Source of the DNA: Gemmatimonadota bacterium
GTDB taxonomy: Bacteria > Gemmatimonadota > Gemmatimonadetes > Longimicrobiales > Gaopeijiaceae
Length of the DNA stretch: 64,000 nucleotides
Reading direction: 5' to 3'
Assembly: GCA_022827345.1 (NCBI GenBank)
Contig: JAJDTB010000068.1
Location: forward strand, 62,001-126,000
In this document: positions 1 to 64,000 of the stretch, one piece after another
How positions within the stretch are numbered: the stretch's first letter is position 1
Layout: every line of letters begins with the position of its first letter
The notes under the pieces: generated by a model
Database searches by the model: none
The model's input: the letters and a program-made list of their open reading frames with translations, nothing else
Told to the model about the DNA's origin: nothing
Program-made: the position numbers and the translations under genes

Positions 1-441
1 CGTCAGGGAATCGAGTCGGGCAACGCCACCTTCGAGACCGAAGTGCCGGAGTGGGAAAGCTGGGACGCCGCGCGCCACCCGGATTGCCGCATCGTCGCCG
101 AACTCGACGGCGAGGTCGCCGGATACGCTGGGCTCAGCCCGGTTTCGAGCCGGTGCGTGTACGGGGGGGTGTGCGAGGTCATGATCTACATTGCGGAGTC
201 GGCCCGGGGGAAAGGAGTGGGGGGCAAGCTGCTCCGGCACCTTGTGGCCGGGACCGAAGCCCTCGGCATCTGGACGCTGCAGGCGGGGATCTTTCCCGAA
301 AACAAGGCCTCGATCAGGATCTTCGGGAAGGCGGGCTTCAAGATCCTGGGAACGCATGAACGCCTGGGCCGTTTTCACGACGGTCGGTGGCGCGACGTGG
401 TGATGATGGAGCGGCGGAGCGAAGTCGTCGGGGTGGACTGA
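1..441 (+). CDS. GNAT N-acetyltransferase, phosphinothricin acetyltransferase-like (5' end cut off)
   Basis: The reading frame is open from base 1, so the gene starts outside the window; 146 codons remain. The first visible residues, RQGIESGNATFETEVPEW, match the early part of Pat/Bar-type acetyltransferases, which transfer acetyl from acetyl-CoA to an amino group of a small molecule. The acetyl-CoA-binding stretch is visible as ARGKGVGGKLLRHLV (Q/R-x-x-G-x-G/A type), followed by FPENKASIRIFGKAGF, the usual final strand and helix. The protein ends at 441 with no obvious terminator before the convergent aldolase gene. The substrate cannot be told from sequence; methionine sulfone or sulfoximine and similar small amines are typical of the family. 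Confidence 0.85.
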   Translation, partial: RQGIESGNATFETEVPEWESWDAARHPDCRIVAELDGEVAGYAGLSPVSSRCVYGGVCEVMIYIAESARGKGVGGKLLRHLVAGTEALGIWTLQAGIFPENKASIRIFGKAGFKILGTHERLGRFHDGRWRDVVMMERRSEVVGVD

Positions 442-507
442 AGGCCACCCCTGACGGGCATCAATCGGGGGCTACACAGCGCCCGGCCGAGTGCCGCCGA
501 TCCCGGG

Positions 508-1560
508 CTACGCCACCTCGATCGACTCGTCGAGGAACACGTCCTGGATCAGGTTCAGCAGCTTGACTCCTTCGGCCATCGGACGCTGGAACGCCTTGCG
601 CCCCGAAATCAGCCCCATCCCCCCGGCCCGCTTGTTGATCACCGCCGTGCGCGCCGCCTGCGCGAAGTCGTCTGCCCCGCTGGACCCTCCTGAATTGATC
701 AGCCCTACCCGGCCCATGTAGCAGTTGGCCACCTGGTAGCGCGTCAGCTCGATCGGGTGATCGCCGGGGACCAGCTCCGAATACACCTTGTCGTGCGTGC
801 GGCCGAAGCCGACCGCCGTGTAACCGTGGTTGTTGGTGGCCTGCTTCTGCTTGACGATGTCGGCCTCGATGGTGACGCCGAGGTGGTTGGCCTGCCCGGT
901 GAGGTCGGCGGCGGCGTGGTAGTTGACCCCGCCGGTGTTGAAGGCGGACTGCCGCAGGTAGCACCACAGCACAGTGACCATGCCCAGCTCGTGCGCCATC
1001 TGGAAGGCTTCCGAGGTCTCCTGGAGCTGGCGCATCCCCTGGTCGGAGCCGAAGTAGATCGTCGAGCCCACTGCGACCGCTCCCAGCTCCCACGCCTGCT
1101 GGACGCTCGCGAACATGACCTGGTCGTAGCGGTTGGGGTAGGTGAGCAGCTCGTTGTGGTTGAGCTTGACCAGGAAGGGGATCCGGTGCGCGTACCTGCG
1201 CGAGACCGAGCCTAGGACGCCAAGGGTGGACGCGACCGCGTTGCAGCCGCCCTCGATCGCCAGCTCGACGATGTTGCCCGGGTCGAAGAAGGGCGGATTG
1301 GGCGCGAACGAAGCCCCGGCCGAGTGCTCGATGCCCTGGTCGACCGGCAGGATCGAGACGTACCCGGTCCCGGCCAGCCGTCCATGGCCGAGTATCTGGT
1401 TCATGCTGCGCATCACCTGCGGGTTGCGGTCCGTCTGCGCGACGACCCGGTCCACGAAATCGGGTCCGGGAAGGTGGAGCTGGTCCCTGGGGAAGCCCCT
1501 GGCCCGGTAGGTGAGGAGGTCTTCGGCTTCGGCGCCCAGAAGGTCTTCGATTCGGCTCAC
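508..1560 (-). CDS. fbaB: Class I fructose-bisphosphate aldolase (FbaB/DhnA type)
   Basis: This 350-residue protein aligns along its whole length with E. coli FbaB, including the motifs [34 protein letters not shown] and [13 protein letters not shown]. The Schiff-base lysine sits in EADIVKQK at residue 237, the same number as in the E. coli enzyme. It cleaves fructose 1,6-bisphosphate to dihydroxyacetone phosphate and glyceraldehyde 3-phosphate, and works in gluconeogenesis and glycolysis in the cytoplasm. The start is a GTG with no clear Shine-Dalgarno; it was chosen because the N-terminus ([16 protein letters not shown]) matches the family start. It stands alone, convergent with the upstream acetyltransferase. 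Confidence 0.95.
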
Positions 1561-1620
1561 TTGGCGGTGCTCGGGTTCGGGTTATTGCCTGGCGTGCTCA
1601 TTCGATCAATCGACTGCGAC

Positions 1621-1626
1621 ACTATA
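1621..1626 (-). promoter_or_regulatory. Possible -10 box for fbaB
   Basis: On the minus strand the hexamer TATAGT lies 60 nt upstream of the fbaB GTG, in a short AT-rich patch between the end of the BNR-repeat gene and fbaB. No good -35 hexamer is seen at 16-18 nt, so this is a weak call. Confidence 0.3.
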
Positions 1627-1633
1627 ACACGGA

Positions 1634-4600
1634 TCAAGATACGGGACGTCCCCGCGGACGCACGCTGATCGGCTGGACTCCGCTCTCGGTGAGGAAGTCG
1701 TTGAACGCGCCGACCGCCTGCAGCAGCTGTCCCAGCGTGTTCTCGTGGGCCGCCCATTCCTCCTGTAGATCGGTCCAGCGTTCGCGGGCACCGGCTGTCA
1801 GCGGGGGCTCCGTTCCGTCGACGGAGCCGATCAGCGCCAGGATCTGGGCGTCCAGCTTGTTGCGGAAATTGATCACGTCCTGGAAGGTCTGCTGCCGGCG
1901 CTGGATCAGCTCCTCCTCCCACTCCGTGATCCGGCTGGTCAGCGATTCGCCGGAGGCGCGGATCGAGTCGGCGAGGGGGTGCTCCTCCGTGCGCTCGACG
2001 ATCGCGTCGACCTGGTCCGACACGCCGGCCAGCTCGTTGACCGCGCCGTAGAGGTCGCGGATGACCTGCTGCGCGTCGGCGACGAAGCGTTCCTGGGTCC
2101 GGTACTGGCCTTGTGTCGCGTTCCAGCGGGGATCGGGCGAGACTGTGAAGGTTGCCGTGCGGCTCTCCTCGCCGTGCGTGAGCCGGACCTGGTAGTCGCC
2201 CGGCGCCGCCACTCGGCCCTGGAGGCTGCCGAAGTTCCGGTATCCGTCGACGCCCGGGATCGCGTCGTGGCGATAGTCCCAGGCCAGCCGGTTCAGGCCG
2301 GCTTCCGGGGTGGGCAGCGACGTGTAGTCTTCGTTGCCGGCCGCCTCGGGGTCCGTGGCGAAGGTGCGAATCGCGGTTCCGTCGGCGCGCAGGATCTCGA
2401 CGGTGACCAGCGAGTCCGGCGCTTCCGCGAACGAGAAGAAGATCTGCGCGCCGCCCGGCGGATTGGCCCCCGGCGTGCCCGCCGCGCCCCCGCCTCCGAA
2501 TCCGCCTCCGAACGAGGCCATGACCGCCTCGCGCGGGGTGAACAGGTGCATGTCGGCGGTGGTTGCCTCCTCGGTCAACTGCTGCACCGGGGACAGGTCG
2601 TCGAGGATCCAGAAGCCGCGGCCCTGGGTGGACGCGACGAGGTCGTTGTTGCGGAAGGTGAGGTCGGTGATGGGGACGATGGGCAGGTCGAGCTGCCACT
2701 TCTCCCAGCCGTCTCCGGCGTCGCGCGACAGGAAGAGCCCCATCTCGGTGCCGGCGTACAGGAGACCCGGCGTGACCGGGTCCTCGCGCACCACGCGCAC
2801 CCAGTGTTCGGCGTCGATGCCGGCGGCCGTGCTCTCCCAGCTCGCGCCATGGTCGCGCGTGCGGAAGATCATCGGCGTGAAGTCGTTGAACTTGTACGCC
2901 GACGCGACCACGTAGGCGGTGGCCGGGTCGTGGGGCGAGACGTCGATCGAGTTGATCATCGCGCGGTCGACGTCGGGCGGGGTGACGTTGGTCCAGGTGG
3001 CGCCGCCATCGCGGGTGATGTGAACCAGACCGTCGTCGGTGCCCACCCAGAGCGTGCCGGGCTCGTGGGGGGACTCGACCAGAGACATGATGGTGTTGTA
3101 GTTCTCGCCTCCGGCGCCCTCGTTGGTGATGGGGGTGCCGCCCGCGCCCTGCTTGTCCTCTTCGTCGCGGGTCAGGTCGGGCGAAATGGCCTCCCAGCTC
3201 TGGCCGCGGTCGCGGGTCGCGAACACCACGTTGCCGGCGTGATAGATGGTGGCAGGGTCGTGCGGCGACGCCACGATCGGGGCGTTCCAGTTGAAGCGGT
3301 AGCGCTGTTCACCGGCGTAGGTGCCGAGGCCGAGGAAGGGGTAGGCCATGATCGGCTTGGCGACGCCGGTCGTGCGATTCCAGCGGTCGATCAGCCCCTG
3401 ATAGCAGCCGCCGAACACGTCCTCGGGGTCGTTCTCGTCGAAAGCGAGAAAGGCGCTCTCGCACCCTGCCACCGAGTAGAAGTCTCCCCAGCCGATCCCG
3501 CCGAGCGAGGCGGACGGAATGCCGATCGCCGAGTTGTCCTGCTGGCCGCCGTAGACGTGGTACGGGAACTGGTTGTCCGTGATCACGCGGTAGAACTGCG
3601 CCGTGGGCTGGTTGCGCTGGGTGGACCAGCTGTCGCCCCCGTTGAAGCTCACGTTCGCGCCCCCGTCGTTGGAGTTGATCATGTTGTCGGCGTCGGCGGG
3701 GTTGATCCAGAGGTTGTGGTTGTCGCCGTGCGGCACAGAGACCGGGGTGAAGGTGCGGCCGCCGTCGATCGACTTGAGGAACGGCGCGTTCATGACGTAC
3801 ACCGTCTCTTCGTCCTGCGGGTCGGCGAAGATCTTCATGTAGTACCAGGAACGCGTGTGGGTAATCCGATCCGCGTTCACCTGCTCCCATGAGGCCCCCG
3901 CGTCGTCGGATCGGTAGACGCCGCCCTGGTCCGGCTCCGCCTCGACGACCGCGAAGAGCCGGTCCGGATTGGCGCGCGACACGTCGACGCCGATTTTGCC
4001 GACCAGCTCCGGCAGTCCCCCGTTGATCTGCTCCCAGGTGTCGCCGCTGTCCGTCGACTTCCAGAGGCCGCTCCCATCGCCGCCGGACTCCACCACCCAG
4101 GGGCGCCGGAGGTGATCCCAGAAGGAGGCGTAGAGGATGCGCGGATTGGTCATGTCCATGGCCAGATCGGCCGCGCCGGCGCGGGGGGAGACGTACAGCA
4201 CCTTCTCCCAGTTGCGGCCGCCGTCCATGGTGCGATAGACGCCCCGGTCCTCCGTCTCCCCGTAGGGCGCTCCCTGGGCGGCGACGTAGACGATGTCCGG
4301 GTCGCGGGGGTGGATCCGGATGCGGGAGATGGCGCGCGTGCCCGCGAGTCCCATGTGCGTCCAGGTGCGTCCCGCGTCGGTCGAGAGGTAGACGCCGTCT
4401 CCGTGCGAGGTGGTGACGCCGCGCACCGCGTGCTCGCCCATGCCGGCCCACACCACGTTCGCGTCCGACTCGGCCACAGCGACCGCGCCCACCGAGCCGG
4501 TCCCGAAGTAGCCGTCGCTTACGTTGGTCCACGTGATGCCGGCGTCGGTGGTCTTCCACACGCCGCCCCCGGTCGCGCCGAAGTAGTAGGTCTGGTCGTC

Positions 4601-4798
4601 GCCCACGACCCCCGTCGATGTAACCGAGCGGCCGCCGCGGGTGGGGCCGATGTTCCGCCAGGTCATGGCCTGGGTGAAGCGGCCGAGCGTGGTGGTGTCG
4701 GGGGGTTGGGCGGTGGAGGGGAAGGGGATTGCGAGGAAGATGGCGGCTGCGAAGCACAGAGAGGGTGCCACCGGGACGGGGAGACGGGCGGATTGCAT
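1634..4798 (-). CDS. Secreted BNR/sortilin-type beta-propeller protein (glycosyl-hydrolase-like)
   Basis: The 1054-residue protein starts with a signal peptide (MQSARLPVPVAPSLCFAAAI, cleaved near PSTAQ). It then carries at least nine BNR/Asp-box repeats of the S-x-D-x-G-x-T-W kind, such as TTDAGITWTNV, STDAGRTWTHM, TMDGGRNWEKV, STDSGDTWEQI and TRDRGQSWEAI. These build VPS10/sortilin-like propellers. A glycine-rich linker (FGGGFGGGGAAG) leads to an Ig-like region, and the C-terminal ~150 residues are helical. Proteins of this kind are often labelled sialidase-like or glycosyl hydrolase, but no catalytic residues of a sialidase can be identified, so a binding role is equally likely. An ATG at 4798 was chosen because it gives the signal peptide; the frame is open further upstream. 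Confidence 0.8.
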   Translation of the reverse strand: MQSARLPVPVAPSLCFAAAIFLAIPFPSTAQPPDTTTLGRFTQAMTWRNIGPTRGGRSVTSTGVVGDDQTYYFGATGGGVWKTTDAGITWTNVSDGYFGTGSVGAVAVAESDANVVWAGMGEHAVRGVTTSHGDGVYLSTDAGRTWTHMGLAGTRAISRIRIHPRDPDIVYVAAQGAPYGETEDRGVYRTMDGGRNWEKVLYVSPRAGAADLAMDMTNPRILYASFWDHLRRPWVVESGGDGSGLWKSTDSGDTWEQINGGLPELVGKIGVDVSRANPDRLFAVVEAEPDQGGVYRSDDAGASWEQVNADRITHTRSWYYMKIFADPQDEETVYVMNAPFLKSIDGGRTFTPVSVPHGDNHNLWINPADADNMINSNDGGANVSFNGGDSWSTQRNQPTAQFYRVITDNQFPYHVYGGQQDNSAIGIPSASLGGIGWGDFYSVAGCESAFLAFDENDPEDVFGGCYQGLIDRWNRTTGVAKPIMAYPFLGLGTYAGEQRYRFNWNAPIVASPHDPATIYHAGNVVFATRDRGQSWEAISPDLTRDEEDKQGAGGTPITNEGAGGENYNTIMSLVESPHEPGTLWVGTDDGLVHITRDGGATWTNVTPPDVDRAMINSIDVSPHDPATAYVVASAYKFNDFTPMIFRTRDHGASWESTAAGIDAEHWVRVVREDPVTPGLLYAGTEMGLFLSRDAGDGWEKWQLDLPIVPITDLTFRNNDLVASTQGRGFWILDDLSPVQQLTEEATTADMHLFTPREAVMASFGGGFGGGGAAGTPGANPPGGAQIFFSFAEAPDSLVTVEILRADGTAIRTFATDPEAAGNEDYTSLPTPEAGLNRLAWDYRHDAIPGVDGYRNFGSLQGRVAAPGDYQVRLTHGEESRTATFTVSPDPRWNATQGQYRTQERFVADAQQVIRDLYGAVNELAGVSDQVDAIVERTEEHPLADSIRASGESLTSRITEWEEELIQRRQQTFQDVINFRNKLDAQILALIGSVDGTEPPLTAGARERWTDLQEEWAAHENTLGQLLQAVGAFNDFLTESGVQPISVRPRGRPVS

Positions 4799-5060
4799 CG
4801 GGGTTCTCGGTATGGAGGGAACGGAGAGGCGATCCAACCTTAGCCGGGAACGGCTAGGTTGCCTAGTGTACTGTCCCGGAGATTCCTCGGCGATTCGAGC
4901 ACCGATGCACCCGCGCTGGACCGCTACGCTCGCCGAGGTCACCTGCGGCCGGCAAGCGACAATATTATTCGTGTCGGCCATCTGGCCAACTCGGCGTCCG
5001 CCAGCCAGCCAAAGGCCCGGAGGAACCGTCGGAGAGCACCCCAGACAAAGGCTGGGAGCC

Positions 5061-6275
5061 TTGCAGAGCTTTGCAGACAGGAGACTCACATCCGGGCTGG
5101 GCACCCGGTTTGTCGCCTCGGTGATCGCCGGCCCCGGCGCGATTGCCGTGTCATTCGCCCTGTGGTCGTGTGGAGACCCCGGTGAGCGTAACCCCGGCGC
5201 GGGCACGGAGGCCCCCGCGCGCGACTCTCTGTCGGCTGATCCGATATGGGCGGTCGGCAGCGCAGATGGCCCGGAGGCAGAGGTCTTCTCGCGAATCTCG
5301 GGCGCGCGACGGCTGCGCGACGGCAGTGTAGTCGCAGGCGTCGAAGGGTTCCACGAAATCAGGAAGTTCGGGCCGGACGGGGCGCATCTCTGGTCCGTCG
5401 GTCGCCGGGGCGCGGGCCCAGGCGAGTTCGCGCGGCTGCAGCTTCTGCAGGGCTGCTCGGAAGACAAGGTTGTCGCCTATGACCGCAGCAATTTCAGAGT
5501 CACGGAGTTCGGCCAGGACGGCGAGCGGTTGACGGTGTGGCAATTGCCTTCGGCAGCAACCGTACCGTACGAGGTGACCTGTGCTCCGGATGGCAGGATC
5601 ATCTACTTCGCGGCGGGTCAATTCCCGTCGGAGACCGGGATCTTCCGATGGCACGTGCCGATCTCATGGATTTCTCCCGGAATGCAGGGCGCCCGCCTGA
5701 TCCGGGACGACGTGCCGGGGCCGGAGCGCGTTCTCGATGACGACGGCTACTGGGATCGCCCGTGGTCCCGGAGACTGGTCCTTGGAGGAACCGATCGCGG
5801 CGTATGGATCGGAACAAGCGACGACCATATGCTGGAGCTGGTCGGGTGGGACGGGACGGTGCTGGATACGCTCGCGTGGTCGGGGAGAGACCGTACGGTC
5901 ACCCAGGCGGACATCGACCAGTTGCAGGACGAGTTTACGGCAGGGGATGACGAGGAGGAGAGGGCCCGGTTTCTCAGGGAGAGCTGGCCCGGCTACGAGA
6001 GAGTGCTGCCCTCCACGGTACCGGCGTATTCACACCTGCTGGTCCTGGCTGACGGCACGCTGTGGGTCGGGCAGTGGGACGGCATCATGTGGTTTCCACG
6101 GCTGCCGGGGCACCCCGGAAAACGCTGGGACGTCTTCGATGCTTCGGGAAAGCGGATCCGCCAGGTGACGATTCCGAGTCACATGCGTCTGCTCGATGCC
6201 GGAGCTGACTGGGTGCTTGTGGTGGTCCGGGACAGCCTGGGAGTCGAGGCGCTTGCGGTTTACGAAGTGTCGTAG
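5061..6275 (+). CDS. 6-bladed beta-propeller lipoprotein
   Basis: About 404 residues if translation starts at the TTG at 5061; the frame is open upstream, so the start is uncertain. This start gives a basic n-region, a hydrophobic segment and a lipobox-like cysteine (SFALWSCGDPG). The body has propeller-type repeats: EIRKFGPDGAHLWSVG, then a GRRGAGPGEF loop, then VTEFGQDGERL and YWDRPWSRRLVLGG. The G-x-G-P-G-E-F loop recurs in the lipoprotein at 35389-36648, so the two are paralogues. It is probably an outer-membrane-anchored or periplasmic protein of unknown ligand. It is divergent from the BNR-repeat gene. Confidence 0.7.
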   Translation: MQSFADRRLTSGLGTRFVASVIAGPGAIAVSFALWSCGDPGERNPGAGTEAPARDSLSADPIWAVGSADGPEAEVFSRISGARRLRDGSVVAGVEGFHEIRKFGPDGAHLWSVGRRGAGPGEFARLQLLQGCSEDKVVAYDRSNFRVTEFGQDGERLTVWQLPSAATVPYEVTCAPDGRIIYFAAGQFPSETGIFRWHVPISWISPGMQGARLIRDDVPGPERVLDDDGYWDRPWSRRLVLGGTDRGVWIGTSDDHMLELVGWDGTVLDTLAWSGRDRTVTQADIDQLQDEFTAGDDEEERARFLRESWPGYERVLPSTVPAYSHLLVLADGTLWVGQWDGIMWFPRLPGHPGKRWDVFDASGKRIRQVTIPSHMRLLDAGADWVLVVVRDSLGVEALAVYEVS

Positions 6276-6464
6276 GGATCGGCGATACGGCCCGACCGAC
6301 ATTCGTGACGTCCGAGTGGGCCTGCATCGTCACGCCGGCGCCGGACCCGGGCCCACTGAGCGTCGGGGACGTTGCCTGGCCGACCCCGCCGCCACAGTTT
6401 CGCTCTGAGGCGCGATTGAAGCCGGCCCGGCCGGCCTCTGAAGACCACGCATGGAGGAACCAGC

Positions 6465-8543
6465 ATGACCAGGAACGCAAAGCTCACCGGACTCCTCATG
6501 CTTGCCGGTGGTCTCGTCGGCGCGAGTTACGCCGCCGCTCCCCTGTCGGCCCAGACCGCCGGCGACCCGATCGTCCGGCTGTGGGCCTACCCCGACGCAC
6601 TCGAGATGCGCGTCGGGGACGAGGTGCGGGTGACGATCGCGGCGTACACGCGCTCGGGGGCACGGGTGGAGAACCCGGTGGTGCGGCTGGTGGGGCCGCG
6701 GGCTGCGATGAGGGTGCGGCAGGGGGTGGTCACCGCGCTGGCGGCGGGGGACTACGAGCTGATCGCGACGCTGGTGCGGGAGGGTGGGGATCCCGCAGGC
6801 GAGCCTGTGACCATGAGGGTGCCGGTCAGCATCGGCTGGCCAGCCGTCGACAGGGTGGTCGTCTCTCCCACCACCGACCATCGGTTGCTCGTGGGGACCA
6901 CCTTGCGGATGCGCGCGCGCGCCGAGCACGCCGACGGTTCCGCCCGGAGCGAACCCGAGGTGACGTGGCGCAGCGGCGCACCCGACATCGCGGCCGTTGA
7001 CCGCTTCGGGCGCGTGACGGCCGTGGCCCCCGGTACGGCTGCCATCACCGCGACGGTCGACGGCGTGGACGGAACGCTCACCGTGCGGGCCGATCCATTC
7101 ACGGGCGAGACGATCGCGATCACCGGCGGTGGGACGCGGGCGCGCACTGGCGACGTCATCGACTTCAGCGCGGAGGTGCGCGGCGCCGGCGGCGACCTTC
7201 TGGGCGGCGTTCCCGTCGAGTGGTCCCACATCTGGGAGGAGCCCGAGGGAGTCATCGCGCCACCCGCTCCGGCCCAGATGTCCGGCGGCCGTTTCGTCGC
7301 GGATGTCCCCGGCGTCTACACCGTGATCGCCGACGCGGGGCCGCTTTCCGCGCGCACCTCGTTCCGGGTCGTCGCCCGCGATGTCGTCCAGAAGCTCGAG
7401 ATCCAGGGGCAGGGGAGGGAGCAGCGGGTTCGCACCACCGATTTCTGGGTCTTCGAGGGGCGCGACGGGCGGGACTACGCGCTCACCGGGGCCAAGCGGT
7501 CCGACGGATACGGATTCGTGTGGGATGTGACCGAGCCGGGGAACATCTTCAAGACCGACTCGATCCAGGTGGATGCGCGGTCGATCAACGACATGAAGGT
7601 GTCGCCCGATGCGCGCTACGCCACCATGACCCGCGAGGGGGCGTCGAACCGGCGCAACGGGGTGGTGATCCTCGACCTCACCGACCCCGCGCATCCCGTG
7701 ATCGCCTCCGAGGTGACGGACCACGGGCTGACGGGCGGGGTGCACAACGCCTTTCCCACGCCCGAGTACGTCTACGCGCTGGCGGGCGGCGACAAGTACG
7801 TGATCCTGGACATCAGCGACCTGTACAACCCGCGCCTGGTCGGCGAATACAACCACCCCGACAGCCGTCTGCACGACGTGTGGGTGCTCGACGGGCTCGC
7901 CTACTCGGCCGAGTGGGAGAACGGGCTGGTGGTCGTGGACGTGGGCGACGGGAGGTGGGGCGGCTCGCCCGAAAACCCGGTTCTGGTGAGCAGCTACCCG
8001 ATCCCGGGGGGTGCGACGCACGCGGTCTTCCCGTACATCTCGCAGTCGACGGGGAAGCACTACGTCTTCCTGGGCGACGAGATCATGAGCCGGCGGGGGC
8101 TGGCGTGGGAGGGTCCCGGGCAGGGGCGCGGGTCGTACCAGCTGCCGTACGATCCCGAGACCGGGATGAACGGGATTCCGCTCGCGACGCGGGGCTACAT
8201 CCAGATCGTGGATTTCTCCGACCCCGAGTCGCCGCGGATGGTGGCGCGCTACGAGGTCCCCGAGTACGGCACCCACAACATCTGGGTCGAGGACGACATC
8301 CTGTATCAGGCCTACTACGAGGGCGGCGTGCGCATGGTGGATGTGTCGGGCGAACTGATGGGCAACCTGTACACGCAGGGACGCGAGATCGCCGTCTTCA
8401 AGGCCTACGACCCGATTGGTTATGTTCCCAATTCGCCGATGGCCTGGAGCGCGATGCCCTTCAAGGGCCGCGTCTTCTTCTCGGACACGAATTCGGGGCT
8501 GTGGTCGGCGAGGCTGGTGCCCAGGAGCAGGCCGGTCAGCTGA
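6465..8543 (+). CDS. Secreted protein with bacterial Ig-like domain and LVIVD-type propeller repeats
   Basis: 692 residues with a signal peptide ending near APLSAQ. Residues about 130-225 form a BIG2-like Ig domain (TWRSGAPDIAAVDRFGRVTA, then GTAAITATV). The second half carries LVIVD-like repeats, seen as VVILDLTDPAHPVIASEV, YVILDISDLYNPRLVGEY, IQIVDFSDPESPRMVARY and GGVRMVDVSGE, which form a propeller. A strong Shine-Dalgarno (GGAGGAA) precedes the ATG by 6 nt. The role is likely extracellular or periplasmic binding; no enzyme motif is seen. The gene lies between a propeller lipoprotein gene and a small membrane-protein gene on the same strand. Confidence 0.8.
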   Translation: MTRNAKLTGLLMLAGGLVGASYAAAPLSAQTAGDPIVRLWAYPDALEMRVGDEVRVTIAAYTRSGARVENPVVRLVGPRAAMRVRQGVVTALAAGDYELIATLVREGGDPAGEPVTMRVPVSIGWPAVDRVVVSPTTDHRLLVGTTLRMRARAEHADGSARSEPEVTWRSGAPDIAAVDRFGRVTAVAPGTAAITATVDGVDGTLTVRADPFTGETIAITGGGTRARTGDVIDFSAEVRGAGGDLLGGVPVEWSHIWEEPEGVIAPPAPAQMSGGRFVADVPGVYTVIADAGPLSARTSFRVVARDVVQKLEIQGQGREQRVRTTDFWVFEGRDGRDYALTGAKRSDGYGFVWDVTEPGNIFKTDSIQVDARSINDMKVSPDARYATMTREGASNRRNGVVILDLTDPAHPVIASEVTDHGLTGGVHNAFPTPEYVYALAGGDKYVILDISDLYNPRLVGEYNHPDSRLHDVWVLDGLAYSAEWENGLVVVDVGDGRWGGSPENPVLVSSYPIPGGATHAVFPYISQSTGKHYVFLGDEIMSRRGLAWEGPGQGRGSYQLPYDPETGMNGIPLATRGYIQIVDFSDPESPRMVARYEVPEYGTHNIWVEDDILYQAYYEGGVRMVDVSGELMGNLYTQGREIAVFKAYDPIGYVPNSPMAWSAMPFKGRVFFSDTNSGLWSARLVPRSRPVS

Positions 8544-8592
8544 CGGCGGACGCTCCGCGGGCCGCGCGACAACTCACAACCGGAAACACGCC

Positions 8593-9111
8593 TTGGAGAC
8601 CTCCTACCTGATATGGATCGCGTCGGCCGCCGTGGTCGTGCTGGTCGTACTCTTTGTGGTCGTGGGACTGTTCTTCGGATGGGGAGAGCGGTGGTCCCGG
8701 CGCGGCAACATCGACATGTCGCTGGACGCGGGGGTTAGGCACCTGCTGGATGATTTCCTGACCGAGTTCTCCCGGCGGCTCGGGTGGAACAAGGATTCGA
8801 GCCGGCGGCTGCGCGCGGCTGGCGAAGAAGTGCTCCTGACCCTGGCCGAGCGGGACGGTCCGGAGGCGTCCGGGCTGCGGCGCCTGCGCGTTTCGGCGCG
8901 CCGCGACAAGGGAAGCGCCGTAGTTGAATTCCTGGCGTCGCCACAGGGGACGAACTTCGAGGAACAGCTCAAGCTTCTCGAGAAACACGCCGCGCCTGCC
9001 AGCGAGCAGGACCTTTCGTTGCGGCTGCTCCAGCACTACGCGTCCTCGGTGCGTCACCGGCACTACTACCTGAACGACCTGGTGACGGTGAAGGTGAAGG
9101 GGTCGCGGTAG
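8593..9111 (+). CDS. Membrane-anchored small protein with a degenerate GHKL-like soluble domain
   Basis: About 172 residues from a TTG at 8593; the start is uncertain. The N-terminal 30 residues form one strong membrane segment (AAVVVLVVLFVVVGLFF). The soluble part, LLDDFLTEFSRRLGWNKDSS then RRLRAAGEEVLLTLAE, resembles the N-box region of anti-sigma-factor-type GHKL domains, but the metal-binding Asn is absent and no G-box is seen. A catalytically dead or partner-binding fold is therefore more likely than a kinase. The gene ends 153 nt before the convergent membrane-protein gene, with a 39-bp dyad element between. Confidence 0.55.
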   Translation: METSYLIWIASAAVVVLVVLFVVVGLFFGWGERWSRRGNIDMSLDAGVRHLLDDFLTEFSRRLGWNKDSSRRLRAAGEEVLLTLAERDGPEASGLRRLRVSARRDKGSAVVEFLASPQGTNFEEQLKLLEKHAAPASEQDLSLRLLQHYASSVRHRHYYLNDLVTVKVKGSR

Positions 9112-9193
9112 GGGGCTGCTTGGCCCGTGGACTCCCGGTCGCTTTCGGCTCGCCAGGCGTCCGGGCCGGCCGCTTGGCAGGACTGGGCAGAAA

Positions 9194-9232
9194 TGTAAGG
9201 TTGACCTTACAAAGCGTAATGTCGCCTTTACG
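9194..9232 (+). repeat. 39-bp double-dyad element, copy 1
   Basis: Two 18-bp dyads, TGTAAGGTTGACCTTACA (a perfect 8-bp inverted repeat around TG) and CGTAATGTCGCCTTTACG, are separated by AAG. It lies between two convergent genes, 32 nt from the stop of the minus-strand membrane-protein gene and 82 nt after the plus-strand stop. It is strikingly AT-rich for this region. Five related copies occur in the window. Confidence 0.8.
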
Positions 9233-9264
9233 ATGAACTGTTGAGCAAGCTCCGTTCTGGAAAG

Positions 9265-9876
9265 CTAACTCCGTCCAGGTCCAATCCGGGGGACTTCGCC
9301 TCCCGGTTCCTCCTCGCGGGGGCCGAATCGGACGATCAGCCCGCCGACCACCGAACTCACGATCCAGAACATCAACGCGATGGTGAACAACTCGATGGCG
9401 CGAAACCCTGGGATAGCCGACCCGCCAATCAACAACCCGAACCACACGGCGAAGTTCTGAAGCTGGAAGTCGAGTTCGGCCCCCCGCTTCATGCTCTGCA
9501 CCGCTCTCACGATCAGATAAAGGACGGTGGCGCCGACCGCGGAGACTACGATCTGCCCGGGAAGCGAAGTGATAAAGCCCAGGGCCGTCCCCACCGCGCC
9601 GCTCGCTACGATCCAGGCGGCTGACGGCACCTTCGACTTCCTGACGGGCAGCCCGGTGTTCTCGTCGTCGACCGGCACCGACGGCACCGGCGCTGGTTCC
9701 TCGCCGACCACCTCGTCGATCGCGGCCTCGGTCGCCGCCGGGTCGATCCCCGCTTCGCTCGCAATGCGCCGGAGTTCCTCGACGGTCAGCGAGTCGCCGC
9801 TCGCGTCGATTTCGGCCGCCCGCTGAAGGATCAGCGTGACCTGCGAAGCGGATATGCGTGCCGGCTTGTCACTCAT
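9265..9876 (-). CDS. Small integral membrane protein with cytosolic N-terminal domain
   Basis: 203 residues. The first ~75 form a soluble helical domain (QVTLILQRAAEIDASG, LTVEELRRIASEAGID, PAATEAAIDEVVGE). This is followed by an acidic linker and about four membrane segments (WIVASGAVGTALGFI, IVVSAVGATVLYLIV, FAVWFGLLIGGSAI, LFTIALMFWIVSSVV). The start ATG at 9876 has a GGAG eight bases upstream. I do not recognise a characterised family. The N-terminal helical module resembles those attached to small stress-related membrane proteins, but that is only an impression. Confidence 0.7.
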   Translation of the reverse strand: MSDKPARISASQVTLILQRAAEIDASGDSLTVEELRRIASEAGIDPAATEAAIDEVVGEEPAPVPSVPVDDENTGLPVRKSKVPSAAWIVASGAVGTALGFITSLPGQIVVSAVGATVLYLIVRAVQSMKRGAELDFQLQNFAVWFGLLIGGSAIPGFRAIELFTIALMFWIVSSVVGGLIVRFGPREEEPGGEVPRIGPGRS

Positions 9877-10031
9877 TCGTCATCTCCGGAAGGCTGGCCG
9901 GTAAGGGCGGGAAGCTCAAACAATCCGGCCCCGCATGCAAGCCGTGCGGGAACCGCGGAACCGCCACGCACCGACCGAGTATCGATCGCAGCAGCCTGTC
10001 AGTGGAAGCGAGGAGCGTGGAGACCTAAGCA

Positions 10032-11513
10032 ATGACACAGGAAGAGAACAAGCGCGTCGTACTCGTAGCGGGCGCCAGCGGATACGTCGGCGGCAACCTG
10101 GTCCCTGCCCTGGAGAAAAAGGGCGTTCGCGTCCGGTGCCTTGCGCGCACTCCCGGCGACCTGGCGGACCGGTTCTCGACATCGACCGAGATCGTCCATG
10201 GCGACGTCCTCCACGCGGAATCGCTCTTCGCCGCGCTGGAAGGCGTCCACACGGCGTACTACCTCGTGCATTCGATGGATTCCGGCGACGGCTTCGAAGG
10301 GCACGACCGCACGGGTGCACGCAACTTCGCCCGCGCGGCCCGGCAGCGGGGGGTGCGGCGCGTGATCTACCTCGGCGGACTCGGCGGCGACGAACGCCTT
10401 TCGCCCCACCTGGCGAGCCGCCTTGAGGTGGGCGCGATCCTGGCCGCCGAGGGACCGCCGACGCTGGAGTTCCGCGCGTCCATCATCATCGGGTCGGGAT
10501 CGCTGTCCTTCGAGTTGATCCGTCACCTGGTCAACAGGCTTCCGGTGATGATCACGCCGCGATGGGTGCGGACCCGGGCTCAGCCGATCTTCATCGACGA
10601 CGTCGTCACCTATCTCGTCCTGGGCCTCGATCTGGAGGAGGATGAGGGCGCGGTGCTCCAGATCGGAGGGCCGCGGCGCCTGTCCTACGGGCAACTCATG
10701 CGCGAATACGCCCGCCAGGTCGGCTTGCGGCGGCTGATGATCCCGGTTCCGCTGCTGAGTCCCCGTATCTCCGGACTCTGGCTCGGGCTGGTGACGCCGC
10801 TGCACGCGCGAACCGGCCGCAAGCTCGTCGACAGCCTGCGCAATGAGACCATTGTGCGGGACAACTCGGCGCTGGAACGGTTCCCGGTGCGGCGGCTGGG
10901 GGTCAGCCACGCGATTGCGGCGGCCCTCCGGGAGGAGGACAGCGCGGTTGCGCGCACGCGGTGGAGCGATCCCGCCTTCCTGAACGTCCGGGCGGCGCGC
11001 TGTAGCGGGGGGCGTCTCGGCGCACGCCTTATCGATCGCCAGCAGGCTCGGACAGCGGCGTCGCCGTCGAGGGCATTCGCCCCGATTCAACGCATCGGAG
11101 GTGATCGGGGCTGGTACTGCGCCACCTGGTTGTGGCGGTTGCGCGGCTGGATCGACCTGATGCTCGGCGGCGTGGGGATGCGGCGCGGACGACCGCACGC
11201 GGTCGAACTCAACTCGGGCCAACCCCTCGACTTCTGGCGTGTCGAGGACTTCGAGCCCGGCCGTCTGCTACGCCTGCGTGCGGAGATGAAGCTGCCGGGG
11301 CGGGCCTGGCTGCAGTTCGAAGTCGGCCCGGCGAGCGAAGGCAGCAGGATCACGCAAACGGCCATCTTCGACCCGCGGGGGCTGGGCGGGCTGCTGTACT
11401 GGTACGCCCTCTATCCCGTCCACTGGGTCATCTTTCGCGGGATGTTGCGGGGGATCGTCGATCGCGCGGAGGGCCGGTCAGCCGATCGCGCGGCGCTGGC
11501 GGCTTCGAGCTGA
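10032..11513 (+). CDS. SDR-family NAD(P)-binding protein fused to DUF2867
   Basis: 493 residues. Residues 1-300 are an atypical short-chain dehydrogenase of the NmrA/complex-I-subunit type with the nucleotide-binding glycine motif VLVAGASGYVGGNLV, then VRCLARTPGDL and YYLVHSMDSGDGFE. The active-site Tyr-x-x-x-Lys is not evident, as expected for this subgroup. Residues about 340-490 match DUF2867 (DFWRVEDFEPGRLLRLRAEM, then GLLYWYALYPVHWVIFRGM). The fusion is common in bacteria but its substrate is unknown. The ATG at 10032 has a GGAGA Shine-Dalgarno. It is a single gene with convergent and divergent neighbours. Confidence 0.85.
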   Translation: MTQEENKRVVLVAGASGYVGGNLVPALEKKGVRVRCLARTPGDLADRFSTSTEIVHGDVLHAESLFAALEGVHTAYYLVHSMDSGDGFEGHDRTGARNFARAARQRGVRRVIYLGGLGGDERLSPHLASRLEVGAILAAEGPPTLEFRASIIIGSGSLSFELIRHLVNRLPVMITPRWVRTRAQPIFIDDVVTYLVLGLDLEEDEGAVLQIGGPRRLSYGQLMREYARQVGLRRLMIPVPLLSPRISGLWLGLVTPLHARTGRKLVDSLRNETIVRDNSALERFPVRRLGVSHAIAAALREEDSAVARTRWSDPAFLNVRAARCSGGRLGARLIDRQQARTAASPSRAFAPIQRIGGDRGWYCATWLWRLRGWIDLMLGGVGMRRGRPHAVELNSGQPLDFWRVEDFEPGRLLRLRAEMKLPGRAWLQFEVGPASEGSRITQTAIFDPRGLGGLLYWYALYPVHWVIFRGMLRGIVDRAEGRSADRAALAASS

Positions 11514-11565
11514 CCCACCGGCCCGCGAGGCCGTTCACGCCATGTCGTCCGCGGCTGTCCGGGGG

Positions 11566-12966
11566 CTACGACCCGCCGGACCCCAACGCCCGCGCCAGGA
11601 ATTCCACCGCGCGCGGGATGGCCTGGTTGAGGCCGAACAAGTCGTGGCCGCCGCCGTCGTAGATATAGGCCTCGAAGTCGGGCGCGCCACGCCCCAGGGC
11701 CTCCATCGCCTCGATCATGGCCAAGGCCTGTGAGACATCCACTGTCGCGTCGATCGTGCCGTGGTGCAGCTGCACCGAGGGAAGGTCGGCCGCGAAGAGC
11801 ACCGAGGAGCGGCGGACCAGCTCGAGCCGCGTTTCGGCGCGGGTCAAGTCGCCACGGATGTACGGCTGGACGACCACCGAGTCGAGGTGCGCGACTCCCG
11901 TAAGACGGCGAGGCATGCGCAGCGCCGCCTCCCGCACGATCTCGCGCACCCATTCGTCGAAGAAGTCGGTCGGACCGAAGAAAGTGACGATCCGGGCGAT
12001 CCGTTCGTCGCGGACGCCGGCAAGCAGGGCCACTCCGCCCCCGCGGCTGCCTCCGAACAGGTTGATCGAGTCTGGCCTGGCGGCCGGGGTCGTCTCGATG
12101 GCCACGTTCAGGAGGGCCAGCAGGTCGTCCACGTCGTAGTCCCAGTGGCTTGAGTTGCCCTCCGAGACCCAGGTGCTGTCGCCATACTCGAGCGGCTCGC
12201 TGCGGAAGGACGGGATGACGTAGACGAAGCTGTCGCGCAGCTCGCCCAATGCAATCGCTGCAATCTGGATATCGCTGATCGACACGCCGCCGTCGCCTCC
12301 GTGCAGGTAGGCCAGAATTGGCAGGCTCTGCTCGGCTGCGCTGTCCGGCTCGATGATCGCGCCGTAGTGGCGGACCCCGCCGACGGTGTGCGAGACGATG
12401 CGGAGGGTGGCCACCGACCCCACCAGATCGAGCGGCTCCGCGAGTTCCACGCGCGCGCCGGCCGCTGAGATGTCCCGCGCGGCCCAATCCGCGCGAACCG
12501 CGGCGACTTCGGCATCGGTTGCCGCCATGAAGAGGGTGTCCAACTCGGCCTCGAGATCCAGGGCGGTCGCCGTGGCGGAGCCGGTGGCGTCGGTCGCGGT
12601 GAGCGCGAGCGTATGGGTGCCGCCGTCGGCGCCGAGGGTCCACGTCGTGGCCGCGTGGCCGTCGCTGTCGGTGGTTGCCGAGACGGGGTCGGCCGTGCCG
12701 TGGCCCGCGGCGGGTGCGAAGGTGACCGTTTCCCCGGCGAGGGCCTGGCCCTGCGCGTCGAGAACCCGGATGACGATCGGCTCCTCGAGCGACAGACCCT
12801 GAACGGCGCGCTGACCGTCGCCGGAAACCACCTGGACAGTCGTCGGGACGGGTGGTGTCGGCGGTTCCGGGGGCTGCACGATCAGCGGGACCCCCTCGTC
12901 GCAGGCGGCGAGGGCGGCGCAGGTCAGGGCGGAGAAAAGTACACGTTGTCCGGGTCGCAGGGGCAT
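11566..12966 (-). CDS. Lipoprotein with Ig-like domain and alpha/beta-hydrolase (prolyl-oligopeptidase-like) domain
   Basis: 466 residues. The N-terminus is a lipoprotein signal with lipobox LAAC. It is followed by a proline-rich spacer and a Big-1-like Ig domain (VIRVLDAQGQALAGETVTF, then TTDSDGHAATTWTLG). The C-terminal half is an alpha/beta hydrolase: ILAYLHGGDGG as the oxyanion strand, the nucleophile elbow GGSRGGGVALL, a likely acid in HHGTIDATV and the histidine in YDGGGHDLFG. It should act as a peptidase or esterase on the outer membrane or in the periplasm. The substrate is unknown. It is convergent with the SDR gene. Confidence 0.8.
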   Translation of the reverse strand: MPLRPGQRVLFSALTCAALAACDEGVPLIVQPPEPPTPPVPTTVQVVSGDGQRAVQGLSLEEPIVIRVLDAQGQALAGETVTFAPAAGHGTADPVSATTDSDGHAATTWTLGADGGTHTLALTATDATGSATATALDLEAELDTLFMAATDAEVAAVRADWAARDISAAGARVELAEPLDLVGSVATLRIVSHTVGGVRHYGAIIEPDSAAEQSLPILAYLHGGDGGVSISDIQIAAIALGELRDSFVYVIPSFRSEPLEYGDSTWVSEGNSSHWDYDVDDLLALLNVAIETTPAARPDSINLFGGSRGGGVALLAGVRDERIARIVTFFGPTDFFDEWVREIVREAALRMPRRLTGVAHLDSVVVQPYIRGDLTRAETRLELVRRSSVLFAADLPSVQLHHGTIDATVDVSQALAMIEAMEALGRGAPDFEAYIYDGGGHDLFGLNQAIPRAVEFLARALGSGGS

Positions 12967-13201
12967 TTCAGTCGGTCTCTGGAGGGACGCGGCGGCAGGA
13001 AAGTCTGGTGCAGCCTAACGATGGCGCGAGCGACTGCCACAGAGCAATAGCGACACTGGCCACGAAACCGGCAGGTCGCCGGCGAGAAACCTCGACCACC
13101 GCACCCTTGTGTTTCCGCGGGTTCCTGGCGAGCCATCAGTCTACCGCTATCCGCCCGCCCGGCCGTGCGCGTTCGCGGAAGCAGGCGGGGTTGCGAGGTG
13201 A

Positions 13202-14350
13202 CTATCCGCGCTCCACGATCCCGGCCAGGTCGTCGTTACTGGCCGGCTTCCCGCGCTCTGCCAGTACGATGACAGCCCGGTAGACCCGGTCGAGTTCCCC
13301 GGGACACAACTCGTAGCCCAGCTGCTCGCACCGCCTGCGCACCGCGTGGCGTCCCGAGTGCTTCCCCAGCACCAGCGTCGATTCGACGCCTACGTCTTCG
13401 GGGCGCATGATCTCGTAGGTGCGGCGGTCCTGGATCATCCCGTGCTGGTGGATCCCGGCTTCGTGCGCGAAAGCGTTGCGGCCGACGATGGCCTTGTTCG
13501 CCTGCACGGGCTCCCCGGTCAGCTCCGAAAGCAGGCGGCTGGAGCGGAATAGCTGGGTGGTGTCGATCCCGGTGGAATAGGGCAGCAGATCGTGGCGAAC
13601 GCGCATCGCCATCACGATTTCTTCGAGCGAGGCGTTGCCCGCCCGCTCGCCGATCCCGTTGATGGTGCATTCGACCTGCCGGACGCCCGCAAGCACGGCG
13701 GCCAGCGAGTTGGCCACGGCCAACCCGAGGTCGTCATGACAGTGTGCGCTGAACACGACACTGTCCGCGTCGGCAATCCGGGCCATGACGGTCTTGTAGA
13801 ACCGCGCGATCTCGCTGGGTACGCAGTATCCGACCGTGTCGGGCAGGTTGATCGTCGTCGCGCCCGCCGCGATCGCCGTGTCCACGACCTGGCACAGGAA
13901 GTCCATGTCGCTGCGGGTCGCGTCCTCCGCCGAGAACTCGATGTCGTCGGTGTATTTGCGCGCTTGGGTGACGCTGCAGCGCACGGCGGCAAGGCACTCC
14001 TCGCGCGTGAGGCGCAGCTTCTGCTCCAGGTGCAGGTCGGAGGTGGCGATGAAGGTGTGGACGCGTGGGCGTGCCGCGGACTGCAGCAGCTCGCCGACGA
14101 GCTCGATATCCGTGGGATTGCAGCGTCCCAGAGCGGCGAGGACCGTACCGCGGATCTCGCCGGCGATGAGCTTGACCGCGCGTGCATCGTCGTCGGATGC
14201 AACCGGGAACCCGACCTCCATGACGTCGACCCCGAGCGCTTCGAGCTGGCGGGCAAGTCGGATCTTCTGCCCGGTATTGAGCGAGAAGCCCGGCGCCTGC
14301 TCGCCGTCGCGAAGCGTGGTGTCGAAGATGGTAATGCGGTCGGTTGCCAT
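13202..14350 (-). CDS. leuA: 2-isopropylmalate synthase, catalytic domain only
   Basis: 382 residues of the HMGL-like TIM barrel: FDTTLRDGEQAPGFSL at the N-terminus, the substrate and metal residues in SAHCHDDLGLAVANSLA, NGIGERAGNASLEE, and the flexible-loop region GIHQHGMIQDRRTYEIM. It condenses acetyl-CoA with 2-oxoisovalerate, the first step of leucine synthesis. The usual leucine-binding C-terminal domain of ~120-130 residues is absent; the protein stops just after the linker helix (LDRVYRAVIVLAERGKP). Homocitrate or citramalate synthases have similar barrels, but the adjoining leuC and leuD favour leucine. It is the last gene of the leuCDA run, 49 nt after leuD. Confidence 0.85.
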   Translation of the reverse strand: MATDRITIFDTTLRDGEQAPGFSLNTGQKIRLARQLEALGVDVMEVGFPVASDDDARAVKLIAGEIRGTVLAALGRCNPTDIELVGELLQSAARPRVHTFIATSDLHLEQKLRLTREECLAAVRCSVTQARKYTDDIEFSAEDATRSDMDFLCQVVDTAIAAGATTINLPDTVGYCVPSEIARFYKTVMARIADADSVVFSAHCHDDLGLAVANSLAAVLAGVRQVECTINGIGERAGNASLEEIVMAMRVRHDLLPYSTGIDTTQLFRSSRLLSELTGEPVQANKAIVGRNAFAHEAGIHQHGMIQDRRTYEIMRPEDVGVESTLVLGKHSGRHAVRRRCEQLGYELCPGELDRVYRAVIVLAERGKPASNDDLAGIVERG

Positions 14351-14399
14351 GGGAGTGCTCCGAAAGGGGGGATTCCTGAAGCGCGGTGTGAGTCGCGGC

Positions 14400-14996
14400 T
14401 CAGAATCCCGTGACGTAGGGAAGTCGGGACGCGATGCGCTGCACGTCCTCGAACTCGCTGAGCAGGAGGCCTGTGGCGTCCCATTGTCCGGTGAGGAGGG
14501 AGTCGCGCACCGCGGCAGGGAAGTGAAGCGCGACGGTGCGGCCGCCCGCCGTGATGGTGCGAGTGCGAACGCTGAGCGCCATCGGGGTCGTCGGCGCGTG
14601 TTCGGTGATCGCCATCAGCGCCTCGATGTCGGCCGCGGCGGCGGTGGCGCAGGGAAGGCCGATCGTGGTCGAGTTGGCCAGGAAGATCTCCGAGAAGGAT
14701 TGGCCAACGCACGCGCCGATCCCCCAACGCATGAGCGCCTGAGGGGCGTGTTCGCGCGACGAGCCGGAGCCGAAGTTCTCGTTGACGAGAAGGATGGACG
14801 CTCCGGCGAAGTCCGCGTTCGCGAACGGATGCCCGGGCATCGACCGGCGGTCGTCCGCGAAGACGTGCGCGCCGAGCCCACTGAAGCTGATTTCCTTCAG
14901 GAAGCGCGCCGGGATGATCCGGTCGGTGTCGATGTTGTCGCCGCGCAACGGGACGGCGGTTCCCTTGATCCGGTCGATCGGCGTGACCCCGCTCAC
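14400..14996 (-). CDS. leuD: 3-isopropylmalate dehydratase small subunit
   Basis: 198 residues with the swivel-domain signatures [32 protein letters not shown] and [12 protein letters not shown]. With LeuC it isomerises 2- to 3-isopropylmalate. The start is a GTG whose last two bases overlap the leuC stop (GTGA), so translation is probably coupled to leuC. Residues 1-12 ([12 protein letters not shown]) fit the family start. Confidence 0.93.
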
Positions 14997-16390
14997 AGCA
15001 TCGTCCTCACGTCGGTGACTTCGCCGCTGATCGCTGCCGCGGCGACCATCGCCGGACTCATCAGCAGCGTGCGCCCGGTCGGGCTCCCCTGCCGCCCCTT
15101 GAAGTTGCGGTTGGACGACGACGCGCACACCTCGCGGCCGTTCAGCCGGTCCGGGTTCATCGCCAGGCACATCGAACATCCGGCGCCGCGCCACTCGAAC
15201 CCGGCCTGCAGAAACACCTCGTCGAGACCTTCCGCTTCGGCGGCCTGCCGGACCTGGGTCGAGCCGGGAACCACCAGCGCCCTCACATGCGATGCCACGC
15301 TGGACCCGCGAGCCACCCGCGCGGCCTCGCGCAGATCCGAGAGCCGACCGTTCGTGCACGACCCCACGAACGCCACATCGACCCTGGTGCCGGCCAGCGG
15401 CGACCCGGCGGTGAAGCCCATGAAGTCGAGCGCCTCGCCGATCGCTTCACCGTCGGTGGCGGCCGAAGCCTTGTCGGGGATCGGCTGGGACACCCCGATG
15501 GACTGACCCGGATTGATCCCCCATGTCACTCGCGGCTCGATCGCGCCCCCGTCGATCTCGACGACATCGTCGTAGGCCGCGTCGGCGTCGGAGGCCATGG
15601 AGCGCCACCACTCCTTCGCCCGCACGAAGGCGTCGCCCCCGGGCGCGTGCGGCCGACCCTCGAGGTATGCGAAGGTCGTCTCGTCAGGGTTGACGTACCC
15701 GATCCGCGCCCCGCCCTCGATCGACATGTTGCACATCGTCATCCGCTCGTCCATCGTCATGCGCTCGACCGCCTCGCCACCGTACTCGTACGCGTAGCCG
15801 ACTCCGCCGCGCACGCCCAGCCGTGCGATGATCTCGAGGATCACGTCCTTGGCGTAGACGCCCGGCCCCAGCTCACCCGAGACGGAGATGTGGCGCACCT
15901 TCAGCGGCGCGATCGCGAGGCACTGCGACGCCAGCACGTCGCGCACCTGCGACGTTCCGATCCCGAAGGCCACCGCCCCGAACGCCCCGTGAGTAGAGGT
16001 GTGGCTGTCGCCGCACGCGATCGTCATTCCCGGCTGCGTCAGCCCCAGCTCGGGCCCGATCACGTGCACGATGCCCTGCCGGTCGCTGTCGAGTCCCGCG
16101 ACCCGGATCCCGAACTCGTCGCAGTTGCGCTCGAGCGCGGCCATCATCTGCTCGGCGAGACCGTCTGCGAAGGGCCGCGACTGGTCCAGCGTCGGGATGA
16201 TGTGGTCGACCGTCCCGTAGGTGCGCTCGGGGAAGGCCACGCCCACCCCACGCCGCCTCAGCATGTCGAACGCCTGCGGCGAGGTCACCTCGTGAATCAG
16301 ATGCAGGCCGATGAAGAGCTGCGTCTGCCCGGACGGAAGCCGACGGACGGTGTGCAGGTCCCAGACCTTTTGCAGGAGGGTGCGGGGCAT
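14993..16390 (-). CDS. leuC: 3-isopropylmalate dehydratase large subunit
   Basis: 465 residues, normal family length. The [4Fe-4S] cluster cysteines are visible in VGSCTNGR and GCSMC, and the aconitase-type motif [17 protein letters not shown] is intact. It forms the isomerase with LeuD, whose GTG overlaps its stop. It is the first gene of the leuCDA operon; the ATG at 16390 is preceded by a C-run rather than a Shine-Dalgarno. It borders the accessory island. Confidence 0.95.
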
Positions 16391-16954
16391 CGGGGGATGA
16401 TATCGGGGGATACGGGTGGTGGGTCGGGTGACGAAGGCGAAAATTATTGCGGGGGTGAGCGAGGAATGTCAATGAGGGTGGGGATGGGCAGGCAGAGAAT
16501 CGGGACTGGAATGGACGCGGTGGAGCACAACGAATCATGTAACGGTGAATTCACGATACCTGCCGGGAGTGGAGCGCGCCTTGAGGAGATGTGCTCCCGC
16601 CGACCATGAATGAACGTGGGGACCAAAAGCAGCATGCGACGAATCCCAGCGAGTGGTTGTTCCGAAATGTAAGGTGTACTTTACATAAAGTACGCTGTAG
16701 TTTACTAAATCTACTCTTCTTGTTGTCCGTAGCGATCCTACATGTTCGTCTGAGAGCGGACCTGCGAGCCTTCCGCGAGCTTGAATCGCCGGGTCCCGTA
16801 CACGAGGCAGCGCCCGCCACCTTGCTACCGTCACTACCTACGTTCCATCCCTGTTCCTGAGAGTCCCGACAGCCGCCCCCGTCGCTCGTCGTGCCCTCGA
16901 CCACTTCTCACTCGTCAACCAGTCCCCACGACCTTTTGCGACAGTCACCCTCCG
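16391..16954. other. Non-coding left edge of the accessory island
   Basis: This 564-nt stretch has no reading frame with protein-like composition on either strand. It is less GC-rich than its surroundings and contains one 39-bp double-dyad element (16668-16706). The leuC promoter presumably lies in its left part, but I see no convincing hexamers. A short plus-strand stretch near 16905-16975 translates to protein-like residues (SLVNQSPRPFATVTLRYPP) but cannot be assigned and may be chance. Confidence 0.5.
16668..16706 (+). repeat. 39-bp double-dyad element, copy 2
   Basis: TGTAAGGTGTACTTTACA and AGTACGCTGTAGTTTACT are separated by TAA. The geometry (18-3-18) and the preceding GAAA are the same as in copy 1. 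It lies 277 nt upstream of leuC, at the left edge of the island. Confidence 0.8.
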
Positions 16955-17863
16955 CTACCCACCCCGACCTCCCTGAACGCGACCCGAACGTCGGAGAGAT
17001 GGTGCGCGTCCGCACCTGATCGAGGCCGCCAACCGCGAGGCCGAGGCGGGCCTCCGGCGGGACGCCACCGCCGAAGAGATCTGGCGAAATGAGCTTCGCC
17101 TGCTGGACCGGATGCAGAACATTGCCGACGAAGCCCGTACCCGACCGGATGCCAAGACGCACAGGCTCATCGATTGGATCCGGGACAACATGTGCCCGGA
17201 CCTTCCGACATTTGGCTTACCCGTCGTCGGCGAGACCCCACGTGGAACGACCACCGCGTGTTGATCGCGCGCGCCACGTTCTACCGTCGCCGGGGACCTA
17301 GCTGCTAAGCTAGTCGGATAGCCGTTCGCGTAGACGAGGTGGTAGCGAATCTCCAGGAGGTCGACCTGCTCTCCTGTGAGCGTGCTTAGGGCAGCGAGCC
17401 AGTCGTCGCGCGGAACCTGGAAGCGGATATCCTCGACTTGGGCGGCGGTTGTCGCTCCGCCCATCTCGATGCGAGGCCACAGCCGCATCGTCAGGGCGAG
17501 GGCACCGCCGGCCCGGCGCTCTTCAAGCCGTTCCAGCCGGAACCCGCCCAGATCGAGAGCGACGGAGGTGTCCTGCGTGTCCACGTAATCGAAGGAGCGG
17601 AGCGGGCGTCTCGGACCTTCGCGCGCGAGCGTGCCGACGAGAAGGTCATCCGCCCCGAGTCGCAGTTCGCCGCGGAAGTCGACCACCCGATACTCCTCGT
17701 GGGCACGTCCGTGTTGCGAAATGACGCGGTGCCCGAGGGTCCACGAGAGCCCGAAGCGGATTCTCGGGCTCAGCGCGGGCACGGGCGCGACGTTGGTCAC
17801 CGCCACTCGGCCCACCTGGGAAGTCCCTATTGTGACGCGTCCTGCACCGTATCCGGCAGCCAT
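16955..17863 (-). CDS. Third gene of the subtilase operon, probably truncated at its 3' end
   Basis: Translation starts at an ATG at 17863 with a strong AGGAGGAG Shine-Dalgarno, 19 nt after the subtilase stop, so it is the third gene of that operon. The frame is open for 302 codons. Only the first ~190 residues look like protein: beta-rich (VGRVAVTNVAPVPALSPRIR, YRVVDFRGELRLGADDLLVG, FDYVDTQDTSVALDLGGF), then a helical segment FQVPRDDWLAALSTLTGEQV and LLEIRYHLVYANG. Beyond ~17310 it runs antisense to a helicase remnant and loses protein character. I infer a rearrangement that replaced its C-terminus. I do not recognise the family; a role with the subtilase and AAA ATPase is inferred from position only. 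Confidence 0.55.
   Translation of the reverse strand: MAAGYGAGRVTIGTSQVGRVAVTNVAPVPALSPRIRFGLSWTLGHRVISQHGRAHEEYRVVDFRGELRLGADDLLVGTLAREGPRRPLRSFDYVDTQDTSVALDLGGFRLERLEERRAGGALALTMRLWPRIEMGGATTAAQVEDIRFQVPRDDWLAALSTLTGEQVDLLEIRYHLVYANGYPTSLAARSPATVERGARDQHAVVVPRGVSPTTGKPNVGRSGHMLSRIQSMSLCVLASGRVRASSAMFCIRSSRRSSFRQISSAVASRRRPASASRLAASIRCGRAPSLRRSGRVQGGRGG
17013..17270 (+). pseudogene. Remnant of a SNF2-type helicase gene
   Basis: On the plus strand 17013-17264 reads as HLIEAANREAEAGLRRDA, then EEIWRNELRLLDRMQNIADE, ARTRPDAKTHRLIDWIRDNM and CPDLPTFGLPVVGETPRG, followed by a stop. Read one frame over, 17240 onwards gives TWNDHRVLI, the strand that opens the second helicase domain of SNF2-family proteins (typically W-x-D-x-R-V-I-I-F-T-E-Y). 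The match then breaks off. It is therefore a frameshifted internal piece with neither end. SNF2-like helicases occur in defence systems such as DISARM (DrmD); that link is inference from memory of the family, not a search. Confidence 0.5.
17298..17313. repeat. Short perfect inverted repeat at a rearrangement junction
   Basis: CTAGCT-GCTA-AGCTAG is a perfect 6-bp inverted repeat. It lies where the plus-strand helicase remnant ends and the protein-like part of the minus-strand third gene begins. It may mark the join, but a structure this short can occur by chance. Confidence 0.3.
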
Positions 17864-17882
17864 CCGGGCTCCTCCTCTCTCT

Positions 17883-20486
17883 CTAGGCCCGAGCCCGAAC
17901 CGCCAAGGCTTGTCGCACTTCGTTGTAGACGGGAACACCTTCTCCAGCCTCGATGGTAACCACCACACCGTAACGGATCGCGGCGTCGAGCGCCCCGGCA
18001 GGCTCCTTACACGTGATACGCAGCGCCACACGACCGTCCGCGACGAACGGGACGGCCTGCTTGCCGTGGTACCGCTGGTGGAACAACGTTCCCCTCGGGC
18101 TTGAGACGCTACTGGGCTGAAGCTTCTCGCGCGTGGTACCGAACTCGGCATCAAAACCTCCCGCCACTTCAAGCTTCGCCATCCGATAGGCCAGATGCCG
18201 CACGTTGACGGGGGAGAACCAGGCCAGAGTCACCGTGAGTGTTCGGGGCACGTCAACGCGCGAAAGGCTGGGCGGGAGCGGCAGACGACAGACGGCCATC
18301 TGCCCGCTCTCGATCCGCCCGTAGCCGACCATTGTCGCCCTGTGGGCTGTGCAGGTCATCGCCTCCTCGATCCGCGGAAAGCCGTAGCCCAGGATGCGGG
18401 CGACGTTGTCCAGCCGCTCCACATGCGTTCCCCGCCCCTGCGGCCCATAGAGGTTGCCAAGCTTGAAAGCCACCGATTTGTCCCACCGGGCGGCGTGCAC
18501 CAGGAGCGCCCGTACCACGACCCCGCGGTGCTCGGGATCCGCGTCGGCGAGCACGCTTCCGTTCTCCGGAGCCATCAGCGCATCGTAGAGCTGGTGCGCG
18601 GCACGGGTGGTGAGTGCCGCGGCCACGCTGGTGCCGCCGGTGTTCGTCTCCCTGTCCAAACCGCCCGCCGCGTCGGGTGCCGCTGCCCTGATACCGAAGC
18701 GCGAACCGGGATTCCCAGGCTGGAGCTGGAGCTGGCCACCGTGTGGACTGGCCAGGACGTGCTCCCGCCCTCCTGGCATTAGGATGTCGGGCTTGATGGC
18801 CTTGCGGTGCCCCAGTCCCATGGCGGAACTGATGTTCGGCAATGCTCCGTTCACGTACGGTGCCACCAGCGGGCCCGTTCCTATGCCTCCGAGGCCGCCG
18901 CCTGGAGCCTCGTCGTGGCTGGCGCCCACAGTCACCACATTCAAGGCTTCGGACGGCGACAGCAGCGTTCGCTGGGAGCGCTGCTCGCCCAGGCCATCCA
19001 GAACGGCGTCCTCCCGCGCGGATGCTTCGGCATCCTCGAACCCCGTCATGGTATCGAATCCCGGGACCGGCAGGGGTTGGGTGATATTCCCGGCACTCAC
19101 GACGAATAGAATGCCGTACCTGTGGGCGAGGTGGTCGAGCAGACGTGCCCACGGACTGATCCAGCCTGCGTAGGGCCTTCGCGTATCGCCCAGAGAAAGG
19201 TTCACGATGAAGACTTGGGGAGCGGATGGCCGTGTCCCGCCGACCCCCTCCTTCATGCGCACGACCGCCCGGTAGACGGTATCGACCAACAGGCGATCCG
19301 GCCGGAACCGCTCCTCGGAGCCACTATCGGGTGCGTACATGACCGGATGGACGTGGATCAACCGGCTCAGTGGGGTGTCGATCTGATTGCGATCTCCATG
19401 GATGATCAAGGATGCCATCGCGGTGCCGTGGTACCTGGCGAATACAAGGCTCCGTGCGTCAAGACCGTCCGGATCATCGATGGCCACGCGCCCTGCCAAA
19501 AGCCGATGCCTCTGGACTGGCACGCCATCCAGCAATGCGACAATTGGGGGTTCGTCCGGTGTGGGGAGCGGGCCGTCAGGCGCCGCTCCAGTCGATGCGC
19601 GACGGCGCGCCGGTTGGGGGAACCCCAAGGATTGAGGCCTTACGAACATAATGTCGTCGGAGACCACGAGATGGACGGGTTCCCGATCTATCACCCGCAG
19701 CACCTCCTCCCGTGGCAAGCGGACCAGCGCTGCCTCGTAGCCAATGGGTGGGACGGAGGCCTGATGGACGACCGATCCGCCCGCTTGAGCCACTACACCC
19801 GCGAGATTGCGCCTCGCCCGTTCGCGTTGCAGTTCGCTCTCCCGGTACCAAAGCTCGACTTCAAGCGAGACCCTCGATTCGGGATCGGACCCGAGGTCAA
19901 GCAGGAAGTCCTCGCGCGTAGCGTCCGAAATCCTGTCCTCGGGCCCCCAGGGTCGAAGATCATGGAGGCGGTCGAAGAGGTGGTGCCAGGACTTGAATCC
20001 GCGTTCCAACTCCGAGCCCTTCTGATGGCGCTCCCATAGGCTGAGGAGCTGTCCCAGCGCTCGAAGGTCCGGCATGGCTGCGTAGAGCCTTCCCCCCACT
20101 GACTTGCCATCGCGGCGCTGCCCCTCCTTCCCCTTCCGAGTGTCAATCACCCAGAAATCGTCATCGGGTTCGAACTCCGTATTCTGCTCGGCGAGGTATT
20201 CCAATCCCGGCACCTTGCGGCACGCAGCAGCGAAATCGCTGATAGATCCCGCCACCTCGAACACGATGACCCTCTCCGGGGCCAGACTGCCGGGGTCGTC
20301 ACGCAACTCCACCGGATCACGGTGTCCAGCGACGAAAGATGCCAGCCGGTCGAATACGGGCCCCAGCCGCTCAGCTTGGCGTGCACGTGTAGGAAGCGCC
20401 GGGCCCTTTGGTGGCGGAAAGGGGTTGCCGCGCGGAGGACTGGCGATCTCCAGAGCCGGAAGCGGCAGGAGCGGAAAGTCAGGCAT
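17883..20486 (-). CDS. Subtilisin-like serine peptidase (S8), paired with AAA ATPase
   Basis: 867 residues and no signal peptide, so it is probably cytoplasmic. The catalytic triad is complete: Asp320 in VALLDGVPV, His353 in YHGTAMASL and Ser620 in GGTSVAAAL, with the oxyanion Asn in VVSAGN. The N-terminus begins with a proline-rich stretch (PLLPLPALEIASPPRGNPF), followed by ~280 residues before the protease domain. The C-terminal ~200 residues contain a beta-rich region (SRVDVPRTLTVTLAWFSPVN) as in large subtilases. The AAA ATPase gene ends 18 nt upstream and a hypothetical gene follows 19 nt downstream, so the three form one operon. Subtilase/AAA pairs are found in bacterial accessory regions and suggest regulated proteolysis in defence; the substrate is unknown. 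Confidence 0.85.
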   Translation of the reverse strand: MPDFPLLPLPALEIASPPRGNPFPPPKGPALPTRARQAERLGPVFDRLASFVAGHRDPVELRDDPGSLAPERVIVFEVAGSISDFAAACRKVPGLEYLAEQNTEFEPDDDFWVIDTRKGKEGQRRDGKSVGGRLYAAMPDLRALGQLLSLWERHQKGSELERGFKSWHHLFDRLHDLRPWGPEDRISDATREDFLLDLGSDPESRVSLEVELWYRESELQRERARRNLAGVVAQAGGSVVHQASVPPIGYEAALVRLPREEVLRVIDREPVHLVVSDDIMFVRPQSLGFPQPARRRASTGAAPDGPLPTPDEPPIVALLDGVPVQRHRLLAGRVAIDDPDGLDARSLVFARYHGTAMASLIIHGDRNQIDTPLSRLIHVHPVMYAPDSGSEERFRPDRLLVDTVYRAVVRMKEGVGGTRPSAPQVFIVNLSLGDTRRPYAGWISPWARLLDHLAHRYGILFVVSAGNITQPLPVPGFDTMTGFEDAEASAREDAVLDGLGEQRSQRTLLSPSEALNVVTVGASHDEAPGGGLGGIGTGPLVAPYVNGALPNISSAMGLGHRKAIKPDILMPGGREHVLASPHGGQLQLQPGNPGSRFGIRAAAPDAAGGLDRETNTGGTSVAAALTTRAAHQLYDALMAPENGSVLADADPEHRGVVVRALLVHAARWDKSVAFKLGNLYGPQGRGTHVERLDNVARILGYGFPRIEEAMTCTAHRATMVGYGRIESGQMAVCRLPLPPSLSRVDVPRTLTVTLAWFSPVNVRHLAYRMAKLEVAGGFDAEFGTTREKLQPSSVSSPRGTLFHQRYHGKQAVPFVADGRVALRITCKEPAGALDAAIRYGVVVTIEAGEGVPVYNEVRQALAVRARA

Positions 20487-20504
20487 GTTCGTCGAGCCGC
20501 GCCC

Positions 20505-21476
20505 CTATTCGCCCCCCACCCGCCCGCGCTCCTCCCAGAGCTTCAGCGTCGCAGTCACCACTCTCTTCAGCCCGTCGCGACCAAGCCCCAGGGCGAACCG
20601 TCTCCTCACGTCGAGGCAGAACTCCTCGGCCTCGGCATAGCTGACCGGCCCCAGCCGGGACGCCAGTCTGGCCGGGGCATGCCCCAACCCGCCCCCCATG
20701 GAACGACCGAACCTCTCAAGGTACCCGGCGAGATCCTTCTCCGTCGGCGCGTCAAGCGAGAGGCGCAGCTGGAACCGGCGCCAAACCGCGCGATCAAGCA
20801 GCTCTGGGTGGTTGGTGGCGGCCACCGTCACCGTGTAGCTCGGCAGTTCGTCGACCTGCATCAGCAGCGAGGTGACCACGCGCTTGATCTCGCCCGTTTC
20901 GTGATGGTCCCCCCGCTCCTTCGCGACCGCATCGAACTCGTCGAAGAAGAGAACGCTGGGGGTGGTCCGGGCGTAGTCGATCACCCGCTTCAGGCGACTG
21001 GCGGTCTCGCCGAGATAGCTCCCGATCATCGTCTCGTAGCGCACGACGATGAAGGGGACGGAGAGCGCCTCCGCGATGGCTTCCGCCAGCGTCGTCTTTC
21101 CATTCCCCGGAGGTCCGACGAGGAGAACGCGATGCCGGGGCTCCAGCGAATGGGCCCTCAGGACGGACGCCCTCCGCTGCTCCTCGATCAGGTCGCGGCA
21201 GGCCGCCCCGTTCGTGTCCGAAAGGACGAGGTCCTCCAGGCGTCGTCGCGGCACCAGCTCGGTCGCAAATCGGCGCCAGGCGCGGCCACGCCCGATGAAC
21301 CCTGCCCGGGGGCGTCCCTCCCCGTTGGCGACAGCTCGGGTCAGACGGTCCGCAAGGACGTGGTGGTTCTTGGCCCGCTCCTCGGCGATGATCGCCTCGG
21401 TGGTCTTCCGGACCCGTCCCCGGTCGCCCTCGGCACTGGCCTGGACGAGAGAGACCAGCAGATCGGCTCTTGCCAT
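20505..21476 (-). CDS. AAA ATPase (FtsH/CDC48-like) partnered with the subtilase
   Basis: 323 residues from an ATG at 21476, chosen because AGGGG lies eight bases upstream; an in-frame ATG 31 codons earlier is less likely. After an N-terminal helical region (LLVSLVQASAEGDRGRVRKT) comes a classical AAA domain. It has Walker A GPPGNGKTT (Lys127), Walker B VLFFDEFDAV, sensor 1 VAATNHPE and the Arg-finger region DRAVWRRFQL. All ATPase residues are present. Unlike FtsH there is no membrane segment and no zinc protease domain. With the subtilase encoded 18 nt downstream, it could act as the unfolding or regulatory ring of a two-subunit protease; this is inference. Confidence 0.88.
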   Translation of the reverse strand: MARADLLVSLVQASAEGDRGRVRKTTEAIIAEERAKNHHVLADRLTRAVANGEGRPRAGFIGRGRAWRRFATELVPRRRLEDLVLSDTNGAACRDLIEEQRRASVLRAHSLEPRHRVLLVGPPGNGKTTLAEAIAEALSVPFIVVRYETMIGSYLGETASRLKRVIDYARTTPSVLFFDEFDAVAKERGDHHETGEIKRVVTSLLMQVDELPSYTVTVAATNHPELLDRAVWRRFQLRLSLDAPTEKDLAGYLERFGRSMGGGLGHAPARLASRLGPVSYAEAEEFCLDVRRRFALGLGRDGLKRVVTATLKLWEERGRVGGE

Positions 21477-21700
21477 GTCGATGTGCCCCTGTACCGTAGC
21501 CTCGGATCCGGGTCGCTCGTTCGGACCACGTTGGCCCGCGCGTTGGCGGCCCGCAAGGAGCGCGCCCAATCCAAATGTAGCCGGTTCACCGCTGCCATTG
21601 GGTGAGCTTCCTTCCCGAGGATCCCCTCGAGCGCAGGGTTACCCGCGGCAGGTCACGATGCCCCAGGACGCCCACTCGTTCGGTAGGGTTGACTCGCTGC
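21477..21700. promoter_or_regulatory. Intergenic region expected to carry the subtilase-operon promoter
   Basis: A 224-nt gap separates the end of the TPR-ATPase gene from the AAA start on the same strand. It is long enough for an independent promoter, but no clear hexamers or inverted repeat were found. Confidence 0.3.
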
Positions 21701-24205
21701 TCATGATTTGGCGGCACGAACTGACCCCACCCACCTACTCCGCTCCTGGATCATCTCAACAATGTCCCCGGCTACCCTTTCGAACTCCTCGGGCACCCTT
21801 ACCCGTTGCCCGGCTAGCTTCTGGAGGGCGGCGCGCAACGGCACCAACTCGCGGCAATCCTCCGCGCTCCGCGCCAGCGCGCCCGCGAAGACCTCCGGCG
21901 TCGCCCCGGCGGCCATCAGATCGATGGTGTCCCACACGACCTTGCCGACCATCTCACGGTCGGCGACATCAAGGTCATCGCACATCGTCCGGAACAGCTC
22001 GGCCGCGGCAGACTCCTTGCCCTCTAGTACGAGCCCATGTATCCGGCACCCCATGGCGCGCCATCGAACAGGGATGCCCCGTCGTCCTGCCATACCTCCG
22101 AAGTTGCGTACGAGATCATCACACGTTTCGAGTGCTTCTCGCCCGCGTCCCATCCGGTTCAGACTCATGCCCTTCAGTTCGAGGGCCATAGCCACCTCTC
22201 GCTGAAGATCCGGCTGGTCGCTTGTCCGGTAACGACGAACGACTTCGTCGCAGGCCGCGACGGCAGCCTCGTTGTCCCCCATCTTCATCCTCGCGCCCGC
22301 CTTTTTCGTCAGCGCGGTAGCGACCTGAACCTGTATGTCCGGCTCGCCGTCCCCGTCGAAACGCTCAATGACGTCATCCCAGACCCCGATCGCCGAGTGC
22401 ATCGCTTTGGATGATTCGGGTCCCGCCAGGGTGGAGCCCTTGTTTCGCAACGCCATCGCAACGCACAATCGGACTTGGGGCTGGGGGCTGCCGCCGAAGC
22501 GCCGTGCGACCTCGTCATAGCACGCGATCGCCGCGTCCGGTTCGCCAAGGTGGCCGTGCAGGAATCCCCGGTTCAGGAGTGCGGTAGCCACGCATTCCTG
22601 GATGCTTGGCGATGCTGACGGTCCGAAACGCGTCGCCACCTTGTTGAAGGCGGTCACCGCAGCCTTGTGTTTGCCAGCGCCCTGCATTGCCACAGCCTTG
22701 TTGAAGTATGCCTTGGCGACGGCAACCTCCACCTCGTGGATCGAAGTGGACTCGAAACGTCCGATCAGTTCGTCGTTGTACTCGATGGAGCGCTCGGCCT
22801 CCCTTGATTTACCAAGCTTTGCCCCGATATCGAGAAGTTCGCCCGCCACCGCAACCTGGCGGTCCGAGTCACAAAGGCCCCTATGGTGCTTGACAAGTGC
22901 CCTGTAGGTCGCTGCCGCGTCACCCGCTGGGATGGCGCCGATGTCCGAGTCAAAACCTTCCTGGGCGCGACGGAACGCTTGTTGGTATCCCTTGTCGGCC
23001 AGCAGCGAGCCGAGAATCTCCGTCGTCTCGTCCGGGCCGTAGAACGCCACCATGAACCGAATCAGCCCGCGCACGATGGCCGCTTCGTCCCTCCAGCGCC
23101 TCAGCTTGTAGTACATGCAGTGGAGCGGCTCCGCGACGGAGTACAGCCGGCGCCCTCCTTCCTCGGCGACCTTGACCGCGCCGCGACCCCCCAAGCGCCC
23201 CAGTAAGGCGGAAGTCTTTCGCACCCCCATCCGCGCCCGGTTCGCCACATCGCGAGTGCTCGATGGCCACCAGAGATCCGCCAGGGCCACGTAGACCCGT
23301 CGTTCCGTCCCGGGCAGGGAGTTCAGATTGCCGCGAAAGTACTCGCTGTGGTCGTCGACGAGGCCCACCAGTTCCTCCAACAGCTGCGGAACGGTACGAT
23401 GGCGAGCGAACTCGGCGACGATCACCAGGAGGCGCGGGCTTCCGCCGGTAAGGATCTCCAGCGGCCGCATCCCCCAAGTGCCGCGCTGTTCACCGGTAAT
23501 GCCCTGCCACAAGCGCTGGCACTCGGCAGTGTTCAGAGCATCCAGCTGTAGGATGCGGAAGAGCTCGAAGAACGCCGCCCGCGCGTCGTCCAAAGCCTCG
23601 AAGCGGCTTGTAGCAGTCCCCAGGAGCATGATTTCGGGATCCGACTGTAGCGACTCGCGAAGTTGCCATCCGAACTCATTGTCCACCTCCTCGCACAGGT
23701 CCTGGAGGTTCTCCACCATTAGGACCAGCCGTCTACCCAGCCTGTCGGCGGCGTCCAGAAGAGCGGCCTTGGCGCGACCGGCGATATCGTCGCCCCGCGA
23801 CTTCCCGGCCAGAGTAGCGTGCGTCGCCTCGATCTCGCGTGAGATGCCGGGGTGTTGCTCGCCGCACTCATTCGCCAGATACACCAAGGCCTCCAGCCAG
23901 AAGTCTCCGATGTCGAAGACCTCCAGGCTCTCCTCCATAAAGCGAACCGGCAGCAGGGCACTGCGGAGTTCCGGGACGGTGCGCAGTTCCGCGGCGATGC
24001 GCGCCAACAGCATGGTCTTCCCCCGCCCCCGCGGGCCCACGACGAGCGTGTGCTGGCAGGATGGGGCACCGATGTTCTCGCGGAGTATCTCCAGGACGGT
24101 CTCCAGCTCCCGCGTCCGAACCACGAACTGGTCGATGACCTCCTGGTCCGGCTGGAAGACACCCGGGTTGAACTTCCGGATGATGCGCTCCGGCGGCGTG
24201 CTCAT
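21701..24205 (-). CDS. AAA/STAND-like ATPase with winged-helix and C-terminal TPR-like repeats
   Basis: 834 residues. Residues 20-260 are an AAA_16/Orc-type NTPase with Walker A VVGPRGRGKTM (Lys63) and Walker B RRLVLMVENLQDL. Residues ~300-360 look like a winged helix (TRDVANRARMGVRKTSALLG, then RGAVKVAEEGGRRLYSV). From ~470 to 760 there are repeated helical hairpins ending in motifs such as AFNKVATRFGPS, CYDEVARRFGGS, VWDDVIERFDGD and ACDEVVRRYRTS. These are TPR-like units spaced about 45-50 residues apart, alternating with -ATALLNRGF or -AMALRNKGS type helices. This sensor-type architecture (NTPase, WH, repeat) resembles STAND immune proteins. Its ATG overlaps the stop of the upstream ATPase gene by 4 nt (ATGA), so the two are made together. 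Confidence 0.8.
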   Translation of the reverse strand: MSTPPERIIRKFNPGVFQPDQEVIDQFVVRTRELETVLEILRENIGAPSCQHTLVVGPRGRGKTMLLARIAAELRTVPELRSALLPVRFMEESLEVFDIGDFWLEALVYLANECGEQHPGISREIEATHATLAGKSRGDDIAGRAKAALLDAADRLGRRLVLMVENLQDLCEEVDNEFGWQLRESLQSDPEIMLLGTATSRFEALDDARAAFFELFRILQLDALNTAECQRLWQGITGEQRGTWGMRPLEILTGGSPRLLVIVAEFARHRTVPQLLEELVGLVDDHSEYFRGNLNSLPGTERRVYVALADLWWPSSTRDVANRARMGVRKTSALLGRLGGRGAVKVAEEGGRRLYSVAEPLHCMYYKLRRWRDEAAIVRGLIRFMVAFYGPDETTEILGSLLADKGYQQAFRRAQEGFDSDIGAIPAGDAAATYRALVKHHRGLCDSDRQVAVAGELLDIGAKLGKSREAERSIEYNDELIGRFESTSIHEVEVAVAKAYFNKAVAMQGAGKHKAAVTAFNKVATRFGPSASPSIQECVATALLNRGFLHGHLGEPDAAIACYDEVARRFGGSPQPQVRLCVAMALRNKGSTLAGPESSKAMHSAIGVWDDVIERFDGDGEPDIQVQVATALTKKAGARMKMGDNEAAVAACDEVVRRYRTSDQPDLQREVAMALELKGMSLNRMGRGREALETCDDLVRNFGGMAGRRGIPVRWRAMGCRIHGLVLEGKESAAAELFRTMCDDLDVADREMVGKVVWDTIDLMAAGATPEVFAGALARSAEDCRELVPLRAALQKLAGQRVRVPEEFERVAGDIVEMIQERSRWVGSVRAAKS

Positions 24206-25458
24206 GAAGCGTCATTCTCCCTGAAGCCGATGGTGCGATCCTCCAACAAGGGCCTGTAGTGGTGCCGGAAACGGGCCTTCCACCAGTCCCGCAGCAGATT
24301 CATCCTGAATCGGTGGCCGTCTGAATGGGGTTCGATATACTCGTCATGGACGAGGACGGCGAGCGTGTCGGTGACCAGTCGCGGGGCGTCGTCCACGAGG
24401 CTGGAGTACCTCTTCTCAAGCTGACGGCGGGCTCCGGCCGTGAAGGCGCCCTGAATGGCCGCTTCGGCCAGGATTTCCATGGCGATTCCGTAGCGGTGCG
24501 CGTCACCCAGCCCGTCCCGGAGCCGCGCCTCGTAGTGCGCGAGGTCGTTCTGCCCCGATGGTCCGAGAAGTCCGGTACGGTATACTTCCGCGACGTCCTC
24601 CAGAGCGATCCGGGCTCGGTCGTGCATCCGGACGTAATCCCTCAGACGGGCAAAGAACGACTGCACGTACTGCGGAACGCCCGTGCCGAGGTGCTCGTAG
24701 ACGGCTTGCGCCACCCCATCGTCAGCGGACAGGCCGTAGTTCTTCATGAGCGCCTCGAAGCACCGGGCCGATACATCAAGGCTCCAAGGACCCAGCCGGA
24801 TTGGATCCAGGTAGTTGACCCGATCGGAGATGCCCAGCCGCTCGACCAGCGGGGCGAGCCCGATACTGCCAGACACGATCAGGGTCGGGAGACGGTCATC
24901 ACCCGTCTGGAAGACGGCACGCAACCAGCTCAGGAACTCGTCCACGCGCCGAGCACCGTCTTCCTGATCGAGTAGTCTCACAAGGAATATCGGCAACTCG
25001 TCGATGACGATGAGCACCGGTTGGTCGTGCCCGGCACAGTGCGTGATCAGGTCTTCCCCGTGACGGCGCCAGTTCCCGGAATCCAGGCCGGCCCGGAAGC
25101 GGACGGCAAACTGATGGGCGCTGACCTTGTCGACCTTCCCAGCCAGCGATCGTAATCGGCGGCCCATCCCCCTCATGAGGCGCGAAGTGATTGGGGTAAC
25201 CGGATGGCAGGCTTTCGCCAGACTCGTGATGACGTCCTCTTCGGATCGATCCGCTTCCACATCGGCGAAGAGAAATACCCAGCCCTCCTGTTTCAGCCGA
25301 CGCCCCAGCTCGCGTAGAATGCTGGTCTTCCCCATGCGGCGCTGGCCGGTCATGACCAGGTGGTTTCCATCACGGACGCGGGATTCGAGGACCCTCAGTT
25401 CTCCTTCCCGGTCGAAGAAGTCGTCGCCGACCACCCAGTGGCCGGTGGATGATTTCAT
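24202..25458 (-). CDS. AAA/archaeal-ATPase-like NTPase, coupled with the TPR ATPase
   Basis: 418 residues from the ATG at 25458, which has an excellent Shine-Dalgarno (AAGGGAGG, 6 nt spacing). An open frame continues upstream but lacks protein character. The NTPase domain shows DDFFDREGELRVLESRV, Walker A TGQRRMGKTS (Lys44) and Walker B PVLIVIDELPIFL, then the sensor-like LIVSGSIGLAPLVERLG. The rest is helical with a C-terminal wHTH-like part (LEKRYSSLVDDAPRLVTDTL, then VHDEYIEPHSDGHRFRM). It belongs to the class of ATPases that pair with a second NTPase. The stop overlaps the next start (ATGA). It is divergently transcribed from the NDT/TIR-like gene, with a 22-bp inverted repeat between. 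Confidence 0.82.
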   Translation of the reverse strand: MKSSTGHWVVGDDFFDREGELRVLESRVRDGNHLVMTGQRRMGKTSILRELGRRLKQEGWVFLFADVEADRSEEDVITSLAKACHPVTPITSRLMRGMGRRLRSLAGKVDKVSAHQFAVRFRAGLDSGNWRRHGEDLITHCAGHDQPVLIVIDELPIFLVRLLDQEDGARRVDEFLSWLRAVFQTGDDRLPTLIVSGSIGLAPLVERLGISDRVNYLDPIRLGPWSLDVSARCFEALMKNYGLSADDGVAQAVYEHLGTGVPQYVQSFFARLRDYVRMHDRARIALEDVAEVYRTGLLGPSGQNDLAHYEARLRDGLGDAHRYGIAMEILAEAAIQGAFTAGARRQLEKRYSSLVDDAPRLVTDTLAVLVHDEYIEPHSDGHRFRMNLLRDWWKARFRHHYRPLLEDRTIGFRENDAS

Positions 25459-25566
25459 GGCCCGCCTCCCTTCCGTGTGCGTTCGAGCGAATGTCCGTTG
25501 AGCGAGCAGCCGATGCCCTGCGCCAGCCCTTCGGATGCCCAAAACGCTAACCGTCAACACGTTTGT

Positions 25567-25588
25567 TGTCAACGGGGTTGTTGACAAG
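25567..25588. promoter_or_regulatory. Inverted-repeat operator between divergent ATPase and NDT/TIR-like genes
   Basis: TTGTCAAC and GTTGACAA form a perfect 8-bp inverted repeat around GGGGTT. A third related half-site (GTCAACA) lies at 25554-25560. On the minus strand TTGACA followed 17 nt later by TAGCGT could be a promoter that overlaps the repeat. The block sits 109 nt upstream of the ATPase start and 65 nt upstream of the oppositely oriented gene. It could therefore control both. Confidence 0.6.
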
Positions 25589-25652
25589 TGAAGCGATGAC
25601 GTAGGGGCAGTGGCGAGAACGCACGCAGGGGCTGGACCGCCGTCGCGTCCCG

Positions 25653-26165
25653 GTGCGATTATTCCCCGCAACCGCGACCTCCCGTAATAACCCCGTCCCC
25701 GCACATGCCCGGTTCAGTCACGACACCGCTAGGTCCGGTGAGCCGAAGGGGTGGGGAGCCTTCGTCGCCATGTGGTTCGACCCCAGAATGGACAATGCCT
25801 ACAGAAACGGTATCGAACCGGGTGTTCGGGACGCAGGCTTCGTACCGATCCGCATTGACGAGAAGAAGGATGCGATCCGCATTGACGATGACATCATTAC
25901 CGCGATCAAGGAGTCCCGTTTCGTCGTGGCGGACATGACCCACGGTAGTGATGGCGTGCGCGGCAGCGTGTATTTCGAGGCCGGTTTCGCTCGCGGCCGC
26001 GGTTTGGAGGTGATCTACTGCTGCCGGAGGGACTGCATCGGCGGGCTGCCGTTCGATACTCGCCAATACCATCACATCGCTTGGGACACGCCCCAGGAAC
26101 TGCGCAAGGAGTTGGCCGAGAGGATACGCGCACGAATTGGCCTTCCGGCTGCCGGTGTTACGTAG
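25653..26165 (+). CDS. Nucleoside 2-deoxyribosyltransferase/TIR-like protein, candidate effector
   Basis: 170 residues if the GTG at 25653 is used; no clear Shine-Dalgarno is seen, so the start is uncertain. The first strand of the fold (GAFVAMWFDPRMDNAY) shows that the start must lie before 25740. Later motifs are ITAIKESRFVVADMTHG and GSVYFEAGFARGRGLEVIYC. The D-(M/L)-T followed by Y-x-E-x-G-F-A is the signature of the nucleoside deoxyribosyltransferase-like and TIR-like N-glycosidase group, with Glu109 as the likely catalytic residue. Stand-alone versions in defence islands often degrade NAD or nucleotides. It faces the coupled ATPase genes across a shared 194-nt promoter region, which suggests a sensor/effector arrangement. 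Confidence 0.65.
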   Translation: MRLFPATATSRNNPVPAHARFSHDTARSGEPKGWGAFVAMWFDPRMDNAYRNGIEPGVRDAGFVPIRIDEKKDAIRIDDDIITAIKESRFVVADMTHGSDGVRGSVYFEAGFARGRGLEVIYCCRRDCIGGLPFDTRQYHHIAWDTPQELRKELAERIRARIGLPAAGVT

Positions 26166-26332
26166 GGAAGGGCTTCCCCGATCTTTTTCGACCCCATTGC
26201 CCCCACCGAGGAAGCACCACTCCCAGCTGCCTGTGCCGCAACTCTTCGTAGAGATCGGCTATACCACACTCTCCGACCACGACGCCCTCCATTACCGTGG
26301 GGGTCGCCTCCACGTTGCACTTAGCCAGTTAG

Positions 26333-26714
26333 TCAGTCGAGTGCGGCTAGCAGTTCTTCGACTGGCTCATCACCAGGCCAGACACCCCAGAGGATCATGG
26401 GATCCACGCGGCGTGCATCGTGACCGAGGTCCTGGAAACGGATCCAAGCGGATCCTCCTCTGTCGCCAGATCGTTGTTCTTTCCACTGCCAATCTCGGCG
26501 TTCCCTGATATGCCCCTCGGCCTCGTCGAGGCCGGAGAGCCGGAATCGGTAGGCTTGCTTGGTCAGTGGGCGATCTCCTGTATACGCTGACACCCCAAGT
26601 GAATCTCTTGGCATCCACCGCCAGAGCGGCTTCCACAATACGACCGGGAGCGATGGCCGTCCAGTTGCGCAGAACTGTGCCAGCGAACCATTGGACTGAT
26701 CCCGCATCCGCGCG
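26333..26714 (-). pseudogene. Frameshifted gene fragment of unknown family
   Basis: Two minus-strand frames carry protein-like sequence that joins at ~26590. The first, open from 26714, reads GSVQWFAGTVLRNWTAIAPG then RIVEAALAVDAKRFTWGVS. The second continues as AYTGDRPLTKQAYRFRLSGL, then HIRERRDWQWKE and DPMILWGVWPGDEPVEELLA, ending at 26333. The join needs a one-base shift at GVS. No start codon with a Shine-Dalgarno precedes it, and a 39-bp dyad element lies immediately upstream. I do not recognise the family. It could also be a small intact gene in the second frame beginning near 26614. Confidence 0.4.
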
Positions 26715-26727
26715 TCAGGACATGAAA

Positions 26728-26766
26728 TGTAAATATTACAATACAATATGACAAGTATAGTTTACA
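26728..26766 (+). repeat. 39-bp double-dyad element, copy 3
   Basis: TGTAAATATTACAATACA and TGACAAGTATAGTTTACA are separated by ATA. It is preceded by GAAA, as in copies 1 and 2. It lies 36 nt beyond the stop of the GHKL ATPase gene and at the 5' edge of the frameshifted fragment. Confidence 0.75.
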
Positions 26767-26802
26767 TTCAGAAGAGCCTGGCAACCAAATACGACCCACA
26801 AC

Positions 26803-29007
26803 TTATCCCCCCGGCGCCATCAACCCGTGTGCCTTGGGCAGAAAGTCCGACATCATTCTGGCGAAGTGCCGGTAGTAGTCATCCCACGCAATTCCTTCGA
26901 AGTCGCGGGGATTGGCCTCGATGTTGCCCTGCAGCCGACGGGCACACAGCGCCTCGGCCACCACTTCCGCCAGCAGCACCCGAAAGTGCAACTCGTCCTG
27001 CCCCGGATACTGCTCGGACTTCGGCCCCAGGTACCGCTTGAGCGACGGATGACGGGCCCCGATCTCCAGCACGTTCTTGTTCCAGCGGTAGCGCAGCGCG
27101 CCGTGGTCGACGTCCTCGAGCTTGATGACGATTCCCGTACCGGCAGCCGAGGCCGGGCGAAGTTCCGTCTCGGCTTCGTGCTCCCCGAGGCGGGCGACTA
27201 CCCTGGTCGGCGAGGCGTCGTCGTCGAGCACCGCGACCCTCAGCTTGCACACAGCGATTCCGAGCGTGGCGCTCAGAACCAGCCTCCTCGCTCCCGACAC
27301 CCGGAAATCGTCCGAAGACAACTCCAGATCGAACTCCCGGCCGGCCGAGCGGGCAAGCGGTACCGGAGCCAGCAGCCTGATCGTCCGCCGCGACCCGCCG
27401 CGGATGCGGTAGCTCTTGCGTTCGAACTGGAGTCCGGTCACATGCGAATACCGTTCGGCCTCCGAGGCGAGCACCGCGATGGTCGACTCCGCCTTGATCG
27501 GGCCAACGCGCGCCTCCAGACCGGTTGCAGGGGTCGGTGTTAGCGCCTTGACCGACCATGTCGCCCGCAGTACACCCTCCTGCGCTTCTACCGGTTCCAA
27601 GGGCACTTCAGTCGCGTCCGCCCGGATCTCGTCCGTCAAACACTCCACCTCGACCGGCTCACCTTCGCCGATTTCCGGAAACGCCGCGGACCGTACCGTG
27701 AGCCAGCACTTGAAGGAGTGACCCTTCAGGGCCTGCGCGTACTGCGGGCTCAGCGAATAGCCCCGAATCTGGAACTGGCTACCCTTTTCTCGCCCCTTGG
27801 GATCCCGCGACGTGTCCTCGTCCGAAAAGTCCTCCATGAACCGGTTGGCGGCTTTCTCGAGCGCGTCCAGACGCTTCCGGGTCTTCTGGCTCTCCACGGT
27901 GCGTGCACGCTCTCGCTGCTCACGGGACCGCTCCTCCTCGACCAGCGGCCGGAGAAGCGCGAGCGCCCTCCCGTAGAGCGCCGCAACGAACGGATGGTCC
28001 GGAACCAGGCCCGACTTGCGTGACGGGTCCAGAATGGGAACCGGATTCTCGGGTGGATGCGGTGTGCCATGGGCCTGCCGGTCGTCGTACTCGTTCCAGA
28101 GGTCGTCGATCGCCTCGCAGGTGAGTCGGCCGTGGAACCACTGCGCGTGCGAATCCCACTCCAGACTCCGCTCGAAAAGCGTGGCCTCGTGAATCGCGTG
28201 CCGCGACTTGACCAGGATGCCCCCCAGCCGGAATCGGGGCCCGGCCGACGTGGTATGGAACTTCTTGCGGGCCCGATGGATCACCAGCTTGGCTGACGCG
28301 CCGGAGTAGCCGGGCACCGTAAACCGCGTCGAGACACGTCTCTTCCCGGCGGGCCTGTGAAGGCCGACCTCCCGGTCCCTCTCGTTCCTCAATCCACGTA
28401 CCACAATCGTGGTCTTCTTCTGCCACACGATGTCCCGCAGCCGAACCAGCCTGGCGACGTTGGGCACCAGCGTATCGATCTTCGGGATCCGGTGGCTCGG
28501 TTCGATTTCGATGGTGACTACCGTCCCCGTTCCCTCTCGGATACCCACCCGCTTGCGGGCATCCCGCGTGACCTCGTGCGGGTCGTCGGCCTCGTACTCC
28601 AGATTCGGGAAGATGCGGCAGGTGTGCAGCAGCCCGTCTCCGGGTATCGATTCGAATGTGACCTTGCCTAGAGCCGCGATGTCCTTCGCCCCTCGCGAGT
28701 TGGTCCCACGGACCGCCTTCCCCTTCTCCATTCCGCTGACCCGTCCACCGATGCGTCCGAGCTTGCGGTTCATCTGGTCGGTGGTCATTCCGTCGGCGAA
28801 GTCGCGCACCCGCAGAATCGACGGCTTGCCCTGGCCTCGCCGTCCCAATTCGACCTCCACCCGACCCCCGGTGCCCAGAATCTGATACCGGTCGTCGGCG
28901 TTGGTGACGAGTTCCACGATGGCGTCGTACACGTCCCGGATTGCCAGCCTGGCGTCCTGGACGACTCGTCTGGACGCAACTTCCAGAGGTCTTCGTTTTA
29001 CGGCCAT
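26803..29007 (-). CDS. GHKL (Hsp90/MORC-like) ATPase, candidate defence protein
   Basis: 734 residues. The N-terminal ATPase fold has the N box IVELVTNADDRYQ (Glu32, Asn36), the G1 box RDFADGMT (Asp69-Gly73) and the G2 box RGTNSRGAKDIAALG (residues 100-114). This resembles MORC and Hsp90-type ATPases, not sensor kinases. A basic transducer-like segment follows (TIVVRGLRNERDREVG), then a helical region around 350-400 (REQRERARTVESQKTRKRL) and a long beta-rich C-terminus. The final ~100 residues form a distinct helical domain (EDVDHGALRYRWNKNVLEIG, then LLAEVVAEALCARRL). The absence of a partner gene on the same strand suggests a single-gene system. Stand-alone GHKL ATPases of this type are frequent in defence islands; the function is not known. 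Confidence 0.75.
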   Translation of the reverse strand: MAVKRRPLEVASRRVVQDARLAIRDVYDAIVELVTNADDRYQILGTGGRVEVELGRRGQGKPSILRVRDFADGMTTDQMNRKLGRIGGRVSGMEKGKAVRGTNSRGAKDIAALGKVTFESIPGDGLLHTCRIFPNLEYEADDPHEVTRDARKRVGIREGTGTVVTIEIEPSHRIPKIDTLVPNVARLVRLRDIVWQKKTTIVVRGLRNERDREVGLHRPAGKRRVSTRFTVPGYSGASAKLVIHRARKKFHTTSAGPRFRLGGILVKSRHAIHEATLFERSLEWDSHAQWFHGRLTCEAIDDLWNEYDDRQAHGTPHPPENPVPILDPSRKSGLVPDHPFVAALYGRALALLRPLVEEERSREQRERARTVESQKTRKRLDALEKAANRFMEDFSDEDTSRDPKGREKGSQFQIRGYSLSPQYAQALKGHSFKCWLTVRSAAFPEIGEGEPVEVECLTDEIRADATEVPLEPVEAQEGVLRATWSVKALTPTPATGLEARVGPIKAESTIAVLASEAERYSHVTGLQFERKSYRIRGGSRRTIRLLAPVPLARSAGREFDLELSSDDFRVSGARRLVLSATLGIAVCKLRVAVLDDDASPTRVVARLGEHEAETELRPASAAGTGIVIKLEDVDHGALRYRWNKNVLEIGARHPSLKRYLGPKSEQYPGQDELHFRVLLAEVVAEALCARRLQGNIEANPRDFEGIAWDDYYRHFARMMSDFLPKAHGLMAPGG

Positions 29008-29122
29008 GGGATTGCGTTTTCAAGTGGGCGCGTGTGGACGACGGGAATGTCGGAACGGGTTGCGCTGGTTTCAAGTCAAATGCTACTTCTCGCTGGATGT
29101 CGGTCCGATCCTGGAGACAAAG

Positions 29123-30304
29123 ATGAGCCCACCCGCCACACCCCACCCCTCCCGCCGCAGCTTCCTCGCCACCACCGCCGGCCTCGCCCTGGCGACCAAA
29201 TCCACTGCCTGCACGCAGCCCGGCCCACCCGCACCCGCCACCGGCCCCGACCTCTTCGTCATCAACATGCTCGGCGGTATCCGCAACCCGAACATCCCGA
29301 GGTCGGGAGGGCCTTCGGGAGCCCTGGAGGGTGAACAGCGCACCTCGCTCGACGAACGCGCGCTCGCCGACGCACTGACCTCCGGCACCGCCGCCGTCAA
29401 CACCACCATCGGCTACGTCGCCGGCCCGCGGGAGCCGTTCGAGAGCTCGGTCGCCGACATTGCGCGCTGGAACCGCATCATCCGCGCCCACCCGGACGCG
29501 CTGCTCATGGTCTGGAGCGCCGGCGACATCGAGCGTGCCGCCCGCGAAGGCAGGGTCGGCATCATCCAGGGCTTCCAGAACGCCGCCATGATGGGGGACG
29601 ACGCGGGGCGGGCAGCAATCTTCGCCGGACTGGGCGTCAAGGTCATCCAGCTCACCTACAACCTCGCCAACCAGCTCGGGCACGGCTCGATGGTGCCGGA
29701 GAACGGCGGGCTCACCGGGTTCGGGCGGGAGGTGGTGGCCGAGCTCAACGCCACCCGAACGCTCGTGGACCTCAGCCACAGCGGCGAGCGGACCTGCCTG
29801 GACGCCATCGACGCGTCCACCGAGCCCATTGCAATCACGCACACCGGCTGCCGGGCAGTGACCGACCTTCCGCGCAACAAGACCGACCGGGAGCTGCGCC
29901 TCGTCGCCGAGGGCGGCGGAATCGTCGGGATCTACTTCATGCCCTTCCTGGCGGCCGATGGCATGGCCGTGGCGGAGGATGTGGTACGGCACATCGAGCA
30001 CGCCGTGCAGGTGTGCGGCGAAGACCACGTCGGGATCGGCACCGACGGCGGCACGACCGCATACGACGACATGGAGGCAGCCTACGAAGCAGCCCGAAGG
30101 GATGTCGAGCGGCGTCAGGCAGCGGGAATCAGCGCCGCGGGCGAACGCGCCGGAGTGGTGCCGTTCATTCCCGACCTGCAGGGCCCGGATCAGTTCCGGA
30201 AGCTCGCCGACATGCTCCTCGCCCGCGGGCACACGGCGGCCCGCGTGGAGAAGATCCTGGGGACCAACGCGCTTCGAGTGATGCGGGAGGTGTGGGGGAG
30301 CTAG
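29123..30304 (+). CDS. M19 membrane-dipeptidase-like protein with altered metal site
   Basis: 393 residues from the ATG at 29123 (GGAG Shine-Dalgarno). The N-terminus looks like a Tat signal (SRRSFLATTAGLALATKSTA). The fold is that of renal dipeptidase: LGVKVIQLTYNLANQLGHG, TLVDLSHSGERT, IAITHTGCRAV, VGIYFMPFL, HVGIGTDGG and the C-terminal ILGTNALRVMREVW. Two zinc-ligand histidines are present (SHSG and THTG). The N-terminal H-x-D pair is missing (PDLFVINMLGG in its place), and the bridging Glu position reads Gln (GIIQGFQNA). It may be inactive or use a different metal site. It is probably periplasmic. Confidence 0.8.
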   Translation: MSPPATPHPSRRSFLATTAGLALATKSTACTQPGPPAPATGPDLFVINMLGGIRNPNIPRSGGPSGALEGEQRTSLDERALADALTSGTAAVNTTIGYVAGPREPFESSVADIARWNRIIRAHPDALLMVWSAGDIERAAREGRVGIIQGFQNAAMMGDDAGRAAIFAGLGVKVIQLTYNLANQLGHGSMVPENGGLTGFGREVVAELNATRTLVDLSHSGERTCLDAIDASTEPIAITHTGCRAVTDLPRNKTDRELRLVAEGGGIVGIYFMPFLAADGMAVAEDVVRHIEHAVQVCGEDHVGIGTDGGTTAYDDMEAAYEAARRDVERRQAAGISAAGERAGVVPFIPDLQGPDQFRKLADMLLARGHTAARVEKILGTNALRVMREVWGS

Positions 30305-30327
30305 GCCGCATGGGTCAGACACAGCCC

Positions 30328-30702
30328 TCAGGTGTCCCGGTCGCGAAGCCGCTTTCGCACCCGCTGGACCCGCCGCCGGTTCACTCCGAAGTCGTACATC
30401 CCGTCGCGTGGTGCGGACAGCACGTGAACCACGCCCTCCGTCCGCGAGAACAGGAATTCCAGGTCATCACAATGCCCTCGCCGCGATCTGCATACCGCGT
30501 GCAGGTACTCGTCGGTAGCCACAACGATCTCGGTCCGCGGGATGGCCGCAACGATCTCCTCCAGGCGGCGAAAGAACGCGGCGACATCTCCCGACACCGT
30601 GAACGGCGCGATCCGGTGAATCCACCATGTGCCGCCCCGGCTGTCCACGTAGTTCGGCAGAAACCGGCGACGCGAGGGGACCGGGGTGTCTGCGCGCGCC
30701 AT
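30328..30702 (-). CDS. DUF1499 family protein
   Basis: 124 residues. The C-terminal motif CDDLEFLFSRTEGVVHVLSA then DGMYDFGVNRRRVQRVRKR is the conserved signature of DUF1499. Members are small proteins of unknown function, often near membrane or lipid genes. The ATG at 30702 has AAGGAG seven bases upstream and lies 10 nt after the stop of the amidohydrolase gene, so they are co-transcribed. Confidence 0.8.
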   Translation of the reverse strand: MARADTPVPSRRRFLPNYVDSRGGTWWIHRIAPFTVSGDVAAFFRRLEEIVAAIPRTEIVVATDEYLHAVCRSRRGHCDDLEFLFSRTEGVVHVLSAPRDGMYDFGVNRRRVQRVRKRLRDRDT

Positions 30703-30712
30703 CCCCGCTCCT

Positions 30713-32464
30713 TCAAGCCGCCGGCCGTCCTCCCCGTCGCGAGGTAATCACCCTGCCGGGCAGCGTCAGCAGGATCTCGCCGTCCTCGACCACGAACGCG
30801 CCGTTGACGAGCACATGGTCGATTCCGGTCGCGTGCTGGTGGGGGTCCACGAAGGTTGCCTGATCGGCGATCGTCTCGAGGTCGAACACGACGAGGTCGG
30901 CCCAGTTGCCTTCGCGGATCTCGCCCCGATCGGCGAGCCCCATGATGCGCGCCGGGAGCGATGTCTGCGCGCGGATGGCGGATTCGAGGGAGAGAGCGCC
31001 GATGGTCAGCGCGTAGTGCCGGATCTTGCGAGGGAAGGTGCCGTAGAAGCGCGGGTGGACGGGACCGTCGCCGGGCCAGCCGATGCCTCCGTCCGAGGCC
31101 GTCGCAACCCACGGCTGCGCGGCGTAGTTCTCCACGTCGATCTCCGACATGGAGAATCCGCGCATGCGGCCGCCGCCGCGCCGTGTGCGGTCGCCTTCGA
31201 GCTGGAGCGCGATCGCAGTTTCCACCGGGTCCTCGCCGCGCAGGTCGGCTACTTCCCGGAGGTTCATGCCCACGTATTCCGCGATCGGGTGGTCGAAGAT
31301 CACGACGCGGTCGGCACCGCCGCGCCGCCCAATCTCGTGCACGATGTCGGTGCGGATCCGCGCCGCCGTTTCGGGGTCCCGCAGCCGAATCTCGAGCATG
31401 TCGGCGGGCGGTCGCCGGTCGCGCGGACTGCTCGCCTCCTCATCCTGCAGCGCCCATCGCGGCACCAGCACCGTGTTCCCGTCGCTCCCGCTGGTGGGGT
31501 ACGGGTACTGGTCGGCCCACACCCGCACGCCCTCGTCGCGGGCGCGCTGGATCAGCTGGATCGCCGACGCGCTCGACCCCCAGTACGCCACGCCCTTCGC
31601 CTTGATGTGCGACGCGACCACGCGCACGCCCGTCCGCCGCCCGATCTCGATCGTCTCCATGACGGCGTCCTGCAGCGTGGGCGGGCGGCCCTCGTGCTGG
31701 CTGGGCAGGTACCACATCGGGTCCGCGCCCTCGGCCCGCTCGTGCGAGATGTAGACGCCGTCCCAGGGCGCGAGTTCGGCGGCCAGGGCCGTGACCTCGT
31801 CGGTCGTGCTCCAGCGGCCCGGGGCATACTCGAGCCCCGCCGAGAGGCCGACCGCACCCTCCTCCAGCGCCTGGCGGACCAGCGCCGCCATCCGTGCGGT
31901 CTCCCCGGCCGTGGAGGGGCGTCGATAGTCATCCCCCAACACCCGCCCGCGCACGGTTCCGTGGCCCACCAACAGCATGACATTCGGACCCACGCCCTGC
32001 CGCTCGAGCGTGGCGCGCTGGTCCGCGACCGGCCACGGCGAGCGGCCGTCCTGGTTGACGACGATGGTGGTGACCCCCTGCGATACGACGTTGGGCGCCG
32101 ACTTGCGGTGGGTGGAGTCGTTGCGGATGGATCGGCCGGACCCTCCGCTGCCGCCATCGTCCGCGTGGGAGTGGATGTCGATGAAGCCGGGGGACACGTA
32201 GCGCCCGGTTGCGTCGATCACGCGGTCGGCGGTGGCGCCGGCGAGGTCCCCCAGCGCGGCGATCCGGCCCTCGCGCACGCCGATGTCCGCGCGGATCCAG
32301 GGATTGCCGGTCCCGTCGAGGACGCGCCCGCCGCGCACGAGCAGGTCGAAGTGCCGGGTATCCTGGGCGGAGAGGGGGGCGGTGGCGTTGAATACGGCGG
32401 ACGAAGCCGCGAGGCAGAGGGCGGCGCCTAAAGCCAGGCTGCGGGCAGGACGCGTAGGACGCAT
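30713..32464 (-). CDS. D-aminoacylase-like N-acyl-amino-acid deacylase
   Basis: 583 residues with a signal peptide (ARSLALGAALCLAASSAVF, ending near LSAQD). The amidohydrolase metal motif PGFIDIHSHADD is intact. Further ligands are seen in VYISHERAEG, VRVVASHIKAKG and ATASDGGIG; LPARIMGLADRGEIREGNWA is the typical C-terminal return to the composite beta domain. These enzymes remove acyl groups from N-acyl-D-amino acids. The export signal suggests a periplasmic role in peptide or cell-wall scavenging. It is the first gene of a two-gene unit with the DUF1499 gene. Confidence 0.85.
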   Translation of the reverse strand: MRPTRPARSLALGAALCLAASSAVFNATAPLSAQDTRHFDLLVRGGRVLDGTGNPWIRADIGVREGRIAALGDLAGATADRVIDATGRYVSPGFIDIHSHADDGGSGGSGRSIRNDSTHRKSAPNVVSQGVTTIVVNQDGRSPWPVADQRATLERQGVGPNVMLLVGHGTVRGRVLGDDYRRPSTAGETARMAALVRQALEEGAVGLSAGLEYAPGRWSTTDEVTALAAELAPWDGVYISHERAEGADPMWYLPSQHEGRPPTLQDAVMETIEIGRRTGVRVVASHIKAKGVAYWGSSASAIQLIQRARDEGVRVWADQYPYPTSGSDGNTVLVPRWALQDEEASSPRDRRPPADMLEIRLRDPETAARIRTDIVHEIGRRGGADRVVIFDHPIAEYVGMNLREVADLRGEDPVETAIALQLEGDRTRRGGGRMRGFSMSEIDVENYAAQPWVATASDGGIGWPGDGPVHPRFYGTFPRKIRHYALTIGALSLESAIRAQTSLPARIMGLADRGEIREGNWADLVVFDLETIADQATFVDPHQHATGIDHVLVNGAFVVEDGEILLTLPGRVITSRRGGRPAA

Positions 32465-32549
32465 GGCGTGCTCGGACGGCTGGGGTACAGGGGTCACGGA
32501 AGCGCAATAGTACAAGGGTCGGAGCCATGTTGCGAACGGAATCGGAGCC

Positions 32550-32580
32550 ATGTTATCATCATCACACGAGGTGATAACAT
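32550..32580. promoter_or_regulatory. Autoregulatory operator of the toxin-antitoxin pair
   Basis: ATGTTATCA and TGATAACAT are perfect 9-bp inverted arms separated by 13 nt. The right arm overlaps the GAGGTG Shine-Dalgarno region and the first two bases of the antitoxin start codon. A bound repressor would block both transcription and ribosome access. The arms are AT-rich compared with the surroundings. Confidence 0.75.
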
Positions 32581-32806
32581 GATTCGAACACAGGTGTCTC
32601 TGGGGGCGGAACTCTACGAGCGGGCCAAGGCACTCGCCCGGCAGCGGGGGATCTCGTTTGCGGAACTGTGTCGCCGCAGTCTCAGCGAGACGGTCTCACG
32701 CGTCCCGAGCGACAGGCCCTGGATGTCCTACGTGGGTGCTCTGGAAGGACGGCGGGATGACAGCTGCACCGTCGACGAGGTCGTCTACGGCCGGGAGTCC
32801 CCTTGA
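32579..32806 (+). CDS. Ribbon-helix-helix antitoxin (VapB-like)
   Basis: 75 residues. MIRTQVSLGAELYERAKALA then RQRGISFAELCRRSLSETV is a ribbon-helix-helix DNA-binding domain: the beta-strand IRTQVSL and two helices. The C-terminal ~30 residues (PWMSYVGALEGRRDDSCTVD) would bind and neutralise the toxin. Its stop overlaps the TTG start of the PIN gene (TTGA), so translation is coupled. The start was chosen because it follows GAGGTG and sits in the operator. Confidence 0.85.
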   Translation: MIRTQVSLGAELYERAKALARQRGISFAELCRRSLSETVSRVPSDRPWMSYVGALEGRRDDSCTVDEVVYGRESP

Positions 32807-33213
32807 AGTCTCCCAGGGTCTTTCTGGACACCGGAATCTTCGTCGCCGCGCTCAGCAGGCGGGATCAGTATCACGCACAGGCACGCCTGTTGTTCGCCGG
32901 CACCCGACCCCGCTGGCACACGTCGATCCTGGTCTGGTCAGAAGCGTACTCGTGGTTTCTCCACAGGCACGGTGAGGAAGCCGCGCGAACCTTCGGGCTG
33001 TTTGCCGACAGCCTGGCCGGGTTGACCCTGCTGGAGGCCGACGGCGATGCGCACCGGGAAGCGTGCCGCATGTTGAGCCGGATGCGGGGCGCGCGCCTGA
33101 CCTACGTGGACGCGTCGAGCCTGGCCTTTATGGAGCGCCACCAGATCGACACGGTATGGTCTACCGATCACCACCTGGGCCTGTCGGGGGCGCAGGTGCT
33201 GCCTCGGTCGTAG
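32803..33213 (+). CDS. PIN-domain toxin (VapC-like ribonuclease)
   Basis: 136 residues from a TTG start. The acidic PIN residues are present: Asp in VFLDTGIFVAAL, Glu in LVWSEAYSWFL, Asp in YVDASSLAFMERH and Asp in VWSTDHHLGL. VapC-type toxins cleave tRNA or rRNA when the antitoxin is degraded. The gene overlaps the antitoxin gene and ends 31 nt from the convergent sirtuin gene. Confidence 0.87.
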   Translation: MKSPRVFLDTGIFVAALSRRDQYHAQARLLFAGTRPRWHTSILVWSEAYSWFLHRHGEEAARTFGLFADSLAGLTLLEADGDAHREACRMLSRMRGARLTYVDASSLAFMERHQIDTVWSTDHHLGLSGAQVLPRS

Positions 33214-33244
33214 AGGCCCGGCGCCCGGTCGCTGTCCCGCGTTG

Positions 33245-34000
33245 CTACCCGAGCAACTCCGGCAAGACCTCACCCGCCTTCCCTTGCACGGCCACGGCGG
33301 CCACGCTGGTAAGCGAGGTCGCCTGGGTGTTGACCTCGATGATGTCGCCGCCCGCGTGCCGGGTGGTCCACGGGATGGCGGCCGCCGGGTAGACTTCGGC
33401 GCCCGTGCCGATAACCAGGCAGAGATCGGCCGCCGCCGCCATCGCCTGGGCGCGGGCCAGCAGGGTGCCGTCGAGCGACTCCCCGAAGAGGATGACGTCG
33501 GGGCGGCGCAGCCCACCGCAATCAGCGCAGCGGGGAAGCGGATCTCCCAGCGGCTCGCCCGGGTAGCGGGCGCCGCAGCTGTTGCAGCGGTCGCGGGCGA
33601 TCACCCCGTGCAGCTCGACCGGCAACGCCGCATCCGCAGGCGCGTCGCCTGCCGCTTCGAGCGCGGCCCGCGTGTGCAGGCCGTCGACGTTCTGGGTGAT
33701 CAGGCCGGCGACGCCGCGCCCCAGGAAGAAGCGCGCCAGGGCATGGTGGGCCGGATTCGGCTCGCACGACGCCAGAAAACTGCGGCGGTGGTCGTACCAC
33801 TCCCACACGGTGCGCGGATCGCGCTGCAAGGCCTCCGGCGTCGCGAGTTCCTCGACCCGGTACCTGCGCCACAGCCCCCCGGCATCGCGGAAGGTGGGCA
33901 CGCCGGACTCGGCCGAGATCCCCGCGCCGGTCAGGGCGACGACGCGGCGCGCACCGCGCACCATCGCGCGGGCATCCTGCAGCGCGGACGTGCCGGACAT
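33245..34000 (-). CDS. cobB: NAD-dependent protein deacylase (sirtuin)
   Basis: 251 residues. Conserved motifs are GAGISAESGVPTFR (NAD binding), TQNVDGLH, the catalytic His in VELHGVIA and a four-cysteine zinc site (CNSCGARY and CADCGG). The protein removes acyl groups from lysines using NAD. A downstream ATG at 34000 was chosen; the frame is open 26 codons further with no protein character. The end of the open frame is convergent with the PIN toxin. Confidence 0.9.
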   Translation of the reverse strand: MSGTSALQDARAMVRGARRVVALTGAGISAESGVPTFRDAGGLWRRYRVEELATPEALQRDPRTVWEWYDHRRSFLASCEPNPAHHALARFFLGRGVAGLITQNVDGLHTRAALEAAGDAPADAALPVELHGVIARDRCNSCGARYPGEPLGDPLPRCADCGGLRRPDVILFGESLDGTLLARAQAMAAAADLCLVIGTGAEVYPAAAIPWTTRHAGGDIIEVNTQATSLTSVAAVAVQGKAGEVLPELLG

Positions 34001-34084
34001 CACGCAGGCGCGACGGGGATGGCCCGCCTGCCGGTGATCACCGGTGCGGTTGCCGCGACGGCCCTCGCCGCCCTGCATCCCCCA

Positions 34085-35203
34085 TCAACGCACGTACTTC
34101 GTCAAGCCACCACCGGCGGCGGCCAGCGAGATCGGACCTTCCGCCGCGTACACGTTGCCGTCCCGGTCCGCTGCGACGCCCTCACCGGCGAAGCCGTGCG
34201 GCCGGTCCTCGGAGATCGCGTGCGGCGGGATGAACGCGGTGACCCGGTCCTCCGACGCGTGGCCGATCCGGATCCCGGTCATCCAGCCGTCGTGATTGCC
34301 CGGGTTCGATTCGGAATCGATGGCGTAGAGGTTGTCGTCGGCGTCGATGAACAGTCCGCTGATGCGGCTGAACTGGTAGTACGAGTCCAGGTAGTTGCCG
34401 TCCTGGTCGAAGATCTGGATGCGGTGGTTGCCGCGGTCGGCGACGAAGAGGCGGCCCTGCGAATCGAAGGCCATGCCGTGCGGAGTGCGGAACTCGCCCG
34501 GTCCGTCGCCGATCTGACCCCACTCCATGATGTACTCGCCCTCCGGCGAGAACTTGATGATGCGCCCGGTCGAGCCCTCGGGGGGATTGGCGTTCTGCCC
34601 GCTGTGCCCGTCCGAGACGAAGATGTCGCCGTTGGGCGCGGTGATCACGTCGCAGGGCTCGTTGAAATAGCCGGGTTCGATGCCTCGCCTCCCCGCCCGC
34701 CCCAGGGTCAGCAGCACCTCGCCCTCGGGGCTGAACTTGATGACCTGGTGGCCCTTGTCCACCGTGCCCATCGAGTCGGTGACCCAGACGTTGCCGTCCG
34801 CATCCACGTGGATCCCGTGCGGAAGGACGAAGAACCCCGCACCGAAGCTGGCGAGAATCTCGCCGGTCTCACGGTGAAACTTGAAGATCGGATCGACCAG
34901 GGTTTCCGCGCATCCGCCGGCCAGTCCCACGCCGCCGCAGCGGTCGTAGGCCCAGATGTGCCCGTCGATCGGGTCGATGTCGACGCCGGCGGTGGAGCCC
35001 CATTCGCGGCCGTCCGGCAGGTCGACCCAGTCGGCCATCACTTCCGGATTCGGGTTGGGCAGGCCGGCGGCCGCCGGGTCCGGGATCGCGGTGGGATCGG
35101 CGTCGGCCGCGGCGTCCTGCTCCTCGCCGCTGTCGTAGGCGCAGGCCCCGGCCAGCGTCAGGCCGGAAAGCAGTAGAATCCATGAAACGGCACGCTTCTT
35201 CAT
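34085..35203 (-). CDS. NHL-repeat lipoprotein
   Basis: 372 residues with lipobox LAGACAY and an excellent GGAGGA Shine-Dalgarno before the ATG at 35203. NHL-type propeller repeats include LPHGIHVDADGNVWVTDS, YFNEPCDVITAPNGDIFVSD and FRTPHGMAFDSQGRLFVADR, then NHRIQIFDQDGNYLDSY. The pattern resembles peptidyl-hydroxyglycine alpha-amidating lyase propellers. No catalytic assignment can be made from sequence, so it is called by fold. It is probably anchored to a membrane facing the periplasm. Confidence 0.8.
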   Translation of the reverse strand: MKKRAVSWILLLSGLTLAGACAYDSGEEQDAAADADPTAIPDPAAAGLPNPNPEVMADWVDLPDGREWGSTAGVDIDPIDGHIWAYDRCGGVGLAGGCAETLVDPIFKFHRETGEILASFGAGFFVLPHGIHVDADGNVWVTDSMGTVDKGHQVIKFSPEGEVLLTLGRAGRRGIEPGYFNEPCDVITAPNGDIFVSDGHSGQNANPPEGSTGRIIKFSPEGEYIMEWGQIGDGPGEFRTPHGMAFDSQGRLFVADRGNHRIQIFDQDGNYLDSYYQFSRISGLFIDADDNLYAIDSESNPGNHDGWMTGIRIGHASEDRVTAFIPPHAISEDRPHGFAGEGVAADRDGNVYAAEGPISLAAAGGGLTKYVR

Positions 35204-35388
35204 GTCGTCCTCCGTATGATGACTGAACTGGCGGAGCCTGATTGCGGCGCCCTTCAACTGCCATGCTGGTGCGCGGGGGTCCGGTAGTCAAGCCGACGGC
35301 CCGGTCATCCCCTGCGCACTTGTCGGCTCGACCGCTCACGCCCAGTGTGTCCGGTACAATGCCGAGCTTCAAGACAGGAGTTGACGCG

Positions 35389-36648
35389 ATGCCGCGTTCT
35401 CCATTGTGGTGGGCCCGCGGTGATCGCGCCGGGCTGGCCGTACTCATTTCGAGTGCGCTCGCGGCCGCAGGCTGTCGCGAGCGGGCACCCGTTGAGCGCG
35501 CGCCCGGCATCGCCATCGACAGCGCCGGGGTTGAAGTCGTGACCAGCGATCCACGGAACTCGAACGTCTACTGTACGCTTGGCGAGGAACCGATCCTCTC
35601 GGTGGGAACCCTGGAAGGCGCCGATCCCTACATGTTCTACCTCGTTCGCGGAACGGCACGCCTCTCGGACGGCTCGATCGCGGTGATGGACAATGGCAGC
35701 GGCGAGATCCGCGTCTTTGACCCGGCCGGCCGGCATCTGCGCTCGATGGGCGGCAAGGGAGAAGGGCCTGGAGAGTTCCGCATCGGCCGGTTCATCTGGG
35801 TGCTGCCCGGAGATACGCTCTGGGTCGGCGACTATCGGCCGTGGCGGTATCACGTCTACACGTCAACGGGAGCGTTCTCACGCACCGTGTCGATGGATCC
35901 GTCCTACCTGAACCGTTCACTCGGTGGCGGGGTGCTGGCGAATGGCGTCTCCGTCAACGTCAGGAATCAGTTCCAGCCTCAGGAGGAGAACTTCCGCCTT
36001 CCCGAACCGTTGTTTGTGGAGGCGCACGCCGCCGATGGCACGGTCATCGGTGAATTGGCGAGACTCGAAGGTCGGCGCTTTGGTCAATGGGAAGGCACCG
36101 GCGGAATCCTGTGGACGCTTTTCGATCCCATCCCCGTTGTGGACGCTCGCGGCACCGCGATCGCGATCGCGACGGCCCGGGAACCGGAAGTCCGTATTCT
36201 GGACGAGGAATTCCGTCTGCGTCGCATCGTGCGCTGGCTGGATCCGGACCGGGGGGTCACCGGGGCCCATGTCCAGGCGTACCGGGAAGACCTGATCGAG
36301 CGACGGGGGGGTCGCGGCAGCGAGAACTGGCGGCGCTTCGACGACGACATGACCAGCGATCGGCGGCCGGTGGCGGATGTCTTTCCCACCGTCGAGTATG
36401 TCCGGCTGGGGCGTGACGGTCGTCTCTGGGTCTATCCGTATCGCAAGCCGAGGGAAGGAGCGGACTGGTGGGTCTTCGGTCCGGACGGCGACTTCCAATG
36501 TCGGCTCGACCACCCAGCGGGGGTCACGATCTACGAAGTTGCGGCCGACTACCTGCTGGGGGTTCACACGGACGAACTGGGGGTCGAGAGGGTGGTGATG
36601 TTCGAGTTGCGACTGCCGGTCGATCCCGGTCCGGCCGATGGGGGATAG
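35389..36648 (+). CDS. 6-bladed beta-propeller lipoprotein
   Basis: 419 residues from the ATG at 35389, preceded by CAGGAG. The lipobox is LAAAGCRER. The body shows IAVMDNGSGEIRVFDPAGRH then GGKGEGPGEFRIGRFIWVLP, the glycine loop shared with the paralogue at 5061-6275. The C-terminus ends with LLGVHTDELGVERVVMFEL, also similar to that gene. Ligand and partner are unknown. The following small lipoprotein gene starts within a few bases of its stop, so they are probably co-transcribed. Confidence 0.8.
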   Translation: MPRSPLWWARGDRAGLAVLISSALAAAGCRERAPVERAPGIAIDSAGVEVVTSDPRNSNVYCTLGEEPILSVGTLEGADPYMFYLVRGTARLSDGSIAVMDNGSGEIRVFDPAGRHLRSMGGKGEGPGEFRIGRFIWVLPGDTLWVGDYRPWRYHVYTSTGAFSRTVSMDPSYLNRSLGGGVLANGVSVNVRNQFQPQEENFRLPEPLFVEAHAADGTVIGELARLEGRRFGQWEGTGGILWTLFDPIPVVDARGTAIAIATAREPEVRILDEEFRLRRIVRWLDPDRGVTGAHVQAYREDLIERRGGRGSENWRRFDDDMTSDRRPVADVFPTVEYVRLGRDGRLWVYPYRKPREGADWWVFGPDGDFQCRLDHPAGVTIYEVAADYLLGVHTDELGVERVVMFELRLPVDPGPADGG

Positions 36649-36655
36649 CCAGCCG

Positions 36656-37084
36656 ATGCGCCACGGCGGACCGGCGAACGCGCGATGCGGACGCATCGTG
36701 GTTTTCTTCGCGGCTCTGGCCCTGTCCTCGAGCTGCGGAGACGGCAGCACCGAGCCCGCGTATCCGACCGTCACCGGCAACTGGGAGGGCACCAGTGCCG
36801 CGTTCGGCGCCGCAGAGACCTGGAGACTCAACCTGGAGGAGTCTTCCGACGGGACCGTCACGGGAACCTTCAGCCTGCGCGTCGAAGGGCTGGTCTTCTC
36901 GGGCACGCTGAGCGGCGCCCATGCCTATCCCGATGTGCACCTGGACTTCGACATGATTTTCTTCGGGGCCGTCGTGTCGGGCACCTACGACGGCCAGGTC
37001 ACGTCGCCCACCACCATCACGGGCGGCTATCAGCGTTTTGACGACCCCACGCAGACCCTGGATCTCGACCGCCTCGGCACGTGA
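36656..37084 (+). CDS. Small lipoprotein of unknown function
   Basis: 142 residues with a lipobox-like ALSSSCGDG. The mature part is beta-rich (YPTVTGNWEGTSAAFGAAET, then DGTVTGTFSLRVEGLVFSG) and looks like a small lipocalin-like or calycin barrel, as in many T-G-x-W-x-G lipoproteins. The start is either the ATG at 36656 or one at 36638 that overlaps the upstream stop. Its stop overlaps the GTG of the phosphoribosyltransferase gene. Confidence 0.65.
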   Translation: MRHGGPANARCGRIVVFFAALALSSSCGDGSTEPAYPTVTGNWEGTSAAFGAAETWRLNLEESSDGTVTGTFSLRVEGLVFSGTLSGAHAYPDVHLDFDMIFFGAVVSGTYDGQVTSPTTITGGYQRFDDPTQTLDLDRLGT

Positions 37085-38175
37085 CCGCTTCCTCGCCTCC
37101 CGACCCCATCCGCCACGACCAGCGGCGCGACCCGTCCATCTTCGCCTTCCCGGTCGAGAAGATGCGCAGCGGCTACTACTCCGACAAATATTTCGTGCGG
37201 GCGCGCGATCTGCTCCTGGCGGCGGGGCGCGGGCCCACCGTCACGATGCAGGTCTTCCAGAAGCGCGACGCGGTGGTTGCGGGCACGGACGAAGCGATTG
37301 GCATGCTGAAGCTGTGCCTCACGGAAGGCTTCGATTTCGGCGATCTCGAGGTCCGCTCGCTCCGCGACGGCGACCGCGCGCGGCCGTGGGAGACGGTCAT
37401 GTTCATCACCGGGCCCTACCCGGCCTTCGTGCACCTCGAGACGCTCTACGCCGGCGTGCTGGGCCGCCGCACCCGCATCGCGACCAACACCCGGGCAGTC
37501 GTCGAGGCCGCGTGGCCCAAGTCGATCATGTTCTTCCCCGCGCGCCATGACCACTGGATGGTGCAGACCGGCGACGGTTGGGCGGCGCACGTGGCGGGCG
37601 CGATCGGCGTTTCGACCGACGCCCAGGCCTCGTGGTGGGGGTCGTCGGGGATCGGCACGGTCCCGCACGGCCTGATCGCGGCGTACGGCGGGGACACGGT
37701 GGCAGCGACGAAGGCGTTGGGTGTGCACCTCGCCGACGAGGTGCAAATCGTCTCGCTCGTCGACTTCGACAACGACAGCGTCGCCACGAGCCTGGCGGTG
37801 GCGCGTGCGATGGGCAAACGGCTCTGGGGCGTCCGGCTCGACACCTCCGGGACCATGGTCGACCGCAGCATGGTGGGCCAGATGGGTGACTTCGACCCCC
37901 GCGGCGTGAATCCGAGGCTGGTGCACAAGGTGCGCGACGCGCTCGATGCGGCCGGCTTCAGCCATGTGCACATCGTGGTGTCGGGCGGGTTCAACGCCGC
38001 CAAGATCCGCGCCTTCGAAGAGGCCGGGGTGCCGGTGGACTCCTACGGCGTGGGCTCGTCGCTGATGCGCGGGTCCTTCGACTACACCGCCGACATCGTG
38101 CGTGTCGAGGGCCGGCCGGTGGCGAAAGCGGGCCGCTGGCACCGGCCGAACGACCGGTTGGAGCTGGTGGAGTGA
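37081..38175 (+). CDS. pncB: Nicotinate phosphoribosyltransferase
   Basis: 364 residues from a GTG that overlaps the upstream stop by 4 nt. Motifs include FPVEKMRSGYYSDKYFVRAR, QVFQKRDAVVAGTDEA, GTVPHGLIAAYGGDTV and VSGGFNAAKIRAFEEAGVPV. These are of the type II phosphoribosyltransferase barrel. It makes nicotinate mononucleotide from nicotinate and PRPP. The next gene encodes a nicotinamidase-like hydrolase, so the two would recycle nicotinamide to NAD. Confidence 0.88.
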   Translation: MTASSPPDPIRHDQRRDPSIFAFPVEKMRSGYYSDKYFVRARDLLLAAGRGPTVTMQVFQKRDAVVAGTDEAIGMLKLCLTEGFDFGDLEVRSLRDGDRARPWETVMFITGPYPAFVHLETLYAGVLGRRTRIATNTRAVVEAAWPKSIMFFPARHDHWMVQTGDGWAAHVAGAIGVSTDAQASWWGSSGIGTVPHGLIAAYGGDTVAATKALGVHLADEVQIVSLVDFDNDSVATSLAVARAMGKRLWGVRLDTSGTMVDRSMVGQMGDFDPRGVNPRLVHKVRDALDAAGFSHVHIVVSGGFNAAKIRAFEEAGVPVDSYGVGSSLMRGSFDYTADIVRVEGRPVAKAGRWHRPNDRLELVE

Positions 38176-38232
38176 GTGGGGGAAGCCGGGGCCGGGAGCC
38201 GGGCGAGCCCCTGGCCGCCGGGGGCCGCTGAT

Positions 38233-38961
38233 ATGGCCGCCGATTCAGGGGGAACAAGCGCGACCCGTCCCGCGCGGGTGGGCTGGATCGTCGATGTGCA
38301 GGCGGACTTCATGGACCCGGCAGGCCGGCTCTATGTCCGCGACCTCTTCGACGACTCCGATCCGGGCGCGGTCCGGATCGTCCCCGCACTGGAGCGGGTC
38401 ACGGCGTGGATGAGCGAGCACTGCGACGTGGTGGTCTACACGGGCGACTGGCACGGCCTGGAGGATGCCGAGATCGACCCGGTGGCCCCGGATCCGGGCC
38501 GGGACACCTACCCGCCGCACTGCATGGGGCGGTCGCCCGATCCGGCCGAGCGGGCCGGCGCCGAGGTCATTGCCGAAATCCGCCCGGTCGACCCGGTGGT
38601 GCTGGCGCACGATGCGGGGGAGGAGGAGGCGCGGTCGGCTGTGCGGCGCGCCGTGGCGGAGCGGCGGCCGGTGTTCGTGCGGAAGACGCGCTTCAACGTC
38701 TTCGAGGGCAACCCCGGCGCCGATGCGTTCGTGCGGTCGCTGGGCGATGCGCTCGGGCGGCGCCCCGAGTTCGTGGTGATCGGGGTGGCGCGCGACGTCT
38801 GCGTGACCCAGGCGGTCGACGGGCTGCTGGAGCGCGGGCGCGAGGTGACAGCCGTGCGGGACGCGACGTGGGGACTCGGGCTGGAACCGGAAGAGGTCAC
38901 GCTCGCGCGCTGGGCGGAGGGGGGGAGGGTGGTGACGGTGGCGGAGCTGGTGGGGGCATAG
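38233..38961 (+). CDS. pncA: Nicotinamidase/isochorismatase-family cysteine hydrolase
   Basis: About 242 residues from the ATG at 38233; a GTG at 38176 is also possible. The triad residues are seen: Asp in GWIVDVQADFMDP, Lys in FVRKTRFNVF and Cys in VIGVARDVCVTQAV. Metal-site candidates lie in VVYTGDWHG. Converting nicotinamide to nicotinate is inferred from the neighbouring pncB; isochorismatase and other cysteine hydrolases share the fold. The stop is 33 nt from a 39-bp dyad element. Confidence 0.78.
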   Translation: MAADSGGTSATRPARVGWIVDVQADFMDPAGRLYVRDLFDDSDPGAVRIVPALERVTAWMSEHCDVVVYTGDWHGLEDAEIDPVAPDPGRDTYPPHCMGRSPDPAERAGAEVIAEIRPVDPVVLAHDAGEEEARSAVRRAVAERRPVFVRKTRFNVFEGNPGADAFVRSLGDALGRRPEFVVIGVARDVCVTQAVDGLLERGREVTAVRDATWGLGLEPEEVTLARWAEGGRVVTVAELVGA

Positions 38962-38994
38962 AGCCACGTGCGACGCCGTTGCATCGGCCCGATA

Positions 38995-39033
38995 TGTAAA
39001 TTAAACATTACAAAATGACAAGTGCGCTTGTCG
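38995..39033 (+). repeat. 39-bp double-dyad element, copy 4
   Basis: TGTAAATTAAACATTACA and TGACAAGTGCGCTTGTCG are separated by AAA. The second dyad is nearly perfect (GACAAG with CTTGTC). It lies 33 nt after the pncA-like stop and 21 nt from the convergent amidohydrolase stop. Confidence 0.8.
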
Positions 39034-39054
39034 TATTGGGCAGCATGCAGGGGC

Positions 39055-40488
39055 CTACCGGTACCGCACCCCTTCTTTGAACACGAGAACCACGTCACGC
39101 AGCGCCCAGATATCCTCCAGAGGATTGCCGTCCACCACGATCACGTCGGCGAGCTTCCCGGCTTCGATGGTGCCGAACTCGTCCTCCATCCCGAGCAGCT
39201 CTGCACCCCTGCGCGTGGCGGAGACAATCGCCTCCATGTTCGTCATCCCGAGTTCGGTGAAGATCTCGAGTTCGCGCACGTGGTTCCCGCTCTCGTGGAA
39301 GTTGAGGCGCGTGCCCTTGTCGGTTCCCATCGCGATCGGTGCGCCGGCGGCGATCAGCTTGGCGAGGTTGAGGCGTCCCAGCTCGTAGCCGGCGCGCTGC
39401 TTCTCCAGCGCCTCGGGGTCATCGGCGAGGTCTCTGGCCACCCACTCGCGGGCCTCCTGCACCATGTCTGCGGGGGCGTGGCGGATGTACCAGGGATCCT
39501 CGAGGCGGCTTGGGTCCTCCATGTAGGTCACATAGACTTCACGCACGACCATGAGCGACACGGAGTAGACGTTCTGGTCCACGAAGCGCTGCACCAGCTC
39601 GTCGGAGAACTCGCTCTGCGGTCCCACTTCCTCCTGGCTCACGAGGGTTGGGTGCTCCATCGCGTCCACCCCCGCGTCGAGGACGGCCACGATGCTCTCG
39701 ATCGACGACGTGTGGGTCGTGACCCGCAGTCCGCGCGCGTGCGCTTCGTCCACGATTTCGGTGAGGGCCTCGGTGGAGAGCACCGGCGGCTCGTTTTCCG
39801 GCCCGCTGTGCGCCGAGACCTTGATGAAGTCGACGCCGCGCTCGGCGTAGTCGGCGACGATTTCGCGACCGTGCGGCCCGTCGCTCACCGGCAGCACCAT
39901 CGCCGCCTTCGCATATTCCACGCCCTCGGCCGGGATGCCCTCGAAGACCGAGTCGGTCGGGTCGTCGAACATGCGGTAGACGCCCGGATAGTTGAGAATC
40001 GTGCCCGAGGTGAAGAGGCGGGATCCGGCGATGAGCCCGCTCTCGACGTCTTCGCGCAGCCGGATCATCTCTTCCAGCGGGTCCATGGTGTCGCGCGAAG
40101 TGGTGATCCCCTGCATGAGGCTGGCGTTGAGGTTGCGCGCGCCGATCTCGTAGTAGTCGCGATAGCGCCCGGCGAAGTAGGCGGGGTGGTTCGACTGGCC
40201 GTCGAAAATGATGTGACTGTTCCCCTCGATCATTCCGGGCATGATGGTCTTGCCGGTGACGTCGACGACATCGGCCCTGGCCGGGGCCGCCACGGCACTC
40301 GCCGGCCCGGCGGCGACGATGCGCCCATTGCTCATTACCACAATCGCGTTTTCGACGGGAGGACCACCCGTTCCGTCGATGAGAAGCCCGCCGGTCAGAA
40401 CGGTCGCGCCGCCGCCCGCATCCATGGGCGCGCAGCCGAGGAGGAGTGGTGCGGTGGCGAGCAAGGCAGCGATAGAGCGGATCATCAT
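39055..40488 (-). CDS. Amidohydrolase-family lipoprotein with altered HxH motif
   Basis: 477 residues with lipobox LLLGCAPMD. The fold is that of imidazolonepropionase-like amidohydrolases: VVDVTGKTIMPGMIEGNSHI, VDFIKVSAHSG, RVTTHTSSIESI, AMEHPTLVSQEEVG, GAPIAMGTDKGT and LADVIVVDGNPLEDIWALRD. The first metal motif, normally D-x-H-x-H, reads E-G-N-S-H, so the first His is Asn. The other ligands remain. It may have a mononuclear site or have lost activity. The ATG overlaps the S9 peptidase stop (TGATG), so it is translated with it. Confidence 0.8.
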   Translation of the reverse strand: MMIRSIAALLATAPLLLGCAPMDAGGGATVLTGGLLIDGTGGPPVENAIVVMSNGRIVAAGPASAVAAPARADVVDVTGKTIMPGMIEGNSHIIFDGQSNHPAYFAGRYRDYYEIGARNLNASLMQGITTSRDTMDPLEEMIRLREDVESGLIAGSRLFTSGTILNYPGVYRMFDDPTDSVFEGIPAEGVEYAKAAMVLPVSDGPHGREIVADYAERGVDFIKVSAHSGPENEPPVLSTEALTEIVDEAHARGLRVTTHTSSIESIVAVLDAGVDAMEHPTLVSQEEVGPQSEFSDELVQRFVDQNVYSVSLMVVREVYVTYMEDPSRLEDPWYIRHAPADMVQEAREWVARDLADDPEALEKQRAGYELGRLNLAKLIAAGAPIAMGTDKGTRLNFHESGNHVRELEIFTELGMTNMEAIVSATRRGAELLGMEDEFGTIEAGKLADVIVVDGNPLEDIWALRDVVLVFKEGVRYR

Positions 40489-42569
40489 CAACTCCTGACA
40501 GGCGCGAGATACGTGGCAAACCAGCGGACGATCCACTGCAGCCGCTCCAGACGATGCAGGGGTTGGCCGGTACGGGGCAGCCCGTGGCCTTCGTCCGGGA
40601 ACCGTACAAAGAGGGACGGCACCCCCTGCCGCATCAGGGCGCGGTACATCTCCTCGCCCTGGCTGACCGGGACGCGGTAGTCGAGTTCACTGTGCAGGAC
40701 CAGGGTGGGGGTCGTCATCCGGTCGGCGTAGGCGATGGGCGACGATTCCCACAGTCTCATCGGCACCTCCCAGGGCGTGCCGTCGAGCTCGAGCTCCACC
40801 CAGGACGGGATGTCCGCGGTGCCGAAGAAGCTGATCCAGTTGGAGATGCTCCGCTGGGTGACGGCGGCGGCGAAGCGGTCGGTGTGGCCGACGACCCAGT
40901 TGGTCATCAGTCCCCCGTAGCTGCCGCCGGTAACGCCCAGCCTGGCGGGGTCGATCCAGTCATTGTCCGCGAGCGCCTGGTCCACTCCGGCCATGATGTC
41001 GTCGAAGGCCTTGCCGACGAGGTCGCCGGTCACCGCGGCTTCGAAGTTCTGCCCGTATCCCGTGCTACCCCGCGGGTTGGTGAAGAGCACGCCCCATCCC
41101 CGCGCGGCGAGGGTCTGGAACTCCAGGCTGAAGCCGTTGCCGTACATCCCGTACGGTCCCCCGTGGATCTCGAGGACCATCGGGTAGCTGGCGTCGGGCG
41201 TGAATCCCGCCGGCTTCATGATCCAGCCCTGCACATCCCAGTCGTCGGCCCCCTTGTACCAGAACCCTTCCGTATCCGACAACTGACGCGAAGCGCGCCA
41301 TTCGTCGTTGAAGGAGGACAGCTTGCGGCCTTCGGAGCCGTCGTGGGCCCCGGTTGTCGCCCCGGGGCCCGCCGCATCCGCGACGGCCCCGGATCCGCCG
41401 ATCGCCGTCACGTACGCTTCCGGCGGCGCGGTAGGCGTGGTCCACAGGTATCCGAGGCTCCCGTCGGGCGCGAAGGTCATCGCGGTGGCCTGACCCTTGC
41501 CGGTGACGAGCGCGTGGTGCGTCCCGTCCAGACCCAGTCGATGAATCTCGATGTTGCCGTGAATCTGGAAGGTCACGGCAAGGTCGTGCTCAGGAGTCCA
41601 CGCGAAACCGGAAGGCGTATGGTCGATGGCTGCTGTCAGGTTGCGGGGCTCGCCGCCCTGGGCGCTCGCGAGCCAGATCTGGTGCTGTGAACCGTAGTCG
41701 TGGGGGTCGGAGTTGCCGCGGAAGGCCAGCCATGCGCCGTCCGGCGACCAGCGCGGCGACGCGTCCGTCCCGGGTCCTCCCGAGAAATACTCGACCTGGC
41801 CGCCTGCTGCAGGCACGACCCAGACATCGCTGTCGCGGTTGAAATCGGGTTGATCCGTGCGGTTGGATATGAAGGCGATGCGCCGGCCGTCGGGAGACCA
41901 CGCGGGTTCGGAGTCCTCGTAGGGCCCGTCGGTGACCTGGAGCGCCTCGCCTCCGTCTATCGAAACGACGAAGATGTGCGGATAGGAAGAGCCGAGGTAT
42001 GTGGTTCCGGCGCGGTAGCGCAGGCGATCGGCCACCAGCAGGTCGCCCGATTCCGACACGACGGTCTCTCCGAGCAGCCGCTCCGCAGCCGCTTGTTCCG
42101 TCACCTCCGAGACTACGGCAAGTCTGCGCGAATCGGGGGCCCAGGCGAAGGACGAAACGCCTGTCGCCAGGTCGGTAACCTGACGTGCTTCCCCAACGGT
42201 CTCGGGGAGCAGCCAAAGCTGGGACGACCCGCTTCTGGAAGACCGGAAGGCGAGCCATCTTCCGTCCGGCGACCACTGCGGTGCCTGATCGCCCTCGCCT
42301 CGGGTGAGTTGCCGGAGTTCACCGCGCTCGACATCGGCTTCCCAGAGGGCCCTGATGTAGCTGTTGTTCTCCCGGTCGAGGCGGCTGGTCGCGAAAGTGA
42401 GCCTGGTTCCACTCGGGTGAAAGGTGGGGTCGCTTACGTCGACGACCTGGAAGAGGTCTTCGGGGGTTACGGGGGTGGGGCCGGTCGGATCGGCTTCCTG
42501 CGCCGCGAGATCGCCTACGGTCCCCAACGCGACGGCAGCGGTGGCCACGCACAGCCTGATGTGATCCAT
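40488..42569 (-). CDS. S9 prolyl-oligopeptidase-family peptidase (acylaminoacyl-peptidase-like)
   Basis: 693 residues from the ATG at 42569 with a signal peptide ending near LAAQE. The N-terminal half is a WD40-like propeller with repeats such as APQWSPDGRWLAFRSSRSGS, EPAWSPDGRRIAFISNRTDQ and SPRWSPDGAWLAFRG. The C-terminal hydrolase has the nucleophile GGSYGGLMT, the acid in HSELDYRVP and the His in PDEGHGLP. It should cleave short peptides in the periplasm. It lies between a second S9 gene and an amidohydrolase gene, downstream of SusC/SusD. Confidence 0.9.
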   Translation of the reverse strand: MDHIRLCVATAAVALGTVGDLAAQEADPTGPTPVTPEDLFQVVDVSDPTFHPSGTRLTFATSRLDRENNSYIRALWEADVERGELRQLTRGEGDQAPQWSPDGRWLAFRSSRSGSSQLWLLPETVGEARQVTDLATGVSSFAWAPDSRRLAVVSEVTEQAAAERLLGETVVSESGDLLVADRLRYRAGTTYLGSSYPHIFVVSIDGGEALQVTDGPYEDSEPAWSPDGRRIAFISNRTDQPDFNRDSDVWVVPAAGGQVEYFSGGPGTDASPRWSPDGAWLAFRGNSDPHDYGSQHQIWLASAQGGEPRNLTAAIDHTPSGFAWTPEHDLAVTFQIHGNIEIHRLGLDGTHHALVTGKGQATAMTFAPDGSLGYLWTTPTAPPEAYVTAIGGSGAVADAAGPGATTGAHDGSEGRKLSSFNDEWRASRQLSDTEGFWYKGADDWDVQGWIMKPAGFTPDASYPMVLEIHGGPYGMYGNGFSLEFQTLAARGWGVLFTNPRGSTGYGQNFEAAVTGDLVGKAFDDIMAGVDQALADNDWIDPARLGVTGGSYGGLMTNWVVGHTDRFAAAVTQRSISNWISFFGTADIPSWVELELDGTPWEVPMRLWESSPIAYADRMTTPTLVLHSELDYRVPVSQGEEMYRALMRQGVPSLFVRFPDEGHGLPRTGQPLHRLERLQWIVRWFATYLAPVRS

Positions 42570-42602
42570 CCCTGCTGGGCCGCCCCGCCTACCCGGATGC
42601 GC

Positions 42603-42641
42603 TGTCAAGGCAACATTACATATTGTCATGTTTTCTTTACT
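42603..42641 (-). repeat. 39-bp double-dyad element, copy 5
   Basis: On the plus strand TGTCAAGGCAACATTACA and TGTCATGTTTTCTTTACT are separated by TAT. Read on the minus strand, the second dyad (TGTAATGTTGCCTTGACA) matches copies 1 and 6. It lies 33 nt upstream of the S9 start and 32 nt downstream of the preceding gene's stop. Confidence 0.75.
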
Positions 42642-42673
42642 ATCCACGTCTTCAAAGCTCCTCTCTCGACCTG

Positions 42674-44974
42674 CTAGCGATCCGAGGCCGTGCCTGGCGC
42701 GGCCGCGAGGTGGCGATCGAGGTATTGGGCGATTCGGCGGAAGTAGTCGGAACGGGCCTGCGGCCCGCGAATCCCATGCGCCTCGTCGGGGTAGAAGATC
42801 CACTCAAAGGTGGTCCTCCCGTGCCTGAGGAGTTCGTTGACGAGCGCGGCGGCGTCGAGGTGCATCGTGTCCTGAATGCCGCTCAGGATCAACATGGGTC
42901 GCACGAGGTTCGCCGCGTAGGTGATCGGGGAGCCCCGCCGGGTCCCTTCGGGGTTCTCCCACGGGAAGCCGAAGTGCTCCTCGTTGTATCCCGGGGCCAG
43001 GTAGAAAAAGCGCTCCCAGTCGGTTACCGGCGCGCTCGAAACCCCCGCCGCGAAGGTTTCCGGCGACCTGAGCATGGAACTGGCAACCATGAAGCCGCCG
43101 TAGCTGTGACCCCAGGTCCCGATCCGTTCCATGTCGACGTAGCCCAGGCCGCGAAGGTACTCGACCCCTCCCAGAACATCGGCGACATCGATGTCTCCAA
43201 GCCGGTCGAAGACGTCCATCCGGAACTTGCGGCCATAGCCGGCGCTCCCACGGAAGTCCACGTCGAGCACGACATACCCTTCCTGTGCCAGGTACCGGTT
43301 GAAGGCAGGTTGATCCATGCGCGTCCACCCGCGAAAAACGCTCTGAGCGTACCCGGCACCGTGAACGAAGATCACCGCCGGGTATTGTCGGGCAGGGTCG
43401 AGCCCGGCGGGCCGGAAGATCCTTGCAGTCACCTCGGCGTTATCGCCGGCGCTGGGGAATCGCACGACCTCGGGTTCTCGAAGTTGGTATCCCTCGAGCC
43501 ATTCGGGCACGGCGAGCGTGGTGAGCTGCCGCGGCTCTCCCGAATCGATCTCCTGCACGAACAACTCCGGCAACGCCGTGTGGTTGCTGTACAGGTACGC
43601 CAACCGCGAGCCGTCCGGCGACGGAGTGGACGACAGGTTCACCCCCGGCAGGGGAGTCACGCGCCGCCGCTCGCCGCCGTCCGCGGAGACCTCGTAGAGA
43701 TGCCGCTCGGGGGTTCCCGCCTCGTTCGACGGGAAGAGGATGGTGCGGCCGCCACGTGACCAGACCGGCGTGACCTCGAAGCGGTCGTAGACCTGGTTGC
43801 TGGTGACCGTGAAAGTTCCCGACGTGAGCTGCTTGGGCTCCGCACCGGCGTCATCGGCGTCCACGTCGATCACGTAGACGTGGTTCCAGTCGGTGCGCTC
43901 CGACGTGAAGACAAGCCGCCGCGAATCCGGCGCCCACCGGATCCAGATGGCAAGCGGCGAGATCCAGGCGTCGACTTCCTCGCGCCAAATGGTCCGCACC
44001 TCTCCCGTTTCCGGCGAGGCGATGCGGATTTCGCGCGCGGTGTGGTCCAGCGACAGCCAGTTGATGGCCACCGAGCTGCCGTCCGGCGACCAGTGGGCCT
44101 GGCTGCCGCCGCGCAGCGAATAGCGTTCTCCGTCGCTAGGCCCCAGCCAGGTCGTCTCGCCGCCATCGACCGGGATCACCCCCAACCGAACCCGCCCATA
44201 GCCGATCAGCGTGAAGTCGACGCCGATAATCAGCCCGGAGAAGTCGGTGTACCGGAAACGGCGCTGTTCGTCGGTCGCCTGTGCCGTGTAGAGGATACGG
44301 GTCCCGTCCGGAGACCACCGCGGTTGCAGGTTGTGCCAACCCTCGCCGTGGGAACTGGTCAACTGGCGTACGCCCCCATCCATCAGGTCGAGCACCCAGA
44401 GTTCGCTTTCGCGGATGTAGGCGAGCTTGCTCCCATCGGGTGAGAGGACCGGGTCGGGTCCATTGAAGTACTGCTGCGGCGTGTAGCCGGGGGAGGTAGC
44501 GCCGAAGTCCACGACTGTCCGCGACGATCCCGCCGCCACGTCCGCGGCATGGATGTCACCACCGGCGAGGTAGAGCAGGGTGTTGCCGTCCGGCGTCCAG
44601 GGTTCGGGCAGGAGGGTACGCATGACGTTCTCTCCCGACAGCGCGAGCCGACGGACGTCTCCGTCCAGATCTGCAAGGTAGAGCGCGCTGGAGTTGGTCT
44701 CCCCTTCGGTGACCGTGAAGGCGATGCTCGCGCCATCCGGCGACCACTCCGGAGCCGAGAGCTGCCGGAAGGTCCATAGGTTGTCGGTTGTGAGACGGGG
44801 CGCGTCCTGGGCTGTGATCGCCTCGACCCCCGTGACGAGCAGCGCAACGATGGCCAGGAGGGTTCTGTAGCCCGGCAACACGCTGTGAGGCCAAAGCGGG
44901 GCCGGGCGTGGCGACGCCGTGCGGGAGGGCCGCAACGTCCGACGACCCCCCCGTGCGGTGATCCCGGCCATCAT
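42674..44974 (-). CDS. S9 peptidase, DPP IV-like
   Basis: 766 residues with an N-terminal signal or anchor (LLAIVALLVTGVEAITAQ). The propeller repeats include APEWSPDGASIAFTV, LQPRWSPDGTRILYTAQ and AHWSPDGSSVAINW. The hydrolase domain has GTWGHSYGGFMVAS (nucleophile), SGIQDTMHLDAA (acid) and YPDEAHGIRG (His). It probably acts on dipeptide release in the periplasm. Its start overlaps the SusD stop by 4 nt (ATGA), so it belongs to the SusC/SusD operon. Confidence 0.9.
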   Translation of the reverse strand: MMAGITARGGRRTLRPSRTASPRPAPLWPHSVLPGYRTLLAIVALLVTGVEAITAQDAPRLTTDNLWTFRQLSAPEWSPDGASIAFTVTEGETNSSALYLADLDGDVRRLALSGENVMRTLLPEPWTPDGNTLLYLAGGDIHAADVAAGSSRTVVDFGATSPGYTPQQYFNGPDPVLSPDGSKLAYIRESELWVLDLMDGGVRQLTSSHGEGWHNLQPRWSPDGTRILYTAQATDEQRRFRYTDFSGLIIGVDFTLIGYGRVRLGVIPVDGGETTWLGPSDGERYSLRGGSQAHWSPDGSSVAINWLSLDHTAREIRIASPETGEVRTIWREEVDAWISPLAIWIRWAPDSRRLVFTSERTDWNHVYVIDVDADDAGAEPKQLTSGTFTVTSNQVYDRFEVTPVWSRGGRTILFPSNEAGTPERHLYEVSADGGERRRVTPLPGVNLSSTPSPDGSRLAYLYSNHTALPELFVQEIDSGEPRQLTTLAVPEWLEGYQLREPEVVRFPSAGDNAEVTARIFRPAGLDPARQYPAVIFVHGAGYAQSVFRGWTRMDQPAFNRYLAQEGYVVLDVDFRGSAGYGRKFRMDVFDRLGDIDVADVLGGVEYLRGLGYVDMERIGTWGHSYGGFMVASSMLRSPETFAAGVSSAPVTDWERFFYLAPGYNEEHFGFPWENPEGTRRGSPITYAANLVRPMLILSGIQDTMHLDAAALVNELLRHGRTTFEWIFYPDEAHGIRGPQARSDYFRRIAQYLDRHLAAAPGTASDR

Positions 44975-46233
44975 CCGCTGATGTTCGGGTTGCCAAGCCG
45001 CTCCAGATCAGGGAGCGGCCAGCAAGTGGTATCTCCGTACTCCCTCCCCAGGTGATCCACGCCTGTGAAGAACGGCAGATCATAGACCAGCATGTCGCTG
45101 AGCCGGTGTCCGCCCTCCAGAAACAACTCACGGCGCCGCTGCTCGATCACCATGTTCATGATGTTGTCGCCGGTGGGCCCCTCCACCATGTCCGTGGCGG
45201 GATCGAAGGGTTGCAGCCCAGCACGAGCGTGAAGCTTGTTGATGACGTCCACCGCAGCCGAACCTCCCTGGGACTCGGCCATGATCAACTGCGCCTCCAC
45301 CCAAGTGGCGAGCGGGATGTTGTCCGACAGGGTCTTGTACTTGGTGGTCTGCCACCAGTCGACATCGTAGGCGGCGATCACACCGTTGTAGAAGAGTTCG
45401 ACCCTGGGGTCGGGATCACCCTTCCACTCGATCCCGCGGAAGGGTGGGGCAACCGTGTAGTCGGAACGCCGCACGTTGCTGTCGACAAAGCGATTCCACC
45501 GCCGTCGGGGCGTGTCGTCCCGGTTCACATCGTACTGGAACTCCTCCGGCACGGTCGCTGCCGCCGTAGCGGCCCCGTTGAGGTTGCCCATGCCGCGGCG
45601 TGCCCTCGCGAGTCCGACGCTGGCCATGTTGCGGATATCGTCGTTGCTGCCCGCCATGCTGATCGCGCGCTCGAACCGCTCCGACGAGACCGCGAGCACC
45701 TCGGAAGGCTGCATGAGCGGTCCGCCGTCGAGCGCCATCTCGCAGAAGTTCTCGCCCAGCATGAGCAGGCTGTAGCCCTCGTACGCCGACGCCGTGGCCA
45801 GCATGTCGTTCTTATCGCCCGGGACGTCGGCGTCGCCGAAACCGGTGATCCGCTCGAACGCGTCCTTGGCCTGAAAGCGCGCCGTGTGAATCACGACGTA
45901 CTGGCCGAAGCCGCCCTCGTCGCAGGCGGCGCGGACGTAGTTGTCGTTCTGGGCGTTGATCTGGCGGCCGCCCCACTCGCGGTAGACCTGCCCCCCCGAG
46001 GTGTGCCACCACTCGTCCGACATGGCCGAACTGCCCGCCGAATAGTTGGTGTAGGCGCACTCGAAGTCGGCGATGGCACTTTCGACGAGAAGCGCCGAGA
46101 TCCCGGGGTCGTCGAGTGTCTTGGCCTCGACCACGCCGGGGAGATCCACTTCGAGGAGGTCTGAGCATCCGCTCGCCAACACGGCTGCCGCGACCAGGGG
46201 GAAGAGTCGTCTTATCTGGTTCTTGCCTTGCAT
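44971..46233 (-). CDS. SusD/RagB-family outer-membrane lipoprotein
   Basis: 420 residues with lipobox LASGCSD. SusD-like features are NKLHARAGLQPFDPATD and MVIEQRRRELFLEGGHRLSD, plus the C-terminal TCWPLPDLERLGNP that closes these proteins. It would bind the substrate at the cell surface and hand it to the SusC channel encoded just upstream (15-nt gap). The presence of S9 peptidase genes in the same run suggests peptides rather than glycans. Confidence 0.88.
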   Translation of the reverse strand: MQGKNQIRRLFPLVAAAVLASGCSDLLEVDLPGVVEAKTLDDPGISALLVESAIADFECAYTNYSAGSSAMSDEWWHTSGGQVYREWGGRQINAQNDNYVRAACDEGGFGQYVVIHTARFQAKDAFERITGFGDADVPGDKNDMLATASAYEGYSLLMLGENFCEMALDGGPLMQPSEVLAVSSERFERAISMAGSNDDIRNMASVGLARARRGMGNLNGAATAAATVPEEFQYDVNRDDTPRRRWNRFVDSNVRRSDYTVAPPFRGIEWKGDPDPRVELFYNGVIAAYDVDWWQTTKYKTLSDNIPLATWVEAQLIMAESQGGSAAVDVINKLHARAGLQPFDPATDMVEGPTGDNIMNMVIEQRRRELFLEGGHRLSDMLVYDLPFFTGVDHLGREYGDTTCWPLPDLERLGNPNISG

Positions 46234-46248
46234 CTCGGTTGCTCCCCT

Positions 46249-49200
46249 CTAGAAGACTGCGCGGATGGTGAAATCGATCCGCTGCATCTGCGGCCAGAGA
46301 TCCTGTACGTACGCGCCCTTGTCTCCGATGTCGCCGTTCCAGTCCGTGTTCGAATGGACTTCGGGGTCGATGACGCGGGTGCCGTACAGCTCTCTTGTCG
46401 CCTGCCAGAGCACGAACATGTTGTGCGCGGACAGCTGGGCCGTGGCCCGGGCGGCCCCCATGAGCGAGGCGATGCCGGAGGGCAGATCCCACCGCAGCGT
46501 GATGTCGCGCAGCTTGGCGAAGCCCGAGTCGACCGCGCCGGCCTGGCAGACAAATCCCATCTGGTCATAGGCGGCCAGTATGGGATCCTGTTCACCGGGC
46601 GGGAGGTTGATCTCCCGGGTGTTGCGGAAGAAGACGTTCGCCCAGGCAATGTCGCCGTTACACTTGTAGTAGCCGCCCTGCCCATCCGCGGTGGCGCTCA
46701 ATGTCCACTGCCTGAAGCGCAGGTTGAGCGTTCCCGCCACATCCCATGTGGGGGTGGGCGAACCCCAGTACGCGGTGCCTGCCTCGGCGCAGGGAACCGC
46801 GGGGCCGCCGCCAGAGATCGGGTCGCCACCCTCGCACATCATGTTTACGAGTTCGCCGGTCGCGTCCCACTCGGCGCTGAGGACCTTCTTCATGAACATC
46901 GAGGCTACAGGGTAGCCCTCGACATGGCGCTGACCGGGCCACGGCAGCCCGATCAGCGGCGGTGTGATCCCGCCGAGGTCCACCACCTTGTTGTCGGTCT
47001 TGGCGTAGCTTGCCCCCAGGTCCAGGCCCCAGTCCTCGGAGCGGAGAACCTGGGTCCCTACGGCCACCTCGAACCCCTTGTTGCTCACTTCGCCGACGTT
47101 CACGAACTGCGTGCCTGGGAAACCGAGTGAAGGAAGCGCAGCCGCGGGCACGATTGCGTCCTTGCGGCTCTGGTCGTAGTAGGTGAAATCGATCGTGACC
47201 TTTTGATCGAGGAGGCTTGCATCGAAGCCCAGCTCCAGCTCTTGCCCCACCTCGGGCTTCAGGTCGGCGTTGCCGATGTTTGACGGGGTCAGCGTCGGAG
47301 TTCCCCCTCGCCCCGTGGCGGGTGAGTAGAGGCGAGTGGCCGCGAAGACATCGGGTTGCTGTCCCGCCCGTCCCCACGCGGCCCGAAGCTTGAGAGTGTT
47401 GACGAGCGGCACCGACCAGAACGGCTCTTCACTGAGCACCCAGGCCGTGCTCACCTTCGGGTAGACGACAAAGTCGAAGTTCTCGCCGAACGCGCTGTTG
47501 TCATCTCCCCGAACCGCGCCGGTCAGGAAGAGGCGGTTTCTCCAGCCGACCTGTTCCTGCACGTAGACGCCGAAGGTCTTGTTCTCGATGAAACTCTCGT
47601 CGGCCAGGCGCTGGGCCGCAGCGCTCACCGTGGACACACCGGGCACCGGGAACTCGACGCCGCTGGCTGTGGTGATCTGATGCTTGCGCTGGTAGTACTG
47701 CACACCGGACGAGGTCTCCAGTCTGATGTCGTCGCTCAGATCAAAGGGGACCGTCGCGCTGTAGTTGACCGTGGTTAGGGTCGTACGGTCCTGAACCACG
47801 TCCTTTTGCCCGATGCTCCGCCGGAACGGTCCAGGTTGCTGCGCCGTGCGCGGCCAGAGGCTGAAGCTGCGCTGGTTCCCGAAGTCGCCGCCGATATCGA
47901 GCCGGTGGGTCAACCACTCGAAGGGAGAATGGCGAACGTAGAATCCGCCGGTGAAGCGGTCGACTTCCTCTTCTCCGCTTACGTAGTTGTGGTAGTCCTC
48001 GTGGGAATTGCGGAAGAACCCGCGCGACGGACCGTCGAGTTTGAGGGGACTGCCCCACATGAGCTGGAAGGTCATCGCCTGTTCGCCGCCCGATGTGCGG
48101 GTCTTCTGGCGGATGAAGCCCATGTTCGCGCCGACTTCAAGGACCTCGGTCGTATACGACAGGTTCGACCGGCCCGCCAGCTTGTTTTGCCATTGGTAGT
48201 CGACCATGCCCTGGTCGCGCAGGGCGTCGGCCGAGAAGTAGTAACGCAGGTTTTGAATTCCGCCGGACACGCTGGCGAACAGCGAGGTGGGAAGCCCCGT
48301 GCGGAAGACGGGTGTCCCACGCTCGCTCTCCAGCGTGACAAGGTTGGCCGAAAGGAGCTGGCCCGTATCGGAATCGATGCCCCACACCACCGGGTACTTG
48401 TTGGCCGCGTCGTACAGGAAGGACGCCCCCTGCCGCAGCGCGACCTCGAACCTGGGCGCACCCTGCTGTCCCCGCTTCGTGAATATCTGGATCACCCCGT
48501 TCGATGCCTCGGTCCCGTAGAGCGTCGCCGCGGCGGGGCCCTTGATGACCTCGATTCGTTCCACATCGTTGAGCGCAAGGTCGTTGAGCCGCGAGGGTCC
48601 ACCGCGACTGTTTACGAATGCGGCGGAATTGACGTTGTCACGGTTGTCCACGCGGACGCCGTCCACGAAGATCACCGGTTCGTTGGACAGCACCAGGCTG
48701 CCGGTTCCCCGGATCTTGATCGCACCGCCGCCGCCGATCTCACCGCCGACCGAACGCATGCGAAGTCCAGGAACTTCCGCAGTCAGCATGGACTGGATCT
48801 TGGGCGGCGAACGACGTTCGATGACCTCCGACATGGCTACTGCGCTAACCGCGTTGCCCACCGCCCGAGCCTGTGTGCCGCCGGCGGTACCGGTCACCAC
48901 GATCTCGTCGAGCGAAATAGCCTGTTGTTGCAATTCGACCCGGATCGAGCGGTCGCCCACGTTGACCGTTTGTTCCCACGGGGCATAGCCGATCATCAGC
49001 ACGCGCAGAGTCGCGGTCGCGCCGGGAACACCCTCGATCAGGAACGCACCGTTCGCGCGTGCCAGGTCACCGAGGCTCGTGCCGTCCACCGTCACCTGGG
49101 CTCCCACGAGCGGTTGCTGCGTATCGGCGTCGACGACGGTTCCGCCAACAGGGTTCTGGGCCAGCGCCGCTCCCGGGAGGGTCAGCGCGGCGAGTACCGG

Positions 49201-49299
49201 AAAGACGAATGAAAGAGGCGACGCCCGAGCGTCACGGGATGCGAGTCGAGCGAGAGGGAGGTTGAGGGGAATCGAGCCGGCGAAAGATAGAGTGACCAT
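46249..49299 (-). CDS. SusC/RagA-family TonB-dependent receptor
   Basis: 1016 residues from the ATG at 49299, which has GGAGGTG. It contains a signal peptide (ending near ALAQN), a carboxypeptidase-like regulatory domain (GGTVVDADTQQPLVGAQVTV), the SusC motif DEIVVTGTAGG and a plug domain (IRGTGSLVLSNEPVIFVDGV, then IEVIKGPAAATLYGTEASNG). The rest is the beta-barrel. It is the first gene of the SusC-SusD-S9 operon, behind a good sigma-70-like promoter. Confidence 0.93.
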   Translation of the reverse strand: MVTLSFAGSIPLNLPLARLASRDARASPLSFVFPVLAALTLPGAALAQNPVGGTVVDADTQQPLVGAQVTVDGTSLGDLARANGAFLIEGVPGATATLRVLMIGYAPWEQTVNVGDRSIRVELQQQAISLDEIVVTGTAGGTQARAVGNAVSAVAMSEVIERRSPPKIQSMLTAEVPGLRMRSVGGEIGGGGAIKIRGTGSLVLSNEPVIFVDGVRVDNRDNVNSAAFVNSRGGPSRLNDLALNDVERIEVIKGPAAATLYGTEASNGVIQIFTKRGQQGAPRFEVALRQGASFLYDAANKYPVVWGIDSDTGQLLSANLVTLESERGTPVFRTGLPTSLFASVSGGIQNLRYYFSADALRDQGMVDYQWQNKLAGRSNLSYTTEVLEVGANMGFIRQKTRTSGGEQAMTFQLMWGSPLKLDGPSRGFFRNSHEDYHNYVSGEEEVDRFTGGFYVRHSPFEWLTHRLDIGGDFGNQRSFSLWPRTAQQPGPFRRSIGQKDVVQDRTTLTTVNYSATVPFDLSDDIRLETSSGVQYYQRKHQITTASGVEFPVPGVSTVSAAAQRLADESFIENKTFGVYVQEQVGWRNRLFLTGAVRGDDNSAFGENFDFVVYPKVSTAWVLSEEPFWSVPLVNTLKLRAAWGRAGQQPDVFAATRLYSPATGRGGTPTLTPSNIGNADLKPEVGQELELGFDASLLDQKVTIDFTYYDQSRKDAIVPAAALPSLGFPGTQFVNVGEVSNKGFEVAVGTQVLRSEDWGLDLGASYAKTDNKVVDLGGITPPLIGLPWPGQRHVEGYPVASMFMKKVLSAEWDATGELVNMMCEGGDPISGGGPAVPCAEAGTAYWGSPTPTWDVAGTLNLRFRQWTLSATADGQGGYYKCNGDIAWANVFFRNTREINLPPGEQDPILAAYDQMGFVCQAGAVDSGFAKLRDITLRWDLPSGIASLMGAARATAQLSAHNMFVLWQATRELYGTRVIDPEVHSNTDWNGDIGDKGAYVQDLWPQMQRIDFTIRAVF

Positions 49300-49381
49300 G
49301 GCCCACCTCCGGTCCATCGGGGCGAGCCTGCGTACTCCCCCACACCGGCGGTCGAGCTAGGCTCGCTGGAAGAGTTGTGGC

Positions 49382-49410
49382 ATTGTACGCATATCTGTAT
49401 GTAAGCGCAA
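49382..49410 (-). promoter_or_regulatory. Sigma-70-like promoter of the SusC/SusD operon
   Basis: On the minus strand TTGCGC (49410-49405) and TACAAT (49387-49382) are separated by exactly 17 nt. The -10 box lies 83 nt upstream of the SusC start. It begins 6 nt downstream of the stop of the neighbouring plug-domain lipoprotein gene. The region is AT-rich compared with the surroundings. Confidence 0.65.
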
Positions 49411-49415
49411 GCGGG

Positions 49416-49829
49416 TCATCCGCCACTCCGGGTCATCACCATGATCACCCCGCCGGCGTGCCCTGTCCCGAATCGCGTCGTGGCATCCGCTGGGCTGATG
49501 TAGTGGATCTCGCGAATATCGCCTGCTGGTACGGTGCGTAGTTCTCGCGTCCCGCCCGCAAGGGGCACATTATCCACGTAGATCCGTGCGTAGCCTCCTC
49601 TCGCGTTCGTCAGGGATGGCGCCGCCCGGGGTCGCAGCCACATCGGCCGCAGCAGTTGCACCACATCATACGCATCGTTTGCACTGGTTCCCCGGGCCTC
49701 CTCGGCGGTGATCACATCCGACCCGCTGTACCGGGCAGCCGTACCACCCTGTTTGACACACCCGGCCGCCACCGTCCACCAGACACCGGCCATGATCAGA
49801 CCAGTGACCCAGTGGCGGCGGGACGTCAT
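49416..49829 (-). CDS. Small lipoprotein with a TonB-plug-like domain
   Basis: 137 residues with lipobox VAAGCVKQG. The mature part resembles the plug domain of TonB receptors without a barrel: YDVVQLLRPMWLRPRAAPS, ARIYVDNVPLAGG, PAGDIREIHYISPADATTRF and GTGHAGGVIMVMT. Its ATG overlaps the ppk stop (TGATG), with a GGAAGAGG Shine-Dalgarno. Whether it contacts TonB or a receptor cannot be told. Confidence 0.75.
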   Translation of the reverse strand: MTSRRHWVTGLIMAGVWWTVAAGCVKQGGTAARYSGSDVITAEEARGTSANDAYDVVQLLRPMWLRPRAAPSLTNARGGYARIYVDNVPLAGGTRELRTVPAGDIREIHYISPADATTRFGTGHAGGVIMVMTRSGG

Positions 49830-52123
49830 CACCTCTTCCGGCGTCTCTCCGGCCCACGCGCCGGCCGGTTCCTCAGCCGCGTGCCCTCGAACTCGCGCGC
49901 GTGTGCCCAGGCGATCATGGTATTGAAGGTGCACGTCTCACGTCGCGCGATGGGGGTGCGCTGCCGATAGCTGCCGTCGGGCTCCATCTCCCAGGCGCAG
50001 CGCCGGTCCGCCAGCTGGATGTCCAAAACCTGGCGGAGTTCGGAGCGAAGGGCGGGGCTCTCGACCGGGACCAGCGCCTCGACCCGCGCGCTGAGGTTGC
50101 GCCGCATGCAGTCGGCCGACCCGATGTAGTACTCCTCGTCGCCGCCGTTGCGGAAGTAGTAGATCCGCGAGTGCTGGAGGAAGCGCCCGACGACGCTCAC
50201 CACCCGGATGTTCTCGGACAGCCCGGGAATCCCCGGCCGGATCCGGCAGCTGTCCCGCACGATCAGGTCCACCTTGACGCCTTGGGCGGCGGCCTCGTAG
50301 AGCGCCCTTGTCACCTCGGGATCCTCGAGCGCGTTCATCTGGCACTGGATCTTCCCCGGGGAGTCCTCGGAGTGGAGCTCGCCCTCACGCCTGATCCGGC
50401 GCAGGATCGCCGAACGCAGATATTTCGGCGCCGGCAGCAGCTTCCAGTACTTCCGCTTGGGCCGGTACCCCGTCGTCAGGTAGTTGAACAGCTCGGTGAG
50501 GTCGGCCCCGATCGAGAGGTCGCAGGTCAGCAGCCCGTGGTCGCAGTAGGTGCGCGCGGTGCCGCCGTGGTAGTTGCCGGTCCCGATGTGCGCGTAGCGC
50601 CGCAGGCCGTCGTGGTCCTGCCGCACGACCAGAACCACCTTGCAGTGGGTCTTCAGCCCCAACACGCCGTAGGTGACGTGGATGCCGTGTGCGGCCAGCG
50701 CGTTGGCCCATTGGATGTTGGCCTCCTCGTCGAAGCGCGCCCGCAGTTCGATCACGACGGCGACCTGTTTGCCGCTGCGGGCGGCGAGCACGAGATGGTC
50801 GATGATGCTGCTGCGCGGAGCCATCCGGTAGAAGGTCATCTTGATGGCCCGCACCTTGGGGTCGTGCGCGGCTTCCCGCAGGAAACGCAGCACCGAGGTA
50901 TCGAATGCCTGATAGGGATGATGCAGCAGGATCGGCCCCTCTTCCCGGATGGTGTCGAAGATCGGGCGGCTGCTCAGAAGATCGGGGTGTTGCGAGGGCT
51001 GGTGGGGCATGTCCTTCAGCCCGGGCCGGGGCAGATCGTGAAGCTCCATGAGATCGCGCAGTCCCAGCAGTCCTTCGCCGGCGAACACGTCGCTGTCCTT
51101 CAGCCCGAGTACGCTCGTCAGGTGGACCAGGCGTTTGGAATCGAAGCCGTCGGCGACCTGCAGCCGCACGATCGGCGCCAGGCGGCGTTTTCGCAGACCC
51201 GCCTCGATCGTCTCGAGGAGGTCGTCAGCCATGTCCTCGTCCACGTCGTAGATCGCGTTGCGCGTCACGCGGAAAAACTCGCAGGCCAGGACCTCCATGC
51301 CCGGAAAGAGCAGGTCGAGGTTGTTGGCCATGATGCTCTCGAGGGGCACCCAGACGGAAGAGTCGTCGATCCGTACGAACCGCGGAATGCCCGTACCCAC
51401 CGGCACCTTGACCCGTGCGAGCATACTGTGCTCGTCGCGGGGGTAGTGCAGCGTGACGAGCAGATTCAGCGAGAGGTTGGAGATGAAGGGGAAGGGATGC
51501 GCGGGATCGGTCGCCTGCGGGGTTACAAGCGGATAGATGTTGCTGAGGTAGTGCTTGCGGAGCCACTTGCGCTGCTTTGAAGACAGGTCGTCCCAGTCGG
51601 CGACGCGGATCTGCTCGGCGGCCAGAGCGGCCAGGATCTCGCGGGCCGCTTCCCTCTGCCGCCGCTCCAGGCACCGCACCACCTCGTGGCACTGCTCGAT
51701 CTGCTCGCCCGGGGTGCGCCCGTCGACCGTCCGCTCGGTGATCCCCGCCTCGACCTGCTGCTTCAGCCCCCCGATCCGCTTCATGAAGAACTCGTCGAGG
51801 TTCGATCCGACGATCGAGAGGAACTTCAGCCGCTCCAGCAGGGGTGTCCTGGTGTCCTCGGCCTCGTGGAGCACCCGGAAGTTGAAGTTGAGCCAGGTCA
51901 GCTCGCGGTTCAGGTAGTATTCCGGCCGGTCGAGGTCGTGCTGGTCGGCGGCCTCGGGAACCGGAGTGGGGTCCGCGGGTGTAACAAAAGCAACGGTGTC
52001 GGGTTGCGGGGTGGGGGACGTGCACGCACCGGCCACGGTTCGCTGGACGGCGGCCGCGTCCGGCGATGCCGTGTGACCATTGCGGGTCGAATGGTCCAAC
52101 CGGGGCGGGGATGACTCGGACAT
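49829..52123 (-). CDS. ppk1: Polyphosphate kinase 1
   Basis: 764 residues from the ATG at 52123. The first ~70 residues are a low-complexity extension, then the PPK1 N domain starts at YYLNRELTWLNFNFRVLHEA. The head domain contains FLSIVGSNLDEFFMKRIGG, and the catalytic C domains have the phospho-His motif GLKTHCKVVLVVR and RYAHIGTGNYHGGTARTYCD. RIYYFRNGGDEEYYIGSADC is the last signature. It polymerises phosphate from ATP. Translation of the small plug-domain lipoprotein is coupled to it. Confidence 0.95.
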   Translation of the reverse strand: MSESSPPRLDHSTRNGHTASPDAAAVQRTVAGACTSPTPQPDTVAFVTPADPTPVPEAADQHDLDRPEYYLNRELTWLNFNFRVLHEAEDTRTPLLERLKFLSIVGSNLDEFFMKRIGGLKQQVEAGITERTVDGRTPGEQIEQCHEVVRCLERRQREAAREILAALAAEQIRVADWDDLSSKQRKWLRKHYLSNIYPLVTPQATDPAHPFPFISNLSLNLLVTLHYPRDEHSMLARVKVPVGTGIPRFVRIDDSSVWVPLESIMANNLDLLFPGMEVLACEFFRVTRNAIYDVDEDMADDLLETIEAGLRKRRLAPIVRLQVADGFDSKRLVHLTSVLGLKDSDVFAGEGLLGLRDLMELHDLPRPGLKDMPHQPSQHPDLLSSRPIFDTIREEGPILLHHPYQAFDTSVLRFLREAAHDPKVRAIKMTFYRMAPRSSIIDHLVLAARSGKQVAVVIELRARFDEEANIQWANALAAHGIHVTYGVLGLKTHCKVVLVVRQDHDGLRRYAHIGTGNYHGGTARTYCDHGLLTCDLSIGADLTELFNYLTTGYRPKRKYWKLLPAPKYLRSAILRRIRREGELHSEDSPGKIQCQMNALEDPEVTRALYEAAAQGVKVDLIVRDSCRIRPGIPGLSENIRVVSVVGRFLQHSRIYYFRNGGDEEYYIGSADCMRRNLSARVEALVPVESPALRSELRQVLDIQLADRRCAWEMEPDGSYRQRTPIARRETCTFNTMIAWAHAREFEGTRLRNRPARGPERRRKR

Positions 52124-52256
52124 CGCGTAAACATATGTTATGAGGGGTTGCACAGCCAGGAAGCGACGCGCTCGCGGCGTTGACCGATGGCTGATCGGCT
52201 TTCACCTTGCATCGGCAGGGCGAGGCAGCCCCTTCCTTGCGAAAGGAAAGCACGAG

Positions 52257-52757
52257 ATGAAGAACTACGCCGCCTTTCTTACCCTCTTTGCCGCCGCGTG
52301 TTCGTCGGCCCCGCTCTCATTCTACGGGGTCGCGCCGCCGGGACGGGACACCGCCTACCAGTGTGCGGTCGCCCAACTCAACATCATGGGCTACACCATC
52401 GAGGACGGGAACAGCGACACCGGGTTCGTGAGGGGTCGACGGCAGACGTCGGGGCTGGGCACCCAGCTCTTCACGGGGAACACCTACCACGACGTTCTCA
52501 CCGCTTCCGCCTACGACAACCCCGCCGGCGGCGAGACCAACCTGCGGGTGGTGGCGTCCCGGGTGGCGCAGCAGGATGTCGATCTTGTCGCGGGATTGAA
52601 TGACGCACCCGCCCAGGGCGAGGACATCATTGCGCCGTCGGACAGCGGGAAGGCCGATGCCCAGGCGTTGCTGGCTAACTGCGGCGTCTCCAACGTCACG
52701 GGCCCGACCCGCGGGCAGGAGCAGTTCCTGCTCGAGGGCCTGGTAGACCATCTCTGA
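52257..52757 (+). CDS. Small lipoprotein of unknown function
   Basis: 166 residues from the ATG at 52257 (AAAGGAAAG upstream). The lipobox is FAAACSS. The body is a small alpha/beta domain (RDTAYQCAVAQLNIMGYTIE, then GFVRGRRQTSGLGTQLFTG, then TNLRVVASRVAQQDVDLVAG). This resembles small lipoproteins that pair with cell-envelope functions. I do not recognise a named family. The next gene, menF, starts 12 nt later on the same strand. Confidence 0.65.
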   Translation: MKNYAAFLTLFAAACSSAPLSFYGVAPPGRDTAYQCAVAQLNIMGYTIEDGNSDTGFVRGRRQTSGLGTQLFTGNTYHDVLTASAYDNPAGGETNLRVVASRVAQQDVDLVAGLNDAPAQGEDIIAPSDSGKADAQALLANCGVSNVTGPTRGQEQFLLEGLVDHL

Positions 52758-52769
52758 CCTGCGAGTGGA

Positions 52770-54197
52770 TTGGCACGGCCTCGGCATACCTCGGTGACCA
52801 CGTCGCGATTGCATCAGGTGCGGGGAGAAGTGCCGGCGTCGTGCCCGCAGTCCTTTCTGCGGCTGTGCGAAGGAGGACCCCGGGGATTCTGGGCGTCGGG
52901 TGACAGATGGGTGGCCCACGGCGGGCTGACGGGCCGGGTGGCCGTCGAACACGACGCCGTCGACGCAGGGGAAGCCCGCTTCCGGTCGGTCAACAACGAT
53001 GCCGCGGAGCTGTTCCGGGGTCTCGCGGATCCGGATGCGCGGCCGCGGGTGTTCGGAGGATTCTCGTTCTGGCCCGGGGGCAGGATCGACCCGATCTGGT
53101 CGTCCTTCCCGCCCGCGCTCTTCCATCTGCCCGAAGTCGAGCTCGAGCACGATCCTTCCTCAGGGACCTGCACCCTCGTCGTGCGGGGTGCGACCACCAC
53201 GGCGGCACGGCGAAGCTGGGACCGCTGGGCAGCTTCGCTCGAACGCATGCCGGCGCGCGGTCGATCCGGCCGGTTGGCTGTGGGCAGCGCCGGAGTGGAT
53301 TCGCTGGGGGGGACGCACCGCCGGCCGTACTACGTCCCCCGGGTCGGAGCCTTCGGGACGGACCGCGCCACCTGGGGGCGCATGATCTGGCAGGCGCTGA
53401 GCAGGATCCGGGCGGGCGATGCGGAAAAGGTGGTGCTCGCCAGAGCCCTCGAGGTGGCGCCCGGCGCCGCGGTGGAGCCCGCCGACCTCGTGGCCGCGCT
53501 CTGGGCGGAGAATCACGGGAGCCACGTGTTCCTCTTCGAGCCGGTCCCGGGAGAAGTCGTGGTCGGGGCGGCGCCGGAGACGATCGCGACGCTGGTGGGC
53601 GGAGTGGTCAGAGCGACGGCCGTGGCCGGCAGCGCGAGGGTCGGCTCCGATTCGGTCGAGACCGCCCAGCTGGCGCGCGGGCTCTTCAACAGCGAGAAGG
53701 ACCGCGCCGAGCACGACTTCGTGGTTCGTGACATGGTGGCGCGCCTGCGGGCGCTGGGGTGTACGGTGCACCGGGATGTGGAGGCGCACGTCCTGGCTCT
53801 GGCCCGCATCCAGCACCTCGAGACCAAGATCGCCGCCGAGGTGCCCCCCGGGACTTCGCTTCTCGACATCCTCGAGTCGCTGCACCCGACGCCCGCCGTG
53901 TGTGGGATCCCGCGCGACGTGGCGCTGTCCGTGATCGCCGAGGGCGAGGTGTTCGACCGCGGGTGGTACGCCGGCCCGGTGGGCTGGTTCGATTCCGAAG
54001 GGAAGGGGATCTTCGTGCCGGCGTTGCGTTCGGCCGTCCGTTCGGGTGACAGGTGGCGGCTCTTTGCGGGCAGCGGCATCGTGCCCGGTTCGGATCCGGC
54101 GCTGGAATGGGAGGAGACGGAGCTGAAGTTCCGCCCGGTGTTGCGAGCGATCGCCCGGGCAGGCGCTGGCGAGAGCACCGCGGCCGGGACCGGGTGA
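52770..54197 (+). CDS. menF: Isochorismate synthase
   Basis: Up to 475 residues from a TTG at 52770; a GTG at 52794 is also possible. The chorismate-binding fold shows AGDAEKVVLARALEV, VVGAAPETIATLVGG, TAVAGSARVG, SEKDRAEHDFVVRDMV, HLETKIAAEVPPG and LHPTPAVCGIPRDVAL. It converts chorismate to isochorismate, the first step of menaquinone synthesis. It is followed 7 nt later by menD. The neighbours make menaquinone the clear fate, not siderophores. Confidence 0.92.
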   Translation: MARPRHTSVTTSRLHQVRGEVPASCPQSFLRLCEGGPRGFWASGDRWVAHGGLTGRVAVEHDAVDAGEARFRSVNNDAAELFRGLADPDARPRVFGGFSFWPGGRIDPIWSSFPPALFHLPEVELEHDPSSGTCTLVVRGATTTAARRSWDRWAASLERMPARGRSGRLAVGSAGVDSLGGTHRRPYYVPRVGAFGTDRATWGRMIWQALSRIRAGDAEKVVLARALEVAPGAAVEPADLVAALWAENHGSHVFLFEPVPGEVVVGAAPETIATLVGGVVRATAVAGSARVGSDSVETAQLARGLFNSEKDRAEHDFVVRDMVARLRALGCTVHRDVEAHVLALARIQHLETKIAAEVPPGTSLLDILESLHPTPAVCGIPRDVALSVIAEGEVFDRGWYAGPVGWFDSEGKGIFVPALRSAVRSGDRWRLFAGSGIVPGSDPALEWEETELKFRPVLRAIARAGAGESTAAGTG

Positions 54198-54204
54198 CCC
54201 CGGC

Positions 54205-56048
54205 GTGACCAACGGCGAGCTCAATTTCAAGTGGGCCCGCGCGATCCTGTCCGCGCTCTCGGAGTACGGGCTGGAGGAGGTCGAAATCGCACCGGGTTCG
54301 CGGTCGGGACCGCTGGTGCTGGCTTCTCGCTCGCTTCCGGCCCTGCATTCGCGGGTGCACCTCGATGAGCGATGCGCGGCGTTCTTCGCGCTTGGGTACG
54401 GGCGGACGCATCTCGGCCCCGCGGCCGTGATCACGACCTCCGGGACCGCCGTGGCCAACCTGCTGCCGGCGGTCGTCGAGGCGGACATGTCCGACGTGCC
54501 GCTGGTGCTGATCACGGCCGACCGGCCTCCCCGGCTGCGCGGGTCCGACGCGAACCAGACTATCGACCAGCCCGGGATCTTCGGGGACCGGGTCCGGTTT
54601 CATGCGGATTTGCCGGTTCCGTCGCAGGCCGGACTCGCCGGTTCCGGACCCAGTTCCATGATCGAGATCGTTCGCGCGGCCGCCCGGCACGCGCTGGGCC
54701 CACCGGGCGGCCCGGCGCACCTCAATGTTCCCTTCGACAAGCCACTCGAGCCGGAGTCGCCGGAGGGTCTCGACCTGGTGGGGCCGGGGGTCGGACAACA
54801 GGTCGACCCCTCCGCGGATGTCACCGGGCTTCCGGACGAGGAGGCTGACGAGCGCCGGTGGCGGCGCAGAACCGACCGGCGCCGGCGCGGCCATGACCAG
54901 CGGGAGATATTGGGGGGCCGGCTGCAGATGGCGCGGCGGCCGTTGCTGGTCGCCGGACCGTCCAGCGATCCCGCCCTCAATGGCCCCGCCATCACCCGGT
55001 TCGCCATCGCCCGCGGCGTCCCGACCTTCGCGGATCCCCTCTCCGGGGCGCGCTTCGACACCCGCGCCGAAGTCGCATCCCCGTCCCCGATCCTGGGCGC
55101 ATACGATCATTTTCTGCGCGTCCCGGCGGTCACGCGGAAGCATGCCCCGGACCTCATCATCCGCGTTGGACGCACGCCGACCTCGACGGTGCTCGCACGC
55201 GCTCTCACGGTGTGGAGCGACGCGACCCAGATCGTCATCGACGACGGCGCCCACCGCAAGGACCACCAGCGCCTGGCCGACCATTATCTGCATGCCTCCG
55301 CGGCCGCCATGCTCGGCGACCTCGCCGGCGACGACGCGAAGAGGCCGCTGGCGCCCGCTCCCCTCGGCGCCTGGGCGCGCACCTGGACCGACCTCGAAGC
55401 GGCGACCTGGGCAGCGATCGACGACGTGCCCCCGGACCCCCGGCACGAGGGAGACCATGCGGCGGCCCTGGTCCGCGCACTCCCCGACGGCTCGACCCTC
55501 TTCGTGTCGTCATCCATGCCGGTCCGGGACGTGGACGCCTACGCCCGCCCGGCGGCGCGCGACCTGCAGGTGCTGGGGAATCGCGGCGCGAGCGGCATCG
55601 ACGGCATCGTCTCCACCGTGCTCGGGTGCGCGGCGGGCGGGGCCTGGCCGATCGCGGCCCTGATCGGAGACATCGCCTTCTATCACGACATGAACGGGCT
55701 CCTGGCAGCCCGCGACCAGGAACTCAACGCGGTTTTCGTTGTGGTGGACAACGACGGGGGCGGTATCTTCCACATGCTCCCGATCCGCGACTTCGAGCCG
55801 GTTTTCACACCGTATTTCGCAACTCCGCACGGACTCGATTTCCGGCACGCGGCGCGGATGTACGGGCTGCCGTTGACCGATGTCGCGACGCCGGAGGAGC
55901 TGGAACACGCCGTCGCGGCCGCGGTGGCCCGCCCGGGGACGGAAATTGTCCGGGTGCGCACCGACCGCCACGCGAACCGGCTCCGGCACGACGAGGTCCG
56001 CGAGCGCGTAGCCCGGCGACTGAACGAATACCTCAACCGAGAGACGAC

Positions 56049-56052
<4 letters not shown>
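54205..56052 (+). CDS. menD: 2-succinyl-5-enolpyruvyl-6-hydroxy-3-cyclohexene-1-carboxylate synthase
   Basis: 615 residues from a GTG. This is a thiamine-diphosphate enzyme: [15 protein letters not shown] and [15 protein letters not shown] at the N-terminus, [17 protein letters not shown] and the C-terminal ThDP motif [17 protein letters not shown] with [16 protein letters not shown]. It joins isochorismate and 2-oxoglutarate. A charged, low-homology loop (residues ~200-230: [17 protein letters not shown]) interrupts the domain. The stop overlaps menB (ATGA). Confidence 0.95.
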
Positions 56053-56888
<836 letters not shown>

Positions 56889-56949
56889 CGGCGTCGGGCG
56901 CGGCCGGTGGGGGCCGGGCCGCCGCGGGTGCTGGAATCGAGGTGCGCTC

Positions 56950-57858
56950 GTGGGGGTGAGCCGGACCCGGGCGTGGATTCTGGCGACCCGTCCTCGGACG
57001 CTGACGGCAGGGGCGGCCCCGGTCGTCGCCGGCACGGGATTCGCGGCGGCTGACGGGGTCTTCGCGCAGCTGCCGGCGCTGGCGGCGCTGGCAGGGGCGC
57101 TCCTGATCCAGGTGGCGACCAACCTGGCCAACGACTACTACGACTTCGTGAAGGGGGGCGACACCGGTGAGCGGCTCGGTCCCGTCCGGGTGACGCAGGC
57201 GGGGATCCTGCCCCCCGATGCGGTGTTCCGAGGGATGCTGCTGACCCTCGCGCTGGCATTCCTGACGGGGGTGTACCTGGTGTGGGTCGGGGGCTGGCCG
57301 GTCGCCGTGATCGGTCTCGTGTCGATGCTGATGGGGGTCTGCTACACCGGGGGCCCGTACCCGCTCTCATACAACGGCCTCGGCGATGTATTCGTCTTCG
57401 TCTTCTTCGGGCTGGTGGCGACCGCGACCACCTACTACGTGCAGGCGGGGGTCTGGTCGCCGGACGCAATTCTCGCGGGCGCGGGACTCGGCGCCATGAG
57501 CACCGCGATGCTGGTGGTCAACAACCTCCGTGATCGCGAGACGGATGGTGCGGCGGGCAAGCGCACGCTGGCGGTGCGGTTCGGCGACCGCTTCACGGTG
57601 GCGCAGTACTTCGTGTGTCTCGTGGGTGCCGTCGCCGTGCCGGCTGCGGGGGTGGCGTTCATGGCGTGGTCCCCATTGACCTTCCTCGCGCTGGGCGGCT
57701 TGCTGCCGTGCGTTCCGGCGTCGCGTCGCGTCCTGGACTTCGCCGACCGGCGGGCCCTCAATCCCGCGCTGGCGCAAACCGCCCGGGGCGTGGCCTTCTA
57801 TGGCGCGGGCCTGGGCGTCGGCGCGCTTGTGGGGGCGGCGGGCGTCTTCGGCGCGTGA
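56950..57858 (+). CDS. menA: 1,4-dihydroxy-2-naphthoate polyprenyltransferase
   Basis: 302 residues from a GTG; an integral membrane UbiA-type prenyltransferase with about eight or nine segments. The two Asp-rich motifs are NDYYDFVKGGD and NNLRDRETD, and LGPVRVTQAG and YTGGPYPLSYNGLGD are typical of MenA. It adds the polyprenyl tail. The stop overlaps the GTG of menE. Confidence 0.94.
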   Translation: MGVSRTRAWILATRPRTLTAGAAPVVAGTGFAAADGVFAQLPALAALAGALLIQVATNLANDYYDFVKGGDTGERLGPVRVTQAGILPPDAVFRGMLLTLALAFLTGVYLVWVGGWPVAVIGLVSMLMGVCYTGGPYPLSYNGLGDVFVFVFFGLVATATTYYVQAGVWSPDAILAGAGLGAMSTAMLVVNNLRDRETDGAAGKRTLAVRFGDRFTVAQYFVCLVGAVAVPAAGVAFMAWSPLTFLALGGLLPCVPASRRVLDFADRRALNPALAQTARGVAFYGAGLGVGALVGAAGVFGA

Positions 57859-59456
57859 CCTCCGGCGACCCCGCCGCGCAGGCGCCAGCTGCCTCCCGCG
57901 ACGATCCCCCCCCATCCCCCGCCGACGACCTCGCACGGCAGACGGCCCGAATCCCCTCCGCCACCGCCCTCTCCTGGGACGGCGGCCACTGGACCTACCG
58001 GCAACTCGACGCGCGCGCCTCCGCGCTGGCAGGCCGCTTCCGGGCGACCGGCGCGCTCCCCGGCCACGCGGCCACCCTCTGCGCCACCCCCGGCCCGGAC
58101 ACCGTCGCGGCCCTCTTCGCCCTATGGCGGGCCGGGTGTCTGGCCGTCCCCCTCCACGAAAAGCTGACCCCCGCCGAGATCGAACATGCTCGCAAAACGG
58201 TAAAGTCAACATTACATATTGACAACCAAACATTACATCGTGTGTTTGCGGCCGACGGCCCCGACGGCCCCGACGGCCCCGACGGCCCCGACGGCCCCGA
58301 CGGCCCCGACGGCCCCGACGGCCCCGACGGCCCCGACGGCCCCACCACCCCGCGCCCGGCCCCCCACAGCCCCGCCACCCCATCCGACCCCGCACCTCCC
58401 ACCCCCGACACCGCCTTCCTGGACGTCACCACCCTCCTCCTCACCTCCGGCTCCACCGGCGCCGCCACCGCCTTCGGCTTCACCCGGGCTGCACTGACCG
58501 CCTCGGCCTCGGCCGTCGCCGACCGCCTCCGCCTCACCCCGGACGACCGCTGGGCCCTCACCCTCTCCGTCGGCCACGTCGGCGGCCTCGCCCTCGTCGT
58601 CCGCGCGGTGATGACCGGCGCCAGCGTGCGCCTGTGGCCCGTCTTCGATCCCGACGCCCTCGCCAGCGCCGTCGTCCGCCAACAGGTCACCCACCTGGCG
58701 GTCGTACCGGTCATGCTGAGGCGCCTCCTCGCCCGGCTGGGCGGCCGGCCCATACCCCCGACGCTCCGCTGCGTCCTCGTCGGCGGCGCGGCCGCCTCGC
58801 ACGGCCTCCTCGACGATGCCTGGGCGGCGGGCCTTCCCATCGCCACCACCTGGGGCATGACCGAGACCGCTTCGCAGGTCGCCACCGCGCCGCCCGATCT
58901 GGCCCGCCGCCACCCGGGCACCGCGGGGCGCCCCCTGCCCGGCATCGAAGTGCGCGCCACTTCCGCGGGTGCATTGCAGGTGCGCGGCCCCACACTGGCC
59001 AGCATCGCTGTCCCGGGCCCCGGCGCATCCCCGCGGGCGCTGCCGCGTGACCCCGGCGGCTGGTTTACCACCCGTGATCTCGGCCGCGTGGACTCCGGCG
59101 GCCTCATCTGGATCGAAGGGCGCGCCGACGCGATCATTGTGAGCGGGGGGCTCAACGTGAGTCCCGGCGAAGTCGAGCGGGTGATCGAGACGCTGCCGGG
59201 TGTGCGCGACGCGGTGGTCTTCGGTGTGCCCGACGAGGAGTGGGGCGAGGTCGTAGCGGCAGTGGTCGAGGCCGACCCGGGCGTGCTCACGGCCGGCGAT
59301 GTCGACCGCCACTGCCGCGAGCGGCTGGCGCGGGGACGTTGTCCGTCGCGCATCGCGGTCGTGGGTTCGCTTCCCCGCACATGGACAGGGAAGGTGATGC
59401 GGGCCAGGGTGCAGGAGCACTTCGGCCCCGAGCTTGGCGCAAGGGAGACGACATGA
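57855..59456 (+). CDS. menE: o-Succinylbenzoate-CoA ligase with a repeat-containing insertion
   Basis: 533 residues from a GTG overlapping the menA stop. The AMP-binding fold shows TTLLLTSGSTGAATAF (P-loop), TTWGMTETASQ and TTRDLGRVDSGGLIWIEGRA; the C-terminal lysine motif is LPRTWTGKVMRARV. It activates o-succinylbenzoate with CoA. Residues about 115-180 are not part of the family: TVKSTLHIDNQTLH is encoded by a 39-bp double-dyad element, followed by ten Asp-Gly-Pro triplets and a Pro-rich stretch. The insert lies between the N-terminal strands and the P-loop. It keeps the frame. The ligase is probably still active. Confidence 0.88.
   Translation: MTSGDPAAQAPAASRDDPPPSPADDLARQTARIPSATALSWDGGHWTYRQLDARASALAGRFRATGALPGHAATLCATPGPDTVAALFALWRAGCLAVPLHEKLTPAEIEHARKTVKSTLHIDNQTLHRVFAADGPDGPDGPDGPDGPDGPDGPDGPDGPDGPTTPRPAPHSPATPSDPAPPTPDTAFLDVTTLLLTSGSTGAATAFGFTRAALTASASAVADRLRLTPDDRWALTLSVGHVGGLALVVRAVMTGASVRLWPVFDPDALASAVVRQQVTHLAVVPVMLRRLLARLGGRPIPPTLRCVLVGGAAASHGLLDDAWAAGLPIATTWGMTETASQVATAPPDLARRHPGTAGRPLPGIEVRATSAGALQVRGPTLASIAVPGPGASPRALPRDPGGWFTTRDLGRVDSGGLIWIEGRADAIIVSGGLNVSPGEVERVIETLPGVRDAVVFGVPDEEWGEVVAAVVEADPGVLTAGDVDRHCRERLARGRCPSRIAVVGSLPRTWTGKVMRARVQEHFGPELGARETT
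58199..58237 (-). repeat. 39-bp double-dyad element, copy 6 (inside menE)
   Basis: On the plus strand GGTAAAGTCAACATTACA and TGACAACCAAACATTACA are separated by TAT. Read on the minus strand, its second dyad (TGTAATGTTGACTTTACC) matches copies 1 and 5. It encodes residues 115-128 of MenE in frame. Confidence 0.8.
58254..58343 (+). repeat. 9-bp tandem repeat, ten copies, coding for Asp-Gly-Pro
   Basis: GACGGCCCC is repeated ten times without a mismatch, giving ten Asp-Gly-Pro triplets in MenE. The unit is a multiple of three, so copy-number changes would not break the frame. It starts 16 nt after the double-dyad element. Confidence 0.95.
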
Positions 59457-60718
59457 TCGAGGAACTCCGCTGGCGCGGTCTCCTTGCCGACGCGACCGAA
59501 CACGCGGCGGCGGCCTTCGCGGCCGGCCAGGTGACGGGCTACATCGGCTTCGATCCGACCGCCTCGTCCCTGCACGTGGGGTCGCTCGTCCCGATCATGG
59601 GGCTCGTCCACCTGCAGCGGGCCGGCCACTGTCCGATCGCCCTGATCGGCGGCGGCACGGGGCTCATCGGCGATCCGTCGGGGAAGGCCTCGGAACGCTC
59701 GCTGCTCGATCGCGCCAGGGCCGAGGAGAACGCTGCGGGGATCCATCGTCAGCTGGCGCACTTCCTCGACTTCGAGTCGCGCACCGCCCCGGCCCGCATG
59801 GCCAACAACCTCGACTGGCTCGACGGCTTGCGGCTGGTGGACTTCCTGCGCGACATCGGCAAGCACTTCTCGGTCAACGCGATGATGCGCAAGGAGTCGG
59901 TGCGCCGCCGCCTTGCCGACGAGGAATCCGGCATCTCATTCACCGAGTTCAGCTACCAGCTGCTGCAGGCCTACGACTTCTCGGAGCTCAACCGCCGCTA
60001 CGGCTGCACCCTGCAGATGGGCGGCTCCGACCAGTGGGGCAACATCACCGCCGGCATCGACCTGGTGCGGCGGATGGGCGGGCCGCGCTGCCACGGCGTG
60101 GTCTTCCCTCTCGTCGAGTCGTCGAGCGGGGTCAAGTTCGGCAAGACCGAGGAGGGCACCGTATGGCTCGATCCCGAGCGCACCTCGCCCTACCGCTTCT
60201 ACCAGTTCTGGCTGAACACCGAGGACGGGGACGTGGTCTCGTACCTCAAGCGGTTCACGCTGCTGGACCGAGACGCCATCGACGAGCTTGCCCACGCGGT
60301 CGCCGCGCGGCCCCACCGGCGCGAGGCCCAGCGGCGCCTGGCCGCCGAGATGACCCGCACGGTACACGGGTCCGACGGGCTGGACCGCGCCGAGCGGGCG
60401 TCGAAGGTGCTGTTCGGAGGCAGTCTGGAGGGGCTGGGGGCGGCTGACATCGAGGAGATCTTCGCCGATGTGCCATCGACGGTAGTGGCGCGGTCGGCGC
60501 TGGAGCGTGGGGTGGAGCTCGCAGTGGTGATGGCCGACGCCGGGATGACGGCGTCCCGTAGCGAAGCGCGCCGGCTGATTCGCGGCGGCGGCGTCTACCT
60601 CAACGGGGAACGCGTGGCCGACATGGGGGTAGCGGTGGGGCAGAGCGACCCGATCGAAGACCGCTTCGTCGTCGTGCGGATCGGCAAGAAGCGCCATCTG
60701 GTGGTGGAGGTGGGGTAG
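59453..60718 (+). CDS. tyrS: Tyrosyl-tRNA synthetase
   Basis: 421 residues. The class I signature is SSLHVGSLVP (HIGH region, His41) and KFGKTEEG (KMSKS region, as in E. coli TyrS). The family motifs GYIGFDPTASSLH, YQLLQAYDFSEL and MGGSDQWGNITAG are present. An S4 RNA-binding domain forms the C-terminus (ASRSEARRLIRGGGVYLNG). The start overlaps the menE stop (ATGA), so tyrS is translated as the last gene of the men cluster. Confidence 0.97.
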   Translation: MIEELRWRGLLADATEHAAAAFAAGQVTGYIGFDPTASSLHVGSLVPIMGLVHLQRAGHCPIALIGGGTGLIGDPSGKASERSLLDRARAEENAAGIHRQLAHFLDFESRTAPARMANNLDWLDGLRLVDFLRDIGKHFSVNAMMRKESVRRRLADEESGISFTEFSYQLLQAYDFSELNRRYGCTLQMGGSDQWGNITAGIDLVRRMGGPRCHGVVFPLVESSSGVKFGKTEEGTVWLDPERTSPYRFYQFWLNTEDGDVVSYLKRFTLLDRDAIDELAHAVAARPHRREAQRRLAAEMTRTVHGSDGLDRAERASKVLFGGSLEGLGAADIEEIFADVPSTVVARSALERGVELAVVMADAGMTASRSEARRLIRGGGVYLNGERVADMGVAVGQSDPIEDRFVVVRIGKKRHLVVEVG

Positions 60719-60781
60719 GGGAAGCGGTTCGGGTGAGCTCGTTCGATATCGTGTCATCCCCGGACGGAGTTGCTGCTCGTG

Positions 60782-61414
60782 ATGTTCCGCATGAAGCCCG
60801 GGCGCTCGAAGTTCTTGCGCTCACCGATCACGGTTGTGCCGTTCTGCGCCGCTGTGAATGCCATCGTCCTGCTCAACCCGATCGGCGTACACGCCCAGAT
60901 TGAAACGGGCTCTCTCAGCGCGGCGATCGAAGAAGTGCGCCAGAGTCCCTTCTGGAACGCGCAATCAGCTGTACCCGCTGGGATCGATGTCCCCCGAGCA
61001 CTGTGGTTGCCAGTGGCGATCCAGGCACGGGAGCGATCAAATCAGACGGCACCGAACGACAGCACGTTTCCGCACAGGCGGGTGTTCTTCGCGGCGCTCG
61101 CGGCGAACGGATTGATGCTCTTTCCCACGATCTACTTCGGAATAAGCGGGGCGTACTCCAGTGATCCAGGGCCGTATCTCCTGGCCGCGACAGCGCTTCC
61201 GGTCCTGGGCACCGCCACGGGCGCCAAGCTCGCCGGAGCGCGGTTTCTTCCGGCTCTGGCCGGATCGGCCATGGGCTTCGCTGCCGCAGCCACGACCCTC
61301 TACGTCGCCGCCGTCGCCGATGCTCCCGGGGCTGGGGCGTTATGGATAGTGTTGCCAGTCATGCAGGCCGGGATCACTACGCTCGTCGCCTCGTACTCCC
61401 ACCAAAAGAGGTGA
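60782..61414 (+). CDS. Membrane protein of unknown function
   Basis: About 210 residues; an ATG at 60782 was chosen, but one at 60791 is also possible. The N-terminus has a hydrophobic segment (FCAAVNAIVLLNPIGVHAQ) that could be a signal peptide. The C-terminal half has about four segments (FFAALAANGLMLFPTIYFGI, LLAATALPVLGTATGAKLA, LAGSAMGFAAAATTLYVAAV, LWIVLPVMQAGITTLVASY). I do not recognise the family. It is convergent with the acyl-CoA dehydrogenase gene. Confidence 0.6.
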   Translation: MFRMKPGRSKFLRSPITVVPFCAAVNAIVLLNPIGVHAQIETGSLSAAIEEVRQSPFWNAQSAVPAGIDVPRALWLPVAIQARERSNQTAPNDSTFPHRRVFFAALAANGLMLFPTIYFGISGAYSSDPGPYLLAATALPVLGTATGAKLAGARFLPALAGSAMGFAAAATTLYVAAVADAPGAGALWIVLPVMQAGITTLVASYSHQKR

Positions 61415-61426
61415 AGTCATCCTGTT

Positions 61427-61511
61427 TTGTCCGCCAAGAACAGCTGATTCTGGCCGACAACGCCGCCCAATCCGGGTTTGTCGGCCAAAACCGACCTTTA
61501 TTGGCCAACAA
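61427..61511. repeat. Two identically built 34-bp inverted repeats (11-12-11)
   Basis: Unit 1 has arms TTGTCCGCCAA (61427-61437) and CTGGCCGACAA (61450-61460); unit 2 has TTGTCGGCCAA (61478-61488) and TTGGCCAACAA (61501-61511). Both have 12-nt spacers; the units start 51 nt apart. All four arms are variants of TTGTCGGCCAA in alternating orientation. They lie between convergent genes, 12 nt after the first stop and 7 nt before the second. A terminator role is possible, but there is no T-run after either unit. Confidence 0.75.
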
Positions 61512-61518
61512 ACCGCGC

Positions 61519-63909
61519 CTACCCCCTCCGGCCGATCGGCGCCCCCAGCAGCTCATCCGGGATCCCGAAGGCGTCCACCAGCTCCAGCGCCCGCGGCGCC
61601 AGCTCCCGGCACAGCGCGTTCACCTCGCGGCGGACCGCCTCGCTCTTCGCCGGCTCGAAGTAGCCCGTCTCCAGGAACCAGGCGCGGTTGGCTTCCAGGG
61701 TGGCCAGCCCGAAGAGCGCGAGCACGCGGGTGATCAGCTCCTTGCCGTTGCATTCGTCCATCGGGTCCAGCGCCTCGTGCGAGGTCTCCAGCACGATCCG
61801 GTCCACGTGGGCGCGCGCCAGCGTGATCAGATGGTCCTGGCACTCGTTGATCGCGTCGAAGCTGTCCATGCCCTGGTCCATGCGCGCCTTGAGGCGGCGT
61901 GCGGCCGACCGCAGCAGGCGCTGTTCGCGGTACCGGAAGGCGGCGAGCTGAGACTCCGGGTCCGCGAGGTGGTCCGGGTCCGTTCTGCGGGTGACCACCG
62001 GGTTCATTTCGGCCAGCCGGATTCCGGTGAGTTCGGCGAGATAGCGCGCCATCCCCCACATGTTCAGGCCGCCGAGGTCCCTGCGGAAGCGCGACAGCAG
62101 CCCCTTGGAGACCAGCTGGAGCAGCACCGGGTTGGCGCCCTCGAAGGTGGTGAAGATGTCGGTGTCGGCGCGCAGCCGCGCGAACCGGCTTTCGGACAGG
62201 TAGCCTCTGCCGCCGCACGCCTCCCGGCAGGCCTGGAGCGTTTCCATCGCAAGCCGGGACGCGGCGGCTTTCAGGCCCGCGGCGCGCACCTCGAGCTCCG
62301 TGCGGTCGGTGTCGGGGTCGGCGAAACGGCGAGTGAGGTCGCGCACGGCGAAGCCCATCGCGTAGCAGGCGGCGAGGCGGGGGAGGAGTTGGCGCTGCAG
62401 GGCGAGGTAGTCGAGCACGGGGACCTCGGTGCCGCCCGCGGGGCCGAACTGGCGCCGCCCGGCAGCGTAGCGTACCGCGATCGTGAGGGCCTTGCGCGTG
62501 ACCGTCTGAGACGCTGCGGCGATGCTGATCCTCCCCGCGATCAGCGTTCCGAGCATGGTGAAGAAGCGGCGGCCGGGGCTGGGGATGGGGCTCTCGTATT
62601 CGCCCTTGGCCGTGATGCGGGCGAAACGGTCGAGGAGGGCGTCCTCCCCTACGCGCACGCCGTCGAAGCTGATGCGGCCGTTGTCGACGCCGTTCAGCCC
62701 CGCCTTGGCGCCGCAATCCTCGATGCGGACGCCGGGCGCGGTCTCGCCGTGGGCGTCGCGGATGTGGACCAGGAATGCGTGGACGCCGTGGTCCTCGGAC
62801 CCGATGCGAAGCCGCGCGAAGACGGTGGCCATGCGTCCGTGCAGGGCGGCGTTGCCGATGTAGTCCTTGCGGGCGTCGTCGTCCGGGGTGGTGATGACGA
62901 ACTCCCCGGTCGCGTGGTCGTAGTCGGCGGTGGTGCGGAGGTCGCGCACGTTCGAGCCGTGACCTGTCTCGGTCATGGCGTAGCAGCCGGGCAGCGCCAG
63001 GGAGGCGACGTCCGCCAGGTAGCGCTCGTGGTGCTTCGCGGTGCCGAGCTGCGCAATGCTGCCGCCGAAGAGCCCGAACTGGACGCCGTACTTGACGAGG
63101 ACGCTGAGGTCGCCCAGCGCCAGCTCCTCGAATGTGGCGACCGCGCCGCCCGGATCGCCCATGCCGCCCCATTCACTCGGCAGCGCGACCCCGCCGAGTC
63201 CCAGGTCGGCCAGCGCCTTGACGGCGGCAAGGGTGCGTTCACGGTACTCGCCGCGCGGGATCTCGTCCGGGATCCGCAATTCGGGTCTGGCCAGCGCTTC
63301 GCGGACCCGGTTCCGAATGTCGGCGTAGCCGCCGTGGATGTGTGCGGCCACCTCCTCGACCACGCCTGGAGGCGGCGCGGGCGGTGCCGCACGCTCGTCG
63401 CCCGTGCCCGTCAGCTCCCGAAGCGCCTCCGGTCCGGCGAGTCCCAGCTCGAGCTCCACCTGGCCGAGCGTCGCGAGCGCGCCCTCGCGCCAGGGCAGGG
63501 TCTCCGCGGTGGCGAGCATCTCCGCCCCCGGCTCCTCTCCGTACAGCGTCTTGAGGTGCACCTGTCTGCGGACCGCGCTCTGGGCGACCGAAACGCCGGC
63601 GCGCGCCAGGGTCAGGCTGCTCCCGGCGTCCGACCGGACGGCGGTCAGCGCGGCGGAAAGAACGGGCGGCGAGGGGGGAGAGGCCGGATCGAGCCAGTCC
63701 CGCACCCTTCGGCGTCCCTCCGGCGTGATCCATCCGGCACCGTCGAGGGCGCCCGACACGGCGCTGAGTTCGGCGTCCTCCATCAGCCCGTCCGACCAAA
63801 CCGCGCACAGGATGGGGAGGAAGGCCAGGAAGGTGGGCTCGGGGGAGAGCGCGGGCCGGGGCGAGGGGGCGGTCCCGTGCGAGTCGGAGAGCTCGGTGGA
63901 TGATGTCAT
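61519..63909 (-). CDS. Acyl-CoA dehydrogenase/oxidase with N-terminal helical extension
   Basis: 796 residues, about 200 longer than ordinary acyl-CoA dehydrogenases. The flavoenzyme core has the FAD motif YAMTETGHGSNVRDL, WGGMGDPGG, RRQFGPAGG and the C-terminal EACGGRGYLSESRFARLRAD then TDIFTTFEGANPVLLQ. The last is typical of the acyl-CoA oxidase-like subgroup. Residues ~25-90 (LPILCAVWSDGLMEDAELSA, then GWITPEGRRRVRDWLDP) resemble a small TerB-like helical domain, and ~160 residues precede the core. It should oxidise acyl-CoA. The substrate chain length is unknown. Confidence 0.88.
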   Translation of the reverse strand: MTSSTELSDSHGTAPSPRPALSPEPTFLAFLPILCAVWSDGLMEDAELSAVSGALDGAGWITPEGRRRVRDWLDPASPPSPPVLSAALTAVRSDAGSSLTLARAGVSVAQSAVRRQVHLKTLYGEEPGAEMLATAETLPWREGALATLGQVELELGLAGPEALRELTGTGDERAAPPAPPPGVVEEVAAHIHGGYADIRNRVREALARPELRIPDEIPRGEYRERTLAAVKALADLGLGGVALPSEWGGMGDPGGAVATFEELALGDLSVLVKYGVQFGLFGGSIAQLGTAKHHERYLADVASLALPGCYAMTETGHGSNVRDLRTTADYDHATGEFVITTPDDDARKDYIGNAALHGRMATVFARLRIGSEDHGVHAFLVHIRDAHGETAPGVRIEDCGAKAGLNGVDNGRISFDGVRVGEDALLDRFARITAKGEYESPIPSPGRRFFTMLGTLIAGRISIAAASQTVTRKALTIAVRYAAGRRQFGPAGGTEVPVLDYLALQRQLLPRLAACYAMGFAVRDLTRRFADPDTDRTELEVRAAGLKAAASRLAMETLQACREACGGRGYLSESRFARLRADTDIFTTFEGANPVLLQLVSKGLLSRFRRDLGGLNMWGMARYLAELTGIRLAEMNPVVTRRTDPDHLADPESQLAAFRYREQRLLRSAARRLKARMDQGMDSFDAINECQDHLITLARAHVDRIVLETSHEALDPMDECNGKELITRVLALFGLATLEANRAWFLETGYFEPAKSEAVRREVNALCRELAPRALELVDAFGIPDELLGAPIGRRG

Positions 63910-64000
63910 GCTGTGCCGCTGAGGTTCCGGGTGTCCGTGGATGAATCCCGCTTCGCGCCTGGAGTGGCGAGGCGCCCGGGTGTCCGGAAGATAGGCAATC
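63910..64000. other. Window end, no gene seen
   Basis: The last 91 nt are upstream of the acyl-CoA dehydrogenase start. They hold no open frame of note and no clear promoter hexamers. Confidence 0.5.

Follow-up and report, generated by a model that had tools for sequence, protein, structure and literature searches.

A divergent IetAS-type AAA ATPase and subtilase gene pair in a Gemmatimonadota bacterium, and its truncated neighbor from a family with a HEPN-fold domain

The genes described here lie within a stretch of 64,000 nucleotides of DNA from a Gemmatimonadota bacterium (the window), in which three ORFs follow one another on the minus strand. The first ORF (20505-21476, 323 aa) codes for an IetA-type ATPase that comprises a classic AAA module. 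We take the ATG at 21476 to be its correct start, because relatives share the sequence MARxDLL starting at that residue. After a spacer of 18 nt (20487-20504), the second ORF (17883-20486, 867 aa) codes for an IetS-type subtilase of peptidase family S8. Its stop codon is followed by 19 nt (17864-17882) that contain the consensus Shine-Dalgarno sequence AGGAGGA about 7 nt before the ATG of the third ORF (16955-17863). Both gap lengths and the strong ribosome site had been reported in a preliminary description of the locus, and all three are confirmed by the sequence.

The ATPase and subtilase correspond to the PADLOC models of IetA (PDLC04232, E = 3.2e-140, residues 1-318 of 323) and IetS (PDLC04233, E = 9.9e-278, residues 1-866). 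The ietA gene lies directly upstream of ietS on the same strand, and the catalytic triad and the Walker motifs are intact. NCBIfam provides equivalog models (IteA and IteS) that were built on the reference IetAS subtype, and the window pair scores 207.7 and 52.6 bits with these models, below their respective cut-offs of 510 and 900 bits. Since the PADLOC matches span essentially full-length proteins and the NCBIfam scores are under the cut-offs, we assign the pair, by sequence, to the IetAS anti-phage system, as a divergent subtype that is outside the NCBI reference and already covered by PADLOC. This system was reportedly first described by Gao et al. in 2020. Because the equivalog cut-offs are missed, ascribing IetAS function to the window pair is a transfer across a large distance. 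IetAS consists of an S8 peptidase and an ATPase, and has been associated with phage resistance by an unknown mechanism (PMC11878078, PMC9958689). The preliminary description had suggested a role in defense from the location of the genes in an island, in keeping with the filing of the pair as anti-phage in PADLOC and in these published reports. The novelty that it implied for an AAA-subtilase pair is removed, because IetAS is already catalogued; novelty is accordingly low, and what may be useful is a structural hypothesis for the IetAS mechanism.

A search for IetS-like genes covered genomes of the phylum, contigs classified as viral, and plasmids, and gave 72 distinct IetS ORFs. Outside the window, genes were called with a simple codon model that had been trained on the window sequence. 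Of the 72 ORFs, 66 are preceded by an ietA gene on the same strand at a distance of at most 160 nt. This count is biased, because part of the set was fetched via IetA; loci fetched via IetS present the same picture. In every one of the 66 adjacent pairs, the two genes overlap or are separated by no more than 22 nt. Among the six exceptions, the IetS gene is at a contig end in L093, split in L037 and partial in L119. The other three are L041, a divergent case with no recognized IetA, and L156 and L164, in which IetS is convergent to IetA rather than located 3' of it. In L037 (positions 4971-7569, genome G032), the distribution of IetS over two ORFs may indicate a pseudogene or result from an assembly error.

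Distances between IetA proteins are strongly correlated with those between the corresponding IetS proteins (r = 0.945, compared with a maximum of 0.17 in 1000 permutations), which shows inheritance as a unit, not contact. The closest relatives, in genome G097, are 89% (IetA) and 81% (IetS) identical to the window's proteins, and the pair is conserved far outside such close relatives. The three genes had been proposed to form one machine. For two of them this proposal is supported by gene order, by the short gaps in 66/66 pairs and by the correlation of about 0.95; it is not supported for the third gene, which is discussed below. The distribution of IetS is patchy: within the phylum, 18 of 395 genomes have any match, and many copies reside on plasmids and on IMG/VR contigs classed as viral. 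Since a collection of phage records contained no IetS match, these IMG/VR contigs may be islands, plasmids or prophages.

The AAA domain of IetA is recognized by Pfam (PF00004, E = 1.8e-30), and the protein has a Walker A motif (GPPGNGKT, 121-128), a Walker B motif (FFDEFD, with D179 and E180), sensor-1 N222, R233/R234 and an aromatic residue in pore loop 1 (Y154 in the window copy). K127, D179, E180, N222, R233 and R234 are invariant in 66/66 pairs, and the position of Y154 is occupied by Tyr or Phe in 61 of the 66. A Pfam search revealed no peptidase domain, such as M41, on the protein. Both the motif check and Pfam agree with the earlier statement that the protein has all ATPase motifs and no protease domain. 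The label "FtsH-like" is not supported: IetA reaches 79.8 of the 600 bits required by the FtsH equivalog model, and its scores with models of Cdc48 and PAN are slightly higher. A C-terminal HbYX docking motif is found in none of 62 IetA proteins.

In the subtilase, no signal peptide is evident. The triad residues D320, H353 and S620, which had been correctly described as intact, and the oxyanion residue N467 are invariant in 29 relatives that are 18-52% identical, as well as in 66/66 full-length IetS sequences. If only one of the two activities mattered, losses of the other would be expected, and the 66 pairs retain the two active sites. A search by sequence did not find a solved IetS structure. 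An AlphaFold2 model built from 29 aligned sequences (pLDDT 86.8, pTM 0.91) has two successive beta-alpha-beta-beta-alpha-beta units (residues 74-179 and 206-284), a low-confidence, disordered linker at about 285-311, a subtilisin domain (312-711) and a C-terminal beta domain that extends to about residue 845. Among known structures, the model is matched by SubHal (Z 26.1), KP-43 (Z 25.6), subtilisins (Z 23-24) and ProN-Tk-SP, and its C-terminal beta domain resembles that of SubHal and KP-43. The alignment with ProN-Tk-SP, which we take to be the structure of a subtilase with its propeptide kept, begins at residue 181. In both N-terminal units the order of elements is that of I9 propeptides. 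From this order and the range of the structural alignment, we infer that the predicted units are propeptide-like, a reading that is structural only because Pfam Inhibitor_I9 has no match in any of the 29 IetS sequences. IetS proteins additionally share a short hydrophobic motif near the N terminus, which is PLLxL in the window's subtype and takes other hydrophobic forms elsewhere, and is a candidate docking peptide.

The hypothesis that we favor, to which we assign about an even chance, is that this divergent IetAS subtype includes a latent protease that is unlocked or fed by a ring of IetA, and that the third gene is separate and not a component. IetS would be a cytoplasmic subtilase whose own propeptide-like domains at the N terminus keep it latent, and IetA an ATP-driven AAA ring whose aromatic pore loops grip polypeptide. 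Upon infection, IetA might either pull an inhibitory segment off IetS or deliver a substrate to it, and the resulting proteolysis of phage or host proteins could then stop the infection. In this scheme, we infer ring formation, latency, direct contact, the trigger and the target.

The main rival to a latent protease is pure threading, in which IetA acts as an unfoldase and threads substrates into an assembly of IetS, in the style of FtsH, Clp or the PAN-proteasome and without a zymogen step. The widespread pore-loop aromatic, the invariance of all ATPase motifs and the nature of IetA as a classic AAA module closest to Cdc48, PAN and FtsH models would all be expected of such an arrangement. However, the single-chain IetS model exhibits neither a closed chamber nor a ring-forming domain, IetA lacks an HbYX tail, and the long N-terminal region of IetS is better explained by self-inhibition. 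We therefore regard pure threading as a possible but rather unlikely explanation.

A second alternative makes the third gene a component specific to this subtype of IetAS, either as an accessory or as a second effector, as the 19-nt spacing and strong ribosome site might suggest. Yet only codons 1 to about 187 of this ORF look like a real gene (17303-17863): residues 1-187 are 66-70% identical to close full-length relatives, over that part only, and the coding score from codon statistics is positive to codon 180 and negative thereafter. This 5' part encodes a beta-rich domain. The 3' continuation (16955-17302) is apparently noncoding in this strand and has no convincing similarity to the C-terminal domain of the relatives. 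Its last 115 or so codons are antisense to a fragment of the DISARM gene drmD: on the plus strand, positions 17016-17240 share 85-87% identity with long ORFs of sister genomes and match DrmD. This fragment of an SNF2-type helicase (17016-17268) has a broken frame near 17240. It marks the recombination scar at which the third gene is truncated, and the 3' continuation takes the place of the HEPN-fold domain of the family.

The third gene belongs to an unannotated family of proteins of about 291 aa, with a beta domain and a HEPN-fold domain, and is truncated at its 3' end. Pfam, PADLOC and NCBIfam yielded no match above threshold for this family. In a full-length relative (L076), the C-terminal domain has a HEPN fold, with matches to 2hsb (Z 13.1, rmsd 2.6, 113 residues) and to 1wol (Z 12.8). 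K251-x7-H259 is invariant in the family, and the canonical HEPN motif R-x4-6-H is absent. No fold is assigned to the beta domain because confidence in its model is low (pLDDT of roughly 26-47 for blocks of 10 residues within 1-180). The sequence matches of the family in the PDB were weak, were to capsid proteins and were taken as chance.

Members of the family occur in 16 of 394 genomes, mostly away from IetAS, and most adjoin other genes, some of them of restriction or toxin type. Their co-occurrence with IetAS in the sampled genomes exceeds chance (Fisher p = 0.004), which is in favor of a three-gene system, but clustering in defense islands would give such co-occurrence anyway. Family members in G299 and G091 adjoin IetAS-like genes, tail to tail at about 110 nt and head to head at about 117 nt, respectively, but adjacency to IetS, within about 120 nt, is limited to 3 of the 72 loci, in three different orientations. 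In G197, a full-length family member shares a contig with a decayed IetAS-like remnant, whose AAA and subtilase C-terminal parts lie nearby at L063:4600-5900. The family is missing from G097, which holds the closest IetAS relative, has no match on plasmids and has no relative in the viral contigs. The slot 3' of IetS is elsewhere filled by unrelated genes or by none. A role as conserved IetAS partner was consequently rejected, as was the earlier idea that the third gene is a machine part, given its truncation, its absence from G097, its replacement elsewhere and its rare adjacency. The 5' part is a downstream neighbor of ietS that is probably cotranscribed and not a conserved part of IetAS, and we judge a three-gene system to be improbable.

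The slot after IetS holds three unrelated gene families, in rhizobia (L027:7449-7988 and L028:7446-7955), in sphingomonads (L026:7428-8024 and L033:7439-8032) and in two IMG/VR contigs (L095 and L096). The rhizobial gene carries an RNKVH motif reminiscent of HEPN; profile comparison detected no homology between the Rhizobium gene and the third family. Within the window, the regions 21701-25704 (minus strand) and 25653-26165 (plus strand) hold two further ATPase genes, one with TPR repeats, that overlap start to stop, and an adjoining small TIR/deoxyribosyltransferase-like gene; these are probably further content of the island. The same island encodes a 734-aa protein (26803-29007, minus strand) for which Pfam, PADLOC and NCBIfam gave no convincing match.

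That the pair is instead a housekeeping protease for quality control or regulation is highly improbable: a classic AAA protein with a protease could serve protein turnover, and the defense role of this subtype is predicted, but the patchy distribution, the many copies on plasmids and viral-classed contigs, the adjoining drmD scar and the PADLOC identity all argue otherwise.

A more specific version of the latent-protease hypothesis is that IetS is an intracellular subtilase whose unlocking depends on ATP, with a Cdc48-like ring stripping its tandem propeptide-like domains on infection, and that HEPN-bearing neighbors contribute RNA cleavage as a further arm in some islands. This version is speculative, and we doubt that it holds in full. 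We know of no description of ATP-driven propeptide removal as a switch for a serine protease in bacterial immunity.

IetAS is repeatedly listed in defense surveys while its mechanism is unknown, and the retained active sites, the near-universal pore-loop aromatic and the confident domain layout of IetS define specific mutants with which to study that mechanism. The notion of a three-gene operon is corrected here as well, and attention is drawn to an unannotated HEPN-fold family in defense islands of Gemmatimonadota. That family resembles known HEPN proteins (DUF4145-like, and the ApeA-type beta plus HEPN layout) in having a HEPN fold after a beta-rich N-terminal domain and in having restriction genes among some of its neighbors, and differs in its K251...H259 in place of R-x4-6-H and in the loss of the HEPN domain from the window copy. 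Like known IetAS systems, the window pair has an AAA ATPase directly before an S8 peptidase, in the same order and with all active-site residues, whereas its scores are far under the NCBI equivalog cut-offs and its anti-phage activity is predicted from sequence. Compared with FtsH, the PAN-proteasome and Clp, IetAS uses a separate S8 subtilase rather than an M41, threonine or Clp-type protease, and neither a membrane anchor nor an HbYX docking motif was seen. With these systems it shares an AAA module with an aromatic pore loop 1, an adjoining protease and, possibly, ATP-gated proteolysis.
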